A stretch of 64,000 nucleotides of DNA, taken from assembly GCF_024741795.1 (NCBI RefSeq), contig NZ_CP102950.1, forward strand, positions 1,674,001 to 1,738,000, given 5' to 3'. Every line of letters begins with the position of its first letter. The stretch's first letter is position 1. The position numbers and the translations under genes are program-made. Positions 1 to 64,000 of the stretch are shown here, piece by piece. The notes beneath the pieces are model-generated. The model did not search any database. It saw only the letters and a program-made list of their open reading frames with translations, and was not told the DNA's origin. Origin of the DNA: Arthrobacter sp. CJ23 (GTDB taxonomy: Bacteria; Actinomycetota; Actinomycetes; Actinomycetales; Micrococcaceae).

Positions 1-273
1 GATGAGCCGCATGGCGCGGCCGGCGACGTCGGAGCGCACATTCCACGCGGGCGTCCCCGGGACTGCCTCGGGCAGGCAGCGCTTGCAGGCACGGTATCCG
101 GCCTCGTGCGCCGCCGCCGAGGTCTCGTAGAAGGTGACGTTCTCTGCCTTCGGGGTGCGGGCCGGGCAGGACGGCCGGCAGTAGATCCCCGTGGAGCGCA
201 CGGCCGTGAAGAACTGTCCGTCGAAGCGGGTGTCCCGCGCGTCGATGGCCCGGTAGCGTTGCCAGAAGTCCAT
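1..273 (-). CDS. Ada/AlkA-type DNA repair protein, N-terminal fragment
   Basis: This is the first 91 residues of a gene that runs off the left edge of the window. The fragment reads as an Ada-type zinc-binding domain: residues 1-36 carry [20 protein letters not shown] and a Cys pair at 32 and 36, and a second pair sits at 63 and 66 (CKRC). In Ada-family proteins these four cysteines bind zinc, and one of them accepts methyl groups from DNA phosphotriesters. The rest of the protein is not visible. In actinobacteria this domain is commonly fused to an HTH and an AlkA glycosylase, so a fused Ada-AlkA protein is likely but not shown. It is divergent from mpg, another alkylation-repair gene, which supports a repair role. 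The ATG is at 273-271. Confidence 0.85.
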
Positions 274-354
274 GCCCCCATCCTGCCAGCCGCCCGGTGC
301 CGCGGCTAGCGGAAATCGGACATCACCGTTGGCGGCTTTGCTAAGGTCTGGGGC

Positions 355-1017
355 ATGAGCGAGACAGCCGGGCACCCGGGCCCGGAAGCTTCCGCGCTCC
401 GGCAATTCCTGTCCGGCGATCCGCGCGACATTGCGCCGTTGCTGCTCGGGGCCGTGCTCACGCACCAAACGGACGAAGGCGCGGTCTCGGTCCGGCTCAC
501 CGAGGTGGAGGCCTACCTGGGCCCGCACGATTCACCGCGTCCCGACCCTGGTTCCCACACATTCAGGGGGCTGACCGCCCGCAATGCGCCCATGTTCGGC
601 CCCGCGGGACACCTGTATGTGTATTTCACGTACGGAATGCATTACTGCGCCAACATTGTCTGCGGTCCCGACGGCGTGCCGTCCGCGCTGCTGTTGCGTG
701 CGGGCGAGGTGGTGGCCGGGCAGGGGATCGCGGCGTCACGGCGGCCGGCGTCGAAGTCGCCGAGGGACCTCGCGAGCGGGCCGGCGCGGCTGGCGACCGT
801 GCTGGGGCTGACGACGGCGGACAGCGGGCGCGACGCCCTCGCCCCGCCGTTCGGGCTGGTCCTGCCGGGCGCGGCGGCCTCCGCCGTCGGGAGCGGGCCG
901 CGCGTGGGCGTGGCCGGCGACGGCGGCAGCGGACTCTATCCCTGGCGCTTCTGGATCCAGGATGATCCCACAGTCTCGCGCTACAAGGCCGCCAAGGCCA
1001 GGACGCCCAAACAGTAG
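355..1017 (+). CDS. mpg: DNA-3-methyladenine glycosylase, Mpg/AAG family
   Basis: This 220-residue protein belongs to the AAG/MPG family. It excises 3-methyladenine, hypoxanthine and other alkylated or deaminated purines from DNA and so starts base excision repair. Family hallmarks are visible: the catalytic-Glu segment [11 protein letters not shown] around residues 46-56, the stretch [18 protein letters not shown], and [11 protein letters not shown] near residues 94-104. The length is normal for bacterial members. The gene lies back to back with the Ada-type fragment, so two alkylation-repair genes share an 81-bp intergenic region. It also stands upstream of tyrS, as in the mycobacterial Rv1688-Rv1689 order. 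Its stop is only 4 bp from the stop of the convergent acetyltransferase gene. Confidence 0.93.
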
Positions 1018-1021
1018 CGCT

Positions 1022-1621
1022 TCAGGCGGCTGTTTCCAGCGCCACGCTGAACGGCGCCAAGCGGTCAAGCAGCGCCCCGCGAACCTCGGGCCACTCCGGC
1101 TGGAGGATCGAGAACACGGCGGTGTCAGTGCGGCTGCCGTCGGGCGCCAGGCGGTGGCCGCGGAGCGTTCCCTCGTACTGTGCCCCGAGCCGGGCAATGG
1201 CGTTGGCACTGCGGGTGTTGCGCGTATCGCAGCGGAACGCCACGCGGTGCACGTCCAGCACCTCGAAGGCATAGGACAGCAGGAGGTGCTTGCTGGCCGT
1301 GTTGACGTGGCTTCCCCAGTAGGGCCGGCCGAAGAAGGTGCCGCCGATTTCGGCGCGTTCCTGCCGCGGGCTGTATTCGGTCAAGGAGGTGGTTCCCAGC
1401 AGTTCCCCGGAGTTCTGGCCGGTCACGGCGAACGGCACCATGTCCGGATTCTCCAGGCGGGTCGCGAAGAGGGCCGCCAGCTCCTCGGTGCTGTGCGGCT
1501 GGCTGGCGGCCATCCCGGCCCACATTTCGGAATCCACGAATCCGAACAGGGAGCCGGCGTGCCAGGGCAACAACGGGACCAGGCTGATGCCGTGTCCGGA
1601 AAGGGCAACGTCGTGCTGCAT
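1022..1621 (-). CDS. GNAT-family N-acetyltransferase (RimJ/RimL type)
   Basis: This 199-residue protein looks like a RimJ/RimL-type GNAT acetyltransferase, which moves an acetyl group from acetyl-CoA to an amino group. Visible family features are ELLGTTSLTEYSP, then EIGGTFFGRPYWGSHVNTAS, then VLDVHRVAFRCDTRNTRSANAIARLGAQYEGTLR, the usual core and C-terminal signature of this subgroup. The open frame extends upstream, but the first plausible start is the ATG at 1621-1619 (MQHDVALSG), because the translation before it lacks family features. The substrate cannot be told from sequence. The gene is divergent from the helicase gene, with 161 bp between the starts. Confidence 0.85.
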   Translation of the reverse strand: MQHDVALSGHGISLVPLLPWHAGSLFGFVDSEMWAGMAASQPHSTEELAALFATRLENPDMVPFAVTGQNSGELLGTTSLTEYSPRQERAEIGGTFFGRPYWGSHVNTASKHLLLSYAFEVLDVHRVAFRCDTRNTRSANAIARLGAQYEGTLRGHRLAPDGSRTDTAVFSILQPEWPEVRGALLDRLAPFSVALETAA

Positions 1622-1740
1622 TGCAGCATTTAAGCACCCCGGGCTGTGCCGTCGCACGCCCGAATGGTTAGCGGAGTGTGAACTTTGGATGACGTGGTCC
1701 GGAATATGGCCTGTTCCTGCCGCATTAACGAAAACCGCTG

Positions 1741-1746
1741 TAGAAT
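1741..1746 (+). promoter_or_regulatory. Candidate -10 element for the helicase gene
   Basis: The hexamer TAGAAT lies 36 bp upstream of the helicase start codon in an AT-richer stretch. No clear -35 box is seen at the right distance, so this is only a candidate. Confidence 0.3.
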
Positions 1747-1782
1747 GGACGGTCTGTCTTTTGCGATAGGGGTTACGGTTCA

Positions 1783-4011
1783 ATGCACGACGCTGATTTG
1801 GTCCACGAGCAGGAATATGTTGCCGGGCTCTACGCCCGGCTCGATGAGCTGCGCGTGGAGAAGCGCGCACAGTTGGCCCAGGTCCGGCGGGCCGGGGCAG
1901 TGGGAACCATGCAGAACGTCTCCGAGCGCGACGCCTTCGCGGCGTTGTACGAGGACCGCCTCGCCCAGCTCGACGCCGTCGACGACCGCCTGGTGTTCGG
2001 CCGCCTCGACCTCGACTCCGGTGAGGCGCAGTACATCGGCCGCATCGGCCTGTCCACGGCGGATCTGCAGCGGCTTATGGTTGACTGGCGCGCGCCCGAG
2101 GCCGGCCACTTCTACCAGGCCACAGCGTTCGACCGCCAGGGCGTCCGGCGTCGCCGCCACCTGATCCTGCAGGGCCGTGAGGTAAAGGCCATCGAGGACG
2201 ACGTGCTCGACGCCGGCATGCTCGCGGACAACGATTCCCTCCAGGGCGAGGGCGCGCTGCTGGCCGCGCTGAACTCCAAGCGCACGGGCCGCATGTCGGA
2301 CATCGTCGGAACCATCCAGTCCGAGCAGGACCGGATCATCCGCTCCTCCATCTCCGGGGCGCTCGTCGTCCAGGGCGGGCCCGGTACCGGCAAGACAGCC
2401 GTCGCCCTGCACCGCGCCGCCTACCTGCTCTACACCCACCGCGACAGGCTCAAGAGCGCAGGCGTGCTCCTGGTGGGCCCGTCGTCGTCGTTCATGCACT
2501 ACATCGAACGTGTGCTCCCTTCCCTGGGCGAGACCGGCGTGGTCATGGCCAGCCTGGGCCGGCTCATGCCCGGCATCCACGCCGTCCCCGAGCACGACGC
2601 CGACGTCGCCGCGCTCAAGGGCAAACTGGACATGGCCGCCGTCGTGGCCAACGCCGTGGCCAACCGGCAGCGGACGCCCGCCGCGGACAGCCTGCTCGAG
2701 GTTGATTCCCGCAAGCTGACGCTGACCGTCCGCCAGGTACGCCGTGCGCGTGACAAGGCGCGCGCCACGGGCAAGCCGCACAACGAGGCCCGCGTAACTT
2801 TCGTCAAGATCCTGCTGCGCGAGCTCACGGAGCAGCTGACCGAAATCGTTGAGGAATCCAACATCGGCAACAACGCCGACCGTTCCTACCTCGCCGAGGA
2901 CGTCCGCACGGCCCGCGATGTCCGCACCATGCTGAACCTGTGCTGGATGCCCATGACGCCGGAGAAGCTCATCTCGGAGCTCTTCAGCAAGCCTGCCATC
3001 CTGGATGCCTGCACTCCCCACCTCACCGCGGAGCAGCGCGCCCTGCTGCTGCGTCCCGCCAACGCGCCGTGGACCGAAGCCGACGTCCCGCTGCTCGATG
3101 AAGCGGCCGAACTCCTCGGCGAGCTGGACCCGGCCGCCGGGCGGGGCCTCGCGCAGCAGGAACACGACCGCGCCCGCGACCTCGCCAACGCCAAGCAGAC
3201 GCTGGTGAACATGGAGTCCATGGGCGTCGACGTCCTCATCACCGCCGAGGAACTCGCCGAGCAGAACCAGGAGCGCGAGAACCGCCTGACGGCCGCCGAA
3301 CGAGCCACGACCGACCGCACTTGGGCTTTCGGGCACATCGTGGTCGACGAGGCGCAGGAACTGTCGCCCATGCAGTGGCGCCTGCTCGTCCGCCGCTGCC
3401 CGCTGAAGTCCTTCACCATCGTCGGCGACATCGCCCAGACGAGCTCCTCGGCGGGCGCGAACTCCTGGCAAAGTGCCCTGGCGCCGTCGTTCGGAGACCG
3501 CTGGCAGCTGGAGGAACTCACGGTCAACTACCGCACGCCGTCCCAGATCGCGGAAGCAGCGGTCCGTATGGCAAACCGTGCCGGCCTGGTGGTCTCGGCC
3601 CCCAAGGCCGTCCGCGAGGGCCAGTGGTCGCCCATTGTGGACCGCGTGGAAGCCGCCGGGATCGTGGAGCGTCTTGTTGAGGTCCTGCCGGAGGAAATAG
3701 CAGCGATCGACGGCGGTCTGCTGGCCGTTATCGCCGAGGGCGAGCTCCTGCCGCAGGCCACGGCAGCCTTGCGGGCGGTCTACGGGCGCCGCATCGGCGT
3801 GGGCGCGGGCAGCTATGAGCAGGACATTGTGGTCATCAGCCCCAAGGAAGCCAAGGGCCTGGAATTCGACGGCGTTGTGGTCCTGGAACCGGCCGCCATG
3901 CTCAACCATGAGCATGGCAAGGTGGGGGACCTGTACGTGGCGATGACGCGTCCCACGCAGCGCCTGCGGCTCATCACGGCGGCGCCGCTCCCGGCGGGCA
4001 TCGAGCGCTAG
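1783..4011 (+). CDS. helD: HelD-type UvrD/Rep superfamily helicase
   Basis: This 742-residue ATPase belongs to the UvrD/Rep superfamily 1 and resembles actinobacterial HelD. HelD proteins bind RNA polymerase and remove it from stalled or drug-bound complexes. Visible motifs are a charged N-terminal coiled-coil-like arm (residues 1-60), the conserved block MVDWRAPEAGHFYQA near 105, Walker A GGPGTGKTAVALHRAAYLL near residue 200, the Walker B region VVDEAQELSPMQWRLL near 520, GDIAQTSSSAG near 548, and the C-terminal SPKEAKGLEFDGVVV and YVAMTRPTQRL motifs. The ATG at 1783 fits the family N-terminus. Some relatives (HelR) give rifamycin tolerance, but I saw no rifamycin-associated element upstream. 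A function in DNA repair instead of transcription cannot be excluded. Confidence 0.85.
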   Translation: MHDADLVHEQEYVAGLYARLDELRVEKRAQLAQVRRAGAVGTMQNVSERDAFAALYEDRLAQLDAVDDRLVFGRLDLDSGEAQYIGRIGLSTADLQRLMVDWRAPEAGHFYQATAFDRQGVRRRRHLILQGREVKAIEDDVLDAGMLADNDSLQGEGALLAALNSKRTGRMSDIVGTIQSEQDRIIRSSISGALVVQGGPGTGKTAVALHRAAYLLYTHRDRLKSAGVLLVGPSSSFMHYIERVLPSLGETGVVMASLGRLMPGIHAVPEHDADVAALKGKLDMAAVVANAVANRQRTPAADSLLEVDSRKLTLTVRQVRRARDKARATGKPHNEARVTFVKILLRELTEQLTEIVEESNIGNNADRSYLAEDVRTARDVRTMLNLCWMPMTPEKLISELFSKPAILDACTPHLTAEQRALLLRPANAPWTEADVPLLDEAAELLGELDPAAGRGLAQQEHDRARDLANAKQTLVNMESMGVDVLITAEELAEQNQERENRLTAAERATTDRTWAFGHIVVDEAQELSPMQWRLLVRRCPLKSFTIVGDIAQTSSSAGANSWQSALAPSFGDRWQLEELTVNYRTPSQIAEAAVRMANRAGLVVSAPKAVREGQWSPIVDRVEAAGIVERLVEVLPEEIAAIDGGLLAVIAEGELLPQATAALRAVYGRRIGVGAGSYEQDIVVISPKEAKGLEFDGVVVLEPAAMLNHEHGKVGDLYVAMTRPTQRLRLITAAPLPAGIER

Positions 4012-4032
4012 GCAAAACAGGCCCGGTAATCC

Positions 4033-4051
4033 TGCTAACTTAGATCTCGTG
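4033..4051 (+). promoter_or_regulatory. Extended -10 promoter placing the tyrS start at +1 (leaderless)
   Basis: TGCTAACTT (4033-4041) is an extended -10 element with hexamer TAACTT at 4036-4041. Transcription would start about 7 bp later, at or next to the GTG start codon at 4049. No Shine-Dalgarno sequence precedes the GTG. Together these suggest a leaderless tyrS mRNA, which is common in actinobacteria. Confidence 0.5.
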
Positions 4052-5359
4052 TCACACGTAAACAACCTCGAGTCCCAGCACAACGACCCGGGCTTTGCCA
4101 ACATCTGGCAAGAGCTCAAATGGCGCGGCCTGGTCCACGTTTCCACGGATGAAACGGAACTGGAAAAGCTGCTCGCCGGGGACCCGTTCACGTATTACTG
4201 TGGCTTCGATCCCACGGCTCCCTCGCTGCACTTGGGCAACCTCGTCCAGCTGCTGGTGATGCGCAGGCTGCAGCTGGCCGGGCACAAGCCACTGGGCCTG
4301 GTGGGCGGTTCCACCGGCCTGATCGGCGACCCCCGTCCAACGGCAGAGCGCACGCTGAACACCAAGGACACCGTGGCCGAGTGGGTGGGCTACCTGCAGG
4401 CACAGGTCCGCCGCTTCCTCAGCTTCGAGGGCGACAATGCGGCCCGCATGGTCAACAACCTTGACTGGACCGCGCCCCTGAGCGCCATCGACTTCCTGCG
4501 CGAGATCGGCAAGCACTTCCGTGTGGGCACCATGCTGCGCAAGGACGCCGTGGCCTCGCGCCTCAGCTCCGACGAAGGCATCAGCTACACCGAGTTTAGT
4601 TACCAGATCCTGCAGGGCATGGACTACCTCCAGCTGAACCGCGACTACGGCTGTGTGCTGCAGACCGGCGGCTCGGACCAGTGGGGCAACCTGACCAGCG
4701 GCACGGAGCTGATCCGCAAGGTGGATGGCAAGAGCGTCCACGCCTTTGGTACGCCGCTCATCACCAACTCGGACGGCACCAAGTTCGGCAAGAGCGAGGG
4801 CAACGCCATCTGGCTCGACCCGGACATGTGCAGCCCGTACACCTTCTACCAGTTCTGGCTGAACACGGCAGATGCCGACGTAGTGGACCGGCTCAAGGTC
4901 TTCACCTTCCTCAGCCGCGTCGAGATCGAGGAACTCGGCCAGGCCGTTGCCGAGCGCCCCTTCGCCCGCGAAGGCCAGAAGAAGCTCGCGTACGAAGTCA
5001 CCTCCCTGGTCCACGGCGTCGAGGCAACCGAAAAGGTCATTGCCGCATCCGCCGCCCTCTTCGGCAACGGCGACCTCAGCGTTCTGGACGAACGCACCTT
5101 GGAAGCCGCGACGGCGGAACTTCCGTCCGCGACCATCGGCACTGACGGTCTGGGGATCATTGACCTTCTGGTGGCCTCGGGCCTGTCCGAGAGCAAGTCG
5201 GCCGCCCGCCGTACGGTGGGTGAAGGCGGCGCCTATGTGAACAACGCCAAGGTGACGGATCCCGACGCCGTGATCGAACAGGGCGAACTGTTGCACGGCC
5301 GCTACCTGCTCCTCCGGCGCGGCAAGAAGAACCTTGCAACCATTGAGGTTTCCGCCTAG
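4049..5359 (+). CDS. tyrS: Tyrosyl-tRNA synthetase
   Basis: This 436-residue class I aminoacyl-tRNA synthetase charges tRNA-Tyr with tyrosine using ATP. Visible are the tyrosine-binding start YYCGFDPTAPSLHLGNLVQL, which contains the HIGH-type motif HLGN, then GGSTGLIGDP, the tyrosine/ATP site QILQGMDYLQLN, QTGGSDQWGN, and the KMSKS-type loop KFGKSEGNAIW around residue 250. The C-terminal 70 residues form an S4-like RNA-binding domain (LVASGLSESKSAARRTVGEGGAYVNN). The length is typical of the bacterial enzyme. The GTG at 4049 fits the family N-terminus and appears to sit at the transcription start. The rrn operon follows directly. Confidence 0.97.
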   Translation: MSHVNNLESQHNDPGFANIWQELKWRGLVHVSTDETELEKLLAGDPFTYYCGFDPTAPSLHLGNLVQLLVMRRLQLAGHKPLGLVGGSTGLIGDPRPTAERTLNTKDTVAEWVGYLQAQVRRFLSFEGDNAARMVNNLDWTAPLSAIDFLREIGKHFRVGTMLRKDAVASRLSSDEGISYTEFSYQILQGMDYLQLNRDYGCVLQTGGSDQWGNLTSGTELIRKVDGKSVHAFGTPLITNSDGTKFGKSEGNAIWLDPDMCSPYTFYQFWLNTADADVVDRLKVFTFLSRVEIEELGQAVAERPFAREGQKKLAYEVTSLVHGVEATEKVIAASAALFGNGDLSVLDERTLEAATAELPSATIGTDGLGIIDLLVASGLSESKSAARRTVGEGGAYVNNAKVTDPDAVIEQGELLHGRYLLLRRGKKNLATIEVSA

Positions 5360-5374
5360 TTTTACAGGTTTGCC

Positions 5375-5391
5375 GGCCCGGATTCCGGGCC
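5375..5391 (+). terminator. Weak hairpin after tyrS
   Basis: A 7-bp perfect stem (GGCCCGG / CCGGGCC) with an ATT loop lies 15 bp after the tyrS stop. No T-tract follows it, so termination here is uncertain. Confidence 0.35.
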
Positions 5392-5415
5392 CATGCACGC
5401 TCCTCCAGGGCCGAT

Positions 5416-5444
5416 TTGCACGGTCCTGGGGGAGCGTGTATTGT
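5416..5444 (+). promoter_or_regulatory. rrn operon promoter
   Basis: TTGCAC (5416-5421), a spacer of exactly 17 bp, and TATTGT (5439-5444) form a good housekeeping sigma promoter. It lies about 450 bp upstream of the mature 16S 5' end, so the primary transcript would have a long leader. No second equally good promoter was found in the leader. Confidence 0.7.
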
Positions 5445-5889
5445 TTTCTGAGTTGCCGGGTGCGGAACGGAAAGCCGAAAGGCGAATACGGTTCAACCGG
5501 CGACCGACCCCCTTCAAATTGAAGCCAAATATTTGGTCCACGTTCCGTGTGTCCGTGCTGGTTTTGGGGGTCCCGGATGGTGTTTTCCTGGTGTGGTTCC
5601 CTGGTTTTGGGAGTTGCGCCGGGGGGTATGGTCTGGTAGGTTTGGAAAGTTGCTCCGGAGCGAGCCGGTCCCTGTTTGTGGGGGTTGGTGGTGCCGGGTG
5701 TGTCTGTTGTTTGAGAACTCAATAGTGTGCCAAGTTTGTTGATACCGATTTGTTTTTATGAATTGGTTGATTTGCCGGGTTGCCCGCACCCCCGTGTGTG
5801 GTGGCCTGGTTTCAGCTGGTTTCAAATTTTGTGCAGCCTTCTTTCCCCGTGTTTCCGGGGGTGTTGGTTGTGTCTGTTTTTGTTTTACT

Positions 5890-11090
<5,201 letters not shown>

Positions 11091-11279
11091 CACACAAACA
11101 AAACACTGCTTGCGTCCACTATGTGGTTCCCGACCAACAAACCCAAACCGCGGTTTGCACGGCACAGGAACACAACCACAACTAAACAACAACAACACCA
11201 CACCTGCCCGCACGGGCAGGAACATGTTGTAACCACGGATTTCCCACCCCCGGCACAACCCGGCGGGACGGGACACAGG
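11091..11279 (+). other. 23S-5S spacer with the 3' half of the pre-23S stem
   Basis: The first part (11107-11144) is the reverse complement, with few mismatches, of the spacer just before 23S, including 13 perfectly paired bases at 11112-11124. A small hairpin CTGCCCGCACGGGCAG follows near 11204. No gene is seen. Confidence 0.7.
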
Positions 11280-11398
11280 GTTACGGCGGTCACAGCGTGG
11301 GGGAAACGCCCGGTCCCATTCCGAACCCGGAAGCTAAGACCCACAGCGCCGATGGTACTGCACCCGGGAGGGTGTGGGAGAGTAGGACACCGCCGGAC
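11280..11398 (+). rRNA. 5S ribosomal RNA
   Basis: This is a 5S rRNA of about 118 nt that starts GTTACGGCGGTCACAGCG and ends GGACACCGCCGGAC. The two ends pair to form helix I. The conserved middle segment CCCATTCCGAACCCGGAAGC is present. The ends are accurate to about two bases. Confidence 0.95.
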
Positions 11399-11410
11399 AC
11401 ACATTGCACC

Positions 11411-11450
11411 GGGAGCCCCCGCCACCACGGCCGGGGCTCCCGCCATTTAA
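11411..11450 (+). terminator. rrn operon terminator
   Basis: A 9-bp GC-rich stem (GGGAGCCCC at 11411-11419 with GGGGCTCCC at 11433-11441) follows 5S directly. A short weak T run (CATTTAA) follows it. Confidence 0.7.
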
Positions 11451-11800
11451 CCCACAAACCACACAGCCATTGGCCCCACAAACAGGTACCCAGGCACGGC
11501 CGCGAAACCGGAGCGGAAGCCCGCCTGCCCCGCCGGCAACCCGCCGTCGGGCAGTTACCGGCCTTCAGTGTGCCCGGCAGCGGCCCCGCCCACCCACGCG
11601 GCCGGCATCAACGCTGTGAGACTTCCCACGGCAGGGGCGAAAGGGTACCTTGGCGTTCGGTGGTTGCAAGCGTGTCGCCTAGAATTGCATTAGACATACG
11701 AGCCGGTTCCCTTTGTGGTGCCCGGCGGCGTGACAACGAAATAAGGTTATGAGCGACTGCGCACGCGCCAGTGGTCGGCTCGCAACAGGAGGAATCCACC
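11451..11800 (+). other. Intergenic region upstream of the TPR/repeat protein
   Basis: This 350-bp stretch has no convincing gene. A candidate -10 element TAGAAT lies at 11680-11685, with a poor -35 (TTCGGT) 18 bp upstream. A strong ribosome binding site, AGGAGG, lies at 11788-11793 just before the next start codon. Nothing else could be recognised. Confidence 0.5.
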
Positions 11801-13834
11801 ATGGCTGAGCACAACGGCGGCAATCGCAGCGGCGACCGCAACTTCGGCGGCAACCGGGGCGACCGCGGCTCTTTCCGTCCCAACAACAACTCCGGTGGTG
11901 ACCCCCGCGGCTTCCGCTCCAGGGACGACCGTGACGGAAACAACGCAGGCCGCTCCTTCGGTGGCGACCGCGATCGCAAGCCTTTCGGAGACCGTGCCCC
12001 GCGTAACTTTGATGGTCCCGCCCGCGGTGGCGACGAGCGTCGCTCCTTCGGTGGCGACCGCGATCGCAAGCCCTTCGGTGACCGTCCGGCCCGTGATGGC
12101 GAGCGTCGTCCCTTTGCCGGTGACCGTGACCGCAAGCCGTTCGGCGACCGCCCTGCGCGCGATGGTGACCGTCCGGCCCGTGGCGGCGATGAGCGCCGTT
12201 CCTTCGGTGGCGACCGTGACCGTAAGCCGTTCGGCGACCGTGACCGTAAGCCGTTCGGCGACCGTCCTGCGCGCGATGGTGACCGTCCGGCCCGTGGCGG
12301 CGATGAGCGCCGTTCCTTCGGTGGCGACCGCGATCGTAAGCCCTTCGGCGACCGCGATCGTAAGCCCTTCGGCGACCGTCCGGCCCGCGGTGGCGACGAG
12401 CGCCGTTCCTTCGGCGGTGATCGCCCCGAGCGCAGGCCTTTCGGCGACCGCGACCGCAAGCCTTTCGGCGACCGTCCCGCCCGTGGTGGCGACGAGCGCC
12501 GCTCCTTCGGCGACCGCCCGCCCCGCGACGGCGAGCGTCGCCCGTTCGGTGCAGACCGTCCGGAGCGCAAGCCCTTCGGCGACCGCAATGACCGTGGCCC
12601 CCGGAACTTCGATGGCCCCCGCCGCGAGAACGATGACCGCCGGCCGTTCAGCGGCGACCGCGACCGCAAGCCCTTCGGCGACCGCCCGGCCCGTGACGGT
12701 GAGCGCCGTTCGTTCGGTGGAGACCGACCGGAGCGCAAGCCCTTCGGCGACCGCCCGCAGCGGGGCGGCGATGACCGCCGCAACTCGTCTTGGGAGGAGC
12801 GTCCCGCACGCGTCCCTAACGCCGCAGACCTGCGCAGTGCCAACCGCCCGGACCGCGACCGCTCTCCTGAGATCGACGAGGACGTAACAGGCACCGAACT
12901 GGACCGCGCCACCATGCACCAGATCAAGACCCTGGAAGCAATGAACGCAGGCTGGGTTGCAAAGCACCTGGTCATGGCCGGCCGCCTGATCGACATTGAG
13001 CCGGAGCTGTCCTTCCAGCACGCCCTGGCAGCAAGCCGCCGTGGCGGCCGGCTCTCGTGCGTCCGTGAAGCCGTGGGCCTGACCGCCTACGCTGCCGGCC
13101 ACTACGGTGAGGCACTGCGCGAGTTCCGCACGTACCGCCGCATCAGCGGTTCCAACGTCCACCTGCCCATCATGGCCGACTGCGAACGCGGTCTTGGCCG
13201 TCCGGACCGCGCCCTCGACGCTGTGCGTTCCCCCGAAGCCCAGGACCTGGATGCCCCGGGCAAGGTGGAACTGGCCATTGTCGCTTCCGGTGCCCGCACC
13301 GATCTCGGCCAGCTCGACGCCGCCGTGACCGAGCTTGAGATCGTGCAGCTGGACATCAACCGGGCCTTCTCCTACAGCCCGCGCCTGTTCCGCGCCTACG
13401 CCGCCGCACTCACGGCCGTTGGCCGTACGGAGGAAGCCGGCAAGTGGTCGCGCCAGGCCGTAGTGGCGGAGAACGCCCTGGGCGTCGGAGAATTCGAAGA
13501 GCCGGACATCATGGACCTTGGCTGGGACGAGGAAGAAGAGCGCTCTGCACGCAAGCCGCGCTTCGAACGCCCCGCAGGCGACACCAACGCCGAAGACGCC
13601 GACGAGGACCAGCCGGCCATTGCCGCAGCAATCTCCGAGGCCACTGCGGCCGACGTGGACCTGGCTGACACCGAACTCGATGACGCGGAGTCCGACTACT
13701 TCGAATCCGACGACGCCGAGTCCGACCGTGACTCCGCGGAAGAAGACGAAGACCACGAAGCCGGCGACGACGAAGAAGAAGCACCGGCAGGGGAAGCACA
13801 CGAGGAAGACGGCAACGAGCCCAAGCATGACTGA
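11801..13834 (+). CDS. TPR protein with long Arg/Asp/Gly-rich repeat tract
   Basis: This protein has 677 residues in three parts. Residues 1-50 are Gly/Asn/Arg rich. Residues 50-325 are tandem copies of a 20-25 residue unit around DRDRKPFGDRPARGGDERRSFGG, highly charged and predicted to be disordered. Residues 345-590 form a helical domain with TPR-like pairs (QHALAASRRGGRLSCVREAV, YAAGHYGEALREFRTYRRI). Residues 590-677 are an acidic Glu/Asp tail. The C-terminal domain and its place before the HAD gene and tlyA match the conserved Rv1691 family, whose function is unknown. The start was set at 11801, where AGGAGG has ideal spacing, instead of an upstream ATG in the same frame. Its place beside rRNA and rRNA-modification genes makes RNA binding or ribosome biogenesis a reasonable guess. 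The next gene overlaps it by 8 bp. Confidence 0.85.
   Translation: MAEHNGGNRSGDRNFGGNRGDRGSFRPNNNSGGDPRGFRSRDDRDGNNAGRSFGGDRDRKPFGDRAPRNFDGPARGGDERRSFGGDRDRKPFGDRPARDGERRPFAGDRDRKPFGDRPARDGDRPARGGDERRSFGGDRDRKPFGDRDRKPFGDRPARDGDRPARGGDERRSFGGDRDRKPFGDRDRKPFGDRPARGGDERRSFGGDRPERRPFGDRDRKPFGDRPARGGDERRSFGDRPPRDGERRPFGADRPERKPFGDRNDRGPRNFDGPRRENDDRRPFSGDRDRKPFGDRPARDGERRSFGGDRPERKPFGDRPQRGGDDRRNSSWEERPARVPNAADLRSANRPDRDRSPEIDEDVTGTELDRATMHQIKTLEAMNAGWVAKHLVMAGRLIDIEPELSFQHALAASRRGGRLSCVREAVGLTAYAAGHYGEALREFRTYRRISGSNVHLPIMADCERGLGRPDRALDAVRSPEAQDLDAPGKVELAIVASGARTDLGQLDAAVTELEIVQLDINRAFSYSPRLFRAYAAALTAVGRTEEAGKWSRQAVVAENALGVGEFEEPDIMDLGWDEEEERSARKPRFERPAGDTNAEDADEDQPAIAAAISEATAADVDLADTELDDAESDYFESDDAESDRDSAEEDEDHEAGDDEEEAPAGEAHEEDGNEPKHD
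11950..12780 (+). repeat. Tandem coding repeats (DRDRKPFGDRPARGGDERRSFG units)
   Basis: This is an in-frame tandem array within the TPR protein gene. The core codons for RKPFGDR occur about a dozen times. Two neighbouring copies, around 12140-12235 and 12255-12345, are almost identical in DNA. This points to a recent duplication by slippage or recombination. Confidence 0.85.
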
Positions 13835-14813
13835 TTCCCTGATTTCTTCGTTCGACGCAGTTCTCTCCGATCTTGACGGTGTTGTCTACGCTGGCCCGCA
13901 CGCCATTCCCGGCGCCGTGGAGTCGCTGCAGCGCCTCGGGACCGTGGGTGTGGGGCTGGGCTATGTGACCAACAATGCCTCCCGTACGCCCGCGCAGGTC
14001 GCGGCACATTTGCGCGAGCTCGGAGCGCCGGCCGAAGACCATCAGGTAGTGAGCTCTTCGCAGGCGGCAGGCGCGCTTTTGGCCGGGCTGCTGCCTGCGG
14101 GCTCGCGCGTCATGATCACCGGCAGTGCAGCCCTGGCTCACGAAATTGAGCTGGCCGGGCTGACCCCCGTACACAGCCAGGCGGAGGACCCTGTGGCCGT
14201 GGTCCAGGGCTTCAACCCGGAGATCGGCTGGAAGGACCTGGCCGAGGCCGCATATGCCATTGCGGCGGGCGCGTTGTGGGTCGCCACCAACACGGACATG
14301 TCCATCCCGCAGGCCCGCGGCATCGCCCCCGGGAATGGAACGCTCGTGGCCGCGGTGGCCTCCGCCACCGGCCAGAAGCCGCTCGTAGCCGGGAAACCGG
14401 AGGCCCCGCTGTTCCATGTCGCCGCAAAGCGGCTCCAGGCCGATCGTCCCCTCGTGGTCGGGGACCGGCTCGACACCGACATCCTGGGCGGCAACCGTGC
14501 AGGCTACGCGACGGCGGCCGTGCTGACCGGCGTGGACACGCCCCGGACCATCCTGGCCGCACGCACGGACGAGCGCCCCAACTACCTGCTCGCAGACCTC
14601 CCGGGCCTGTATGAGCCTTACCCGGAAATCGTCAACGACGCCGGACTGTTCCGCTGCGGCGCGGCCTCCGCCAGCGTGGCGGACGGCACGGTGTCGGTCA
14701 CCGGTTCCGAAACGGACCTGGATGCCTGGCGTGCTGCCTGTGCCGCATGGTGGACCGCCGTTCCCGAGGCGGCCGCGGCAACTGCACCCCGGCTGGAATG
14801 GCGCGAAAACTAG
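13827..14813 (+). CDS. HAD-superfamily (IIA) hydrolase, NagD-like
   Basis: This 328-residue HAD phosphatase is of subclass IIA. Motif I is DLDGVVY, with Asp15 as nucleophile and Asp17 as general acid. Motif II lies at YVTNNASRTP, the motif III lysine at AGKPEAPLF, and motif IV at VVGDRLDTDILGGNRAGY. The middle contains the cap domain typical of NagD/PGP-type enzymes. It is expected to remove phosphate from a small metabolite, but the substrate is unknown. The M. tuberculosis homologue at this position is Rv1692, described as a glycerol-phosphate phosphatase, and I infer kinship from position and motifs only. The ATG overlaps the end of the TPR gene by 8 bp, so the two are probably translationally coupled. 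Confidence 0.9.
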   Translation: MTDSLISSFDAVLSDLDGVVYAGPHAIPGAVESLQRLGTVGVGLGYVTNNASRTPAQVAAHLRELGAPAEDHQVVSSSQAAGALLAGLLPAGSRVMITGSAALAHEIELAGLTPVHSQAEDPVAVVQGFNPEIGWKDLAEAAYAIAAGALWVATNTDMSIPQARGIAPGNGTLVAAVASATGQKPLVAGKPEAPLFHVAAKRLQADRPLVVGDRLDTDILGGNRAGYATAAVLTGVDTPRTILAARTDERPNYLLADLPGLYEPYPEIVNDAGLFRCGAASASVADGTVSVTGSETDLDAWRAACAAWWTAVPEAAAATAPRLEWREN

Positions 14814-14822
14814 ACTGGTGCC

Positions 14823-15086
14823 ATGACCGAGCTGAATGATTCCCCGGAAACGGCTGCCGCGCCGCCACGCCCGCAATGGCCCGGTCGGGACACGCTGCCG
14901 GGCGACTCGCCCGGAGTCCCCACTGGCGATCCGGCTGTGGACGCCGTCCTCCGCCGGCTGGACGGCATCCCGGACACGCCCGTGGCCGAACACAGCGGAC
15001 TGTATGCCGGTATCCATGACGCCCTGCGTGAAGCCCTGGACGCGGAGCCGGCCGATGCCGGCACCCGCAGAGACGGCGAAAGCTGA
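14823..15086 (+). CDS. Small conserved protein between HAD hydrolase and tlyA
   Basis: This 87-residue acidic, Pro-rich protein has no domain I recognise. It has a disordered N-terminal half (residues 1-40) and a short helical C-terminal part (DAVLRRLDGIPDTPVAEHSGLYAGIHDALREALD). A small gene stands at exactly this place in mycobacteria (Rv1693), so it is likely real. It starts 9 bp after the HAD stop and ends 2 bp before the tlyA start, so it is part of the operon. Confidence 0.75.
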   Translation: MTELNDSPETAAAPPRPQWPGRDTLPGDSPGVPTGDPAVDAVLRRLDGIPDTPVAEHSGLYAGIHDALREALDAEPADAGTRRDGES

Positions 15087-15088
15087 GC

Positions 15089-15901
15089 ATGGCACGACTC
15101 GATCAGGAACTCGTGGTCCGCGGACTGGCGAGGTCACGGACCCATGCCGCCAAACTCATCGCCGACGGCAAAGTCAGCTCCGGCGGAACCGTCCTCGTCA
15201 AGGCGGCCCAGCAGGTGGCTGCGGACGCCGTCCTCGACGTTGAATCCCATGTGGAGGACATCTACGTCAGCCGTGCCGGGCACAAACTCGCCGGCGCCCT
15301 GGAGGCGTTTCCCGCCGTCGACGTCGCCGGAAAGCGATGCCTCGACGCCGGCGCCTCCACGGGTGGATTTACGGACGTACTGCTGCGGCTGGGTGCCGCG
15401 CAGGTGGTTGCGGTGGACGTGGGGCATGACCAACTGGTGCCCGTGCTGCGGAACGATCCGCGCGTCGTTGTGCACGAAGGACTCAACGTCCGGTACATGA
15501 AGCCGGAACGGATCGGCGGCCCTGCCGCGGTGACGGTCGCGGACCTCTCGTTCATTTCCCTGACTCTGGTGCTGCATCCGCTCGCGGCCTGCACCGAACC
15601 CGGCGGCGATCTGGTGCTCATGGTCAAGCCGCAGTTCGAAGTGGGCAGGGAACGTCTGAGCCGCACCGGCGTGGTGTCCTCCGAGCACGAACGACGCCGA
15701 GCGGTCGCCCAGGTGGCCCGCGCAGCGGTGGATGCGGGGCTGGGGCTGCACGGCCTGGCGGCGAGTCCGCTGCCGGGCCAGGACGGAAATGTCGAGTACT
15801 TCCTGTGGATAAAACGCAAGATGTCCGCGGTCTTGCCTAAGATCGAAGAGCGGGACGAAGAAGTTGCTGCGCTAATGGAAACAATCTGGCCGAACAACTA
15901 G
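15089..15901 (+). CDS. tlyA: TlyA-family rRNA 2'-O-methyltransferase
   Basis: This 270-residue protein has an N-terminal S4 RNA-binding domain (RLDQELVVRGLARSRTHAAKLIADGKV, residues 3-60) and a C-terminal FtsJ/RrmJ-type SAM methyltransferase domain. The SAM site is CLDAGASTGGFTDVLL. The likely catalytic K-D-K-E set is in SRAGHKLAGALE, DVGHDQ/ADLSF, MVKPQFE and GNVEYFLWIK. TlyA enzymes 2'-O-methylate cytidines in 16S and 23S rRNA, and in mycobacteria this is needed for capreomycin sensitivity. Whether this copy modifies one or both rRNAs cannot be read from sequence. It lies between the small gene and nadK in a tight operon. Confidence 0.95.
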   Translation: MARLDQELVVRGLARSRTHAAKLIADGKVSSGGTVLVKAAQQVAADAVLDVESHVEDIYVSRAGHKLAGALEAFPAVDVAGKRCLDAGASTGGFTDVLLRLGAAQVVAVDVGHDQLVPVLRNDPRVVVHEGLNVRYMKPERIGGPAAVTVADLSFISLTLVLHPLAACTEPGGDLVLMVKPQFEVGRERLSRTGVVSSEHERRRAVAQVARAAVDAGLGLHGLAASPLPGQDGNVEYFLWIKRKMSAVLPKIEERDEEVAALMETIWPNN

Positions 15902-15914
15902 GAAGCGGAACCCG

Positions 15915-16937
15915 ATGAGCAGGCGTGTATTGGTCCTTGCCCACACAGGGCGGGAGGAGTCGCTCCGCGCGGCCTGGGATGCCTGCACGCAGCTCCACGC
16001 CTCGGGACTCGTCCCCGTTCTGCAGAAATCGGAGCTGGCCGACATCGAGCGGTTCTTCGGTGCCCTGGACAACCCGATTGAGATCCTGCACGAGGACGTT
16101 TCGCTGGAAGACGTCGAACTCGTCATGGTGCTCGGCGGCGACGGCACCATCCTCCGGGCCGCCGAACTTGTCCGCGACGTCGATGTTCCCCTCCTGGGCG
16201 TCAACTTGGGCCATGTGGGCTTCCTCGCGGAAAGCGAGCGTGCAGACCTGGCGCAGACCGTCGAATGGATCGCGAGCCGTGACTACTCGGTGGAAGAACG
16301 CATGACCATCGACGTCCAGGTCTGGGTCCGCGGGCAGAAAATCTGGCACACCTGGGCCCTCAACGAGGCCGCCATCGAAAAAGCCAACCGGGAACGCATG
16401 CTCGAGGTCGTCACCGAAGTCGACGAACGCCCGCTGACCTCCTTCGGCTGCGACGGCGTGGTCCTGGCCACGCCCACCGGCTCCACCGCCTACGCGTTTT
16501 CCTCCGGCGGACCCGTTGTCTGGCCAGAGGTGGAGGCCCTCGTCATCGTTCCGATCAGTGCCCACGCGCTGTTCGCCAAACCCTTGGTGGTCTCACCACG
16601 GTCCAAGCTCGCCGTCGAGATCATGAACCGCACCGACGCCCAAGGCGTCCTCTGGTGCGACGGACGGCGGTCCGTGGACCTGCCGCCGGGCGCGCGCGTC
16701 GAGGTGACCCGCTCCGCCACCCCGGTACGGCTCGCCCGCACCCACAAGACCCCCTTCTCCGCCAGGCTCGTGCGCAAGTTCGAACTGCCCATCCACGGCT
16801 GGCGGGGCCCTGCACCCCACTCCGAGGACGTCAACACCGGACCCACGCCCATCATCCGGACCTTCACCCCGACTCCCTTGCCCAGTCCCAGGGACGCCGG
16901 GCCCGGTGATCAGGCCGACCCCACGAAGGCGAAGTGA
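15915..16937 (+). CDS. nadK: NAD kinase
   Basis: This 340-residue protein is NAD kinase, which phosphorylates NAD to NADP. Motifs visible are the GGDG motif in VLGGDGTILRAAEL (around residue 75), the NLGHVGFLAE segment, the NE motif in ALNEAAIEKANRERM, and the diacylglycerol-kinase-like motif DGVVLATPTGSTAYAFSSGGPV. The C-terminal 35 residues (Thr/Pro rich) extend beyond the usual core and look disordered. The gene lies between tlyA and recN, with 13 bp and 3 bp spacing, in the conserved actinobacterial order. Confidence 0.96.
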   Translation: MSRRVLVLAHTGREESLRAAWDACTQLHASGLVPVLQKSELADIERFFGALDNPIEILHEDVSLEDVELVMVLGGDGTILRAAELVRDVDVPLLGVNLGHVGFLAESERADLAQTVEWIASRDYSVEERMTIDVQVWVRGQKIWHTWALNEAAIEKANRERMLEVVTEVDERPLTSFGCDGVVLATPTGSTAYAFSSGGPVVWPEVEALVIVPISAHALFAKPLVVSPRSKLAVEIMNRTDAQGVLWCDGRRSVDLPPGARVEVTRSATPVRLARTHKTPFSARLVRKFELPIHGWRGPAPHSEDVNTGPTPIIRTFTPTPLPSPRDAGPGDQADPTKAK

Positions 16938-16940
16938 AGC

Positions 16941-18677
16941 ATGCTGGAAGAACTCCGAATCCGTGACCTCGGTGTCATCGCCGATGCCACGCTCCCGCTG
17001 GGCCGCGGCCTCAGCGTCGTCACAGGCGAAACCGGCGCGGGTAAGACCATGGTGGTCACCGCCGTCGGGCTCCTCCTGGGCGCCAGATCGGACGCCGGGG
17101 CGGTGCGCAGCGGCGCCAAATCTGCCTCTGCCGAGGCCGTACTCAAACTCGACCCTGTGCACGACGCCGTGGCCCGCGCCCGCGAGGCGGGCGGCGAGGC
17201 CGAAGAGTTCGACGGCGTGGCCGAACTGGTCCTTGCCCGTACCGTCGGCGCCGACGGACGCAGCCGTGCCTTCGTCGGCGGGCGATCCGCGCCCGTAGGC
17301 GTGCTGGCCGAAATCGGTGAAAGCCTGGTGGTGATCCACGGGCAGTCGGACCAGATCCGGCTCAAGGGAGCCACCGCGCAACGCCACGCCCTGGACCGCT
17401 TCGCCGGGGCGCCGCTGGCCAAGGTCCTGGGGGAGTACCAGGAACTTTTCGCCCACTGGAAATCGATCCAGGGCGAGCTGGAAACCCTCCGTGGCGAGGC
17501 CAGAGAACGCCTGCGCGAAGCCGAGTCCCTTGAAGTCGCCCTCGCCGAAATCGACCAGGTGGACCCGCAGCCCAGCGAGGACGAGACCCTCAAGGCCGAG
17601 GCCGTCAAGCTCGCCAATGTCGAGGAACTCCGCCTCGCGGCCGCCGCGGCGCATGAAGCCCTTATCGCCGAGGAGTTCGGCGACACGGGCGACGCCACCA
17701 CGCTCGTGGACGCGGCCAAGCGCACGCTGGAACACGTTGCCGAACATGACGAGGAACTAGGGGCCGCGGCGGCCCGCCTTGCCGAGGTGGGCTTCCTGCT
17801 CAACGACATCGCCGCCGACCTCTCCAGCTACCAGGCCTCCCTCGACACCGAGGGCCCGGAGCGGCTGTCGGAGATCGAGGAACGCCGGGCCGCCCTGGCG
17901 AAGCTGATCCGCAAGTACGCCCCGAGCATCGACGAAGTCCTCGAATGGGCCGAAGCCTCCCGGGCACGGCTCGATGAACTGCAGGACGACTCGAGCAGGA
18001 TCGAGGCCCTCGACGCCGAGGTGCTGTCCGCCGAGGCCACCCTACGGAAACTGGCCACGGACATCAGCAAGGCGCGGCTCAAGGCCGCCAAGGACCTCTC
18101 GGCCCGTGTCAGCGCGGAACTGAAGGCCCTGGCCATGGCCGATGCCACGCTGGTGATCGACGTCGAGGCCGGCGGCCAGCTGGGCCCGCACGGTGTGGAC
18201 GAGATCGCCTTCCTGCTGCAGCCGCATTCCGGCGCCCCGTCACGGCCCCTGGGCAAGGGCGCCTCGGGCGGTGAGCTGTCCCGCGTCATGCTCGCCATCG
18301 AGGTGGTGCTCGCCGCCGTGGACCCCGTGCCGACGTTCGTCTTCGACGAGGTCGATGCCGGCGTGGGCGGCCGGGCCGCGGTGGAGATCGGACGCCGGCT
18401 CGCGATGCTGGCCCGCCACGTCCAGGTGCTGGTGGTCACCCACTTGCCGCAGGTGGCCGCCTTCGCGGACCAGCACATCCGCGTCACCAAAACCTCCGTC
18501 CGGGGCGCTGACGGCAAGACCGCCACGGGGTTCACCTCGAGCGATGTGCAGCTGCTGGACGCAGCGGAGCGCGTCAAGGAGCTGGCGCGCATGCTGGCCG
18601 GCCAGGAGGACTCCGAATCGGCGCGTGCCCATGCCCAGGAGCTCCTTGACGACGCGAAGCTGCTGCCGCAGGCCTGA
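16941..18677 (+). CDS. recN: DNA repair protein RecN
   Basis: This 578-residue SMC-like ATPase acts in double-strand break repair. Walker A is GETGAGKTMVV at residues 29-39, and the N-terminal signature is MLEELRIRDLGVIADATLPLG. The centre (residues 150-390) is a charged coiled coil. The C-terminal ABC signature (KGASGGELSRVMLAIEVVLA) and Walker B (TFVFDEVDAGVGGRAAVEIGRRL) are intact, followed by the VLVVTHLPQVAAFADQH switch region. The length is normal. It starts 3 bp after the nadK stop. Confidence 0.96.
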   Translation: MLEELRIRDLGVIADATLPLGRGLSVVTGETGAGKTMVVTAVGLLLGARSDAGAVRSGAKSASAEAVLKLDPVHDAVARAREAGGEAEEFDGVAELVLARTVGADGRSRAFVGGRSAPVGVLAEIGESLVVIHGQSDQIRLKGATAQRHALDRFAGAPLAKVLGEYQELFAHWKSIQGELETLRGEARERLREAESLEVALAEIDQVDPQPSEDETLKAEAVKLANVEELRLAAAAAHEALIAEEFGDTGDATTLVDAAKRTLEHVAEHDEELGAAAARLAEVGFLLNDIAADLSSYQASLDTEGPERLSEIEERRAALAKLIRKYAPSIDEVLEWAEASRARLDELQDDSSRIEALDAEVLSAEATLRKLATDISKARLKAAKDLSARVSAELKALAMADATLVIDVEAGGQLGPHGVDEIAFLLQPHSGAPSRPLGKGASGGELSRVMLAIEVVLAAVDPVPTFVFDEVDAGVGGRAAVEIGRRLAMLARHVQVLVVTHLPQVAAFADQHIRVTKTSVRGADGKTATGFTSSDVQLLDAAERVKELARMLAGQEDSESARAHAQELLDDAKLLPQA

Positions 18678-18830
18678 GGTGTTTCGGCTCACGTCATGGC
18701 AGGATCGGCAGTGGACGTGTGGCGGGGCCTCCATGGCCCAACAGTGCCGGGCTTCCTTTGGTGGCGCCGATCCGGGCGGATCCGCCGGTGCGTACCCTTG
18801 CTCCGGGGGCGCTCCGTAAGCCACCATTGA

Positions 18831-20618
<1,788 letters not shown>

Positions 20619-20646
20619 CGCAAGCACGACAACGAAGGACGGCGCG

Positions 20647-21306
20647 ATGCCCGGCATTTCTGAAACCCCCACGTCACGGCAGGTTTCGGACGTGCCGAGC
20701 CCGCGCCGTCTTTTGTCGTCCAGCACGGTCTACGAGGGCCGGATCTGGGATGTCGTCAGCGACGCCTTCCAGCTCGGCGAGGACACAGGCACCCTGGTGC
20801 GCGACTACATCGACCACCCGGGGGCCGTGGCGGTCCTTCCCATGAACGACGACGGCGAGATCCTCCTGCTCAAGCAGTACCGGCACCCGGTGGGGATGGA
20901 CCTTTGGGAGATTCCGGCGGGCCTGCTGGACATTGAGGGCGAGGACTTCGTGGTGGGCGCGGCCCGGGAACTGGCCGAAGAAGCCGATGTCACAGCGGCC
21001 ACGTGGAACGTGCTGGCGGACTTCTTCAATTCCCCGGGTTCCTCCAGCGAGGCCATCCGGATCTACCTCGCCCGCGGCCTCGGGGAGGTCCCGGAGGCCG
21101 AACGGCACGTCCGTACCGATGAGGAAGCCGAAATCGAGCTCCGCTGGGTCCCGCTCACCGATGCCGTGGCGGCAGTCCTGGAAGGGCGCCTGCACAACCC
21201 TTCTGCCGTCGTCGGGATCCTCGCAGCCGCGGCGGCGAAGGCCGACGGCTTCGCGAACCTCCGCCCGGCCGACGCGCCGTGGCCGGCACACCCAAGCCAG
21301 CGCTGA
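20647..21306 (+). CDS. NUDIX hydrolase, ADP-ribose pyrophosphatase type
   Basis: This 219-residue NUDIX hydrolase has a box reading GLLDIEGEDFVVGAARELAEEADV, with two extra residues relative to the strict consensus. Upstream features are HPGAVAVLPMNDDGEILLLKQYRHPVGMDLWEIPAG. This is the arrangement of ADP-ribose pyrophosphatases, which cleave ADP-ribose to AMP and ribose 5-phosphate. It sits 28 bp after pyrG, as Rv1700 does in M. tuberculosis. In the standard actinobacterial order xerD would follow, but it does not here. Confidence 0.92.
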   Translation: MPGISETPTSRQVSDVPSPRRLLSSSTVYEGRIWDVVSDAFQLGEDTGTLVRDYIDHPGAVAVLPMNDDGEILLLKQYRHPVGMDLWEIPAGLLDIEGEDFVVGAARELAEEADVTAATWNVLADFFNSPGSSSEAIRIYLARGLGEVPEAERHVRTDEEAEIELRWVPLTDAVAAVLEGRLHNPSAVVGILAAAAAKADGFANLRPADAPWPAHPSQR

Positions 21307-21663
21307 GCCCCAAGCCAGCGCTTTCGGCCCCAGGCGGGTACGAACCCTAACCCAGCGTTGAGCGGAGCCCTACCGGGGTGCGCCAGCCCCACCACCACCC
21401 GCCGCAGCTCGGGCAGCCCGCGCAGGAATTTCCTGGGCACCCTTGAGTTGGCCGGGCTCTGGCACCAGCCGCGGAGCCTGCGAAGGAACCACGCGCAGCG
21501 CACGATAAAGGCCAGCCACAGCACCGAGAAGACCAGAGGAACCGCGGCCAGCAGGAGGTTCAGTCCCAGGGACGGCCCCACTGTAGCAAGGCAGCGCTGG
21601 ACGCCCGGGGGCTTCCTGCGCCGCCTTGCCGGAGCTGATCCGGCACCGAAGTAGGCTGGGCCC
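21307..21663. other. Intergenic region after the NUDIX gene, xerD expected but absent
   Basis: This 357-bp stretch separates two NUDIX genes. The first part has short imperfect repeats of CCAAGCCAGCGCT. On the minus strand an open frame reads through 21663 to about 21300. It contains one clear hydrophobic segment (NLLLAAVPLVFSVLWLAFIV, about 21500-21560) followed by basic residues. It has no ribosome binding site and its start would overlap the next gene's start region, so I do not call it a gene. It may be a remnant of a membrane protein. Confidence 0.4.
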
Positions 21664-22179
21664 ATGACTGCCGTACACGTGACCCTTTGCTTCCTGCTCC
21701 GCGACGGTGTGGACGGGCAGGAAGTGCTGCTCGGAACCAAGAAGACCGGCTTCGGGAGCGGCAAAGTGGTGGGCGTCGGGGGACACCTGGAAGTGGGGGA
21801 GACGGCCCTTGAAGCGGCGTGCAGGGAAGTGCACGAGGAAGTCCATGTCACCGTGGTCCAGCAGGACCTTGTGTTCGCCGGGACGGTGGACTTCGTGTTC
21901 CCCCGCAGGACCGAGTGGAACATGTTCACCACGGTCTTCCTGACCGGGAAATGGGAGGGCGAACCCTCCGAGAGCGATGAAATCGCGCCCCGCTGGTACG
22001 GCGTCGAGACGCTGCCCGTTGAGCAGATGTGGGCCGACGCGGAGCACTGGCTGCCGGCCATGATTTCAGGCCGGAAGCTTGCCGTCAGGGTGGTCCTGGC
22101 TGACGATAACGAGAGCGTCGCCGAGGTCCACACCTCCGTCTGCGGGGATTCTGCGACGGGCCTCCAGCCGGGGCTCTGA
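21664..22179 (+). CDS. MutT-like NUDIX hydrolase
   Basis: This 171-residue protein has a textbook NUDIX box, GHLEVGETALEAACREVHEEV. The pattern TLCFLLRDG..EVLLGTKKTGFGSGKVVGVGG before it and WNMFTTVFLTGKWEGEPSESDEIAPRWYGVETLP after it resemble MTH1-like 8-oxo-dGTP diphosphatases. These remove oxidised nucleotides from the pool. The substrate is an inference from the family. The last 30 residues are not conserved as far as I can judge. This gene opens the accessory region. Confidence 0.88.
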   Translation: MTAVHVTLCFLLRDGVDGQEVLLGTKKTGFGSGKVVGVGGHLEVGETALEAACREVHEEVHVTVVQQDLVFAGTVDFVFPRRTEWNMFTTVFLTGKWEGEPSESDEIAPRWYGVETLPVEQMWADAEHWLPAMISGRKLAVRVVLADDNESVAEVHTSVCGDSATGLQPGL

Positions 22180-22514
22180 CCCCCTTCGGCAGCTTCGCCG
22201 CTTGGCCCCGCGCTTACCTGCTTGCCGCCCGCCGATTCGTGGCCAAGTAGTACCCGTCTTTTCCGGGAGTGCTACTTGTTAATCGATTTTCTCCCGAAAA
22301 TTCGGCCTAACTGAGAGTTGGCAATCGTTATTTGCCGACAGCTCAGGCTTGCTTTCCCGATTCCAGGTGTATGGTCTGTGCTGTACGGACCAGGGAGCTG
22401 GGGAGCTGCCCGTTCAATGTTGTCACGGGGACAGGCACATTGAACTCGAGACAACTGATAGAAGCGCCGGACTGACTGGCGCTTTTTGGGGCCATCAGTT
22501 TCCCGGGAGATGTC
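22180..22514 (+). other. Structured 5' region of the giant surface-protein gene
   Basis: This 335-bp gap has no gene. It holds a short hairpin TTTTC-TCCC-GAAAA (22287-22300), a long hairpin at 22412-22445 and a terminator-like hairpin at 22462-22490. The sequence between 22180 and 22280 shows no feature I can name. The two downstream hairpins look like a regulated leader. Confidence 0.5.
22412..22490 (+). promoter_or_regulatory. Candidate attenuator: hairpin followed by terminator-like hairpin
   Basis: GTTCAATGT (22412-22420) and ACATTGAAC (22437-22445) pair perfectly, with an inner TGTC/GACA stem and an ACGGG loop. Next, AAGCGCC (22462-22468) pairs with GGCGCTT (22478-22484), followed by a T run to 22488. 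This second hairpin has terminator form and lies only 24 bp before the start codon at 22515. It matches no riboswitch class I know. Confidence 0.45.
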
Positions 22515-25500
22515 ATGAGACATGCAGCATCCCGCCGGCGTCCTCTACGCCGCGGTTTCGTCACCATTTTTTCAGCCCTGGTCCTGGCCATCGCCGGACC
22601 CTACGGCCTCATGTCACCAGCCTTCGCCGCCCTTCCAGGGCACACCGCAGGCGGCGACTTCACCAAGTTTGAAATCGAAGGACCGGGCGGTGCAAACCGC
22701 GCCGGGACGAACGACTGGGCCGGCATTGCAGCGGCACCCTATGGGCCGTACACCACCGCCCAGGGCCGGCAATCCACGGGCATTGTTGGGTACCGGAACA
22801 TGCCCGACGCTTGTGGAGCCGTGACCGACCCGAGCCAGGCCGTGGGCGGCACGCACCTCGACGATGACTGGGTCTTCACGCCAGGCGCGATTTCGCCCAC
22901 CAAAGCGGATCTATGCGGGTCCGAGATGGCCTACGAGATTGTCAACGTGGCGGGCCAGCTGCACTACGTGCTGTACATGGACTGGAACCGGGTGCCGGGC
23001 AACAGCGGCGTGATGAACACCTACTTCACCGTCAACGGACCCTTCGATCCGACCCCAGGTAATCCCTTCAACAAGGACGGCCGGGCGGACGACAAGCTCG
23101 TCCGCTTTTTCCACACCGAGGGGGGCGGCGGCGCCAATGCGGTGGGCGTCGGGACTTGGAACGGCAGTGCCTGGGTATTCTCGGATGTCACGGCTCTGGC
23201 CGGTACCCAGCCGGGAGTTGATGTACCCACCAATGCCATCTTCGGCGAACTGGCCATCGACCTCACGGCCTCAGGCGTCCTGCCGCAGGACGTGTGCGGC
23301 ACGGTTGCCCTGGGCGGCGTGCTGACGGATCCCGGCGGAGGCAACCCCACGCTGAAGGACCTCCTGCAGCCTGCTTCCCCCTTGACGATCAACACCTGTT
23401 CCAGCATCAGCATCACCAAGGAATCAAACCCTGCCGGCCTCACCGGAGCCGATGTCTTCGGGTACACGCTGGACCAGGCAGACCAGCAGGACGCGTTCGG
23501 CCCTGACCTGACGGTGCAAGGAACCGGTGCAACCCTGGACCAGCCGGATCCGGCGATGATCACCTCGGCCATCAAGGTGGGTGAAACCCACATCTGGAGC
23601 AATGTGCTCGCGCAGCCGGACTACCGGCTCCGGGAAACCACCTTGCCCGCAGGCTGGGCATTGGTCAGCGTCAAATGTACGTGGTGGGATCCATTCGCCT
23701 TGCCCTCGGGAGTGCTGCGTACCCAGGAAGTCGTGACCGCCAACCTGAACAACGTCACCCAGCTCTTCCAGGTTCCGCCCAGCGGGGTGGACAACGGAGT
23801 CCAGACATCCTGTGTCATCACCAACGAATCCTCCGGCGTCGTCATCAACAAGACCGGTGCGGGCAACACCAATACGGTGTTCAACTTCGATGTCACGGGC
23901 AAGGGATCCATCCCGCTGACGCTCGGGGACAGCTCGGGACTGTTGGCCTTCACCCCGGGAACCCAGGTTTCCATCAGCGAGCTGGTTCCTGCCGGGACGC
24001 CCAGCTGGGTCCTGCAGGGCATCGTCTGCCTTGACGGGCAGCAGCAGCCGGTAGGAACGGTCGCAGGTTCATCGGTCGGCTTCGCCACAATCGGCGGACA
24101 GATCATCACTTGTACGTTCACCAACAACCAGAACGGCCAGATCGTCGTCGCAAAGGATGGCCGCGGCAAGACCGCCACGGACACCTTCGGCTTCGACACC
24201 ACCTACGCGAACAACGCCGCCGCTCCGGACGGAACGGCAGAGTTCTCGCTGCAGATCGGACAGTCCAACGCCTCGCCGAACCTGGCACCGGGTGCCTACA
24301 CGATCGCCGAGCTCCTGACGGCAGCGAACACGCAATACGATCCCGACTATGCGCTGGTGAACATTGCCTGCGTCATCACCATCACGGGTTCGGGCGGATC
24401 CACCGCCACCGGTTACGTGCAGGGCAATCTGTCGACCACGGTGACCCTGGCCGCGGGCGACGCCGTCACCTGTACCTTCACCAATGACCAGCAGGGCCGC
24501 CTGATCGTCAAGAAGGCAACCACCCTCCGGGACGGCACGTTCAGCTTCGACGGACGTGACAGCCAGAACACCCAGCTGATCAACGGCAACATCACCACCG
24601 TGAACAACGTCACAGAGGCGGGCGATGAGCTCAGCAATGACGTCAACCCCGGCGTGTACTCCGTCACCGAGTCCACCTCCGAGCTGTACTGGAGCAAGGT
24701 CTCGGCCACCTGCGTGGACGGAACCACCCCGCTCGCCGGAACGGCCTTCGACCCGGCCACCGGGGCCTTGAGCAACATCAACATCCTGCCTGGGCACATT
24801 GTCACCTGTACCTTCACCAACGCGAAGCAGACAGCCAACGTCAAGGTGGCCAAGCAGCTGACGCCGGCAGCCGATCCGGGCAGGTTCGATCTGAACATCA
24901 ACGGCGTGCCGCAGGGCAGCCCCGGCGGAGTGGGCAACGGATTCGTTTCCAACCCGGCCGTGGTGGTTGTCCTCGGTGAAAGCGTCACCGTCTCCGAGGC
25001 GGCCCACGCTGGCACCAACGGAAGTTGGTACTCATCCGTGCTGGTCTGCGACAACGGAATTGTGCCGGCGAACAACACCGGGATGTCCGGCAACTTCACC
25101 GTCACGTCCCCGGACGTGACCGTCACCTGCACCTTCCAGAACACGCGCAAGTCGGCCCAGCTGACCCTGACCAAGGAATGGGTCAATGGGCGGGCGGGCG
25201 ACCAGGCGTCGCTGGGTGCCGCCGGAAGCAGCGGGCTGTCGCCCGACGCCGCCGGAAGCTCCACGGCACCGGCCACCACCACGCCAGCCGTGCTCACGGT
25301 CTACGCCGGCGAAACGGTGAACCTCGGGGAGGTCCTGGCTCCGGCCAACGTGGGCTCCTACGCCACCTCGCTGAGCTGCGCGGGTGCCGATGGGCTGAGC
25401 TACACCCCGCCGGCCCCCACCGGCAGCTACGCGGTGCCGCCCACGCCGGCCGCCGTGACGTGCACGTTCACCAACACGCGCACCAGCGCGGTTCTGACGC

Positions 25501-28500
25501 TCCAGAAGCACTGGATCAATGGCGCACAGGGGGACACCGCCGATCTGGACATCACTGCCCAGCTCGGACAGTCGCCCGCCGCCGGGGCCGCGTCCGTTGC
25601 CATCGGAAGCGCCCAGTTCGCGGACACCGCCAAAACCGTGACGGCAACCGTGCTGTCGGGGGAGACCGTCTCCCTGGCGGAAGCCCTCGGCGCCGGAAAC
25701 CTTGGTTCCTACACCTCCAGCCTGTCCTGCAGCGCGGCGGGCCTGAACCCGGAACCAACGCCGGGACTGAATGGTGCGTACACCATGCCCAAGACCGCTG
25801 CGCCGGTCACCTGTACCTTCACCAACAACCGGACCAGCGTCCAGCTGACGCTCGAAAAGGAATGGATTGACGGGGCAGACGGCGACCGGGCCGTCCTGGG
25901 TGCGGCGTCGACGTTCCCGGGGCTCCCGGAAGGGTCTGAATCCAACGGCCTCCCGGGCAGTGAAGTCGATTCCCCGGTCAAGACCGTGACGGTTCTCTCC
26001 GGCGAAACCGTGGGGCTGACCGAGTCCCTCGATGCGGCCAACGACGCGGCCTACGCCACCTCGCTGCTCTGCACCGGCGCCCCTCTGACATACCAGGGTG
26101 GTGCCCTCTCGGGCAGCATCGTGGTACCGAAGGCAGCCACCGGGGACATCGTCTGCAGGTGGACCAATGAGGCAGGCCGCGGCACCATCGTGATCGTCAA
26201 GAACGTGGAAGGAGCCGACGGCACCTTCGACTTCAGCGGAAACTGGGTCGACCCCGAAACGGGCACCCCGGTCAACAACTTCCAGCTGACCACGGACAGC
26301 GGCACCAGCAGCCGGACATGGACCGGTGTTGTGGTCCCCAAGGACGGCAGCCCGTTCACGGTCACGGAAATGGATCCGACGCCCGGGTATGACGGCACCA
26401 ATCTGGTGTGCTCCGGCAACCTTGCCGGAGACACCAGCTCGGCCCAGGGCCTGGTGGGCACCATCGACCTCGATCCAGGGGAGACGGTGACGTGTACCTA
26501 CACGAACACGCAGCGCTCCACGATCGTGATCGTCAAGGACGCCGTTCCGGACGACGACCAGGACTTCACGTTCAGCGCCACCGGAAGCCCGCTGCCGCCG
26601 TCGTTCATTCTCGACGACGACGCGGACGGCACCCGCTCCAACACCTTCACGTCAGCACTGCTGCCGGCCAAGCAGCCGTACACGGTCAATGAAGTGGCAG
26701 TGCCGGGATGGACGCTCGACCTGGCCGCCTCCGCCTGCAGCAACCAGGTTGCGGTAACGGCCAACGGCGTCTCCCTGACCCCGGCTCCGGGGCAGACCAT
26801 CACCTGCACTTTCGTCAACCGTGCGGCCCCGGGAACCATCCAGGTGACCAAGTCGGTTGAGGGCGTCGCGGATGACTACGCTTGGACCTTCGACATCTCC
26901 ATCTCCCCGGTGGAAGCCGGAGCGACGAGCCCGCAGGAAGCTTCGGGCACCGGAGACGGCGGCGACACCGTTTCGTTCGCCCCGCTGGTCCTGAACAAGC
27001 AGTACACCATCACGGAGGAAGAACCGGCTGCCGGCTGGACCCAGGGCGCAATCACCTGCTCCACCGGTGCGGATGAGAACCCGCAACTGGCCGGCTTCCA
27101 GGTGACCATCACCCAGCCGGGCCAGCTGATCACCTGCGGCCTCGTCAACACCGCCGCACCCGCCGACGTCGAGGTCACCAAGACGGTCACCGGCGTCCTT
27201 CCGGACTACGCCTGGTCCATCCCGTTCACCATCTCGCCCGTTCCTGACGGCGAGACGGGCACCAAGAACGCGACGACGGCGGACCCGACCGTTGGGTGGG
27301 AAGGCCTGCTGACCGGTGAAAGCTACAGCATCACCGAACAGGTCCCCGCAGGCTGGACGGGCGGAACCATCACCTGCACGGTCACGCATGCCGACGAGTC
27401 CACCGAGGACGTCGGGAACACCATCCTGGTGGAGGCCGGCGACGGCATCGCATGCGCCGTCACCAACGCGGTGCTGCCCGGCGAACTGACCATCGTCAAG
27501 ACAGCGGTTGGCGGCAACGGCTCGTTCGACTTCACCATCACCGGGGAAGAGAACGGCGTCGAAACCGAGGAAACCATCGTGACGGCGGACGGCACCGGGA
27601 CGGCCACCGTGGCCCTCGTCCCCGGCGTCCACTACACGGTCAGCGAGGTGAACCCGGGCTCCGGCTGGACGATGGGACAGCTCAGCTGCACGCTCAACGG
27701 ACACGCAGTGGGCATCCCGTTCACTGTCGGACCGGACGCAGACATCGGCTGCGCCATCACCAACACGGCCAAGGGCAGGATCGTCATCGTCAAGAACGTC
27801 GACGGCGCCGATGGCACCTTCGGCTTCAACGGCAGCTGGACGTCCGGAACCCCGGCCCTGGCTGACGGCGGCTTCGACATCACCACCGAGGAGGGCACCG
27901 GAAGCCAGACGTTCATGGACGTCCTGCCCGGCAGCTACACGGTGGCCGAGGACAGCCCCTTCCCGGCCTACCTGTCTCGTGTGCTGTCCTGCTCGGACTC
28001 CATGGAAAGCGGAACCGCCAGCACCACCGATGGACCGAACAGGACGGGCAACATCAAGCTGGATCCGGGCGAGACGGTGACCTGCGTGTTTGAAAACACC
28101 CAGACCGCCACCGTCATCGTCGACAAGGAATCCGTTCCTGCGGCCGACCCAGCAGTGTTCGCCTTCCAGTGGTTCCTGCCCAACAGCGAGTTCGGTGAGA
28201 CCTTCACCCTGACGGACACCCAGGAACCCAAGGTGTTCACCGGACTCAACCCGGCCCAGGACTGGGGCGTCACTGAAATGGCCGAAGACGGCTGGCGGCT
28301 CCTCGGGCTTGAATGCCTCAAGGGCGGCGAGGTGTTCAACGGCGCCACTGTCCACGGAACGGAGGCGATCCTGAACCCGGCACCGGGCGACGTGATCAGC
28401 TGCACGTACACCAACGGCAAGCGCGGCCCCGTGGACATCAGCAAGACCGTCACCAGCGGACCGGTCAAAAACGCCGATTCGAGCTACACAGTGACGTACA

Positions 28501-29378
28501 GCATCAGGGTCAGCTCGGCGTCGTTTGTCACCGAACAGTACAAGCTGACGGACAAGCTGGCCTTTGGCGACGGCATCACCGCCACCGAAGCCAGTGCGGC
28601 CAGCACAGATGCTTCGGTCAATCCCGACTGGAACGGCACCACGGTCACGCATCTGACCGCGGCGCCGGTCACCATCGACCCGGATGCGGTCCACACCTAT
28701 ACGGTGACCACCACGTCCACGATCGCCCCGGCAACAGGATCGGATGCCAGGGATTGCACCCTCGGGGAGGGAGATGACGGCACAGGCTTCCTGAACAAGG
28801 TGGAACTGACCGTGGTTGACGGCACAGGCGGTGAAGCCGAAGCCTGCGTTTCCGCGCCGGACGAGGCCGACGTGGCCGTCGTCAAGACCGGTACCGAAAA
28901 GGTCCTGCTGCCCAACAAGGGCGGCTCGGCAGCGATTTCCTACACCCTCAGAGTGACCAATAACGGTCCCACCGAGGCCAGGGACGTCGTGGTCAAGGAC
29001 ACCATGCCGGCCGATGTCACGGCGGACGCGCTCGCTCCGTCCGCCGGAAGCTGCATCAATTCTGCAACGTCGTTCATCTGCAACCTTGGCCTGATGGCCG
29101 TGGGACAGGAGATCACCATCGGGGTCAAGGCTTCGATCACCGACTACATGGGCAATGGCCCGTTCACCAACGTAGCGGTGGTCACCACCTCAACCCCTGA
29201 GACCGTGACCGGCAATAACAGGGCCACGCACGTGACCACGGTGGAACGTGCGGCGCTCGCCGCCACGGGCACCGGAGTCACCGCGTGGTTCTGGCCGGCT
29301 GCGGCCCTGCTGTTGATCGGGACGTTGCTGGTCGTCGCCGTCAGGCCCAAACGGCGGCGGGCCTTCCGGACCGCATAG
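22515..29378 (+). CDS. Giant multi-module (CnaB-like/DUF11) cell-surface protein with LAATG anchor
   Basis: This is a secreted protein of 2287 residues. A signal peptide (RRRPLRRGF, hydrophobic core, cleavage after AFA at 38) leads into a unique N-terminal domain (residues 39-296). Fifteen modules of about 100-145 residues follow (from about 297 to 1968). Each starts with a strand ending in Lys (ITK, VVK, LTK; first Lys302), has a middle Glu (VTE, ITE, VSE) and ends with C-x-x-x-N (CTFTN; last Asn1967). This is the CnaB/DUF5979 prealbumin-like pattern, where Lys and Asn can form an isopeptide bond helped by Glu. Each module also keeps two cysteines. Two DUF11-like repeats follow (1969-2240). 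The C-terminus has LAATG (2248-2252), a membrane segment and KRRRAFRTA, as expected for a sortase E substrate. It is probably an adhesin or stalk, but ligand and role are unknown. Confidence 0.9.
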   Translation: MRHAASRRRPLRRGFVTIFSALVLAIAGPYGLMSPAFAALPGHTAGGDFTKFEIEGPGGANRAGTNDWAGIAAAPYGPYTTAQGRQSTGIVGYRNMPDACGAVTDPSQAVGGTHLDDDWVFTPGAISPTKADLCGSEMAYEIVNVAGQLHYVLYMDWNRVPGNSGVMNTYFTVNGPFDPTPGNPFNKDGRADDKLVRFFHTEGGGGANAVGVGTWNGSAWVFSDVTALAGTQPGVDVPTNAIFGELAIDLTASGVLPQDVCGTVALGGVLTDPGGGNPTLKDLLQPASPLTINTCSSISITKESNPAGLTGADVFGYTLDQADQQDAFGPDLTVQGTGATLDQPDPAMITSAIKVGETHIWSNVLAQPDYRLRETTLPAGWALVSVKCTWWDPFALPSGVLRTQEVVTANLNNVTQLFQVPPSGVDNGVQTSCVITNESSGVVINKTGAGNTNTVFNFDVTGKGSIPLTLGDSSGLLAFTPGTQVSISELVPAGTPSWVLQGIVCLDGQQQPVGTVAGSSVGFATIGGQIITCTFTNNQNGQIVVAKDGRGKTATDTFGFDTTYANNAAAPDGTAEFSLQIGQSNASPNLAPGAYTIAELLTAANTQYDPDYALVNIACVITITGSGGSTATGYVQGNLSTTVTLAAGDAVTCTFTNDQQGRLIVKKATTLRDGTFSFDGRDSQNTQLINGNITTVNNVTEAGDELSNDVNPGVYSVTESTSELYWSKVSATCVDGTTPLAGTAFDPATGALSNINILPGHIVTCTFTNAKQTANVKVAKQLTPAADPGRFDLNINGVPQGSPGGVGNGFVSNPAVVVVLGESVTVSEAAHAGTNGSWYSSVLVCDNGIVPANNTGMSGNFTVTSPDVTVTCTFQNTRKSAQLTLTKEWVNGRAGDQASLGAAGSSGLSPDAAGSSTAPATTTPAVLTVYAGETVNLGEVLAPANVGSYATSLSCAGADGLSYTPPAPTGSYAVPPTPAAVTCTFTNTRTSAVLTLQKHWINGAQGDTADLDITAQLGQSPAAGAASVAIGSAQFADTAKTVTATVLSGETVSLAEALGAGNLGSYTSSLSCSAAGLNPEPTPGLNGAYTMPKTAAPVTCTFTNNRTSVQLTLEKEWIDGADGDRAVLGAASTFPGLPEGSESNGLPGSEVDSPVKTVTVLSGETVGLTESLDAANDAAYATSLLCTGAPLTYQGGALSGSIVVPKAATGDIVCRWTNEAGRGTIVIVKNVEGADGTFDFSGNWVDPETGTPVNNFQLTTDSGTSSRTWTGVVVPKDGSPFTVTEMDPTPGYDGTNLVCSGNLAGDTSSAQGLVGTIDLDPGETVTCTYTNTQRSTIVIVKDAVPDDDQDFTFSATGSPLPPSFILDDDADGTRSNTFTSALLPAKQPYTVNEVAVPGWTLDLAASACSNQVAVTANGVSLTPAPGQTITCTFVNRAAPGTIQVTKSVEGVADDYAWTFDISISPVEAGATSPQEASGTGDGGDTVSFAPLVLNKQYTITEEEPAAGWTQGAITCSTGADENPQLAGFQVTITQPGQLITCGLVNTAAPADVEVTKTVTGVLPDYAWSIPFTISPVPDGETGTKNATTADPTVGWEGLLTGESYSITEQVPAGWTGGTITCTVTHADESTEDVGNTILVEAGDGIACAVTNAVLPGELTIVKTAVGGNGSFDFTITGEENGVETEETIVTADGTGTATVALVPGVHYTVSEVNPGSGWTMGQLSCTLNGHAVGIPFTVGPDADIGCAITNTAKGRIVIVKNVDGADGTFGFNGSWTSGTPALADGGFDITTEEGTGSQTFMDVLPGSYTVAEDSPFPAYLSRVLSCSDSMESGTASTTDGPNRTGNIKLDPGETVTCVFENTQTATVIVDKESVPAADPAVFAFQWFLPNSEFGETFTLTDTQEPKVFTGLNPAQDWGVTEMAEDGWRLLGLECLKGGEVFNGATVHGTEAILNPAPGDVISCTYTNGKRGPVDISKTVTSGPVKNADSSYTVTYSIRVSSASFVTEQYKLTDKLAFGDGITATEASAASTDASVNPDWNGTTVTHLTAAPVTIDPDAVHTYTVTTTSTIAPATGSDARDCTLGEGDDGTGFLNKVELTVVDGTGGEAEACVSAPDEADVAVVKTGTEKVLLPNKGGSAAISYTLRVTNNGPTEARDVVVKDTMPADVTADALAPSAGSCINSATSFICNLGLMAVGQEITIGVKASITDYMGNGPFTNVAVVTTSTPETVTGNNRATHVTTVERAALAATGTGVTAWFWPAAALLLIGTLLVVAVRPKRRRAFRTA

Positions 29379-29396
29379 TGCGGAAGTGCCTAACGG

Positions 29397-29422
29397 ACCG
29401 CCTGCAGGTTCCTGCAGGCGGT
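29397..29422 (+). terminator. Hairpin after the giant surface-protein gene
   Basis: A perfect 12-bp inverted repeat (ACCGCCTGCAGG / CCTGCAGGCGGT) with a TT loop begins 19 bp after the stop. It is followed by CTGTTGCG, which is T-poor. It probably ends the transcript, separating the surface protein from the sigma-factor operon. Confidence 0.65.
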
Positions 29423-29436
29423 CTGTTGCGTCCGGA

Positions 29437-29460
29437 CACATTGTTGGACAAATTGTTGGA
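29437..29460 (+). promoter_or_regulatory. Tandem 12-bp direct repeat upstream of the ECF sigma gene
   Basis: CACATTGTTGGA (29437-29448) is followed at once by CAAATTGTTGGA (29449-29460), with one mismatch. It lies about 90 bp before the sigma start. It could be a regulator site or part of an autoregulated promoter. Confidence 0.4.
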
Positions 29461-29550
29461 GAAATTCCCGGGCAGAGGTGTAAGAAGACGCCTCGGACGG
29501 GACACTTAGTCATTAAAAGTGGGGTCATCCGGAGGATCGGGGGATAAGCC

Positions 29551-30057
29551 ATGCTGGCTGCCGATGAGCACGAATTCCTTGCCTTGCACACGCAGCATTT
29601 CACTCGCGTTTACCGCTACATCGCCTACCGCATCCAGGACCAGTCCCGGGCCGAGGAACTCGCGGCGGACGTTTTCCGGATCGCGTGGCAAAAGCGCTCG
29701 GCGGACGCCCCGGGCATCGGCTGGCTCATCGCCACCGCCCGCAATGTGCTTGGCAACGAGTACAAGGGACGCCGCCGCCAGCAACAATTGCGGGAACGCC
29801 TGGAAAGCGAGGCGCGCCTACGGCAGGACAGCGACGCCGGCTCCACCGTGCGGCAGGAGGTCGCCGAGGTCCTGACCCAGTTGAGCGAGCGGCACCGGGA
29901 GGTGCTCATGCTCAGCTATTGGGACGATCTCACCACCGCGGAACTTGCTGAAAGCCTCGGCTGCTCTGTTTCCGCCGCCGGGGTCCGACTGCACCGCGCC
30001 CGGCAGGCCTTCGCCAGGATTTCCCCCGCACACCTGATGACCGAACGGAAGGGCTAG
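29551..30057 (+). CDS. ECF-type RNA polymerase sigma factor
   Basis: This 168-residue sigma-70 family protein has only regions 2 and 4. Region 2 is FTRVYRYIAYRIQDQSRAEELAADVFRIAW (residues 16-45). Region 4 is LSERHREVLMLSYWDDLTTAELAESLGCSVSAAGVRLHRARQAF (residues 111-154), with a clear helix-turn-helix. The next gene starts 2 bp after its stop and encodes a membrane protein with an N-terminal cytoplasmic part, so this is probably a sigma/anti-sigma pair. The giant surface protein just upstream is a natural candidate target, but no shared promoter motif was proved. Confidence 0.92.
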   Translation: MLAADEHEFLALHTQHFTRVYRYIAYRIQDQSRAEELAADVFRIAWQKRSADAPGIGWLIATARNVLGNEYKGRRRQQQLRERLESEARLRQDSDAGSTVRQEVAEVLTQLSERHREVLMLSYWDDLTTAELAESLGCSVSAAGVRLHRARQAFARISPAHLMTERKG

Positions 30058-30059
30058 CC

Positions 30060-31352
30060 ATGGACCGCATCGAGCAGCTCATGAAGGATGCACGGCCACA
30101 CGTGGATGAACCGCAGGCCGCCGCGGGATTCGAATCGGCCCGCTCGATCGTCTTCAGCGACGATCCCAATGTTGTGTCCCTTGCAGTACGCAGGCAGCGC
30201 AGGCCGGCGCGCCGCACCACGGTCCGGGCGGCTGTCGGCGCACTCGCCGCCGCCGCGGTCCTTGCCGCCGCAGTCGTGGTCGGCGGAAATCTGTTGGCAC
30301 AGCCCACGCCGTCGCCCGCCCAGACCGGCACGCCGACACCGCTCCATACCTCCACGGCCGGCCCCACGCCGACGCCGACGGCGAGCGTGCCGCCCGTCCT
30401 GACGAGCAACGGGGTGGAGTGCACGGTGGCCAACATCGACCAACAGCTCAATGACCAGCGGCGGGCCATCGCACCGATCCCGGCGGCGGACCAGAAGTAC
30501 TACACGGTGCTGGGTTGCGCCGAGGGCTGGCTGGCCTACTCCGTTTCCGACGAGGGCGCCATGGCCCTCCAGTTGGACGGCGGCAACGCCTGGTATCTGA
30601 TCGCCAGGCTGCAGAACGGCCGCTTCCTCAGCGACTTCCAGCAGGAATGGTCCAGCGTCTTCAGCTGGAAGTTCCAGGCGCTGAGGAACGACGTCTCGCA
30701 GAATGGCCAGGTCCTCGCGCCGCAACAGGCCATGGACCAGGAGTTCGCCGTCAAGGGCATCCCCGTGGAGCTCCGGCCACAACTTGTGGGGGAGGCGCCC
30801 GGTCCGGACGCGCTGGGCGGAAGCCGCTTCGAGCTCCACTCCCAGGGCTACACAATGGGCTTCGACTACGCCGACGCCTTCACCGTCCAGCACACGCCCG
30901 GCACGGATCCGGACGGGGAGCTGTCCTTGCAGGTCCTGGACAGCGCTGGCAAGAGCACGGCGAAGCTGGTCTTCGGAGCGTCGGCGGGCATGGACCCGGG
31001 CATCTCCTGCGGCCCCGGCGGCAACTTCGAAATCCTTGAGTCCGTGCCGCTCCAGGAGTCTCCGGACGCTGCGGCCCGGATGGTCTACGGGGTCTTCAAA
31101 GGGGAGCAGCTGTACGGGGCGCTGTTGCTGGCCCGGGTGAGCGGTGCGGGCAGCGCGGAGTGCACCTTGACTCCTGTGCAGCTGGGCGGACTGAAACTCA
31201 CGTTCGGCACCGGGATCCAGCGGTCCGACGCCGGCGCCGGTGCCGGCTGGGTGTTCGCAGACGTGGAGGCGGCCAAAGCCTGGCGGGCCACGGAACGCTA
31301 TAACCAAGTGGCCACGCTGCTCGCTGCCTTGCGGGTGGCGCCGCAGGGTTGA
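30060..31352 (+). CDS. Membrane-anchored putative anti-sigma factor
   Basis: This 430-residue protein has a cytoplasmic N-terminus of about 54 residues (MDRIEQLMKDARPHVDEPQAAAGFESARSIVF). One membrane segment (residues 55-80, Ala/Val rich) follows, then a Pro/Thr linker (TPSPAQTGTPTPLHTS) and an extracytoplasmic domain of about 320 residues that I do not recognise. No zinc HxxxCxxC motif is present, so it is not a ZAS-type anti-sigma. The layout and the 2-bp spacing from the ECF gene suggest it holds the sigma factor inactive and senses something outside the membrane. It could instead be an unrelated exported protein in the same operon. Confidence 0.65.
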   Translation: MDRIEQLMKDARPHVDEPQAAAGFESARSIVFSDDPNVVSLAVRRQRRPARRTTVRAAVGALAAAAVLAAAVVVGGNLLAQPTPSPAQTGTPTPLHTSTAGPTPTPTASVPPVLTSNGVECTVANIDQQLNDQRRAIAPIPAADQKYYTVLGCAEGWLAYSVSDEGAMALQLDGGNAWYLIARLQNGRFLSDFQQEWSSVFSWKFQALRNDVSQNGQVLAPQQAMDQEFAVKGIPVELRPQLVGEAPGPDALGGSRFELHSQGYTMGFDYADAFTVQHTPGTDPDGELSLQVLDSAGKSTAKLVFGASAGMDPGISCGPGGNFEILESVPLQESPDAAARMVYGVFKGEQLYGALLLARVSGAGSAECTLTPVQLGGLKLTFGTGIQRSDAGAGAGWVFADVEAAKAWRATERYNQVATLLAALRVAPQG

Positions 31353-31378
31353 GACAGGAACTGAACTGGGACAGGAAC

Positions 31379-31420
31379 GACGGCGGGCCAGCCACCTGGG
31401 AAGGTGACCGGCCCGCCGTC
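31379..31420. terminator. Bidirectional terminator between anti-sigma gene and prpC
   Basis: An 11-bp perfect stem (GACGGCGGGCC at 31379-31389, GGCCCGCCGTC at 31410-31420) lies between two convergent genes. It has no strong T-tract on either side. Confidence 0.6.
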
Positions 31421-31455
31421 GGGCGTTCAGGGAACCGGTTGGGAGCCGGTGGGGA

Positions 31456-32595
31456 CTACGGCAGGTGCCGCTCGTCCACGCCGTTGTATTCGCTCAACGG
31501 CCGGATCAGGGAGTTCGAGGCCTGCTGCTCCATGATGTGCGCGGTCCAGCCGGTGATGCGGCTGGCCACGAAGATCGGGGTGAACGTCAGGGTGTCGAAG
31601 CCCATGAGGTGGTAGGTGGGCCCGGCCGGGTAGTCAAGGTTCGGCTTGATGGCCTTGGCCTCGTCCATGGCCTGCTCCAGGCCGTTGTACAGCCCCAGCA
31701 GCTCCGGGCGGCCGTAGTGGGCGATCATCTTGTCCAGCGCGGCCTTCATGGTGGGGACGCGGGAATCGCCGTGCTTGTAGACGCGGTGTCCGAAGCCCAT
31801 GACCTTCTTCTTGTGGGCCAGGGCGTCCTCCATCCAGGCCTTCGCCCGGGCGGCGGCGTCCTCCAGCGATTCCTCGGGGCGGATGCCGATCTCGTCGAAG
31901 GTGTGCATCACGGCCTCGTTGGCGCCGCCGTGCAGCGGTCCCTTGAGGGCGCCGATCGCGCCCGTGACGGCCGAGTGCAGGTCGGACAGGCTGGACGTGA
32001 TCACGCGGGCCGTGAAGGTGGAGGCGTTGAAGGAGTGCTCCGCATACAGGATCATCGAGACGTTGAAGGCCTCGACGACCTCGTCCACAGGATCTTCGCC
32101 GAACGCCATCCACAGGAAGTTCGCCGAGTAGCCCAGGTCATCCCGGGGCTCCACGAGATCCTGGCCGCGCCTCCGGCGCTGATCGTAGGCCACAATCGCC
32201 GGCATGGCCGCCCACAGATCGATGGCCTTCTTCATGTTCGCTTCGGGTGAGGAATCCTCGGCCAGAGGATGCCGGGCTCCCAGGACCGACGCCGCAGTCC
32301 GGCACACATCCATGGGGTGGGCGGTGGTGGGCAGCGTGTCAACGACCTGCTTGACCACCGGATCAAGGGCGCGGCCGGCACGCTCGCGGTCAGAGAAGGC
32401 GGTCAGCTCGTCAGGGGTGGGCAGCTCGCCGTTCCACAGCAGGAAGGCCACTTCCTCGAAGCTGCATCTGGCGGCGAGCTCCTGCACCGGGTAGCCGCGG
32501 TAGAGCAGCGAATTGGTATCCGGGTTGACCTTGGAGACTGCGGTGTAGTCCACCACCACGCCGGCCAGACCCTTCTTGATATCTTCAGCAGCCAT
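31456..32595 (-). CDS. prpC: 2-methylcitrate synthase
   Basis: This 379-residue protein of the citrate synthase family joins propionyl-CoA and oxaloacetate into 2-methylcitrate. The catalytic His and Asp segments are visible: AEHSFNASTFTARV, GPLHGGANEAVM, and VMGFGHRVYKHGDSRVP, with LTFTPIFVASRITGWTAHIMEQ near the end. The length and the start MAAEDIKKGLAGVVVDYTAVSKV match PrpC better than GltA. It is the last gene of the prp operon, 35 bp after prpB. Some side activity as citrate synthase is known for the family. Confidence 0.95.
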   Translation of the reverse strand: MAAEDIKKGLAGVVVDYTAVSKVNPDTNSLLYRGYPVQELAARCSFEEVAFLLWNGELPTPDELTAFSDRERAGRALDPVVKQVVDTLPTTAHPMDVCRTAASVLGARHPLAEDSSPEANMKKAIDLWAAMPAIVAYDQRRRRGQDLVEPRDDLGYSANFLWMAFGEDPVDEVVEAFNVSMILYAEHSFNASTFTARVITSSLSDLHSAVTGAIGALKGPLHGGANEAVMHTFDEIGIRPEESLEDAAARAKAWMEDALAHKKKVMGFGHRVYKHGDSRVPTMKAALDKMIAHYGRPELLGLYNGLEQAMDEAKAIKPNLDYPAGPTYHLMGFDTLTFTPIFVASRITGWTAHIMEQQASNSLIRPLSEYNGVDERHLP

Positions 32596-32630
32596 GCTGA
32601 ACTCCTTCGTTCTTTCGTGGATCCCAGGTC

Positions 32631-33536
32631 CTAGCGGACGCCGGGAATCTGGAAGTTGAAAACGCCAGTATCGAAGTGGTTGTAGGCCTCGTAGTCCACG
32701 AGGTCATAGAGCCGCGCACGGGTGAGCATGTTCTCCACCTGTGCTTCCTGCGACCCTGTGGCCTTGATCGTTTCCAGCGTACGCTCTGCAGCTCCCATGG
32801 CAATGCGCAGCAGGGTGACCGGGTAGATCACCATGTTCACGCCCACGCTTTGGAGCTGCCCGACGGTGAAGAGCTCGCTTTTTCCGAACTCGGTCATGTT
32901 GGCCAGGATCGGCACGTCCACCGCGTCACGGATGGCCTGGAACTCGCCGAGGTCCCTCATGGCTTCCGGGAAGATGGCGTCGGCGCCGGCGTCCACCAAA
33001 GCCTTGGCCCGGTCCTGGGCGGCTTCGATTCCGTCCACGGCGCGGATGTCGGTGCGGGCCATGATGAGGAAGTTCGGGTCGCGGCGGGCGTCGGCGGCGG
33101 CACGGATGCGTTTGGCGGCCGTGTCGACGTCGACGACGTTTTTGCCGTCCAGGTGCCCGCAGCGCTTGGGGTTGAACTGGTCCTCGATGTGGCAGCCGGC
33201 CAGGCCGGCGTTCTCGAGTTCCTGGATGGTGCGGGCCACGTTCATGGGCTCGCCGAAGCCTGTGTCCGCGTCCACCAGGGAGGGCAGCTCGGTCATGCGG
33301 GCGATCTGCCCGGCGCGGGTGGCGACCTCGGTGAGGGTGGTCAGCCCGATGTCCGGCAGGCCCAGGTCATTGGCGAGCACGGCGCCGGAGATGTAGACGC
33401 CGGCGAAGCCTTTTTCCTCGATCAGCCGTGCCGAGAGCGGGTTGAACGCGCCCGGGAACTGGGCGATGGTGCCGGAGGCCAGCAACTCGCGGAGCCGGAT
33501 CCTTTTCTGCTCCGGGGTGGTGGTGGAGTAAAGCAT
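32631..33536 (-). CDS. prpB: 2-methylisocitrate lyase
   Basis: This 301-residue member of the isocitrate lyase superfamily splits 2-methylisocitrate into pyruvate and succinate. Visible are GAFNPLSARLIEEKGFAGVYISGAVLA, the metal and substrate site DADTGFGEPMNVARTI, the signature KRCGHLDGK that holds the catalytic Cys, and IMARTDIRAVDG. The gene starts directly after the prpD stop with no gap, so translation is probably coupled. It provides the last step of the 2-methylcitrate cycle. Confidence 0.95.
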   Translation of the reverse strand: MLYSTTTPEQKRIRLRELLASGTIAQFPGAFNPLSARLIEEKGFAGVYISGAVLANDLGLPDIGLTTLTEVATRAGQIARMTELPSLVDADTGFGEPMNVARTIQELENAGLAGCHIEDQFNPKRCGHLDGKNVVDVDTAAKRIRAAADARRDPNFLIMARTDIRAVDGIEAAQDRAKALVDAGADAIFPEAMRDLGEFQAIRDAVDVPILANMTEFGKSELFTVGQLQSVGVNMVIYPVTLLRIAMGAAERTLETIKATGSQEAQVENMLTRARLYDLVDYEAYNHFDTGVFNFQIPGVR

Positions 33537-35057
33537 CTAGAACAGTCCCTTCGGTGCGTTGCTGAGGTCGATGACGCCGGGCGCGGCCGTGATGTTCAGC
33601 TGGTCCAGCTCACCCGGGCCCAGCTCTGCCAGGGCCTCGGCTGCGGCAAGGAAACGTTCGATTTCCTCCTCGGCAACCAGGCCCGCGGCGAGGGTGCGGA
33701 ACTTGTGGATGTACTGCTCGCGGGCGAACGGCCGGGCACCGAGCGGGTGGGCGTCGGCCACGGCGATCTCATCGGTGACTACGGTCCCATCGGTGAGTGT
33801 GATGACAACAGTGCCGCCGAAGGCCTTCTCGGCGATGTCCAGCGAGTGGTAGCGGCGGGTCCATTCGGCGTCTTCCACGGTGCTGACCTTGTTCCACAGC
33901 TCCACGGTGTCGGCACGGCCGGCACGCTCCGGGGTGTAGGAGTCAACGTGGTGCCAGGAACCGTCCTGCAAGGCCACGGTGAAGATGTAGGGGATGGAGT
34001 GGTCCAGGGTTTCGCGGCTGGCCGTGGGGTCGTATTTCTGCGGGTCGTTGGCGCCGGAACCGATCACGTAGTGGGTGTGGTGGCTGGTCTTGATCAGCAC
34101 CGACTTCACCTTGGACGGGTCCGTGGCCTCGGGGTGCTCGGCGTGCAGCTTGCGGGCTAGGTCGATCCAGGCCTGGGCCTGGTATTCGGCGGAGTGTTCC
34201 TTGGTGTAGGTGTCCAGGATGGCGCGCTTGGCTTCGCCGGCCTCGGGCAGCGGGACCTCGTAGGAGGCGTCCGGGCCGTCCAGCATCCAGGCGATGACGC
34301 CGTCCTCGCCTTCGTAGATCGGCACCGGGGAGGTCTGGCCGCGCATGGCGCGGTCCACGGCTTCGACGGCCATCTTGCCCGCGAACGCGGGGGCGTGGGC
34401 CTTCCACGTGGAGATTTCGCCCTTGCGGGACTGCCGGGTGGCCGTGGTGGTGTGCAGCGCCTGGCCCACGGACTGGAAGATCGTCTCGACGTCCAGGCCC
34501 AGGAGCGTGCCGATGCCGGCAGCGGCGGACGGGCCCAGGTGGGCCACGTGGTCGATCTTGTGCTTGTGCAGGCAGATGGCCTTGACCAGGTTGACCTGGA
34601 TCTCGTAGCCGGTGGCGATGGCGCGGATCAGGTCCGCGCCGCTGGCCCCGACGTGCTGGGCGACGGCGAGGATCGGCGGGATGTTGTCGCCCGGGTGGGA
34701 GTAGTCCGCCGCCAGGAACGTGTCGTGGTAGTCGAGCTCACGCACGGCCACACCGTTGGCCCAGGCAGCCCACTCGGGGGAGACCCGGTCCGTGATGCCG
34801 AAGACGCCGGCGCCCTTGCCGTTGGTGGTGGGTGCGTGGGTCAGTGCCTGGGCGCGGGCCGCGACGATGGGGCCGCGGTTCAGCGAGGCGATGGCCACGG
34901 AAGCGTTGTCGATGACCCGGTTGATGACCATGTCCGTGACCTCGGGGGCGACGGCGACGGGGTCGGCGGCGACCACGGCGATCTTGTGGGCCAGCTGGTC
35001 CTCGCGGGCAAGGTTCTCTTCACTCTTGTAAACGCGGACGTGGTTGAGCTTGACCAT
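33537..35057 (-). CDS. prpD: 2-methylcitrate dehydratase
   Basis: This 506-residue MmgE/PrpD-family protein dehydrates 2-methylcitrate to 2-methyl-cis-aconitate, which needs no iron-sulfur cluster. The family core is visible in [45 protein letters not shown], then [44 protein letters not shown]. The length is normal. A strong AAAGGAG site precedes the ATG at 35057. It starts 9 bp after the stop of the GntR regulator gene. Confidence 0.95.
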
Positions 35058-35066
35058 GGTGCTCCT

Positions 35067-35708
35067 TTAGTGAGGTGAGTGGGTTGCTTTGACGTGGGAA
35101 AGACTGCGGTGCAGATGCACCGTGGTGGCCGCCTCGGCGAGCTTGGCGTTGCCGGAGGCGATGGCCTCGGCGATCGCCGCGTGCTCCAGGGCGGCCGCGT
35201 TGAGGCGCCGGGAATCGTCGGCCGCAAGGCGGCGGACACGGACCAGGTGGACGCGCAGGCTGCGCATCGCCTGGGCGAGGTAGGAATTGGAAATGGCGGC
35301 GTCGATCGCTTCATCAAGGCGCCCCACCAGGGCGTAGTACTCGTGCCTGGCCGGATCGCTTTCCCTGATCAGCTCGGGCGCCCGCAGGAGGTCTGCGTGC
35401 AGCTGCTCGAACACCGAGCGTTCGCCGCGTTCGGCAGCGAGGGCGGCGGCCTTGCCCTCCAGTGTTTCGCGCAGTTCGAACATCTCGTCGATGTCGTCCA
35501 GGGAGATGTCGGTGACGACGACGCCGCGGCCGCCCGCCGCCGTTGTCAGCCCCTCGGCACTGAGCCGGCTGAGCGCCTCCCGGACCGGGGTGCGCGAGAC
35601 GCCGAGGCGTTCTGATTGCTCCACTTCGGCAAGGACCGTGCCCGGCGCCAGGCGCCACTCGATGATGTCTTCGCGAAGCGCTGCATAGGCTTTGTCGCTG
35701 GCCCGCAT
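35067..35708 (-). CDS. GntR-family (FadR/FCD type) regulator of the prp operon
   Basis: This 213-residue regulator has an N-terminal winged HTH (AYAALREDIIEWRLAPGTVLAEVEQSERLGVSRTPVREALSRLSAEGLTT, residues 8-57) and an all-helical FCD ligand domain (residues 75-200). The possible metal/ligand residues are in MFELRETLEGKAAALAAE and LEHAAIAEAIASGN. It is the first gene of the gntR-prpD-prpB-prpC operon. Its own upstream region holds three TGTATACA-core palindromes, the usual kind of GntR operator, so it most likely represses the operon and responds to a cycle intermediate. Confidence 0.92.
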   Translation of the reverse strand: MRASDKAYAALREDIIEWRLAPGTVLAEVEQSERLGVSRTPVREALSRLSAEGLTTAAGGRGVVVTDISLDDIDEMFELRETLEGKAAALAAERGERSVFEQLHADLLRAPELIRESDPARHEYYALVGRLDEAIDAAISNSYLAQAMRSLRVHLVRVRRLAADDSRRLNAAALEHAAIAEAIASGNAKLAEAATTVHLHRSLSHVKATHSPH

Positions 35709-35739
35709 GGTCCTCCCCTCAATCCGTGGATAAGCATCA

Positions 35740-35749
35740 GTGTATACAC
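35740..35749. promoter_or_regulatory. GntR operator 1 (GTGTATACAC)
   Basis: Perfect 10-bp palindrome 32 bp before the gntR start codon. It overlaps a TATACA sequence that could serve as the -10 box, so a bound regulator would block initiation. Confidence 0.75.
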
Positions 35750-35811
35750 GGAAGGTGACAGATTGGGTGTTTTTGGCCAGATTTCTTGAAAATGCCCTAG
35801 AAGTACCGCTC

Positions 35812-35823
35812 TATGTATACATA
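35812..35823. promoter_or_regulatory. GntR operator 2 (TATGTATACATA)
   Basis: Perfect 12-bp palindrome with the same TGTATACA core, 72 bp from the first operator centre to centre and 21 bp from the third. Confidence 0.7.
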
Positions 35824-35833
35824 ATTTCCGCCT

Positions 35834-35843
35834 GTGTATACAC
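35834..35843. promoter_or_regulatory. GntR operator 3 (GTGTATACAC)
   Basis: Perfect 10-bp palindrome identical to the first operator. It lies just upstream of the region of the response-regulator stop codon and two helical turns from operator 2. Confidence 0.75.
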
Positions 35844-35862
35844 GGTGGCGAGGAGGCTCTGC

Positions 35863-36576
35863 CTAGGGCCGGTTCCAGCCGTATTCGTTTTCCGGGCGGC
35901 CCGGGGTGCCGTAGCGCGGCGCCCGGGTGACAACACCGGCGTCGGCCAGGTACTCCAGGTAGCGCCGTGCCGTCACGCGGGACATGCCCAGCGCTTCCAT
36001 GACCTCGTTCGCGGAGACGGCCTGCTGCCGCCCGCGCATGAGCTCCTTGACCGAGTCCAGTGTGGATGTGGACAGGCCCTTGGGGAGTGGAAGTTCCGTG
36101 GGCGCGCGCAGGCTCGCGAACGCCTGGTCCACATCGCTTTGGGAGGCGCCGGCCCTGGAAATGCCCGACGCCGACGACGCCAGCTGTTCGCGGAAGGCCC
36201 GGTAGCTCCCGAGCTTGTCGGCGAACGTCGCATAGGTGAAGGGCTTGATCAGGTATTGGACCACGCCGATGGATACGGCGCTGCGCACAATGCTGAGCTC
36301 GCGGACGGCGGTGATGGCGATGATGTCGGCGGGCAGGCCGGCGGCGCGCATCCGGCGGGCCACGTCGAGCCCGTGCAGATCGGGCAGGTTCATGTCCAGG
36401 AGCACCAGGTCCACGGGGGTTCCTGCGGCGGCGAATTCGCCCATGATCCGCAGGGCGGACTGGCCGTCCGGGGCGGTTCCGGCGAGGACAAAGCCCGCCA
36501 TCCGGCCCACATACACGGCGTGGGCGTCGGCGGCGACGGGTTCGTCTTCGACCACCAGGACGCGGATTTCTGTCAT
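35863..36576 (-). CDS. Response regulator, CitB/DcuR family
   Basis: This 237-residue two-component regulator has an N-terminal receiver domain with acidic residues Glu10-Asp11, phospho-acceptor Asp61 (LVLLDMNLPD), Thr near ITAVREL, and the lysine in YLIKPFTYATF. The C-terminal domain (residues 165-237) is a CitB-type HTH (QQAVSANEVMEALGMSRVTARRYLEYLADAGVVTR). CitB/DcuR regulators control uptake and use of citrate and C4-dicarboxylates. The start overlaps the kinase stop by 4 bp (ATGA). The divergent dctA gene is the likely main target. Confidence 0.93.
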   Translation of the reverse strand: MTEIRVLVVEDEPVAADAHAVYVGRMAGFVLAGTAPDGQSALRIMGEFAAAGTPVDLVLLDMNLPDLHGLDVARRMRAAGLPADIIAITAVRELSIVRSAVSIGVVQYLIKPFTYATFADKLGSYRAFREQLASSASGISRAGASQSDVDQAFASLRAPTELPLPKGLSTSTLDSVKELMRGRQQAVSANEVMEALGMSRVTARRYLEYLADAGVVTRAPRYGTPGRPENEYGWNRP

Positions 36577-38216
36577 GCGGATTCTTCCTCGTGGTCCGGC
36601 GCGGGCAGCACCACATGGAACTGGGCGCCCCCGGGGTTGCTGATGGTCATCGTGCCGCCGAGCCGCTGGACCGCCTGACGGACCAGGGCGAGCCCCACTC
36701 CGCGGCCATGCCCGCCGCGTGGGGGACCGGATGCCTTGGTGCTGAAGCCGTACTGGAGAACGTCATCAACCATACCGGGATCCAGTCCTGCGCCGGAGTC
36801 CCGGACAACGAACTCCAGGGCGTCGAGGCCCGACGTGACCACCAACTCCACCTGGCGCGGGGCCTCCGCCGCTGCAGCGGCGTCGATCGCGTTGTCCAGG
36901 AGGTTGCCCAGGATGGTCACCAGGTCCTGGACGTCCAGTCCGTGCGCGCCGGTGCTGCCCGAGGTGCGGACCAGCAGTTCGACGCCCCGCTCATGGGCTT
37001 CTGCCGCCTTGCCCATGACAAGCGCGCTCATGATCGGCTCGTCCACGGAGGACAGCAGCTCATCCGTGAGCTGCTGGCTGAGTTCAAGGTCCTTGGTGGC
37101 AAAATCCAGCGCCTCCGGAGTCCGGCCCAGTTCCATCAGCGAGACCAGCGTGTGCAGCCGGTTGGCGTGTTCGTGGGTCTGCGCCCGCAGGGCATCCGAA
37201 AGGGTTTTCATGGTCTGCAGTTCCGTGCCGAGCGACTCAATTTCGGTGCGGTCCCGGATGGTCGCCACCGAGCCGTACACCGCCGGCTTCTGGCGGCTGC
37301 GTGCCGGCACGGGGCCCACGGCCGGTGCCTGGTTGACCACCAGGATGCGGGAGCCCGTCAGGTGGATCTCGTCGTGCGCCGTCCGTCCGGACTGGAAGAG
37401 CGCTTTCAAGCTGCCGTCGAGCGGCAGCTCCGAGAGCCGGGGGGCGGCATCCGGCGCCCGGTCGACGTCGGCAGGCTCCAGTCCCAGCAGCTCCGCCGCC
37501 TGGTCGTTGTACATCACGGCCTTGCCCTGTGTGTTGAAGAGGATGACGCCTTCGCGGACGGAATGCAGCACGGATTCGTAGTAGGCGAAGAGCTGGGCGA
37601 GCTGCTCCGGCCCCCAGCCCCGGGTGACCGAGCGCAGGTACCGGCCCAGGGCCCAGGAGGCGAAGGAGCCGGCCAGCAGCACGGCCAGGGCGATGGCCCC
37701 AACGGCCAGCAGCCGCTCGGAAACCGCGACGTCGACGGTGCGGACCGTGACGCCGGCGGCCACGAGTGCCTTCACGCTTCCGGCGGCGTCCTTGACCGGG
37801 ACGATGGTCCGGACGGATGGCCCCAGGGTTCCGGCGGTGACTTCCGTGAATGATTCGCCCCGGAGAGCCGGCTCAATCGTGCCGATGTAGGGCTTGCCCA
37901 GCTCCGCCGGGTTGGGATGCGTCCAGCGCGTCCGGTCCGGGGCCATGATGGTGATGAAGTCCGTGTCTGCGTCGTCCAGGAAGGCGGTGGCATAGGGCTG
38001 GAGCATGGCCGAGGGGTCCGGCAGGTCGGCGGCCTGCAGCACCAGGGGATTGGCGGCGACGGCGGCCGCGACGGCCCGCATCCGGTGACCGGCGTCGTCG
38101 TAGGCCCTGTTCCTGGCCTCGATCACGGCGGCCGCCCCGAATGCGGCCGTCAGCAGCAGGACGAACAGCAGGTTCGCCACGAAAAGCCGCCGGGCAATGC
38201 TCCAGCTCTGAAACAC
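36573..38216 (-). CDS. Sensor histidine kinase, CitA/DcuS family
   Basis: This 547-residue membrane kinase has TM1 at about residues 10-30, an extracytoplasmic PDC/PAS-like sensor domain (35-165), and TM2 at about 170-190. A cytoplasmic PAS domain (SVLHSVREGVILFNTQGKAVMYNDQAAELLGLEPADV) follows. The kinase core has the phospho-accepting His in THEHANRLHTLVSLMELGR, N box LGNLLDNAIDAA, G1 DSGAGLDPG and G2 GHGRGVGLALVRQAVQRLGG. CitA/DcuS kinases sense citrate or C4-dicarboxylates outside the cell. The open frame extends to 38309, but GTG at 38216 is preferred because GGAGG precedes it at good spacing and TM1 follows normally. Confidence 0.92.
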   Translation of the reverse strand: MFQSWSIARRLFVANLLFVLLLTAAFGAAAVIEARNRAYDDAGHRMRAVAAAVAANPLVLQAADLPDPSAMLQPYATAFLDDADTDFITIMAPDRTRWTHPNPAELGKPYIGTIEPALRGESFTEVTAGTLGPSVRTIVPVKDAAGSVKALVAAGVTVRTVDVAVSERLLAVGAIALAVLLAGSFASWALGRYLRSVTRGWGPEQLAQLFAYYESVLHSVREGVILFNTQGKAVMYNDQAAELLGLEPADVDRAPDAAPRLSELPLDGSLKALFQSGRTAHDEIHLTGSRILVVNQAPAVGPVPARSRQKPAVYGSVATIRDRTEIESLGTELQTMKTLSDALRAQTHEHANRLHTLVSLMELGRTPEALDFATKDLELSQQLTDELLSSVDEPIMSALVMGKAAEAHERGVELLVRTSGSTGAHGLDVQDLVTILGNLLDNAIDAAAAAEAPRQVELVVTSGLDALEFVVRDSGAGLDPGMVDDVLQYGFSTKASGPPRGGHGRGVGLALVRQAVQRLGGTMTISNPGGAQFHVVLPAPDHEEESA

Positions 38217-38354
38217 AGTCACCTCCATGACCAATATGACCGCAACCGTGATGCATGTCACTGGCGGCCCAATGATGGATATCACAGAAGGACGGCGGAA
38301 TGGACACAAGTGCAGGACCGCAGCGCCTTACAGAGTATCCAAAGGAGTAATCCC

Positions 38355-39710
38355 ATGACCTCTCAACGAGGAGAGTCGGCACAGCACACCAAGGGTGGAC
38401 GCAAGGGGCTCGACAAGTCGCACTACCTGTACATCGCGGTTATCGCCGCCGTCATCCTGGGCGCACTGGTCGGCTTGCTGTTCCCGGAGGTCGGCAAGTC
38501 CCTGAAGCCGCTGGGTGAAGGCTTCATCAAGCTCATCAAGATGATGATCGCCCCCGTGATCTTCTGCACCATCGTCCTGGGCATCGGGTCGATCGCCAAG
38601 GCCGCCACGGTGGGCAAGGTCGGCGGGCTCGCATTGGGCTACTTCGTGGCCATGTCCACCTTCGCCCTGGGCATCGGCCTGGTGGTAGGCAACCTCATCC
38701 ACCCGGGCGAGGGCCTGAAGCTGGCGCCCTACGATCCCACCAAGAAGGCCGCCACCGACAGCACCGTCGACTTCCTCCTGGGCATCATCCCCGGCGATAT
38801 TCCCGTTCTGCCCACGCTGCTTGCCGCGATCCTGGTCGGTTTCGCGCTGCAGAAGATGGGCAAGCAGGGAGCCCCCGTGCTGAAGGCCATCGGACATGGC
38901 CAGACTCTCGTCTTCCGCATCCTCATCATGATCATGTGGCTGGCCCCGGTGGGCGCCTTCGGCGCGATCGCCGCCGTCGTGGGTGCCACCGGCGCGCAGG
39001 CCATCCTCAGCATGTTCACCCTCATGGTGGCGTTCTACATCACCTGTGCACTGTTCATCGTGGTCATCCTGGGCTCGCTGCTGCGCGTGGTGGCCGGGGT
39101 CAACATCTTCAAGCTCATGAAGTACCTGGCCCGCGAATACCTGCTGATCTTCTCCACCTCCTCCTCCGAGGCCGCCCTTCCCCGCCTGATCGCCAAGATG
39201 GAGCACCTGGGCGTGTCCAAGCCGGTTGTCGGCGTCACTGTCCCCACGGGCTACTCCTTCAACCTGGATGGCACCGCCATCTACCTGACCATGGCTTCCC
39301 TGTTCGTGGCCAACGCCATGGGCACTCCGCTGGACCTCGGCGCCCAGGTATCCCTGCTGGTCTTCATGATCATCGCCTCCAAGGGTGCCGCCGGTGTCAC
39401 CGGCGCCGGCCTGGCCACCCTCGCCGCAGGCCTTCAGGCACACAAGCCCGAGCTCCTTGGCGGCGTGGGCATGATCGTGGGCATCGACCGATTCATGTCC
39501 GAGGCCCGCGCCCTCACCAACTTCACTGGCAACGCCGTGGCCACCGTGCTCATCGGCACCTGGGTGAAGGAGATCGACAACGGCCAGATGGGCCGGGTCC
39601 TGTCCGGCGCCGAGCCCTTCGACGAGCAGACCATGATCGCCCACGGCGCCGAGGCCGTGGAAGCGGAAGCGGAGGCCGGAACGGAATTGCGCGAGAAGGT
39701 TCCTGCCTGA
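38355..39710 (+). CDS. dctA: C4-dicarboxylate:cation symporter DctA
   Basis: This 451-residue carrier of the DAACS family imports succinate, fumarate or malate with cations. It has about eight membrane segments and the two re-entrant loops. HP1 is STSSSEAALPRLI and the substrate/cation motif is YSFNLDGTAIYLTMASLFVA. The GVTGAGLATLAAGL HP2 and DRFMSEARALTNFTGNAVATVLIG segments follow. AAAGGAG precedes the ATG at 38355. It is divergent from the CitA/CitB-type system, which is its probable regulator. Succinate made by the neighbouring 2-methylcitrate cycle and imported C4-acids enter the same part of central metabolism. Confidence 0.94.
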   Translation: MTSQRGESAQHTKGGRKGLDKSHYLYIAVIAAVILGALVGLLFPEVGKSLKPLGEGFIKLIKMMIAPVIFCTIVLGIGSIAKAATVGKVGGLALGYFVAMSTFALGIGLVVGNLIHPGEGLKLAPYDPTKKAATDSTVDFLLGIIPGDIPVLPTLLAAILVGFALQKMGKQGAPVLKAIGHGQTLVFRILIMIMWLAPVGAFGAIAAVVGATGAQAILSMFTLMVAFYITCALFIVVILGSLLRVVAGVNIFKLMKYLAREYLLIFSTSSSEAALPRLIAKMEHLGVSKPVVGVTVPTGYSFNLDGTAIYLTMASLFVANAMGTPLDLGAQVSLLVFMIIASKGAAGVTGAGLATLAAGLQAHKPELLGGVGMIVGIDRFMSEARALTNFTGNAVATVLIGTWVKEIDNGQMGRVLSGAEPFDEQTMIAHGAEAVEAEAEAGTELREKVPA

Positions 39711-39759
39711 CGACCAGCTGCCTCTCAGCTGCCCTGCTGAACAGCTGTCCTGACTAAGT

Positions 39760-40548
39760 TCAGCGGCGCAGGCCCCCTTCGGGATCCATAGCTCCGGATC
39801 CCACGGTTCCACCGGCAAGGCCGGCACCACCAGGTGCCGGCCTTGCCGCGTTGGCAGCCCTCCCGCCGTCGCGGTTTCCCGTCCCGCGGACCTTCAGGAT
39901 GCCGTCCTTCAGGGCCCGGTCCCTCAGAATCAGGGCGGCGAAGGCGAGCAGCCACAGGGACCAGAGGACATAGCCGGCGAAGTTCGCGATGTCCGCGGAT
40001 TCAAGACCCAGCGGGCTGGTCAAGCCGGCGGCAATGAGGAGTGCCGAAGCGTAGCCCCACCATGCGAACCATCGGCGGTGCATTCCAAAGCGGTGTGCCA
40101 CCAGCACTGTCCACGCTGCAGTAAAGAGGTATCCGAACCATTCGCCCAGCACTTTTCCAAGAACCAGGTTGAGGAGCGTGAACGTCCCTGTATCATCGGG
40201 CCCCAGCATTGGCACCAGGGTGACCCAGCGGAGCAGCCCGGCAAGCTGGACGACGGCGGCGACGATGCCCGCCCAGGCGGCGGCCCGCATGGCGACGCCT
40301 GGCTGAAGCCGTGCTGCCAGCACCGCGATGGGCGCCATGAGTGCGGCGCCGGCGGAGAGCACGCTGAAGCCCGCGACGACGGCCTCCGGCTTGTCATGGA
40401 AGCTGGCCAGGGCTTCTGCCGCAGGCCTGCTGAGCACGGCGGGGTAGTCATAGACGGATCCAAGCCAGATGAAGGCTGCGTTGGACGCGAGGGCCCCCGC
40501 CGCGAGCAACGCGGCGGTGAGGACGGGGCGGGGCTGGTGTGTCTGCAT
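39760..40548 (-). CDS. Multi-pass membrane protein (DUF4386-like), divergent from tetR
   Basis: This 262-residue protein has about six to seven hydrophobic segments (VLTAALLAAGALASNAAFIWL, AVVAGFSVLSAGAALMAPIAVLAARL, AAAWAGIVAAVVQLAGLL, WFGYLFTAAWTVLVA, WWGYASALLIAAGL, FAGYVLWSLWLLAFAALIL). It resembles DUF4386-type proteins, whose function is unknown. The ATG at 40548 was chosen because AGGAAC lies upstream. The last 40 residues (Gly/Ala/Pro rich) overlap a terminator-like hairpin, so the true stop may once have been earlier. The divergent TetR gene and the shared operators suggest this gene is the repressor's target. Confidence 0.72.
   Translation of the reverse strand: MQTHQPRPVLTAALLAAGALASNAAFIWLGSVYDYPAVLSRPAAEALASFHDKPEAVVAGFSVLSAGAALMAPIAVLAARLQPGVAMRAAAWAGIVAAVVQLAGLLRWVTLVPMLGPDDTGTFTLLNLVLGKVLGEWFGYLFTAAWTVLVAHRFGMHRRWFAWWGYASALLIAAGLTSPLGLESADIANFAGYVLWSLWLLAFAALILRDRALKDGILKVRGTGNRDGGRAANAARPAPGGAGLAGGTVGSGAMDPEGGLRR
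39781..39848. terminator. Paired hairpins downstream of dctA, overlapping the end of the next gene
   Basis: GGGATCC / GGATCCC form a 7-bp stem at 39781-39802. A perfect 16-bp stem with an ACCA loop lies at 39813-39848. The second hairpin is strong but has no T-tract on either strand. Both lie inside the last 30 codons of the minus-strand membrane protein. Confidence 0.5.
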
Positions 40549-40634
40549 GTGATCAGTTCCTGTTCTGGATTCATGTGGCGCAATTTTCATACCGCGCCAT
40601 TTCTGCACCTTGCAGTTTCTGTACCTTGCAATTT

Positions 40635-40649
40635 CTGTACACTGTACAG
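40635..40649. promoter_or_regulatory. TetR operator A (CTGTACACTGTACAG)
   Basis: 15-bp inverted repeat CTGTAC-N3-GTACAG between the divergent membrane-protein and tetR genes. It stands 18 bp centre to centre from operator B. Confidence 0.72.
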
Positions 40650-40652
40650 TCG

Positions 40653-40667
40653 CTGTACGATGTACAG
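40653..40667. promoter_or_regulatory. TetR operator B (CTGTACGATGTACAG)
   Basis: Second 15-bp inverted repeat with the same CTGTAC-N3-GTACAG arms, ending 7 bp before the tetR start. Two half-site-like repeats, TTTCTGTAC, lie just to the left (about 40616 and 40632). Confidence 0.72.
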
Positions 40668-40674
40668 TAACCCC

Positions 40675-41385
40675 ATGACGGATGATGGGTCAACGGTTTC
40701 GGCAACCACGGGCAGGCCCGGCCGCCCACGCACTTTCACTGCCGGGCAGGTGGCTGCCGCAGCGCTGGGCGTGCTTGACGCGTCCGGGCCGGAGGGACTC
40801 TCCGTCAGGGCGGTGGCGGCCGCTCTGGGAATCAATCCCAATGCCCTCTATACCTATGTGCGGAGCCGTGCGGACCTGGAGCGGCTTCTCGTGGAAGAGA
40901 TCCTTGGCGGCGTGGACCCGGGCCTGCTGGTGCCCGGCAGCGGGACCTGGCAACAGCAATTGCAGGACTTTGCCAACGCCTTGCGCGGCGCCATTCACGC
41001 ACACCCTGGTGTCGCGGGGTTGTTCATGACGGCACCCATGGACGGTCCGGTTGCCATCGAGGTGGGGGAGGGCTTGCTGCGCGTGCTGGCGGGCGCCGGC
41101 CTGTCTGCCGAAGGGGCGGCCCGGGCGTCCTATGCGCTGATGGTTTTCGTTCTGGGTTCGGTGGCCATGGAAGTGGCCGAGACGGACGGCAGGGCACCCA
41201 TGGACCCCGAGGCCGAGCGGATGGCCAGCCGCTTGGAAGCATTCCGCGGCATCGACGAACGGCGGTTGCCGCTTTCCGCTGCGGCGGTTGGAACCATGGC
41301 AACGTGGGTGGGGGCCGAGCAGTTCCGCTGGGGCCTGAAAATGCTGATTGCCGGCCTGGAAGCATCAACCTTAGACCTCAGCTAG
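40675..41385 (+). CDS. TetR-family transcriptional regulator
   Basis: This 236-residue regulator has an N-terminal HTH (AGQVAAAALGVLDASGPEGLSVRAVAAALGINPNALYTYVRSRADLERLLVEEIL, residues 18-72). The C-terminal part (residues 85-230) is helical and resembles the TetR-type C-terminal ligand/dimer domain. The ATG at 40675 is used; an ATG five codons upstream lies inside operator B. Two palindromes just upstream suggest it represses both itself and the divergent membrane-protein gene. The ligand is unknown. Confidence 0.9.
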   Translation: MTDDGSTVSATTGRPGRPRTFTAGQVAAAALGVLDASGPEGLSVRAVAAALGINPNALYTYVRSRADLERLLVEEILGGVDPGLLVPGSGTWQQQLQDFANALRGAIHAHPGVAGLFMTAPMDGPVAIEVGEGLLRVLAGAGLSAEGAARASYALMVFVLGSVAMEVAETDGRAPMDPEAERMASRLEAFRGIDERRLPLSAAAVGTMATWVGAEQFRWGLKMLIAGLEASTLDLS

Positions 41386-41512
41386 AAGGTAAAGGCTCAA
41401 ATGGCCGACATTGTCAAGTTTCGTCAAACAGCGTGTCCGGGACTGTAGCCTAGGTGGGTAGTATCGCTGAAGCTGGCGCCAGCAGCAGGGACAAAAGATC
41501 GACGTCGAAAGT

Positions 41513-42424
41513 GTGGACAGATACGTGAGCAGCGAATGGGGTTCGGCAACGCTGGAAGGCACGGAGTTCGACCTGGAAGGCGCTGTCATGGGGCCCACCG
41601 GCCGCCCGCAGCGTGACTTCCCGGAGCCAGAGCCGCTGGCCTCGCACGGACCGGCACGGGTCATCGCCATGGTCAACCAAAAGGGCGGCGTCGGCAAGAC
41701 CACGTCCACCATCAACCTCGCAGCGGCGCTCGCCGAATACGGCCGGCGCGTCCTGCTGGTGGACTTCGACCCCCAAGGTGCCCTCTCCGCCGGCCTCGGT
41801 GCCAACCCGCACGAGCTCGATCTCACGGTCTACAACGTCCTGATGGACCGCAAAGTGGACATCCGCGACGCCATCCAGCAGACCGGCGTCGACGGCGTCG
41901 ATCTGCTGCCCGCCAACATCGACCTCTCCGCCGCAGAAGTCCAGCTCGTCAACGAGGTTGCCCGCGAACAGGTCCTGGACCGCGCCCTCAAGAGCGTCGA
42001 GGATGATTACGACGTCGTCCTCATTGACTGCCAGCCCTCGCTGGGGCTCCTGACCGTCAACGCCCTCACCGCCGCGCACGGCGTGATCATCCCGTTGATC
42101 TGCGAGTTCTTTGCCCTGCGCGCCGTGGCACTGCTGGTCGAGACCATTGAAAAGGTCCAGGACCGCCTCAACCCGCGCCTGCAGGTGGACGGTGTCCTGG
42201 CCACGATGTACGACGCCCGCACCCTGCACAGCCGCGAAGTCATCTCCCGCCTGGTCGAGGCCTTCGGTGACAAGGTCTTCGAAACCGTCATCAAGCGCTC
42301 CATCAAGTTTGCCGACGCCACCGTGGCCGCCGAACCCATCACCAGCTACGCCGGAAGCCACATCGGCGCCGACGCCTACCGCCGCCTGGCCAAGGAACTG
42401 ATCTCGCGCGGCGGCGCACCCTAG
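41513..42424 (+). CDS. ParA-family ATPase beside scpA/scpB
   Basis: This 303-residue ParA/Soj-type ATPase has the deviant Walker A motif NQKGGVGKTTSTINLAAALAEYGRRVLLVDFDPQG at residues 55-89 and the Walker B segment YDVVLIDCQPSLGLLTVNAL. There is no parB gene next to it. It resembles Rv1708, the ParA-like ATPase that always precedes scpA in actinobacteria, so it probably helps chromosome or condensin positioning. The first 48 residues are variable. GTG at 41513 is used, but GTG at 41525 is also possible. The gene marks the point where the conserved block resumes after the accessory region. Confidence 0.9.
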   Translation: MDRYVSSEWGSATLEGTEFDLEGAVMGPTGRPQRDFPEPEPLASHGPARVIAMVNQKGGVGKTTSTINLAAALAEYGRRVLLVDFDPQGALSAGLGANPHELDLTVYNVLMDRKVDIRDAIQQTGVDGVDLLPANIDLSAAEVQLVNEVAREQVLDRALKSVEDDYDVVLIDCQPSLGLLTVNALTAAHGVIIPLICEFFALRAVALLVETIEKVQDRLNPRLQVDGVLATMYDARTLHSREVISRLVEAFGDKVFETVIKRSIKFADATVAAEPITSYAGSHIGADAYRRLAKELISRGGAP

Positions 42425-42432
42425 CGGACCGC

Positions 42433-43299
42433 GTGGCACAAGCGCTCGCTCCGCCGGCGGAGACGGCCGCCCCGCCGGCGCCCGGCTTCGAAGTCAGGCT
42501 CGAGAATTTCACCGGGCCCTTCGACGTGCTCCTGGGCCTGATCTCCAAGCACCAGCTGGACATCACGGAAATCGCCCTTGCCACCGTCACGGATGAGTTC
42601 ATCAAGTACATCCGCAAGCTGCAGGAACTCGGCGAGGAATGGGCCCTGGACGAAGCCAGCGAGTTCTTGGTCATCGCCGCCACCCTCCTTGACCTGAAGG
42701 CTGCCAGGCTCCTGCCTGCGGGCGAAGTGGAGGACGCCGAGGACATTGCGCTCCTGGAAGCCCGGGACCTCCTGTTCGCCCGCCTGCTGCAATACAAGGC
42801 GTTCAAGCAGGTTGCCGGGATCATGAGCGACACCCTGGACCTGGAGGCGAAGAGCTTTCCGCGGCAGGTGGCCCTTGAAGCCCACTTCGCGGCGCTGCTT
42901 CCGGAACTCGTGTGGCGGCACACGCCTGAGCAGTTTGCCGCGCTGGCCGCCAAGGCCCTAGCGCCGAAGGACACCGCAGCCCCGCAAGTGGGCCTGGACC
43001 ACCTCCACGCCCCGGCCGTCAGCATCAAGGAGCAGGCCGGGATCATCGGGCGCCGTCTGCGGCACGGCGTGCCGCTGTCCTTCCGCGCCCTCATCGCCGA
43101 CGCCGGGACCACACCGGTGGTGGTGGCCCGCTTCCTCGCCCTGTTGGAAATGTTTCGCGACCGTGTGGTGGCCTTTGAGCAGGCGGCTCCGCTGGGCGAT
43201 CTCACCGTGCGCTGGACGGGGAACCATGAAGACTGGAGCAGCGAAAACCTCAGCGAGGAATACGGCCTCAACGAGGAATACGGCATGGAACAGGAGTAG
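42433..43299 (+). CDS. scpA: Segregation and condensation protein ScpA (kleisin)
   Basis: This 288-residue kleisin subunit of the SMC-ScpA-ScpB condensin bridges the SMC heads and helps compact and segregate the chromosome. The N-terminal SMC-neck-binding segment reads FEVRLENFTGPFDVLLGLISKHQLDITEIALATVTDEFIKYI (residues 19-60). It is followed by EFLVIAATLLDLKAARLLP. The C-terminal winged helix ends TPVVVARFLALLEMFRDRVVAFEQ. GTG at 42433 lies 8 bp after the parA stop. No smc gene is in the window. Confidence 0.95.
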   Translation: MAQALAPPAETAAPPAPGFEVRLENFTGPFDVLLGLISKHQLDITEIALATVTDEFIKYIRKLQELGEEWALDEASEFLVIAATLLDLKAARLLPAGEVEDAEDIALLEARDLLFARLLQYKAFKQVAGIMSDTLDLEAKSFPRQVALEAHFAALLPELVWRHTPEQFAALAAKALAPKDTAAPQVGLDHLHAPAVSIKEQAGIIGRRLRHGVPLSFRALIADAGTTPVVVARFLALLEMFRDRVVAFEQAAPLGDLTVRWTGNHEDWSSENLSEEYGLNEEYGMEQE

Positions 43300-43301
43300 C
43301 T

Positions 43302-43958
43302 GTGAGCGAAGAGACGCACGCCACGGAGGACCCGGCCGCCCTGGAGGAAAGGCCCGGGGGAGTCCGTGCAGCACTGGAGGCAGTGCTGATGGTTGTGGAC
43401 CAGCCGGCCACGTCCGAGGAGCTCGCGGCCGGGCTGGGCGTGACGGTCGCCGTCGTCGAGGATTTGCTGGCCGAGCTGCAGCGGGAGTATAGCGGCTATA
43501 CTGTTAAAGCCCCGGACGTGGACGCTGTCGGCTTTGCCGTTGTCAGTGCCGCACCCCGGGGTTTTGAATTGCGGAACGTGGCCGGCGGGTGGCGGATCTA
43601 TTCGCGCGCGGATTTTGCCGACGTCGTGGGCAGATTCGTTCTCGATGGCCAGACCAGCAGGTTGACCCAGGCAGCACTTGAAACGCTGGCGGTCATCGCC
43701 TACCGGCAACCGGTCTCCAGGGCCCGGGTGTCTGCGATCCGCGGCGTCAATGTTGATTCGGTCGTCCGGACCCTGACCCAGCGGGGCCTGGTCGAAGACG
43801 CCGGCAACGATCCCGAATCGGGTTCGGTCCTGTACCGGACCACCTCCTATTTCCTTGAACGGATGGGAATCGCTTCGGTGGCTGAACTGCCTGCGCTGTC
43901 GCCCCACCTTCCCGGGTTGGACGGCATCGAGGAGTTTTACGACGCCGGCCGGATGTAG
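43302..43958 (+). CDS. scpB: Segregation and condensation protein ScpB
   Basis: This 218-residue partner of ScpA is built of two winged helices. The family segments ALEAVLMVVDQPATSEELAAGLGV and RLTQAALETLAVIAYRQPVSRARVSAIRGVNVDSVVRTLTQRGLVEDAG are clear. It begins with GTG 2 bp after the scpA stop, so the two are translated together. Confidence 0.95.
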   Translation: MSEETHATEDPAALEERPGGVRAALEAVLMVVDQPATSEELAAGLGVTVAVVEDLLAELQREYSGYTVKAPDVDAVGFAVVSAAPRGFELRNVAGGWRIYSRADFADVVGRFVLDGQTSRLTQAALETLAVIAYRQPVSRARVSAIRGVNVDSVVRTLTQRGLVEDAGNDPESGSVLYRTTSYFLERMGIASVAELPALSPHLPGLDGIEEFYDAGRM

Positions 43959-44111
43959 GCAGCTGCGCCGGCACCACCTGCACCGCAGGACAACTTCATA
44001 GAAGGCTCCGGATACCTCGGGGCCACAGCAAAGAAGGGCAGATTTTGTCTGCCCGGCTGGCTAGTGTTGTTACAGCAACGAATGCCGGCCATTACTACAC
44101 AAGGACGGGTC

Positions 44112-45335
44112 ATGACACAGGCGGGACGCCAGGGTTCACCACGTAACGGTTCGGGACGCAACGGTTCTGGACGCAATGAGGCACGCGGCGGCGCAGGCCG
44201 CACGGGCGCGGGCGGATTCTCCGGCCGCAGCAGTGCCGGCGGCGCAGCAAAGCGCGGCTTCAACCAGGGCGGCGACCGCCCCTTCCAGGGCGAACGGCCC
44301 TTCAAAGCGGCCCGTCCGCGTGAAGCAGCCCCGTTTGACCCGGACAACCCCACCACGGCCGGCGATTACGACCGCGGCCGCGACGCCAGGCCGGCCAAGC
44401 CGTTCCGCAAGCCCGGCACCAACAAGCCCGGTTCCGGCAGGGCTCCCGGCACGCCCGGTGCGCCCAAGCGCAAGACCGGCAGCAATGCAAAGCAGTACGG
44501 CTCCCGCGCCTTCGGCAGCGAGCGTTTCGGCCAGAACCTTGGCCCCATCCGCAAGCCGTCGCGCGGCCCGCGCCAGGACGTGCCGCAGTCCGATCTGCAC
44601 GACGTCGACGGCGTCCGCCTGCAGAAGGTCATGGCCCAGGCCGGCGTGGCTTCCCGCCGCGTCTGCGAGGAAATGATCCTCGAAGGCCGCGTCGAGGTGG
44701 ACGGCCAGCTGACCACCGAACTCGGCGTGCGCGTGGACCCCGCAACGGCAGTTATCCACGTTGACGGAATCCGCATCCAGCTCGACGAAACCCTCGTCTA
44801 CATGGTCTTCAACAAGCCCAAGGGCGTAGTTTCCACCATGGAAGACCCGGACGGCCGTCCCTGCATCAGCGACTTCCTGCGCAAGCAGGCCAAGGGCGAA
44901 CGGCTCTTCCACGTCGGACGCCTTGACGTCGCCACCGAGGGTCTGCTGCTGCTGACCAACGACGGCGAACTGGCCAACCGCCTGACGCACCCCTCCTACG
45001 AGGTGCCCAAGACGTACCTGGTCCAGGTCCGCGGGCCGTTCCCGCACGGCGTCGGCGCACAGCTCAAGGCCGGCGTCGAGCTCGAAGACGGCATCGCAGC
45101 AGTGGACTCCTTCAAGCTGGTGGACTCCACCCCGGGCCACGTCCTGGCTGAGGTTGTGCTCCACTCCGGAAAGAACCGCATTGTGCGCCGCATGTTCGAC
45201 GCCGTCGGCTTCCCGGTTGAGCGCCTTGTCCGCGTCAAGATCGGCCCCATCGGCCTGGGCGACCAGCGCCAGGGCAGCATCCGCAACCTCGGCAGGCAGG
45301 AAGTCGGCCACCTCCTGGCATCCGTGGGGCTCTAG
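44112..45335 (+). CDS. RsuA/RluB-family pseudouridine synthase with long basic N-terminus
   Basis: This 407-residue protein makes pseudouridine in rRNA, probably 23S helix 89 if it is RluB-like. Residues 1-150 are a basic low-complexity extension rich in Arg, Gly, Asn, Ser and Lys (GRNGSGRNEARGG-type). An S4 domain follows (VRLQKVMAQAGVASRRVCEEMILEGRVEVDG). The catalytic domain has the active-site Asp in HVGRLDVATEGLLLLTNDGELANRLTHP, then GKNRIVRRMFDAVGFPVERLVRVKIG. It sits between scpB and tyrA, like Rv1711. The extension is typical in kind for actinobacteria but its role is not known. Confidence 0.92.
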   Translation: MTQAGRQGSPRNGSGRNGSGRNEARGGAGRTGAGGFSGRSSAGGAAKRGFNQGGDRPFQGERPFKAARPREAAPFDPDNPTTAGDYDRGRDARPAKPFRKPGTNKPGSGRAPGTPGAPKRKTGSNAKQYGSRAFGSERFGQNLGPIRKPSRGPRQDVPQSDLHDVDGVRLQKVMAQAGVASRRVCEEMILEGRVEVDGQLTTELGVRVDPATAVIHVDGIRIQLDETLVYMVFNKPKGVVSTMEDPDGRPCISDFLRKQAKGERLFHVGRLDVATEGLLLLTNDGELANRLTHPSYEVPKTYLVQVRGPFPHGVGAQLKAGVELEDGIAAVDSFKLVDSTPGHVLAEVVLHSGKNRIVRRMFDAVGFPVERLVRVKIGPIGLGDQRQGSIRNLGRQEVGHLLASVGL

Positions 45336-45338
45336 GGC

Positions 45339-46445
45339 ATGACGGCATTCCGCACGCACGGCCGGGGACACCTTGATGGTCCGGTGGTCGTGTTCGGTAC
45401 AGGGCTGCTCGGCGCCAGCATCGGCCTCGGCCTGCGTGGCCGGGGGGTCCCGGTCTACTTGTCGGACCCCTCGCCCACCAACCAGGCCGTGGCCGTGGAC
45501 ATCGGGGCGGGCCGGCCGCTGACCGAGCTGCAGGAACAGCCGCAGCTGGTGGTTGTCGCTGCGCCGCCCGATGTGACGGCTGACGTCGTCGAGCGTGCGC
45601 TCCGGGACTACCCGGACGCCGTGGTGGTGGACATTGCCAGCGTCAAGGCGGCTATCCAGGGAGACCTTCGGCAGCGCGGCGTGGACCTGGCCCGCTACGT
45701 GGGAACGCATCCCATGGCGGGCCGCGAAAAGTCCGGGCCCGTTGCCGCCCGTGGCGAGCTGTTCACGTCCATGCCGTGGGTCCTGTGCCCCGGCGAGGAA
45801 AGCAGCGGGGAGGCGCTCCAGGTGGCGCGCTCCCTCGCGGGCGACCTGGGCGCGATCGTTTCGCAGTTCACCCCCGATGAGCACGACGAAGCGGTGGCCT
45901 TGGTCTCGCATGTCCCGCAGCTCATGTCCTCATTGCTGGCCAGCCGGCTGCAGGGCACGCCGCTGCATGCGCTGTCCCTGGCCGGCAACGGACTCAGGGA
46001 CACCACCCGCATCGCCGCCAGCGATCCCACCCTGTGGGTGCAGATCCTCGGCGGCAACGCGGACAAGGTGGTCACCATCCTGCACGGCGTGCGGGAGGAC
46101 CTGAACCGGCTCATCGGAACCCTGGAGGATCCCCTGGCACCCGGTGCCCGGCTTGACCTTGCCCAGCTCATCAGCGAAGGCAACGCCGGCCAGGCCCGGA
46201 TCCCGGGCAAGCACGGCGGTCCGCCCCAGGCGTACTCGTGGCTGACAGTTCTGGTGGACGACCGTCCGGGCCAGATCGCCCGGCTCCTGACCGAAATCGG
46301 CGAGATCGGCGTGAACGTGGAAGACCTCCGGCTGGACCACTCGTCCGGCCAGAACGTGGGCATGGTGGAGCTCTCCGTGCTGCCCAACAAGCACGACCTC
46401 CTTGTAGAAGCCTTGACTGACCGTGGATGGCGGGTACTCCAGTAA
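45339..46445 (+). CDS. tyrA: Prephenate dehydrogenase
   Basis: This 368-residue protein oxidises and decarboxylates prephenate in tyrosine synthesis. The NAD-binding fold starts VVVFGTGLLGASIGLGLRGRGVPVYLSDP. Active-site segments are VGTHPMAGREKSGPVAARGELF and DEHDEAVALVSHVPQLMSSLLA. Residues 295-368 form a C-terminal ACT domain (TVLVDDRPGQIARLLTEIGEIGVNVEDL), which usually binds tyrosine for feedback control. It starts 3 bp after the pseudouridine synthase stop and its stop shares one base with the cmk start. Confidence 0.93.
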   Translation: MTAFRTHGRGHLDGPVVVFGTGLLGASIGLGLRGRGVPVYLSDPSPTNQAVAVDIGAGRPLTELQEQPQLVVVAAPPDVTADVVERALRDYPDAVVVDIASVKAAIQGDLRQRGVDLARYVGTHPMAGREKSGPVAARGELFTSMPWVLCPGEESSGEALQVARSLAGDLGAIVSQFTPDEHDEAVALVSHVPQLMSSLLASRLQGTPLHALSLAGNGLRDTTRIAASDPTLWVQILGGNADKVVTILHGVREDLNRLIGTLEDPLAPGARLDLAQLISEGNAGQARIPGKHGGPPQAYSWLTVLVDDRPGQIARLLTEIGEIGVNVEDLRLDHSSGQNVGMVELSVLPNKHDLLVEALTDRGWRVLQ

Positions 46446-47158
46446 TGACGCGTGAATTCTTCGGACCCGAGACGGTAGCCCGCCCCGGAAAGCCGCTGCT
46501 GATTGCCATCGACGGCCCCTCCGGGTCCGGCAAGTCCAGCGTGAGCAAGGAAGTGGCCAGGCGCCTGAAACTGGCGTACCTGGACACGGGCGCCATGTAT
46601 CGGGCGCTGACCTGGTACTGCCTCAACAACGGCATCGACCTCACGGACGGTGCCGCCGTCGAACAGGCCTCCAAGACCATGCCGCTGGAAATCAGCACCA
46701 GCACCGGCACCGAGTATGTGGCGGTCAACGGAACGGACATCACCGAGGAGATCCGGGACCCTCGGATCTCGTCGTCCGTCAGTGCCGTGGCCACCACCCT
46801 CGGTGCCCGCACCGAGCTGATCCGGCGCCAGCGTCGGCTCATCGAACAGCACCACCACCGCATGGTGGTGGAGGGCCGTGACATCACCACCGTCGTCGCG
46901 CCTGCAGCGGAAGTCCGCATGCTGCTGACCGCCAGCGAGGAAGCACGGCTCCGCCGTCGCGGCATCCAGCTCGGCGGCACACAGAGCAAGGAACAGCTAG
47001 CCGCCCAGGTCATCCAGCGCGACGCCAAGGACTCCACCGTGGTGAACTTCACCCAGGCGGCCGATGGCGTGGTGACCTTGGATTCCTCGGACCTGGACTT
47101 CGAGGAAACCGTGGACACCGCGCTCAACATTGTCGGCAAGGTCATCTATGGTGACTGA
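46445..47158 (+). CDS. cmk: Cytidylate kinase
   Basis: This 237-residue kinase phosphorylates CMP and dCMP. The P-loop is IAIDGPSGSGKSSVSKEVARRL, followed by LAYLDTGAMYRALTWYCL, DPRISSSVSAVATTLGARTELIRRQR and the VVEGRDITTVVAP segment. The TAATG junction with tyrA makes ATG 46445 the likely start, although an in-frame ATG lies 18 bp upstream. The order tyrA-cmk-acyltransferase-der is usual in this group. Confidence 0.95.
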   Translation: MTREFFGPETVARPGKPLLIAIDGPSGSGKSSVSKEVARRLKLAYLDTGAMYRALTWYCLNNGIDLTDGAAVEQASKTMPLEISTSTGTEYVAVNGTDITEEIRDPRISSSVSAVATTLGARTELIRRQRRLIEQHHHRMVVEGRDITTVVAPAAEVRMLLTASEEARLRRRGIQLGGTQSKEQLAAQVIQRDAKDSTVVNFTQAADGVVTLDSSDLDFEETVDTALNIVGKVIYGD

Positions 47159-47882
47159 GCAGGCACTCCCGGCCTCGTGGACCAGGTTCTGGAGCCGGCC
47201 GATCGGCTGGCTCATCGACCACGTGGTCTACCGGACATCCGTCACCGGCCGCGCGAACGTTCCAGCAGCAGGTCCGGTGATTTTCGCCGGGAACCACATC
47301 AGCATGCTGGATGGTCCCGTCATGTTCGGCGCCTCCCCGCGGCCCATGCACATCCTCGTCAAGAAGGAGATGTTCGCGGGCTTCCTGGGACGCGTCCTGC
47401 GCGGCTCGGGCCAGATTCCGGTGGACCGTGCGGGAGACCGCGCGGCCCTGCACCTGGGCAAGGCACTGCTCGACGCCGGCCGTTGCGTCGGGATTCTCCC
47501 CGAGGGAACCCGGGGGAGCGGCGCAGCCGAAAGCATCGGCAACGGCGTTGCCTGGCTGGCCCTGAATTCCGGGGCCACCGTGATACCTGTGGCCATCCTC
47601 GGCACCCGGACTGGCAACGAGCACCGCGACCACATCCCCAGGCCGCGGCGCCGGCTCTACGTCAGCTTCGGCGAGCCTCTCACCGTGCAGCGCCGGAACG
47701 GCGAGCCCGGGCGTGTTTCAATGGACAGGGCGGCTGCGGAAATCCGCGACGCATTGGCAGAGCACATTCGGGATGCCATCCACACCACCGGGCAGGACCT
47801 TCCGAAGGACCCCGTGCCCGGTCCACAAACTCCGCAGCATCGTCAAAAAGCAGTAGCCGGGACGCCGGCAGACCACCACTAA
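47148..47882 (+). CDS. PlsC-like lysophospholipid acyltransferase
   Basis: This 244-residue protein of the 1-acylglycerol-3-phosphate acyltransferase family is expected to add acyl chains to lysophosphatidate or a related lipid at the membrane. The catalytic H-x4-D motif is NHISMLD (residues 46-52). The substrate motif [11 protein letters not shown] and the later VIPVAILGT are present. The C-terminal 40 residues are variable. ATG at 47148 overlaps the end of cmk by 11 bp. The gene leads into der with 10 bp spacing. Confidence 0.9.
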
Positions 47883-47892
47883 GGAAAGTGCA

Positions 47893-49443
47893 ATGAGCGA
47901 TACGACTCAAAAATCCGGCAACCATGGAGCCGGCGACGACGAATACACGCCCACCGGCACCGACCAGGTGGCTGAAAACCTTGCCGCCCTGGACGACGAC
48001 GAGGCCGAGCTCCGCGCCGCCACCCTGCTGGCCGGCCTGGACGACTACGAGCTGGACGAAGACGATGCAGCCCTGCTGCGCGGCGAATACGGAGACGAGG
48101 GCGAAGACGGCCCGCTGAAGCTGGACCCGGTGCTGGCCATCATCGGCCGCCCGAACGTGGGCAAGTCCACGCTGGTGAACCGTATCCTCGGCCGCCGCGA
48201 GGCCGTCGTCGAGGACACCCCCGGCGTCACCCGTGACCGCGTCATGTACTCCGCCAACTGGAACGGCCGCAACTTCACGCTGGTCGATACCGGTGGCTGG
48301 GAGCACGACGCCAAGGGCATCCACGCCCGTGTGGCCGAGCAGGCCGAAATGGCCGTGGAGCTCGCCGACGCCGTGCTGTTCGTGGTGGACTCCGCCGTTG
48401 GCGCCACCGCCACGGACGAAGGCGTCGTGAAGATGCTGCGCAAGTCCAAGAAGCCGGTCATCATGGTGGCCAACAAAGTGGACGACTTTGCCCAGGAAGC
48501 CGATTCGGCAACGCTCTGGGGTCTCGGCTTCGGTGAGCCGTACCCGGTCTCCGCACTGCACGGCCGCGGTGTGGCCGACCTCCTCGACCATGTCATGGAC
48601 ACCCTGCCCGAGTACTCCACGGTGGAAGGCGTCGAGCGTTCCGGTGGACCCCGCCGCATCGCCCTGATCGGCCGCCCGAATGTGGGCAAGTCCTCTCTGC
48701 TGAACAAGCTTGCCGGCACCGAACGCGTGGTTGTGGACACCCTTGCCGGAACCACCCGCGATCCTGTGGATGAATTCATCGAACTCGGTGACCGCACCTG
48801 GCGTTTCGTGGACACCGCAGGCATCCGCCGCCGCCAGCACATGGCACAGGGCGCAGACTTCTACGCCTCCCTGCGCACGCAGGCCGCGCTCGAAAAGGCC
48901 GAGGTCGCCGTCGTGCTCCTGGCCGTCGACGAGGTGCTCAGCGAGCAGGACGTCCGCATCCTGCAGCTGGCCATTGAGTCCGGCCGTGCGCTGGTCCTCG
49001 CGTTCAACAAGTGGGACCTGTTGGACGACGAGCGCCGCCGCTACCTGGAACGCGAAATCGAGCAGGACCTGGCACACGTGGAGTGGGCGCCGCGCGTCAA
49101 CATCTCCGCCAAGACCGGCTGGCACAAGGACCGTCTGGTGCCCGCGCTGGACATCGCGCTGGAGAGCTGGGACCGCCGTATCCCCACCGGCCGCCTGAAC
49201 GCCTTCCTGGGCGAGCTCGTTGCAGCGCACCCGCACCCGGTCCGCGGCGGCAAGCAGCCCCGCATCCTCTTCGGCACGCAGGCCTCCAGCCGCCCGCCGA
49301 AGTTCGTGCTGTTCACCACCGGATTCCTGGACCCCGGATACCGCCGCTTCATCACGCGCCGTCTGCGCGAGACGTTCGGCTTCGAGGGCACGCCCATCGA
49401 GGTTAACATGCGTGTCCGTGAAAAGCGTGGACGGAAGAAGTAA
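47893..49443 (+). CDS. der: Ribosome biogenesis GTPase Der
   Basis: This 516-residue GTPase has two tandem G domains and is needed for maturation of the 50S subunit. G1 of the first domain is [20 protein letters not shown] (near residue 83) with DTGGW and NKVD. The second is [20 protein letters not shown] (near 258) with DTAG and NKWD. A C-terminal KH-like domain ([36 protein letters not shown]) follows. The first 75 residues are an acidic extension ([25 protein letters not shown]) common in actinobacteria. A terminator follows the gene. Confidence 0.97.
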
Positions 49444-49463
49444 CTCTCTTCTTTAGTACGACG

Positions 49464-49500
49464 ACGGCGCGCCGCCCCTTAGCGGGGAGGCGCGCCGTTT
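49464..49500 (+). terminator. Terminator after der
   Basis: ACGGCGCGCC (49464-49473) pairs with GGCGCGCCGT (49489-49498), with an inner CCCC/GGGG stem and a short T run. It probably ends the tyrA-cmk-plsC-der transcript. Confidence 0.75.
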
Positions 49501-49650
49501 GCGTACGCCGGGGGTGGCGGCAGTTCCTTTAGGGGGTGGGCGCCTCGGCCCGCTCTGGAGCAATAATGTCGGTGGTCGGTGATGTGATCACTTCATGGAA
49601 ATCATCAGCCTGGTTGAGACGACCCCGCAATCTGACGCGGCGTCCCATCC

Positions 49651-51233
49651 ATGCTGGCGTCGGGCGGAATGGTCTCCACCCTCGAGTCCGTTGAGAAGGC
49701 GATCGCAAGCCTGCAGTCACTGCGGGAGTACACGCTCGCCATGGCTTCCCGGCTGGCGGAGGTGATGAACCACGGCAGTGCTGCGCTGAACGGTTCAACA
49801 GGAGCGGGATTCACGGCCGCGGGCTGGGATTCACGTTCGGCGGAACTGGCCCAGCGTGCGGTGGCGGCCGAGATCGCCACGGCCACGCGCACCAACGATC
49901 GCACGGTGCAGCGGCAAATGGGCCAAGCGGTGGAGCTTCTGGACCGCTTCCCAGCCACCTTCGGAGCCCTCGCGCAGGGCAGGATCAGTCTCGCCCACGC
50001 CGCGTGATCCAGGACGCCGGCATGTCTCTGGGCTATCCTTCCGCCTTGGCACGCCACGAAGCCGTGGTGGTGGCCTGCGCCGAGCAGCAGGCGCCTGGAC
50101 GGGTGCGCCGCTTGGCTGTCCGGAAAGCCGAGAAGGTCCAGCCCGAGGCCTTGACGCTCCGGCATGAACGGGCCGTGGCGGAACGACATGTCCGGGTGAC
50201 GCCGCTACCAGACGGCATGGCCGAGCTGGCCGCGGTGCTGCCCGCGGCAGTTGCACACGGCATCCACGATCGCCTCACCCGCATGGCCCACGCCCACGCA
50301 CAAGCCGAGGCAAACCAGGCCCCCTGTCCTGCCGGAATGCATCGAAACGTCGACCAGCTCCGCGCCGACCTCCTATCGGACGTGCTGTTGCGCGGCGCTC
50401 CCACCGGCCATGACACACCTGACGGGCTGTTGGCAGCCATTACAGCACGGGCGGCTGTCACCGTCCCCGTCCTGAACTTGATTGATGGGGGAACCGCCCG
50501 TGCCGCGGGCAACGCAGCCGCAATCAGCACAACCGCAGGAAACGCGGAACAGGTCCCGGCCGACATGGACGGACGCCATCCCATCGACCCCGGTACCGCC
50601 AGAATCCTCGCCGGCCAGGCAGCCGCGTGGAACAGGGTACTGACGGACCCGTTCACCGGTGCTGTGCTTTCCGTGGACAGGTACCGGCCCAGTGAGGAGC
50701 TCAAGCGGCTGCTGACATCCAGGGACAGCAGATGCCGTTTCCCTGGATGCGGGATCAAAGCACGTGATCTGGACGTGGACCACACCCAGGACGCCGCCCT
50801 CGGCGGGCCCACGGAAACCGGCAACCAAGTCGGGCTTTGCAGGCGCCACCACACGCTCAAGCACCGTTCGCCGTGGAAAACCCGGCAAGCCGGGGCCGGG
50901 GTGCTGGAATGGACCAGCCCAACCGGCCGAACTTACGTGGATCACCCACCCATACCCGCGACGCACACTGGCGTCACGGTCCGCACGCAACGCCGGGTGA
51001 CTGCTGATCACTTTGGGCCGGGAAATACTTTCAAACCGCCACCATTTGACGCGCCCCTGTGCCCAAGGACATCGGCGTGCGAGGGAGCTGCCGTCGGGCT
51101 GGCTGAATTGGGCAAGAACGCGGGCAAGAACCCGTCGTGGTGTGCTGGTTTCTCGCTTTCGCTGTGCTGCGCGGCGACACAGTGTGTTGAACGGCCCTCG
51201 ATTTCTCATCCGGGCAGCTTTCGTATAGGCTAA
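49651..51233 (+). pseudogene. DUF222/HNH endonuclease gene split by a frameshift
   Basis: A DUF222 domain protein with a C-terminal HNH nuclease is encoded in two frames. The first part (49651-50007) reads VSTLESVEKAIASLQSLREYTLAMASRL and ends ...ISLAHAA at a TGA. The second part continues in another frame from about 50003 with VIQDAGMSLGYPSALARHEAVVVACAEQ. Restoring one C in the run at 49999-50002 gives HARVIQDAG, the expected family sequence. The HNH motif is intact: CRFPGCGIKARDLDVDHTQDAALGGPTETGNQVGLCRRHHTLKH (about 50740-50880). The natural end is probably near PPPF (about 51050), and the tail beyond looks unrelated. Such genes are often multicopy in Arthrobacter-like genomes. It may be a true pseudogene or a sequencing error. 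Confidence 0.8.
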
Positions 51234-51280
51234 TACGCGTTGCTTGAACGGCCGCGAATAGCGATAACGGTCAGGCAAGG

Positions 51281-51354
<74 letters not shown>

Positions 51355-51361
51355 CCGCATG

Positions 51362-51402
51362 AAAAACCCCGCCGTTCCCGAGAGGGAGCGGCGGGGTTTT
51401 TC
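51362..51402. terminator. Bidirectional terminator after tRNA-Pro
   Basis: AAAAACCCCGCCG (51362-51374) pairs with CGGCGGGGTTTTT, giving A- and T-tracts on both sides. It serves tRNA-Pro on the plus strand and the marR gene on the minus strand. Confidence 0.9.
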
Positions 51403-51455
51403 GCGTTCAAGGAGGTGTGCTGAGCGCGCTCTTGTGCGGACGCACCCAGTCCCGC

Positions 51456-51902
51456 TTACACCCCCTGCAACGCCCCCAGGGCCTTGACCAGCGGCTCCAG
51501 CTCCGGAACCAGCTCTGCCGCGGCCAGCGCGGCAGCCAGGGTTTCGTCGTGCGCAGGTTTGGCCTCCAGCAGCAGTTTCTGGCCGGCAGCCGTAAGTTCG
51601 GTGTAGATGCCGCGGCGGTCGTCGGCGCATAGGATGCGGGTCAGCAGGCCGCGGTCTTCCAGGCGGTTCACCAGGCGCGTGGTGGCGCTGCTCGACAGTG
51701 CGGTGGCGCGGGCCAGCTGCTGCATCCGCATGTGCCAGCCGTCCTGGCGGCTCAGGGCGTCCAGGACCGTGTATTCCACCACGGAGAGCTCGACGGCGGA
51801 CTGAAGCGCCTTCTCGAGCTCTGTCTCGATGCTGCCGTGCAATGCCGCGAGCGTCCGCCAGCCCTGCGCGCGTACTTCTACGGCGTCGTCCTTGATGCCC
51901 AT
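51456..51902 (-). CDS. MarR-family transcriptional regulator
   Basis: This 148-residue regulator has a winged helix: LSVVEYTVLDALSRQDGWHMRMQQLARATALSSSATTRLVNRLEDRGLLTRILCADDRRGIYTELTAAGQKLL (residues 39-111). The wing DDRRGIYTELT is typical. It is divergent from an MFS efflux-type transporter, with palindromic sites between the genes. It therefore probably represses the transporter and itself until a small ligand binds. The inducer is not known. Confidence 0.92.
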   Translation of the reverse strand: MGIKDDAVEVRAQGWRTLAALHGSIETELEKALQSAVELSVVEYTVLDALSRQDGWHMRMQQLARATALSSSATTRLVNRLEDRGLLTRILCADDRRGIYTELTAAGQKLLLEAKPAHDETLAAALAAAELVPELEPLVKALGALQGV

Positions 51903-51949
51903 GTCTTCTGTGCTCCTGCCTGAATCTGAAATGGCGGCACCGCAAAAAG

Positions 51950-51967
51950 TAGTTGCTTGCGCAATTA
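51950..51967. promoter_or_regulatory. Candidate MarR operator
   Basis: TAGTTGC-TTGC-GCAATTA is an 18-bp imperfect inverted repeat between marR and the MFS gene. Further GCAACTA half-sites follow at about 51978 and 51999. A -35-like TTGCGC lies inside the operator. Confidence 0.6.
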
Positions 51968-52073
51968 TCTGGCGTGTGCAACTATGTATGAAGCGCCTGC
52001 AACTAATATTCTACGGTTCCCGGCGGCGCACATCCACTTCCCCAAGGAACCTGTCCCATTTAAGGAGCACCAC

Positions 52074-53282
52074 ATGCCCGCAGGGTTGATTGCCCTGGCT
52101 CTCGGCGGATTCGGCATCGGCCTGACCGAATTCGTCATCATGGGCCTCTTGCCCGAGGTCGCAGCCGATTTCAACGTCAGCGAAGCCTCCGCCGGCTGGT
52201 TCATCTCCGGCTACGCCCTCAGCGTGACGGTGGGCGCCCTGCTGGTGACCGCCGCAGTAACCAGGCTGCCGCGCAAACCCGTGCTGTTGGGCCTTCTGGT
52301 CCTGTTCATTGTCGGCAACCTGCTCTCGGCGATTGCCGACAGCTACCCGGCGATGCTGCTCGGGCGCATCATTGCCGCCCTCTGTCACGGTGCCTTCTTC
52401 GGCATCGGCTCCGTGGTGGCAGCGAGCCTCGTGCCGGCGCACAAGAAGGCCGGCGCCATTGCCATCATGTTCACCGGGCTCACGGCCGCCAACGTCCTGG
52501 GCGTTCCCTTCGGCACCCTCCTGGGGCAGAGTCATGGCTGGCGCTCCACCTTCTGGGCCATCACGGCCATTGGCGTGGTCGCACTGCTCGGCATTGCCTT
52601 CCTGGTCCCGCGTAGCAGCGCGGAACCCGGCAGGGGCTTGCGCAGCGAGCTCGGCGCGTTCAAATCCGAGCAGGTCTGGCTGTCCATCCTTGTCACGATC
52701 CTGGGCTACGGCGGCATGTTCGGCGCCTTCACGTACATCGCCTTCACCCTGACCGAGGTCTCCGGCTTCGACTCGGGCGCGGTCCCGTGGCTCCTGGTGA
52801 CTTTCGGCGTCGGGTTGTTCGTGGGCAACTTCGTCGGAGGCAAGGCGGCGGACAAGGCCCTGGACAAGACGCTGATCACCGCGCTGCTGGCCCTCGTGGC
52901 CGTACTGGTGTTCTTCGGGCTCACGGCAAGCAGCCCCGTTGCCACGGTCTTCTCCCTTGCCCTCATGGGCGGCGTCGGCTTTGCGGCCGTTCCCGGAATG
53001 CAGATGCGCGTCATGCATTTCGCGGCCTCCGCCCCGACGCTCGCGTCCGGCGCCAACATCGGCGCCTTCAACCTCGGCAATGCGCTCGGCGCCTGGCTGG
53101 GCGGCGTCACCATCACCCTCGGCCTCGGGTACACCTCGCCCATCTGGGCGGGGGCCGGAATCACCGTTGCCGGGCTGCTCGTGATGCTGGCCGCGGCGGC
53201 CGCCGCCCGACGCAGGGGAGCTGGGGCGGAAGAGCCAACCGCCGACGTCGAACGCGAACCCCAGGCTGCCGGCGTCGCCTGA
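52074..53282 (+). CDS. MFS transporter (DHA1/AraJ-like)
   Basis: This 402-residue major facilitator has about twelve membrane segments. Family signatures are LALGGFGIGLTEFVIMGLLPEVAADFNVSEASAGWFISGYALSVTVGA in helices 1-2 and LLGRIIAALCHGAFFGIGSVVAASLVP in helices 4-5. The subgroup includes AraJ and chloramphenicol or sugar efflux proteins; the substrate is unknown. AAGGAG precedes ATG 52074. The divergent MarR gene suggests inducible drug or toxin export. Confidence 0.9.
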   Translation: MPAGLIALALGGFGIGLTEFVIMGLLPEVAADFNVSEASAGWFISGYALSVTVGALLVTAAVTRLPRKPVLLGLLVLFIVGNLLSAIADSYPAMLLGRIIAALCHGAFFGIGSVVAASLVPAHKKAGAIAIMFTGLTAANVLGVPFGTLLGQSHGWRSTFWAITAIGVVALLGIAFLVPRSSAEPGRGLRSELGAFKSEQVWLSILVTILGYGGMFGAFTYIAFTLTEVSGFDSGAVPWLLVTFGVGLFVGNFVGGKAADKALDKTLITALLALVAVLVFFGLTASSPVATVFSLALMGGVGFAAVPGMQMRVMHFAASAPTLASGANIGAFNLGNALGAWLGGVTITLGLGYTSPIWAGAGITVAGLLVMLAAAAAARRRGAGAEEPTADVEREPQAAGVA

Positions 53283-53315
53283 CCCTGGCCAATGGTCATT
53301 GGCCAGCAAGCAGGG

Positions 53316-53348
53316 AAGCCCGCCGCGGGATCACCGCGGCGGGCTTTT
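53316..53348. terminator. Bidirectional terminator between convergent genes
   Basis: AAGCCCGCCGCGG (53316-53328) pairs with CCGCGGCGGGCTT (53334-53346), 13 bp perfect, followed by TT. It separates the MFS gene from the convergent membrane-protein gene. Confidence 0.85.
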
Positions 53349-53363
53349 CGCTGTTCCCGGTAT

Positions 53364-54053
53364 CTACTGTTTGTCGGGCTTGCCGTCCAGGTCGGGCTTG
53401 CCGTCGAAGACATCGGCGACGCGCCCCTTTGCCTCGTCGAGGAACGCTGCGGGGCCCGACGTCGGGCGGCCGGCTGCCGCGCGTTCGGCGTCGCGGGCTT
53501 CTTTCTCGGCCTGCTTGGCGGCCTTGAGCCGTTCGTTGTCGGCCTGCTTCAGGGCCTTGACCTTCTTGCCCCGGCTGCGCCACACCGTCCAGAGGATGAC
53601 CGCCACCACGAAGGCGACTGCGGCCGCAATCGCCGAAATGGCCGTCCAGGTGGTGAAGAAGCCTGCGTCCACGCTTAGCGTCCGCTGGCCGGCATGCGAG
53701 GATTCCGAGGAGCCGAAGACGATGCCGGCCGTCAGGAGGTTGGGTGTGGCGACGGCTACGGCCAGGAGCACGATGACGATTTTCCACGGCCATGTGATGG
53801 CCTTGTGCGTCGCCTGCCACGCAACCAGCAACGGGAGGAACGTGAACACGAAACCGTAGAACATGCCCACGAGCACGCTGGCACCGAGATCGCGGCGGAT
53901 CTGGCCGGCAATGACGTCGGACCACCAGCGGGGAAGTATGGCGGACAGGGTGAAGTAGCTGACCACGGCGATGAGCAAGGCAACGACGACCAGAATGATC
54001 TTGGCTCCCCAGTTGCCTTTTTTCCTGGCAGGTACCTGCGCTTGTTCAATCAT
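53364..54053 (-). CDS. Four-helix membrane protein with basic tail, function unknown
   Basis: This 229-residue protein has four likely membrane segments (residues about 17-38, 55-76, 84-103 and 133-153). A charged coiled-coil-like tail follows (KVKALKQADNERLKAAKQAEKEARDAERAAAG). It resembles proteins annotated only as permease-like in related actinobacteria. I cannot name a function. ATG 54053 (MIEQAQVPARKKGNWG) was chosen since the first helix follows normally. It is next to, but not clearly in an operon with, the Fpg/Nei gene, whose stop lies 53 bp upstream. Confidence 0.75.
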   Translation of the reverse strand: MIEQAQVPARKKGNWGAKIILVVVALLIAVVSYFTLSAILPRWWSDVIAGQIRRDLGASVLVGMFYGFVFTFLPLLVAWQATHKAITWPWKIVIVLLAVAVATPNLLTAGIVFGSSESSHAGQRTLSVDAGFFTTWTAISAIAAAVAFVVAVILWTVWRSRGKKVKALKQADNERLKAAKQAEKEARDAERAAAGRPTSGPAAFLDEAKGRVADVFDGKPDLDGKPDKQ

Positions 54054-54106
54054 GCGTCCATCATGGCAGAGGCCCGGGCGCGCTGCCGCAAGTTCGCCCG
54101 GATTGC

Positions 54107-55003
54107 CTAGTCGGCTTTGCCGCGGCGCCGCTTCTCGAGGATTTCCCCGCCGGTCTGGCACGTGGGGCAATATTGCAGCGATCCGGTGGTGTACGCGATT
54201 TCCCGTACCGTGTCCCCGCAGACCGGGCATGCTTGTCCCGTCCGTCCATGGACCCGCATGGAGGATTTCTTCAGGGCCTTGAGATCTTCGGGCCGCTTGC
54301 CCGTGGCCTGCTGTACGGCGTCCGTCAGGAGGGACCTCATGGTGTTGAAGAGATGTTCAACAGCCTGTGGATCCAGGGATGAGGCCGTTGCGAAGGGCGA
54401 CAACTTTGCGGCGTGCAGGATCTCGTCGCTGTAGGCGTTTCCGATCCCGGCGAGGACTTTCTGATCCTTCAGGAGTGCCTTGAGTTGCTGTCTCGCGCTG
54501 AACAGCCTGCTGAACTCCTCCAGGCCAAGGCCGGGTTCCATTGGTTCCGGGCCCAGCTCGGCGATGCCATGGATATCCGCCGGATCGTTGACGATGAAGA
54601 CGGCCAAGCCCTTCCACGTCCCGGCGTCAGTGAGGTCGAAAGACACGTCCTGGCCGTTCCGCGCGAAGTTCAGCCGCGCTGCAATGAATCCGGGCTTGTC
54701 CACGGGACCCACGGCTTTCTCCATGAAGTGCAGCCAGCCTGCCTGCGCCAGGTTGAAAGCCAGGAACATCGTCACGGGGGAGCCCGGTGCAGACAGTGCA
54801 TCCGGGCCCGCAGCCGTCTTGAGGAGGACGAACTTTCCCCGCCGGGACACCGATTCGACCGTCCGCCCCTGGAGTTCCTCCGGCGGGTGTTCCTTGGTCT
54901 TCAGTGAGAAGTAATTCGGGAACTGCACTTGGGTGATCACGGCGCCGCTGAGCTGCCCGTCCAGGAACGTGGCCATTGCTGCGAGTTCGGGGAGTTCGGG
55001 CAT
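54107..55003 (-). CDS. Fpg/Nei-family DNA glycosylase
   Basis: This 298-residue glycosylase/AP lyase acts on oxidised bases. The N-terminus MPELPE gives the catalytic Pro2 and Glu3 after Met. RRGKFVLL carries the conserved beta-hairpin Lys. The H2TH helix pair is at LKDQKVLAGIGNAYSDEILHAAKLSPFA. The C-terminal zinc finger has Cys259, 262, 279 and 282 (CPVC...CPTC). All key residues are intact. The split between Fpg and Nei type is not clear from reading alone. GGAAG precedes the ATG. Confidence 0.93.
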   Translation of the reverse strand: MPELPELAAMATFLDGQLSGAVITQVQFPNYFSLKTKEHPPEELQGRTVESVSRRGKFVLLKTAAGPDALSAPGSPVTMFLAFNLAQAGWLHFMEKAVGPVDKPGFIAARLNFARNGQDVSFDLTDAGTWKGLAVFIVNDPADIHGIAELGPEPMEPGLGLEEFSRLFSARQQLKALLKDQKVLAGIGNAYSDEILHAAKLSPFATASSLDPQAVEHLFNTMRSLLTDAVQQATGKRPEDLKALKKSSMRVHGRTGQACPVCGDTVREIAYTTGSLQYCPTCQTGGEILEKRRRGKAD

Positions 55004-55166
55004 TGTCAGCTTCCTTTGCGGACATTCCGGTGGGGACCGGATCAGACACACTTCCATGATCCCAGACGCCTCTGGGGAGGGAAGGCGATTGTGCATATAC
55101 TTTCAGCGGTGGCCGGAAGCCCGGTCCGCCGTCGAGGTCAGTAACAGTCCCGATGAAAGGCGACCG

Positions 55167-55553
55167 ATGAGCAACATTCCTGCCGATCTTTCCTACACTG
55201 CCGAACACGAATGGGTCACTGCCCCCAATGCCGAGGGCATTGTGCGGATTGGAATCACTGATTTTGCCCAGGACGCGCTGGGCGATGTTGTCTACGCCCA
55301 GATGCCGGAAGCCGGCACCACCGTGGCCGGCAACGACGTCGTCGGTGAAGTTGAATCCACCAAGAGCGTCAGCGACATCTACGCGCCGGTATCCGGTGAG
55401 GTGGTGGCCCGCAACGAGGCGCTGGACACGGACCCGTCCCTGATCAACTCGGACCCCTACGGCGAAGGCTGGCTCCTGGAAGTCAAACTGGCCGAGGCGG
55501 ACGCCGTGGAGTCGCTGCTCAGTTCATCCGAGTATGAACAGCAGGTAGGCTAA
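55167..55553 (+). CDS. gcvH: Glycine cleavage system H protein
   Basis: This 128-residue lipoyl carrier shuttles the aminomethyl group from glycine decarboxylase to the T protein. The lipoylated Lys66 lies in VGEVESTKSVSDIYAPVSGEV. The start is ATG 55167 after a GAAAGGCG site. A TATACT -10-like box at 55096-55101 may be its promoter. The other glycine-cleavage genes are not in the window. The order gcvH-garA matches Rv1826-Rv1827. Confidence 0.96.
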   Translation: MSNIPADLSYTAEHEWVTAPNAEGIVRIGITDFAQDALGDVVYAQMPEAGTTVAGNDVVGEVESTKSVSDIYAPVSGEVVARNEALDTDPSLINSDPYGEGWLLEVKLAEADAVESLLSSSEYEQQVG

Positions 55554-55559
55554 AGTTAT

Positions 55560-55613
55560 CTGGCCCGCCCGGCTGGTACTCCTGCGTTAGCGGGAGCCGG
55601 GAAGGCGGGCCAG
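55560..55613 (+). terminator. Large hairpin between gcvH and garA
   Basis: CTGGCCCGCC (55560-55569) pairs perfectly with GGCGGGCCAG (55604-55613). Inner stems (CGGCT/AGCCG region and CCTGC/GCGGG) extend it. It starts 7 bp after the gcvH stop and may terminate or attenuate transcription into garA. Confidence 0.6.
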
Positions 55614-55690
55614 CAAACCGATTTCCCCGGCGGAACCGGGCGAAGGTGTGGCCGGCAGCGAGCAGCAGCCGGCGGATGAGGAGGAATTCC

Positions 55691-56167
55691 ATGGTTGGCG
55701 GCGAACAGAACCAAACCACTGGCGAGAACGGTGCGGACGAACAGCCTACGCCGGAGACCACCTCGATCAGCCTGACGCCCGTATGGGATGAGCCCAAAAT
55801 TGCGCCCAAGTTGGCCCCCGAAGAGCGGGCGTCCGTGGAAGCGCTGCCGCCGGACTCCGCGCTGCTCATTGCGCACAGCGGACCGAACGTCGGTGCCCGC
55901 TTCCTGCTGGACTCGGACACCACCACGGCAGGCAGGCACCCCGACGCCGACATCTTCCTTGACGACGTGACGGTTTCCCGCAAGCACGTGGAGTTCCACC
56001 GCACGGAATCCGGCTTCGAGGTAGTCGACATGGGCAGCCTGAACGGAACCTACGTCAACCACGACCGCGTGGACAGCGTGCAGTTGAAGACCGGCAATGA
56101 AGTCCAGATCGGCAAATTCCGGCTGACCTACTACCTGAGCCCTGCCCGCGCAGCAGGCCAAGTCTGA
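55691..56167 (+). CDS. garA: FHA-domain protein GarA/OdhI
   Basis: This 158-residue FHA protein is of the GarA/OdhI type. These proteins inhibit 2-oxoglutarate dehydrogenase and adjust glutamate enzymes, and are switched off when Ser/Thr kinases phosphorylate the N-terminal ETT motif. Here the motif is ETTS at residues 22-25. The FHA domain (residues 58-150) has GRHPDADIFLDDVTVSRKHVEF and GSLNGTYVN, with the phosphothreonine-binding Arg, Ser and His present. A strong GAGGA site precedes ATG 55691. This links the region to control of the TCA cycle and nitrogen metabolism. Confidence 0.95.
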   Translation: MVGGEQNQTTGENGADEQPTPETTSISLTPVWDEPKIAPKLAPEERASVEALPPDSALLIAHSGPNVGARFLLDSDTTTAGRHPDADIFLDDVTVSRKHVEFHRTESGFEVVDMGSLNGTYVNHDRVDSVQLKTGNEVQIGKFRLTYYLSPARAAGQV

Positions 56168-56184
56168 TTCCGGGGAACCACTCT

Positions 56185-56907
56185 GTGGCAATGGCCCAGC
56201 CGGAGCGTCGAGGGCCCCAGGTCCTGAACATCGGGGAAGTTCTCGCGCTTTTGAGCGACGACTTTCCCGCCATGACCGCATCCAAGATCCGGTTTCTGGA
56301 GGAGAAGGGGCTGATCAACCCCAAGCGCACTCCGGCTGGATACCGTCAGTACGCGGACAGCGATGTGGAACGGCTGCGCTTCATCCTGGCCCTGCAGCGG
56401 GACCAGTACCTGCCGCTGAAGGTCATCAAGGACTACCTCGACGCGATCGACCGCGGGGAACGCCCGGACAAGCTGCCGGACGGGGTCACCGTGTCTCCGC
56501 GGATCGTTTCCGAAGCGCTCGCCGCCGAAATCCACGGGCGTGCCCGCGCCCTGAGCGAGGAGCAGCTGCGTGCGGAGTCCGGTGCCAGCGTGCCGTTGCT
56601 TCAATCCCTGCTCAGTTTTGGCCTCATCAGCCACGCCAACGGCAAGTTCGACGAGCATGCGCTCCAGGTGGCCCGCGCCTGTGTCCAGCTTGAGGGCCAT
56701 GGCCTGGAACCGCGCCACCTGCGTCCGTTTCAAGCCGCTGCCGAACGTGAGTTCAGCCTTGTTGAGCGGGCCGTTGCGCCGCTGACGTCCCGGAAGGACG
56801 CAGCCTCGCAGGCCCGGGCCGCCGAGGCCGCACGCGAAATCAGCGAGCTTTGCCTGAGCCTGCACCGGGCGTTGGTGCAGGACCGTATCTCCCGCATGGA
56901 CGCCTGA
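56185..56907 (+). CDS. ftsR: MerR-family regulator FtsR (Rv1828-like)
   Basis: This 240-residue protein has an N-terminal MerR winged HTH (LNIGEVLALLSDDFPAMTASKIRFLEEKGLINPKRTPAGYRQYADSDVERLRFILALQ, residues 15-70). Its C-terminal half does not look like a metal-binding MerR sensor. By position and sequence pattern it matches Rv1828, called FtsR in Corynebacterium, where it affects ftsZ expression and growth. GTG at 56185 or ATG at 56191 could be the start. The next gene overlaps its stop (TGATG). Confidence 0.88.
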   Translation: MAMAQPERRGPQVLNIGEVLALLSDDFPAMTASKIRFLEEKGLINPKRTPAGYRQYADSDVERLRFILALQRDQYLPLKVIKDYLDAIDRGERPDKLPDGVTVSPRIVSEALAAEIHGRARALSEEQLRAESGASVPLLQSLLSFGLISHANGKFDEHALQVARACVQLEGHGLEPRHLRPFQAAAEREFSLVERAVAPLTSRKDAASQARAAEAAREISELCLSLHRALVQDRISRMDA

Positions 56908-57410
56908 TGATCGAAGTCGAAATCGTCGGCGTCCGGATCGAGCTGCCGTCCAATCAGCCACTGGTTCTCCTGCGCGAGATCAACGGCGAACGGCACGTGC
57001 CCATCTGGATCGGAACACCCGAGGCCAGTGCCATTGCCTTGGCGCAGCAGGGTGTGGTGCCTCCAAGGCCCATGACGCACGACCTCCTGGTCGATGTTGT
57101 CGAATCCCTGGGGCACTCGATCATCAGCGTCAATATCGTGGCCGTTGAGGACAACATCTTCTACGGGCAGCTGCAGTTCGACAACGGCACAGTGGTCAGT
57201 TCCCGGGCCTCGGACGCGCTGGCCCTGGCCCTGCGTGCCAAATGCCGGATCTGGTGCGCTGATGCCGTCATGGAGGAAGCAGGGGTCCGTATCACCGAGC
57301 ATGATGAGGGCGAGGAAGCCGAACCGGATTCCGCCGTTGACGAGGAAGGCGAGCTGCGCAAGTTCCGGGAATTCCTGGACGACGTGGAGCCGGAGGATTT
57401 CGAGGGCTGA
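56907..57410 (+). CDS. Bifunctional nuclease (BFN) domain protein
   Basis: This 167-residue protein has a BFN domain (DUF151): VEIVGVRIELPSNQPLVLLREINGERHVPIWIGTPEASAIALAQQ, then RPMTHDLLVDVVESLGHSIISVNIVAVEDNIFYGQLQF and SSRASDALALALRAKCRIWCADAVMEEAG. Some family members have DNase and RNase activity in vitro, but the bacterial role is not settled. The start overlaps the ftsR stop by one base, so the two are coupled. The arrangement equals Rv1828-Rv1829. Confidence 0.9.
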   Translation: MIEVEIVGVRIELPSNQPLVLLREINGERHVPIWIGTPEASAIALAQQGVVPPRPMTHDLLVDVVESLGHSIISVNIVAVEDNIFYGQLQFDNGTVVSSRASDALALALRAKCRIWCADAVMEEAGVRITEHDEGEEAEPDSAVDEEGELRKFREFLDDVEPEDFEG

Positions 57411-57423
57411 CACGGAATTAAGG

Positions 57424-57441
57424 TTGAAGTTGAAGCTGAAG
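57424..57441 (+). repeat. Three tandem hexamers (TTGAAG TTGAAG CTGAAG)
   Basis: Eighteen bases made of three nearly identical hexamers start 13 bp after the BFN stop and end 34 bp upstream of the -35 box of the next promoter. This could be a regulator site. Confidence 0.5.
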
Positions 57442-57475
57442 GTTTCGACACGATCCGAAATTGCTTCCGACGTCT

Positions 57476-57504
57476 TTGACCTTGGGCCTCCACAGGCCTA
57501 ACGT
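57476..57504 (+). promoter_or_regulatory. Promoter of the second MerR gene with a palindrome in its spacer
   Basis: TTGACC (57476-57481), a 17-bp spacer and TAACGT (57499-57504) form a good housekeeping promoter. The spacer holds GGCCT-CCAC-AGGCC, an inverted repeat at 57485-57498. MerR regulators bind between -35 and -10, so self-control is plausible. Confidence 0.6.
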
Positions 57505-57650
57505 CGAAGTATCAAGTTCCCGTTGCATACACTGCCCCCGCAAGTCACACTGGAATGTGGACCTGCGCGGAGACTACACGGCTGGGTTTCGCCCACGTGT
57601 TGCGTGCTGGATGCACCTTCCCCAGGGGAACTTACTACAAGGAGGGTCAC

Positions 57651-58244
<594 letters not shown>

Positions 58245-58272
58245 GCGCTGGGCCCGCGTCAGACGCCGCCGG

Positions 58273-58325
58273 CACAGATACGCAGAAGGCCGCCTCCCCT
58301 TGAGGCGGCCTTCTGCGTATCTGTG
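58273..58325. terminator. Bidirectional terminator, 24-bp perfect stem
   Basis: Bases 58273-58296 and 58302-58325 are perfect inverted repeats of 24 bp, separated by a 5-base loop (CCCTT). It lies between the convergent merR and ParA-like genes. Confidence 0.85.
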
Positions 58326-58393
58326 TCCAAGCGGTTGCATTGATGCAGCTGTGTCCAGCCTAGGCCTGGCCCCGTGTTGGCCTGGCCCCGATG

Positions 58394-59227
58394 TTAGCGC
58401 TGGCGTCGGTCCCGCAGGCCGTTCTGCGCCGACAGCATGTTCTCAAGAAGGGTGTCGAAGAGTTTGGCAGCGTTCTTGGCCGAATCGCCGGGCCAGTGGT
58501 GCACGGCATGGGCCGCGCCCTGGATCTGCTGCCAATTGGCCTGCTCCGGGATGTGAGGGGCGAGCAGCAGCTCGCCGAACATGGATTCCATTTCGCCCAG
58601 GCGGAAGGTGTGTTCGGCCGAGCCGCTCCGGACGCGGTTGGCAACGATGCCTCCCGGTGCCAGGTTCGGGGCGAACTCCTGCCGGAACAGCTGGATGGCG
58701 CGCATGGTGCGTTCCGTGCCGGCCACGGAGAACAGGCCGGGTTCGGCCACCAGCACCACGCGGTCGCTCGCGTTCCATGCCATGCGTGTGAGGCCGTTGA
58801 GTGATGGCGGGCAGTCCACCAGGACGAGCTCGTAGCGTTCGCTGCCGGTAAGGACGGCGGACAGGCGGCGGAGGTCCCTTCGGCCAAGGTCAGGACGGTC
58901 ATAGATGCCGGTATACGCGGATCCCACGGCAACGTCGAGGACATGTGCATGCGCCCCGTTGCCGTTGGCACGGGACACCCAGCCGCTGCTCGCCACGTTG
59001 TCGCTGAGCTTTGCCTTGCGTGGGTTCTTCAGCATGCGGCCGATGTCCAGCTGTTCGCCTGGCTGTACCCCGAGGGCTGTGGTGGCGTCTGCGTGGGGGT
59101 CGAGGTCGACGACGAGCGTGGGGATTCCGGCAGCCAGTGCCGCCGAGGCCAGTCCGGTGGTGACGGACGTCTTTCCCACTCCGCCCTTGAGGCTGCTGAT
59201 GCTGACTACTTGCACTTGAGAACCCAA
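58394..59227 (-). CDS. Orphan ParA/MinD-like ATPase
   Basis: This 277-residue ParA-type ATPase has the deviant Walker A SSLKGGVGKTSVTTGLASAALAAGIPTLVVDLDPHADATTALG and the Walker B region YELVLVDCPPSLNGLTRMAW. No parB or min partner gene is adjacent. Orphan ParA-like proteins in actinobacteria often position protein complexes or affect polar growth; the role here is unknown. It is separate from the parA before scpA: the two share only the ATPase core. It is divergent from pyc. Confidence 0.88.
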   Translation of the reverse strand: MGSQVQVVSISSLKGGVGKTSVTTGLASAALAAGIPTLVVDLDPHADATTALGVQPGEQLDIGRMLKNPRKAKLSDNVASSGWVSRANGNGAHAHVLDVAVGSAYTGIYDRPDLGRRDLRRLSAVLTGSERYELVLVDCPPSLNGLTRMAWNASDRVVLVAEPGLFSVAGTERTMRAIQLFRQEFAPNLAPGGIVANRVRSGSAEHTFRLGEMESMFGELLLAPHIPEQANWQQIQGAAHAVHHWPGDSAKNAAKLFDTLLENMLSAQNGLRDRRQR

Positions 59228-59541
59228 AACCTAACGCCGGTTGCCGTGTCGCGGTGTTTTTGCCCGGCGGTGCCGGGGTGGGGCATACCGAAGCCCCTTC
59301 AACATCATATGTTGCGCGGGGGCCGATTCCCGCCTTTGCGGGCCTGCCTCGCCGGCCCGCCCGGCCGGGCTGCCCCGCCGAGTCCCGGGTGGGCACTAGC
59401 ACGGTGGTCACCCGCGCGCACGCTTATACAGCCCACATGACGATTGCTTTGTGATGGTTGCCACAAAGATTTGTGTTTGCCACTGGCGGCATTACACACT
59501 GTGACCACCGACCGATACACCCGCAATGATGCAGGAGAAGC
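59228..59541. other. Divergent intergenic region between ParA-like gene and pyc
   Basis: This 314-bp gap has no gene. It holds an inverted repeat CAACAT-CAT-ATGTTG at 59300-59314, close to the ParA-like gene's start. No promoter with two good boxes was found, though TTGCCA near 59488 could be a -35 for pyc. Confidence 0.45.
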
Positions 59542-62500
59542 ATGTTTTCGAAGATTCTGGTGGCCAATCGCGGAGAAATCGCGATCAGGGCATTTCGCGC
59601 TGGTTATGAACTGGGCGCCAAGACCGTTGCAGTCTTTCCGCATGAGGATCGAAACTCGATCCACCGCCAGAAGGCTGATGAGGCTTACCTCATTGGCGAG
59701 GCCGGCCACCCGGTCCGCGCCTACTTGGACGTTGCGGAGGTTGTCCGTGTAGCGAAGGAAGCCGGCGCCGACGCCATCTACCCGGGCTATGGCTTCCTGT
59801 CCGAGAACCCGGACCTGGCGCGTGCGGCCAAGGCCGCGGGCATCACCTTCGTCGGTCCGCCGGCAGAGGTCCTGGAGCTTGCCGGTAACAAGGTCGCGGC
59901 GCTTGAAGCGGCCCGCAAGGCCGGTGTGCCCGTCCTGAAGTCCAGCCGGCCTTCGAAGGATCTCGACGAACTGATTGCGGCCGCCGATGAAATCGGCTTC
60001 CCCATCTTCGCCAAGGCTGTTGCCGGCGGCGGTGGCCGTGGCATGCGCCGTGTCGAAACCCGCGAAGCCCTGCCGGACGCCCTGCAGGCAGCCATGCGCG
60101 AAGCCGACGCAGCCTTCGGTGACCCCACCATGTTCCTTGAGCAGGCTGTCCTTCGTCCGCGCCACATCGAGGTGCAGATCCTGGCCGACGCCGAGGGCAA
60201 CGTCATGCACCTCTTTGAGCGCGACTGCTCGCTCCAGCGCCGCCACCAGAAGGTCGTGGAAATCGCGCCGGCGCCCAACCTGGACGAGTCCATCCGCCAG
60301 GCGCTCTACCGCGACGCCGTCGCCTTCGCCAAGGCGCTGAACTACGTCAACGCGGGCACCGTCGAATTCCTCGTCGACACCGAAGGCGAGCGCGCCGGCC
60401 AGCACGTGTTCATCGAAATGAACCCGCGAATCCAGGTCGAGCACACCGTGACGGAAGAAATCACCGACGTCGACCTCGTGCAGGCACAGCTGCGCATCGC
60501 CTCGGGCGAAACCCTCGCAGACCTTGGCCTGAGCCAGGAGACCGTTTCCATCAAGGGTGCGGCGCTCCAGTGCCGCATCACCACCGAAGACCCGGCCAAC
60601 GGCTTCCGCCCGGACGTCGGAAAGATCACCGGCTACCGCTCGGCCGGCGGCGCCGGCGTCCGGCTCGACGGCGGCACCGTGTACTCGGGCGCCGAGATCA
60701 GCCCGCACTTCGACTCCATGCTGGTCAAGCTCACCTGCCGCGGCCGCGACTACCCGGCCGCTGTGGCCCGTGCGCGCCGTGGCCTCGCCGAATTCCGCAT
60801 CCGCGGCGTGTCCACCAACATTCCGTTCCTGCAGGCCGTGCTGGCCGACCCGGACTTCATCGCGGGCAACGTCGCCACCGACTTCATCGACAAGCGCCCC
60901 GAGCTGCTGAAGTCCCACATCTCGGCGGACCGTGGAACCAAGCTGCTCACCTGGCTCGCGGACGTCACCGTGAACAAGCCGAACGGCGAACTCAAGGTGC
61001 ACTCCGACCCGGCGAGCAAGCTCCCCGTCGTCGAAGGTCCCGTTCCCACCAAGGGCTCCCGCCACAGGCTGCTGGAACTCGGCCCGGAGGGCTTCGCCAA
61101 GGCCCTGCGCGAACAGCAGGCACTGGCCGTCACGGACACCACGTTCCGTGACGCCCACCAGTCCCTGCTGGCCACCCGGGTCCGTACCCGCGACCTCGTT
61201 GCAGCCGGCCCGGCCGTCACCTCGCTGCTGCCGGATCTTCTCTCGGTCGAGGCCTGGGGCGGCGCCACGTACGACGTCGCGTTGCGCTTCCTCGGTGAAG
61301 ACCCCTGGGACCGCCTGGCCGCGCTGCGCCAGGCACTGCCCAACGTCTGCCTGCAGATGCTCCTTCGCGGGCGCAACACCGTCGGCTACACGCCGTACCC
61401 GGAAGAGGTCACGGAGGCCTTCGTGACGGAGGCAGCTGCCACCGGCATCGACATCTTCCGCATCTTTGACGCCCTGAACGACGTCAACCAGATGGCGCCG
61501 GCCATTCGCGCAGTACGGGCCACGGGCACCGCCGTCGCCGAAGTGGCCTTGTGCTACACCGGCGACATGCTCAACCCGGACGAGACGCTGTACACGCTCG
61601 ACTACTACCTTGAGCTTGCCCAGCGTATCGTCGACGCCGGTGCGCACATCCTGGCGATCAAGGACATGGCGGGCCTGCTCCGTCCGGCCGCTGCGGCGAA
61701 GCTGGTCTCGGCCCTCCGCGAGCGTTTCGACCTCCCGGTCCACCTGCACACCCACGACACGGCCGGCGGCCAGCTGGCCACCCTGCTGGCCGCGGTGGAT
61801 GCAGGAGTCGACGCCGTGGACGTCGCCTCGGCGTCGCTGGCAGGCACCACCAGCCAGCCGGCCGCGTCCGCGCTCGTCGCGGCGCTGGCCCACACGCCCC
61901 GCGACACGGGCTTCAGCCTGGCCAACGTCAGCGCCCTGGAACCCTACTGGGAAGCCGTGCGCCGCGTCTACGCGCCGTTCGAGTCCGGCCTGCCGGGCCC
62001 CACAGGCCGTGTCTACCAGCACGAGATCCCCGGTGGCCAGCTTTCCAACCTGCGCCAGCAGGCCATTGCGCTGGGCCTGGGCGAGCAGTTTGAAGCCATC
62101 GAGGACATGTACACCGCAGCGGACCGCATCCTCGGCCGCCTGGTCAAGGTGACCCCCTCCTCCAAGGTGGTGGGCGACCTCGCACTGCACCTCGTGGGCC
62201 TCAACGCGGATCCCGCCGACTTCAACGAGAATCCGCAGAACTACGACATCCCGGACTCCGTCATCGGCTTCCTTTCCGGCGAGCTGGGTGACCCTCCCGG
62301 AGGCTGGCCCGAGCCGTTCCGCACCAAGGCCCTGCAGGGCCGCAGCATCAAGGTGCGCGACGTGGAGCTCAGCGCCGAGGACAGCGCCGCGCTCAAGTCC
62401 GATTCGAAGACGCGCCAGCACACGCTGAACCGCTTGCTCTTCGACGGCCCCACCAAGGACTACCTGAAGAGCGTGGAAAGCTACGGCAACATCTCCGTGC

Positions 62501-62937
62501 TGGACACCCGTGATTACCTGTACGGCCTGCAGCGCGGTGCCGAGCACGTGATCGAGCTGGAAAAGGGCGTCCGCCTGATCGCCCAGCTTGAGGCTGTGTC
62601 GGAGGCCGACGAGAAGGGCATGCGCACCGTCATGTGCACACTCAACGGCCAGTCCCGCCCCGTGGTGGTCCGTGACCGCTCCGTGGTGAGCAACGTCAAG
62701 GCCGCCGAGAAGGCAGATCCCGCGCAGCCCGGCCAGGTTGCCGCGCCGTTCGCGGGTGCCGTCACGGTCACGGTCAAGGCCGGCGACGTCGTCAAGGCCG
62801 GCGATACCGTTGCGACGATCGAGGCCATGAAGATGGAAGCCTCCATCACGACGCCGGTCGGGGGCACCGTCTCGCGCCTCGCCGTCTCGGCCGTGGAGCA
62901 GGTCCAGGGCGGCGATCTGCTGCTCGTCGTCGGGTAG
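59542..62937 (+). CDS. pyc: Pyruvate carboxylase
   Basis: This 1131-residue biotin enzyme carboxylates pyruvate to oxaloacetate with bicarbonate and ATP. Domain order is biotin carboxylase (residues 1-450, with AVAGGGGRGMRRV, ERDCSLQRRHQKVVEIAPAPNL and FIEMNPRIQVEHTVTEEITDVDLV), carboxyltransferase (530-800, with TDTTFRDAHQSLLATRVRT, RFLGEDPWDRL and VHLHTHDTAGGQLATLLAAVDAGVDAVD), a tetramerisation region, and the biotin carrier domain with biotinyl Lys1097 in EAMKMEAS. The length is standard for the single-chain enzyme. It supplies oxaloacetate, also needed by PrpC for propionate use. Confidence 0.97.
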   Translation: MFSKILVANRGEIAIRAFRAGYELGAKTVAVFPHEDRNSIHRQKADEAYLIGEAGHPVRAYLDVAEVVRVAKEAGADAIYPGYGFLSENPDLARAAKAAGITFVGPPAEVLELAGNKVAALEAARKAGVPVLKSSRPSKDLDELIAAADEIGFPIFAKAVAGGGGRGMRRVETREALPDALQAAMREADAAFGDPTMFLEQAVLRPRHIEVQILADAEGNVMHLFERDCSLQRRHQKVVEIAPAPNLDESIRQALYRDAVAFAKALNYVNAGTVEFLVDTEGERAGQHVFIEMNPRIQVEHTVTEEITDVDLVQAQLRIASGETLADLGLSQETVSIKGAALQCRITTEDPANGFRPDVGKITGYRSAGGAGVRLDGGTVYSGAEISPHFDSMLVKLTCRGRDYPAAVARARRGLAEFRIRGVSTNIPFLQAVLADPDFIAGNVATDFIDKRPELLKSHISADRGTKLLTWLADVTVNKPNGELKVHSDPASKLPVVEGPVPTKGSRHRLLELGPEGFAKALREQQALAVTDTTFRDAHQSLLATRVRTRDLVAAGPAVTSLLPDLLSVEAWGGATYDVALRFLGEDPWDRLAALRQALPNVCLQMLLRGRNTVGYTPYPEEVTEAFVTEAAATGIDIFRIFDALNDVNQMAPAIRAVRATGTAVAEVALCYTGDMLNPDETLYTLDYYLELAQRIVDAGAHILAIKDMAGLLRPAAAAKLVSALRERFDLPVHLHTHDTAGGQLATLLAAVDAGVDAVDVASASLAGTTSQPAASALVAALAHTPRDTGFSLANVSALEPYWEAVRRVYAPFESGLPGPTGRVYQHEIPGGQLSNLRQQAIALGLGEQFEAIEDMYTAADRILGRLVKVTPSSKVVGDLALHLVGLNADPADFNENPQNYDIPDSVIGFLSGELGDPPGGWPEPFRTKALQGRSIKVRDVELSAEDSAALKSDSKTRQHTLNRLLFDGPTKDYLKSVESYGNISVLDTRDYLYGLQRGAEHVIELEKGVRLIAQLEAVSEADEKGMRTVMCTLNGQSRPVVVRDRSVVSNVKAAEKADPAQPGQVAAPFAGAVTVTVKAGDVVKAGDTVATIEAMKMEASITTPVGGTVSRLAVSAVEQVQGGDLLLVVG

Positions 62938-62955
62938 CCTGTACCGCATAGACGA

Positions 62956-62995
62956 GGAACCCCGTCCGGAAATCCGGACGGGGTTCCTTGCTTTT
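62956..62995. terminator. Bidirectional terminator after pyc
   Basis: GGAACCCCGTCCGG (62956-62969) pairs with CCGGACGGGGTTCC (62974-62987), a 14-bp perfect stem with an AAAT loop. T-rich sequence follows on the plus strand. It separates pyc from the convergent ligase gene. Confidence 0.85.
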
Positions 62996-63030
62996 AGTGC
63001 TTCCGCTGCCCGCGCGGAGCGGTGCGCGGC

Positions 63031-64000
63031 CTAGGACACGCGGGGTGTTGAGTACATGTCCTCGATAACGGACTCGAAGTCCTTCATCACCTGCGCGCGC
63101 TTGACTTTCAAGGATGGGGTCAGGTGGCCCGAGGCTTCGGTGAAGTCGGCGGGAACGATCCTGAAGGACTTGATGGCCTCGGCCTGGGACACCGACTGGT
63201 TGGCCCGGTTGACCAGATCCTGGACGGCTGCGCGGACCACGGCGTTGTCGGTGGCCTGCGCCAGCGTGGTCGTCGCCGGCAGCCCGTGGCGCTCCAGCCA
63301 CCCCGGGAGTGCCTCTTCGTCCAGTGTGACCAGGGCGGCGATGAACGGCCGGTTGTCGCCCACCACGAGGACCTGCGACACCAGGGCGTCGGCACGGATC
63401 TGGTCCTCCAGCAGGGCGGGAACCACGTTCTTGCCACCGGCAGTCACGATGATTTCCTTCTTGCGTCCGGTGATCTTCAGGAAGCCTTCGTCATCCAGCT
63501 CGCCGATGTCTCCGGTCCGGAACCAGCCGTCCACAAAGGTTTCCGCGGTGAGGTCCTCGCGCTTGTAGTAGCCCTTCATCACGCAGTAGCCCTTGGCGAG
63601 GATCTCGCCGTCGTCCGCAATCTTCACCGAGTTGCCCGGCAGCGGGGCCCCCACGGTGCCGATCTTGATGAGGGAGGGCCGGTTGACGGTGATCGGGGCA
63701 GTGGTTTCCGTGAGTCCGTAGCCTTCGAGGATCTGCAGGCCGATGCCCTGGAAGAAATGGCCGAGGCGTTCGCCCAGCGGACCGCCGCCGGACACGGCGT
63801 GTGCCACGTGGCCGCCCATGGCGGCCCGCAGCTTGCCGTACACCAGTCTGTCGAACAGCGTGTGCTTGAGGCGCAACCCCAAGCCAAGGGAACCGGACTG
63901 GCGCGCCTTGGAGTATTCGATCGCGGTGTCCACGGCCCGGTGGAAGATGGCACCCTTGCCGCCGTCCTCTGCCTTGGTGAGCGCCGAGTTGTAGACCTTC
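63031..64000 (-). CDS. Long-chain acyl-CoA ligase (FadD15-like), C-terminal part
   Basis: This is the C-terminal 323 residues of an AMP-forming acyl-CoA synthetase whose start lies beyond the right edge. It activates fatty acids with ATP and CoA. Visible motifs are SGGGPLGERLGHFFQGIGLQILEGYGLTETTAP, WFRTGDIGELDDEGFLKITGRKKEIIVTAGGKNV (Asp and the hinge region), and the C-terminal catalytic-Lys region SGHLTPSLKVKRAQVMKDF. The pattern is that of long-chain FadD15-type enzymes. The ATG at 63933 is internal, because the reading frame continues to the window end with family-like sequence (KVYNSALTKAEDGGKGAIF). Confidence 0.9.
   Translation of the reverse strand, partial: KVYNSALTKAEDGGKGAIFHRAVDTAIEYSKARQSGSLGLGLRLKHTLFDRLVYGKLRAAMGGHVAHAVSGGGPLGERLGHFFQGIGLQILEGYGLTETTAPITVNRPSLIKIGTVGAPLPGNSVKIADDGEILAKGYCVMKGYYKREDLTAETFVDGWFRTGDIGELDDEGFLKITGRKKEIIVTAGGKNVVPALLEDQIRADALVSQVLVVGDNRPFIAALVTLDEEALPGWLERHGLPATTTLAQATDNAVVRAAVQDLVNRANQSVSQAEAIKSFRIVPADFTEASGHLTPSLKVKRAQVMKDFESVIEDMYSTPRVS

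Follow-up and report, generated by a model that had tools for sequence, protein, structure and literature searches.

A giant Arthrobacter surface protein with 15 SpaA-type modules, each keeping an isopeptide triad and a cysteine pair

A 2287-aa open reading frame with an ATG start (22515-29378, forward strand) in the 64,000-nucleotide stretch of Arthrobacter sp. CJ23 DNA that we analysed (the window) encodes a protein whose 15 tandem modules each carry a Lys/Glu/Asn set and two cysteines. It is likely, in our judgement, that this protein is a secreted, wall-anchored fibrillar adhesin with a doubly cross-linked stalk, a head, a DUF11 base and anchoring by a class E sortase; the account builds on sequence features, family membership, coevolution and the class E sortase and VKOR genes of the genome, together with a predicted fold, and from these we infer the bonds, stiffness, load path, anchoring and adhesion. 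All on the forward strand, the chain runs from a signal-peptide-like start (residues 1-38, 22515..22628, judged by eye from the sequence, with putative cleavage near SPAFA/ALPGH) through an N-terminal domain of ~256 residues (39-294, 22629..23396), a candidate binding head, to the stalk of 15 modules (about residues 295 to 1968). There follow a DUF11-like domain delimited by eye (1969-2118, 28419..28868), a DUF11 (CLIPPER) domain assigned by Pfam PF01345 (2119-2245, 28869..29249) and a class-E-type sorting motif, LAATG (2248-2252, 29256..29270), with a hydrophobic segment and basic tail after it. The 38 cysteines comprise 30 in the modules, four in the N-terminal domain (100, 134, 261 and 295, the last lying just beyond the domain end used here) and four in the two C-terminal domains. 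A scan for promoters and terminators gave nothing above chance.

Module residues were assigned from the alignment of the 15 modules and an alignment of homologues, and their order in every module is K-E-C-C-N. The modules, all on the forward strand, are M1 (23397..23828, residues 295-438; K302, E374, C388, C433, N437), M2 (23829..24128; K446, E489, C505, C533, N537), M3 (24129..24488; K547, E599, C619, C653, N657), M4 (24489..24824; K667, with the adjacent K666 also possible, E719, C733, C765, N769), M5 (24825..25145; K780, E828, C845, C872, N876), M6 (25146..25478; K887, E939, C955, C983, N987), M7 (25479..25829; K998, E1056, C1072, C1100, N1104), M8 (25830..26171; K1115, E1170, C1186, C1214, N1218), M9 (26172..26510; K1229, E1285, C1299, C1327, N1331), M10 (26511..26822; K1341, E1393, C1408, C1431, N1435), M11 (26823..27152; K1446, E1501, C1515, C1541, N1545), M12 (27153..27470; K1556, E1608, C1621, C1647, N1651), M13 (27471..27767; K1662, E1711, C1725, C1746, N1750), M14 (27768..28100; K1760, E1812, C1826, C1857, N1861) and M15 (28101..28418; K1871, E1921, C1934, C1963, N1967).

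The first-pass annotation had described 15 modules, each with Lys, Glu, Asn and a cysteine pair, and our alignments agree: each of the five residues occupies one MAFFT column in 15/15 modules. Its further observations, a Glu within a [VIL]xE segment and a C-x-x-x-N module end, likewise hold in all 15, the Asn standing exactly four residues after the second cysteine. Median pairwise identity among the modules is 22%, and the only fully uniform columns (15/15) are these Lys, Glu, Cys, Cys and Asn columns, with one Gly column at 14; in a second, independent alignment Lys, Glu, a Gly, the second Cys and Asn are invariant and the first Cys is nearly so. Because an earlier control of 20 shuffles gave 10 to 15 identical letters in its best single column when any letter was allowed, a second control considered K, E, N and C columns exclusively, none of which reached 14/15 in any of 40 residue-shuffled, identically realigned module sets; chance alignment was thereby rejected as the source of the five columns.

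Among the matches listed, the closest relatives of the protein come from Arthrobacter cavernae (86%) and Pseudarthrobacter sp. J64 (65%), with a third at 66%. The three closest homologues (P0002, P0003 and P0004) have 15 modules each and keep 75/75 of the cross-link residues; of the remaining Lys, Glu and Asn residues in the modules, P0002 keeps 20/21, 41/55 and 66/74, P0003 keeps 13/21, 32/55 and 37/74, and P0004 keeps 13/21, 37/55 and 38/74. Divergence is strongest in the head and M1-M2, which are 38-48% identical to P0003 and P0004 as against 63-85% for M3-M15.

Searched whole against Pfam, the protein matches PF24514 (SpaA_4) with 303.5 bits (cut-off 27.3) in 14 stretches (E 8.7e-92, the best of them in M9) and PF20674 (SpaA_3) with 91.2 bits (cut-off 24); all 10 of the 15 modules listed singly among the matches pass the SpaA_4 cut-off. 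An AlphaFold2 (AF2) model of M9-M10 predicts the CnaB-type beta-sandwich expected of a SpaA_4/SpaA_3 domain, with a pLDDT of 93.5, and at the ends of the structural alignments the Lys and Asn coincide with residues engaged in established isopeptide bonds. A PDB sequence search with the whole protein gave no match; searches with module profiles retrieved pilins and adhesins of the CnaB type, the best at E 1.5e-7, and further down the ranking fibronectin and other matches that look like chance. The profile alignments listed contain no PDB chain with a cysteine at the first Cys position; a published structure with a K-E-C-C-N-type module may exist already. The claim that the Lys/Glu/Asn set behaves like a CnaB-type isopeptide triad is thus supported by family membership, predicted fold, structural alignments and, as described below, coevolution.

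The N-terminal domain had been called unique, a description at odds with its presence in 63 of 120 proteins among the matches listed (this protein included), and a domain common to so many proteins constitutes a sizeable family. A role as binding head is plausible. It has no Pfam match over cut-off; the AF2 model reaches a pLDDT of 81 with weak fold matches, and a head profile against the PDB returned a single match (E 0.93). One possible, rather doubtful reading is a carbohydrate-binding surface protein in which a head with a CBM9/DOMON-like fold would attach the cell to polysaccharides of plants or soil; the literature matches listed for CBM9/DOMON adhesins held nothing relevant. We also observed, on Arthrobacter cavernae contig59 (locus L038), a second, diverged protein that has two modules and, at 27% identity, part of the head domain.

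The combination of isopeptide and disulfide in one module had been put forward as unusual, which comparison with published systems does not support. SpaA_3 and SpaA_4 are among the families for which Costa et al. 2025 (PMC12617251) predict isopeptide bonds; in the available parts of their paper, disulfides are described as prevalent in SpaA_2, SpaA_3 and SpaA_4 and are predicted in 41.3% of Actinomycetota isopeptide domains. The modules described here resemble these SpaA_4/SpaA_3 domains (PMC12617251) in matching the same families over cut-off, in the K/E/N triad and in their tandem fibrillar-adhesin arrays. Both bonds have been solved in the giant adhesin of Mobiluncus mulieris, which has 51 Ig-like domains (PDB 5u5o/5u6f; Young et al. 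2023, PMC10619420). There, strands 2 and 5 are linked by the disulfide C6887-C6895 at the domain end opposite the K6842-N6955 bond, whereas here the second Cys lies four residues before the Asn; ester bonds and a putative thioester head are further features of the Mobiluncus adhesin (PMC10619420). Corynebacterium diphtheriae SpaA and SpaD and Actinomyces FimP likewise combine the two bonds within one CnaB domain; these are, however, polymerised pilins, unlike the single-chain giant protein. In the portions of the published descriptions at hand, the order is K-C-C-E-N in SpaD (332-352-402-406-450) and K-C-C-E-D in FimP (363-385-449-452-Asp487), and the K-E-C-C-N order with a Cys four residues before the Asn differs from both crystallised examples. 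Doubly locked modules are known from related bacteria, and therefore the protein is a clear new example, not a new kind of system.

We extended the comparison to the wider family. A protein search scored 7988 candidates sharing most words, and the best 120 of 993 matches (this protein included) were combined with 27 further proteins and the ORFs of 23 loci, giving 1990 module matches; redundancy between proteins and locus ORFs was removed by mid-ORF match alone (5/1273 dropped). With a profile trained on the window modules, which for that reason favours K/E/C/C/N, the 1591 modules with both ends in the 120 proteins (72/1663 rows dropped) carry K in 1568, E in 1576, the first Cys in 1584, the second in 1585 and N in 1585. 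The five columns were masked in a second profile because of this bias; its column tally over 1898 rows (92/1990 dropped) gave 1768 with triad and both cysteines, 71 with cysteines only, 34 with triad only and 25 with neither, a tally that contains register slips and mis-scores M1 and M10 of this protein as cysteine losers. Cysteines were therefore counted between Lys and Asn instead, in the 1771/1990 matches with both residues in place (219 dropped): none in 6 modules, one in 2, two in 1714, three in 3 and four in 46. The number is even in 1766/1771 modules, from which it follows that module cysteines come in pairs. The 46 four-cysteine modules perhaps carry a second disulfide.

Mean-field direct coupling analysis of 1933 modules (effective number 1530; 57/1990 rows dropped) ranked 5671 pairs, the C2-N pair, four residues apart, falling below its separation limit. 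Within the two sets K-E ranks 1, C1-C2 4, E-N 5 and K-N 6, and across them E-C1 ranks 75, E-C2 118, K-C2 203, K-C1 243 and C1-N 659. When seven K/E-losing proteins were removed the ranks became K-E 1, C1-C2 4, E-N 7 and K-N 12 (cross pairs 37 to 407), and a run on rows without gaps in the five columns gave K-E 1, K-N 2, E-N 3 and C1-C2 5 (cross pairs 47 to 184). Couplings across the sets are much weaker than those within them, yet not nil, and by these ranks the residues fall into two units, the catalytic triad and the pair of cysteines, a pattern suggesting that each bond is retained or lost as a unit of its own. The coupled positions 77-105 and 75-107 add up to the same value, the pattern of antiparallel neighbours, and 6-102, 8-104 and 10-106 differ by the same value, that of parallel ones. 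Cysteine parity together with C1-C2 coupling supports the claim that the two cysteines of a module behave as a pair.

These data also bear on the reading that only the isopeptide is structural and the cysteines, typical of the family, stay reduced or make intermolecular links. It could appeal to the analogous SpaA disulfide, only partly formed, to the Mobiluncus disulfide, modelled at partial occupancy (PMC10619420), both as given in the available parts of those reports, and to the six cysteine-less modules, which are confined to two proteins. However, we consider it very improbable, given the even cysteine numbers, a C1-C2 coupling among the top five in all three runs and a genome with one VKOR and three Thioredoxin_4 matches, genes that fit extracellular disulfide formation; intermolecular use, moreover, would not demand two cysteines per module.

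Conversely, in the 1574 rows ungapped at the five columns (416/1990 dropped), Lys and Glu are both lost in 36 modules from 12 ORFs, and all 36 keep both cysteines; a further 9 rows lack just the Lys and 5 just the Glu. The modules lacking K and E belong to P0006, P0009, P0010, P0025, P0044, P0045, P0047, P0145 and ORFs of the loci L020, L021, L024 and L025. Such modules thus survive without an isopeptide, and they lend some colour to the converse view, in which only the disulfide is structural and many triads are inert relics. We give this even less credence, since 15/15 triads are complete here and kept in three homologues and K-E, E-N and K-N are strongly coupled. Conservation, coevolution, cysteine parity and predicted fold instead indicate that both bonds very probably form in the modules.

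Cross-link candidates extend into the base of the stalk, where the first-pass annotation had overlooked two cysteine pairs and conserved Lys/Asp/Asn sets. The DUF11-like domain, for which the Pfam search gave no match, keeps K1977, D2013 and N2094 in 4/4 aligned homologues (this protein included), residues that may form an isopeptide, and has a cysteine pair at 2081/2111. Residues 2119-2238 match DUF11 (PF01345) with 62.5 bits (cut-off 24.6); here K2124, D2162 and N2219 are conserved in 4/4 aligned proteins, and their spacing, similar to that of the published K/D/N triad (PMC12617251), suggests a CLIPPER triad. The disulfide published for CLIPPER belongs to a CTTC motif of the final strand, in contrast to the C2180/C2189 pair of this domain (PMC12617251). 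Counting these sets and pairs, the protein could form as many as 17 isopeptide and 19 disulfide bonds.

The LAATG motif scores 20.1 bits against the NCBIfam LAXTG model, below its cut-off of 65; LAXTG signals are used by class E sortases according to the section available of PMC5148588. The two sortases found in the genome are one of class E (248.3 bits, cut-off 160) and one of class C, which adjoins a SpaH/EbpB-type pilin and lies at C1:3649486, >1.9 Mb from the giant gene. The signal peptide (by eye), repeat stalk, sorting motif and class E sortase that mark a sortase-anchored fibrillar adhesin are all present, whereas the pilin motif, LPXTG and linked class C sortase of a sortase-polymerised pilin are lacking; these features make a fibrillar adhesin anchored by a class E sortase the most likely reading. 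The least credible one, which was rejected, is a pilin that a pilus sortase builds into polymers: SpaA-type domains are typical of pilins and the genome has its class C sortase beside a pilin, but this single chain of 15 modules has LAATG, no YPK pilin motif and no LPXTG, and both sortases lie >1.6 Mb away.

All 15 cysteine pairs sit between the Lys and Asn of their own module. The Lys of each following module comes 9-11 residues after the preceding Asn at 14/14 junctions in this protein and at 1448/1480 in the family set (10 or 11 at 1408), and in the AF2 model the last strand of M9 (103-112) runs straight into the first strand of M10 (114-122). From this spacing and the modelled strand succession we read the stalk as a probable stiff rod that can stretch very little. 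Provided that the isopeptides form, closed loops take in 1518 of the 1665 chain steps from K302 to N1967, and the module disulfides should bear no load because they lie within these loops. The stalk had been proposed to be locked twice per module; this holds chemically, and mechanically it probably does not, given where the cysteine pairs sit.

We propose that the protein is exported and that its 15 SpaA_4/SpaA_3 modules fold into CnaB-type beta-sandwiches, in each of which the first-strand Lys would be joined to the last-strand Asn with Glu as catalyst. Two adjacent antiparallel strands would be bridged by a disulfide whose second Cys precedes the Asn by four residues, and successive modules would follow one another with hardly a break between last and first strand, giving the stiff rod. 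The two DUF11-type domains would form the base, the class E sortase would join LAATG to the wall and the N-terminal domain would be held outward as binding head. Under pulling, the load would pass along Lys-isopeptide-Asn-(9 to 11 residues)-Lys, shielding ~91% of the stalk chain and all module disulfides, whose role would then lie in folding and in stability against heat and proteases, with a reserve function as lock in modules whose isopeptide fails. A bolder joint reading goes further and is, taken whole, unlikely: that K-E-C-C-N is a distinct SpaA_4 architecture whose disulfide pins the Asn strand, that VKOR/DsbA-type oxidative folding sets up the isopeptide, that 10-11-residue junctions give a near-inextensible rod with ~9% of its chain loaded, and that the head represents an undescribed sugar-binding domain family common to many actinobacterial stalks. 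For the study of stalk modules with two cross-links each, the protein of this Arthrobacter-like bacterium offers a very regular, testable case. Whether its disulfides are mechanically silent, and whether they speed isopeptide formation, are questions open to force spectroscopy, and such modules could find use as highly stable protein building blocks.

The giant gene is a rare accessory. SpaA_4 occurs in 30/396 sampled genomes of the phylum (25 over cut-off); the head domain occurs in 3/149 genomes of the family, two of these as partial weak matches, and in this genome only among 121 sampled of the genus. In 4/4 relatives from the genus (L067-L070) the gene order is recN, CTP synthase, NUDIX, a recombinase that we take from its motifs to be XerD, an ECF sigma factor and a partner of the 430-aa type, with a second NUDIX gene beyond; in the window a second NUDIX gene and the giant gene (21307-29550) occupy the place of the recombinase. 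The genome is a single contig starting at a dnaA-like ORF (completeness 100), and it has no close match to this XerD, the best being a 377-aa integrase-like ORF with 27% identity (E 5e-8). XerD is found at E below 1e-120 in 58/61 genus genomes searched, this genome being among the three without, and the Arthrobacter cavernae genome behind L038, a species with the giant protein, has no XerD match; many genus genomes have a second, XerC-like match near 40% identity among the matches listed. Downstream of the giant gene (29551-31352) lie the ECF sigma factor and a 430-aa protein with one hydrophobic segment, which has no Pfam or NCBIfam match, looks by eye like an anti-sigma factor and has matches in 56/121 genus genomes, this one included.
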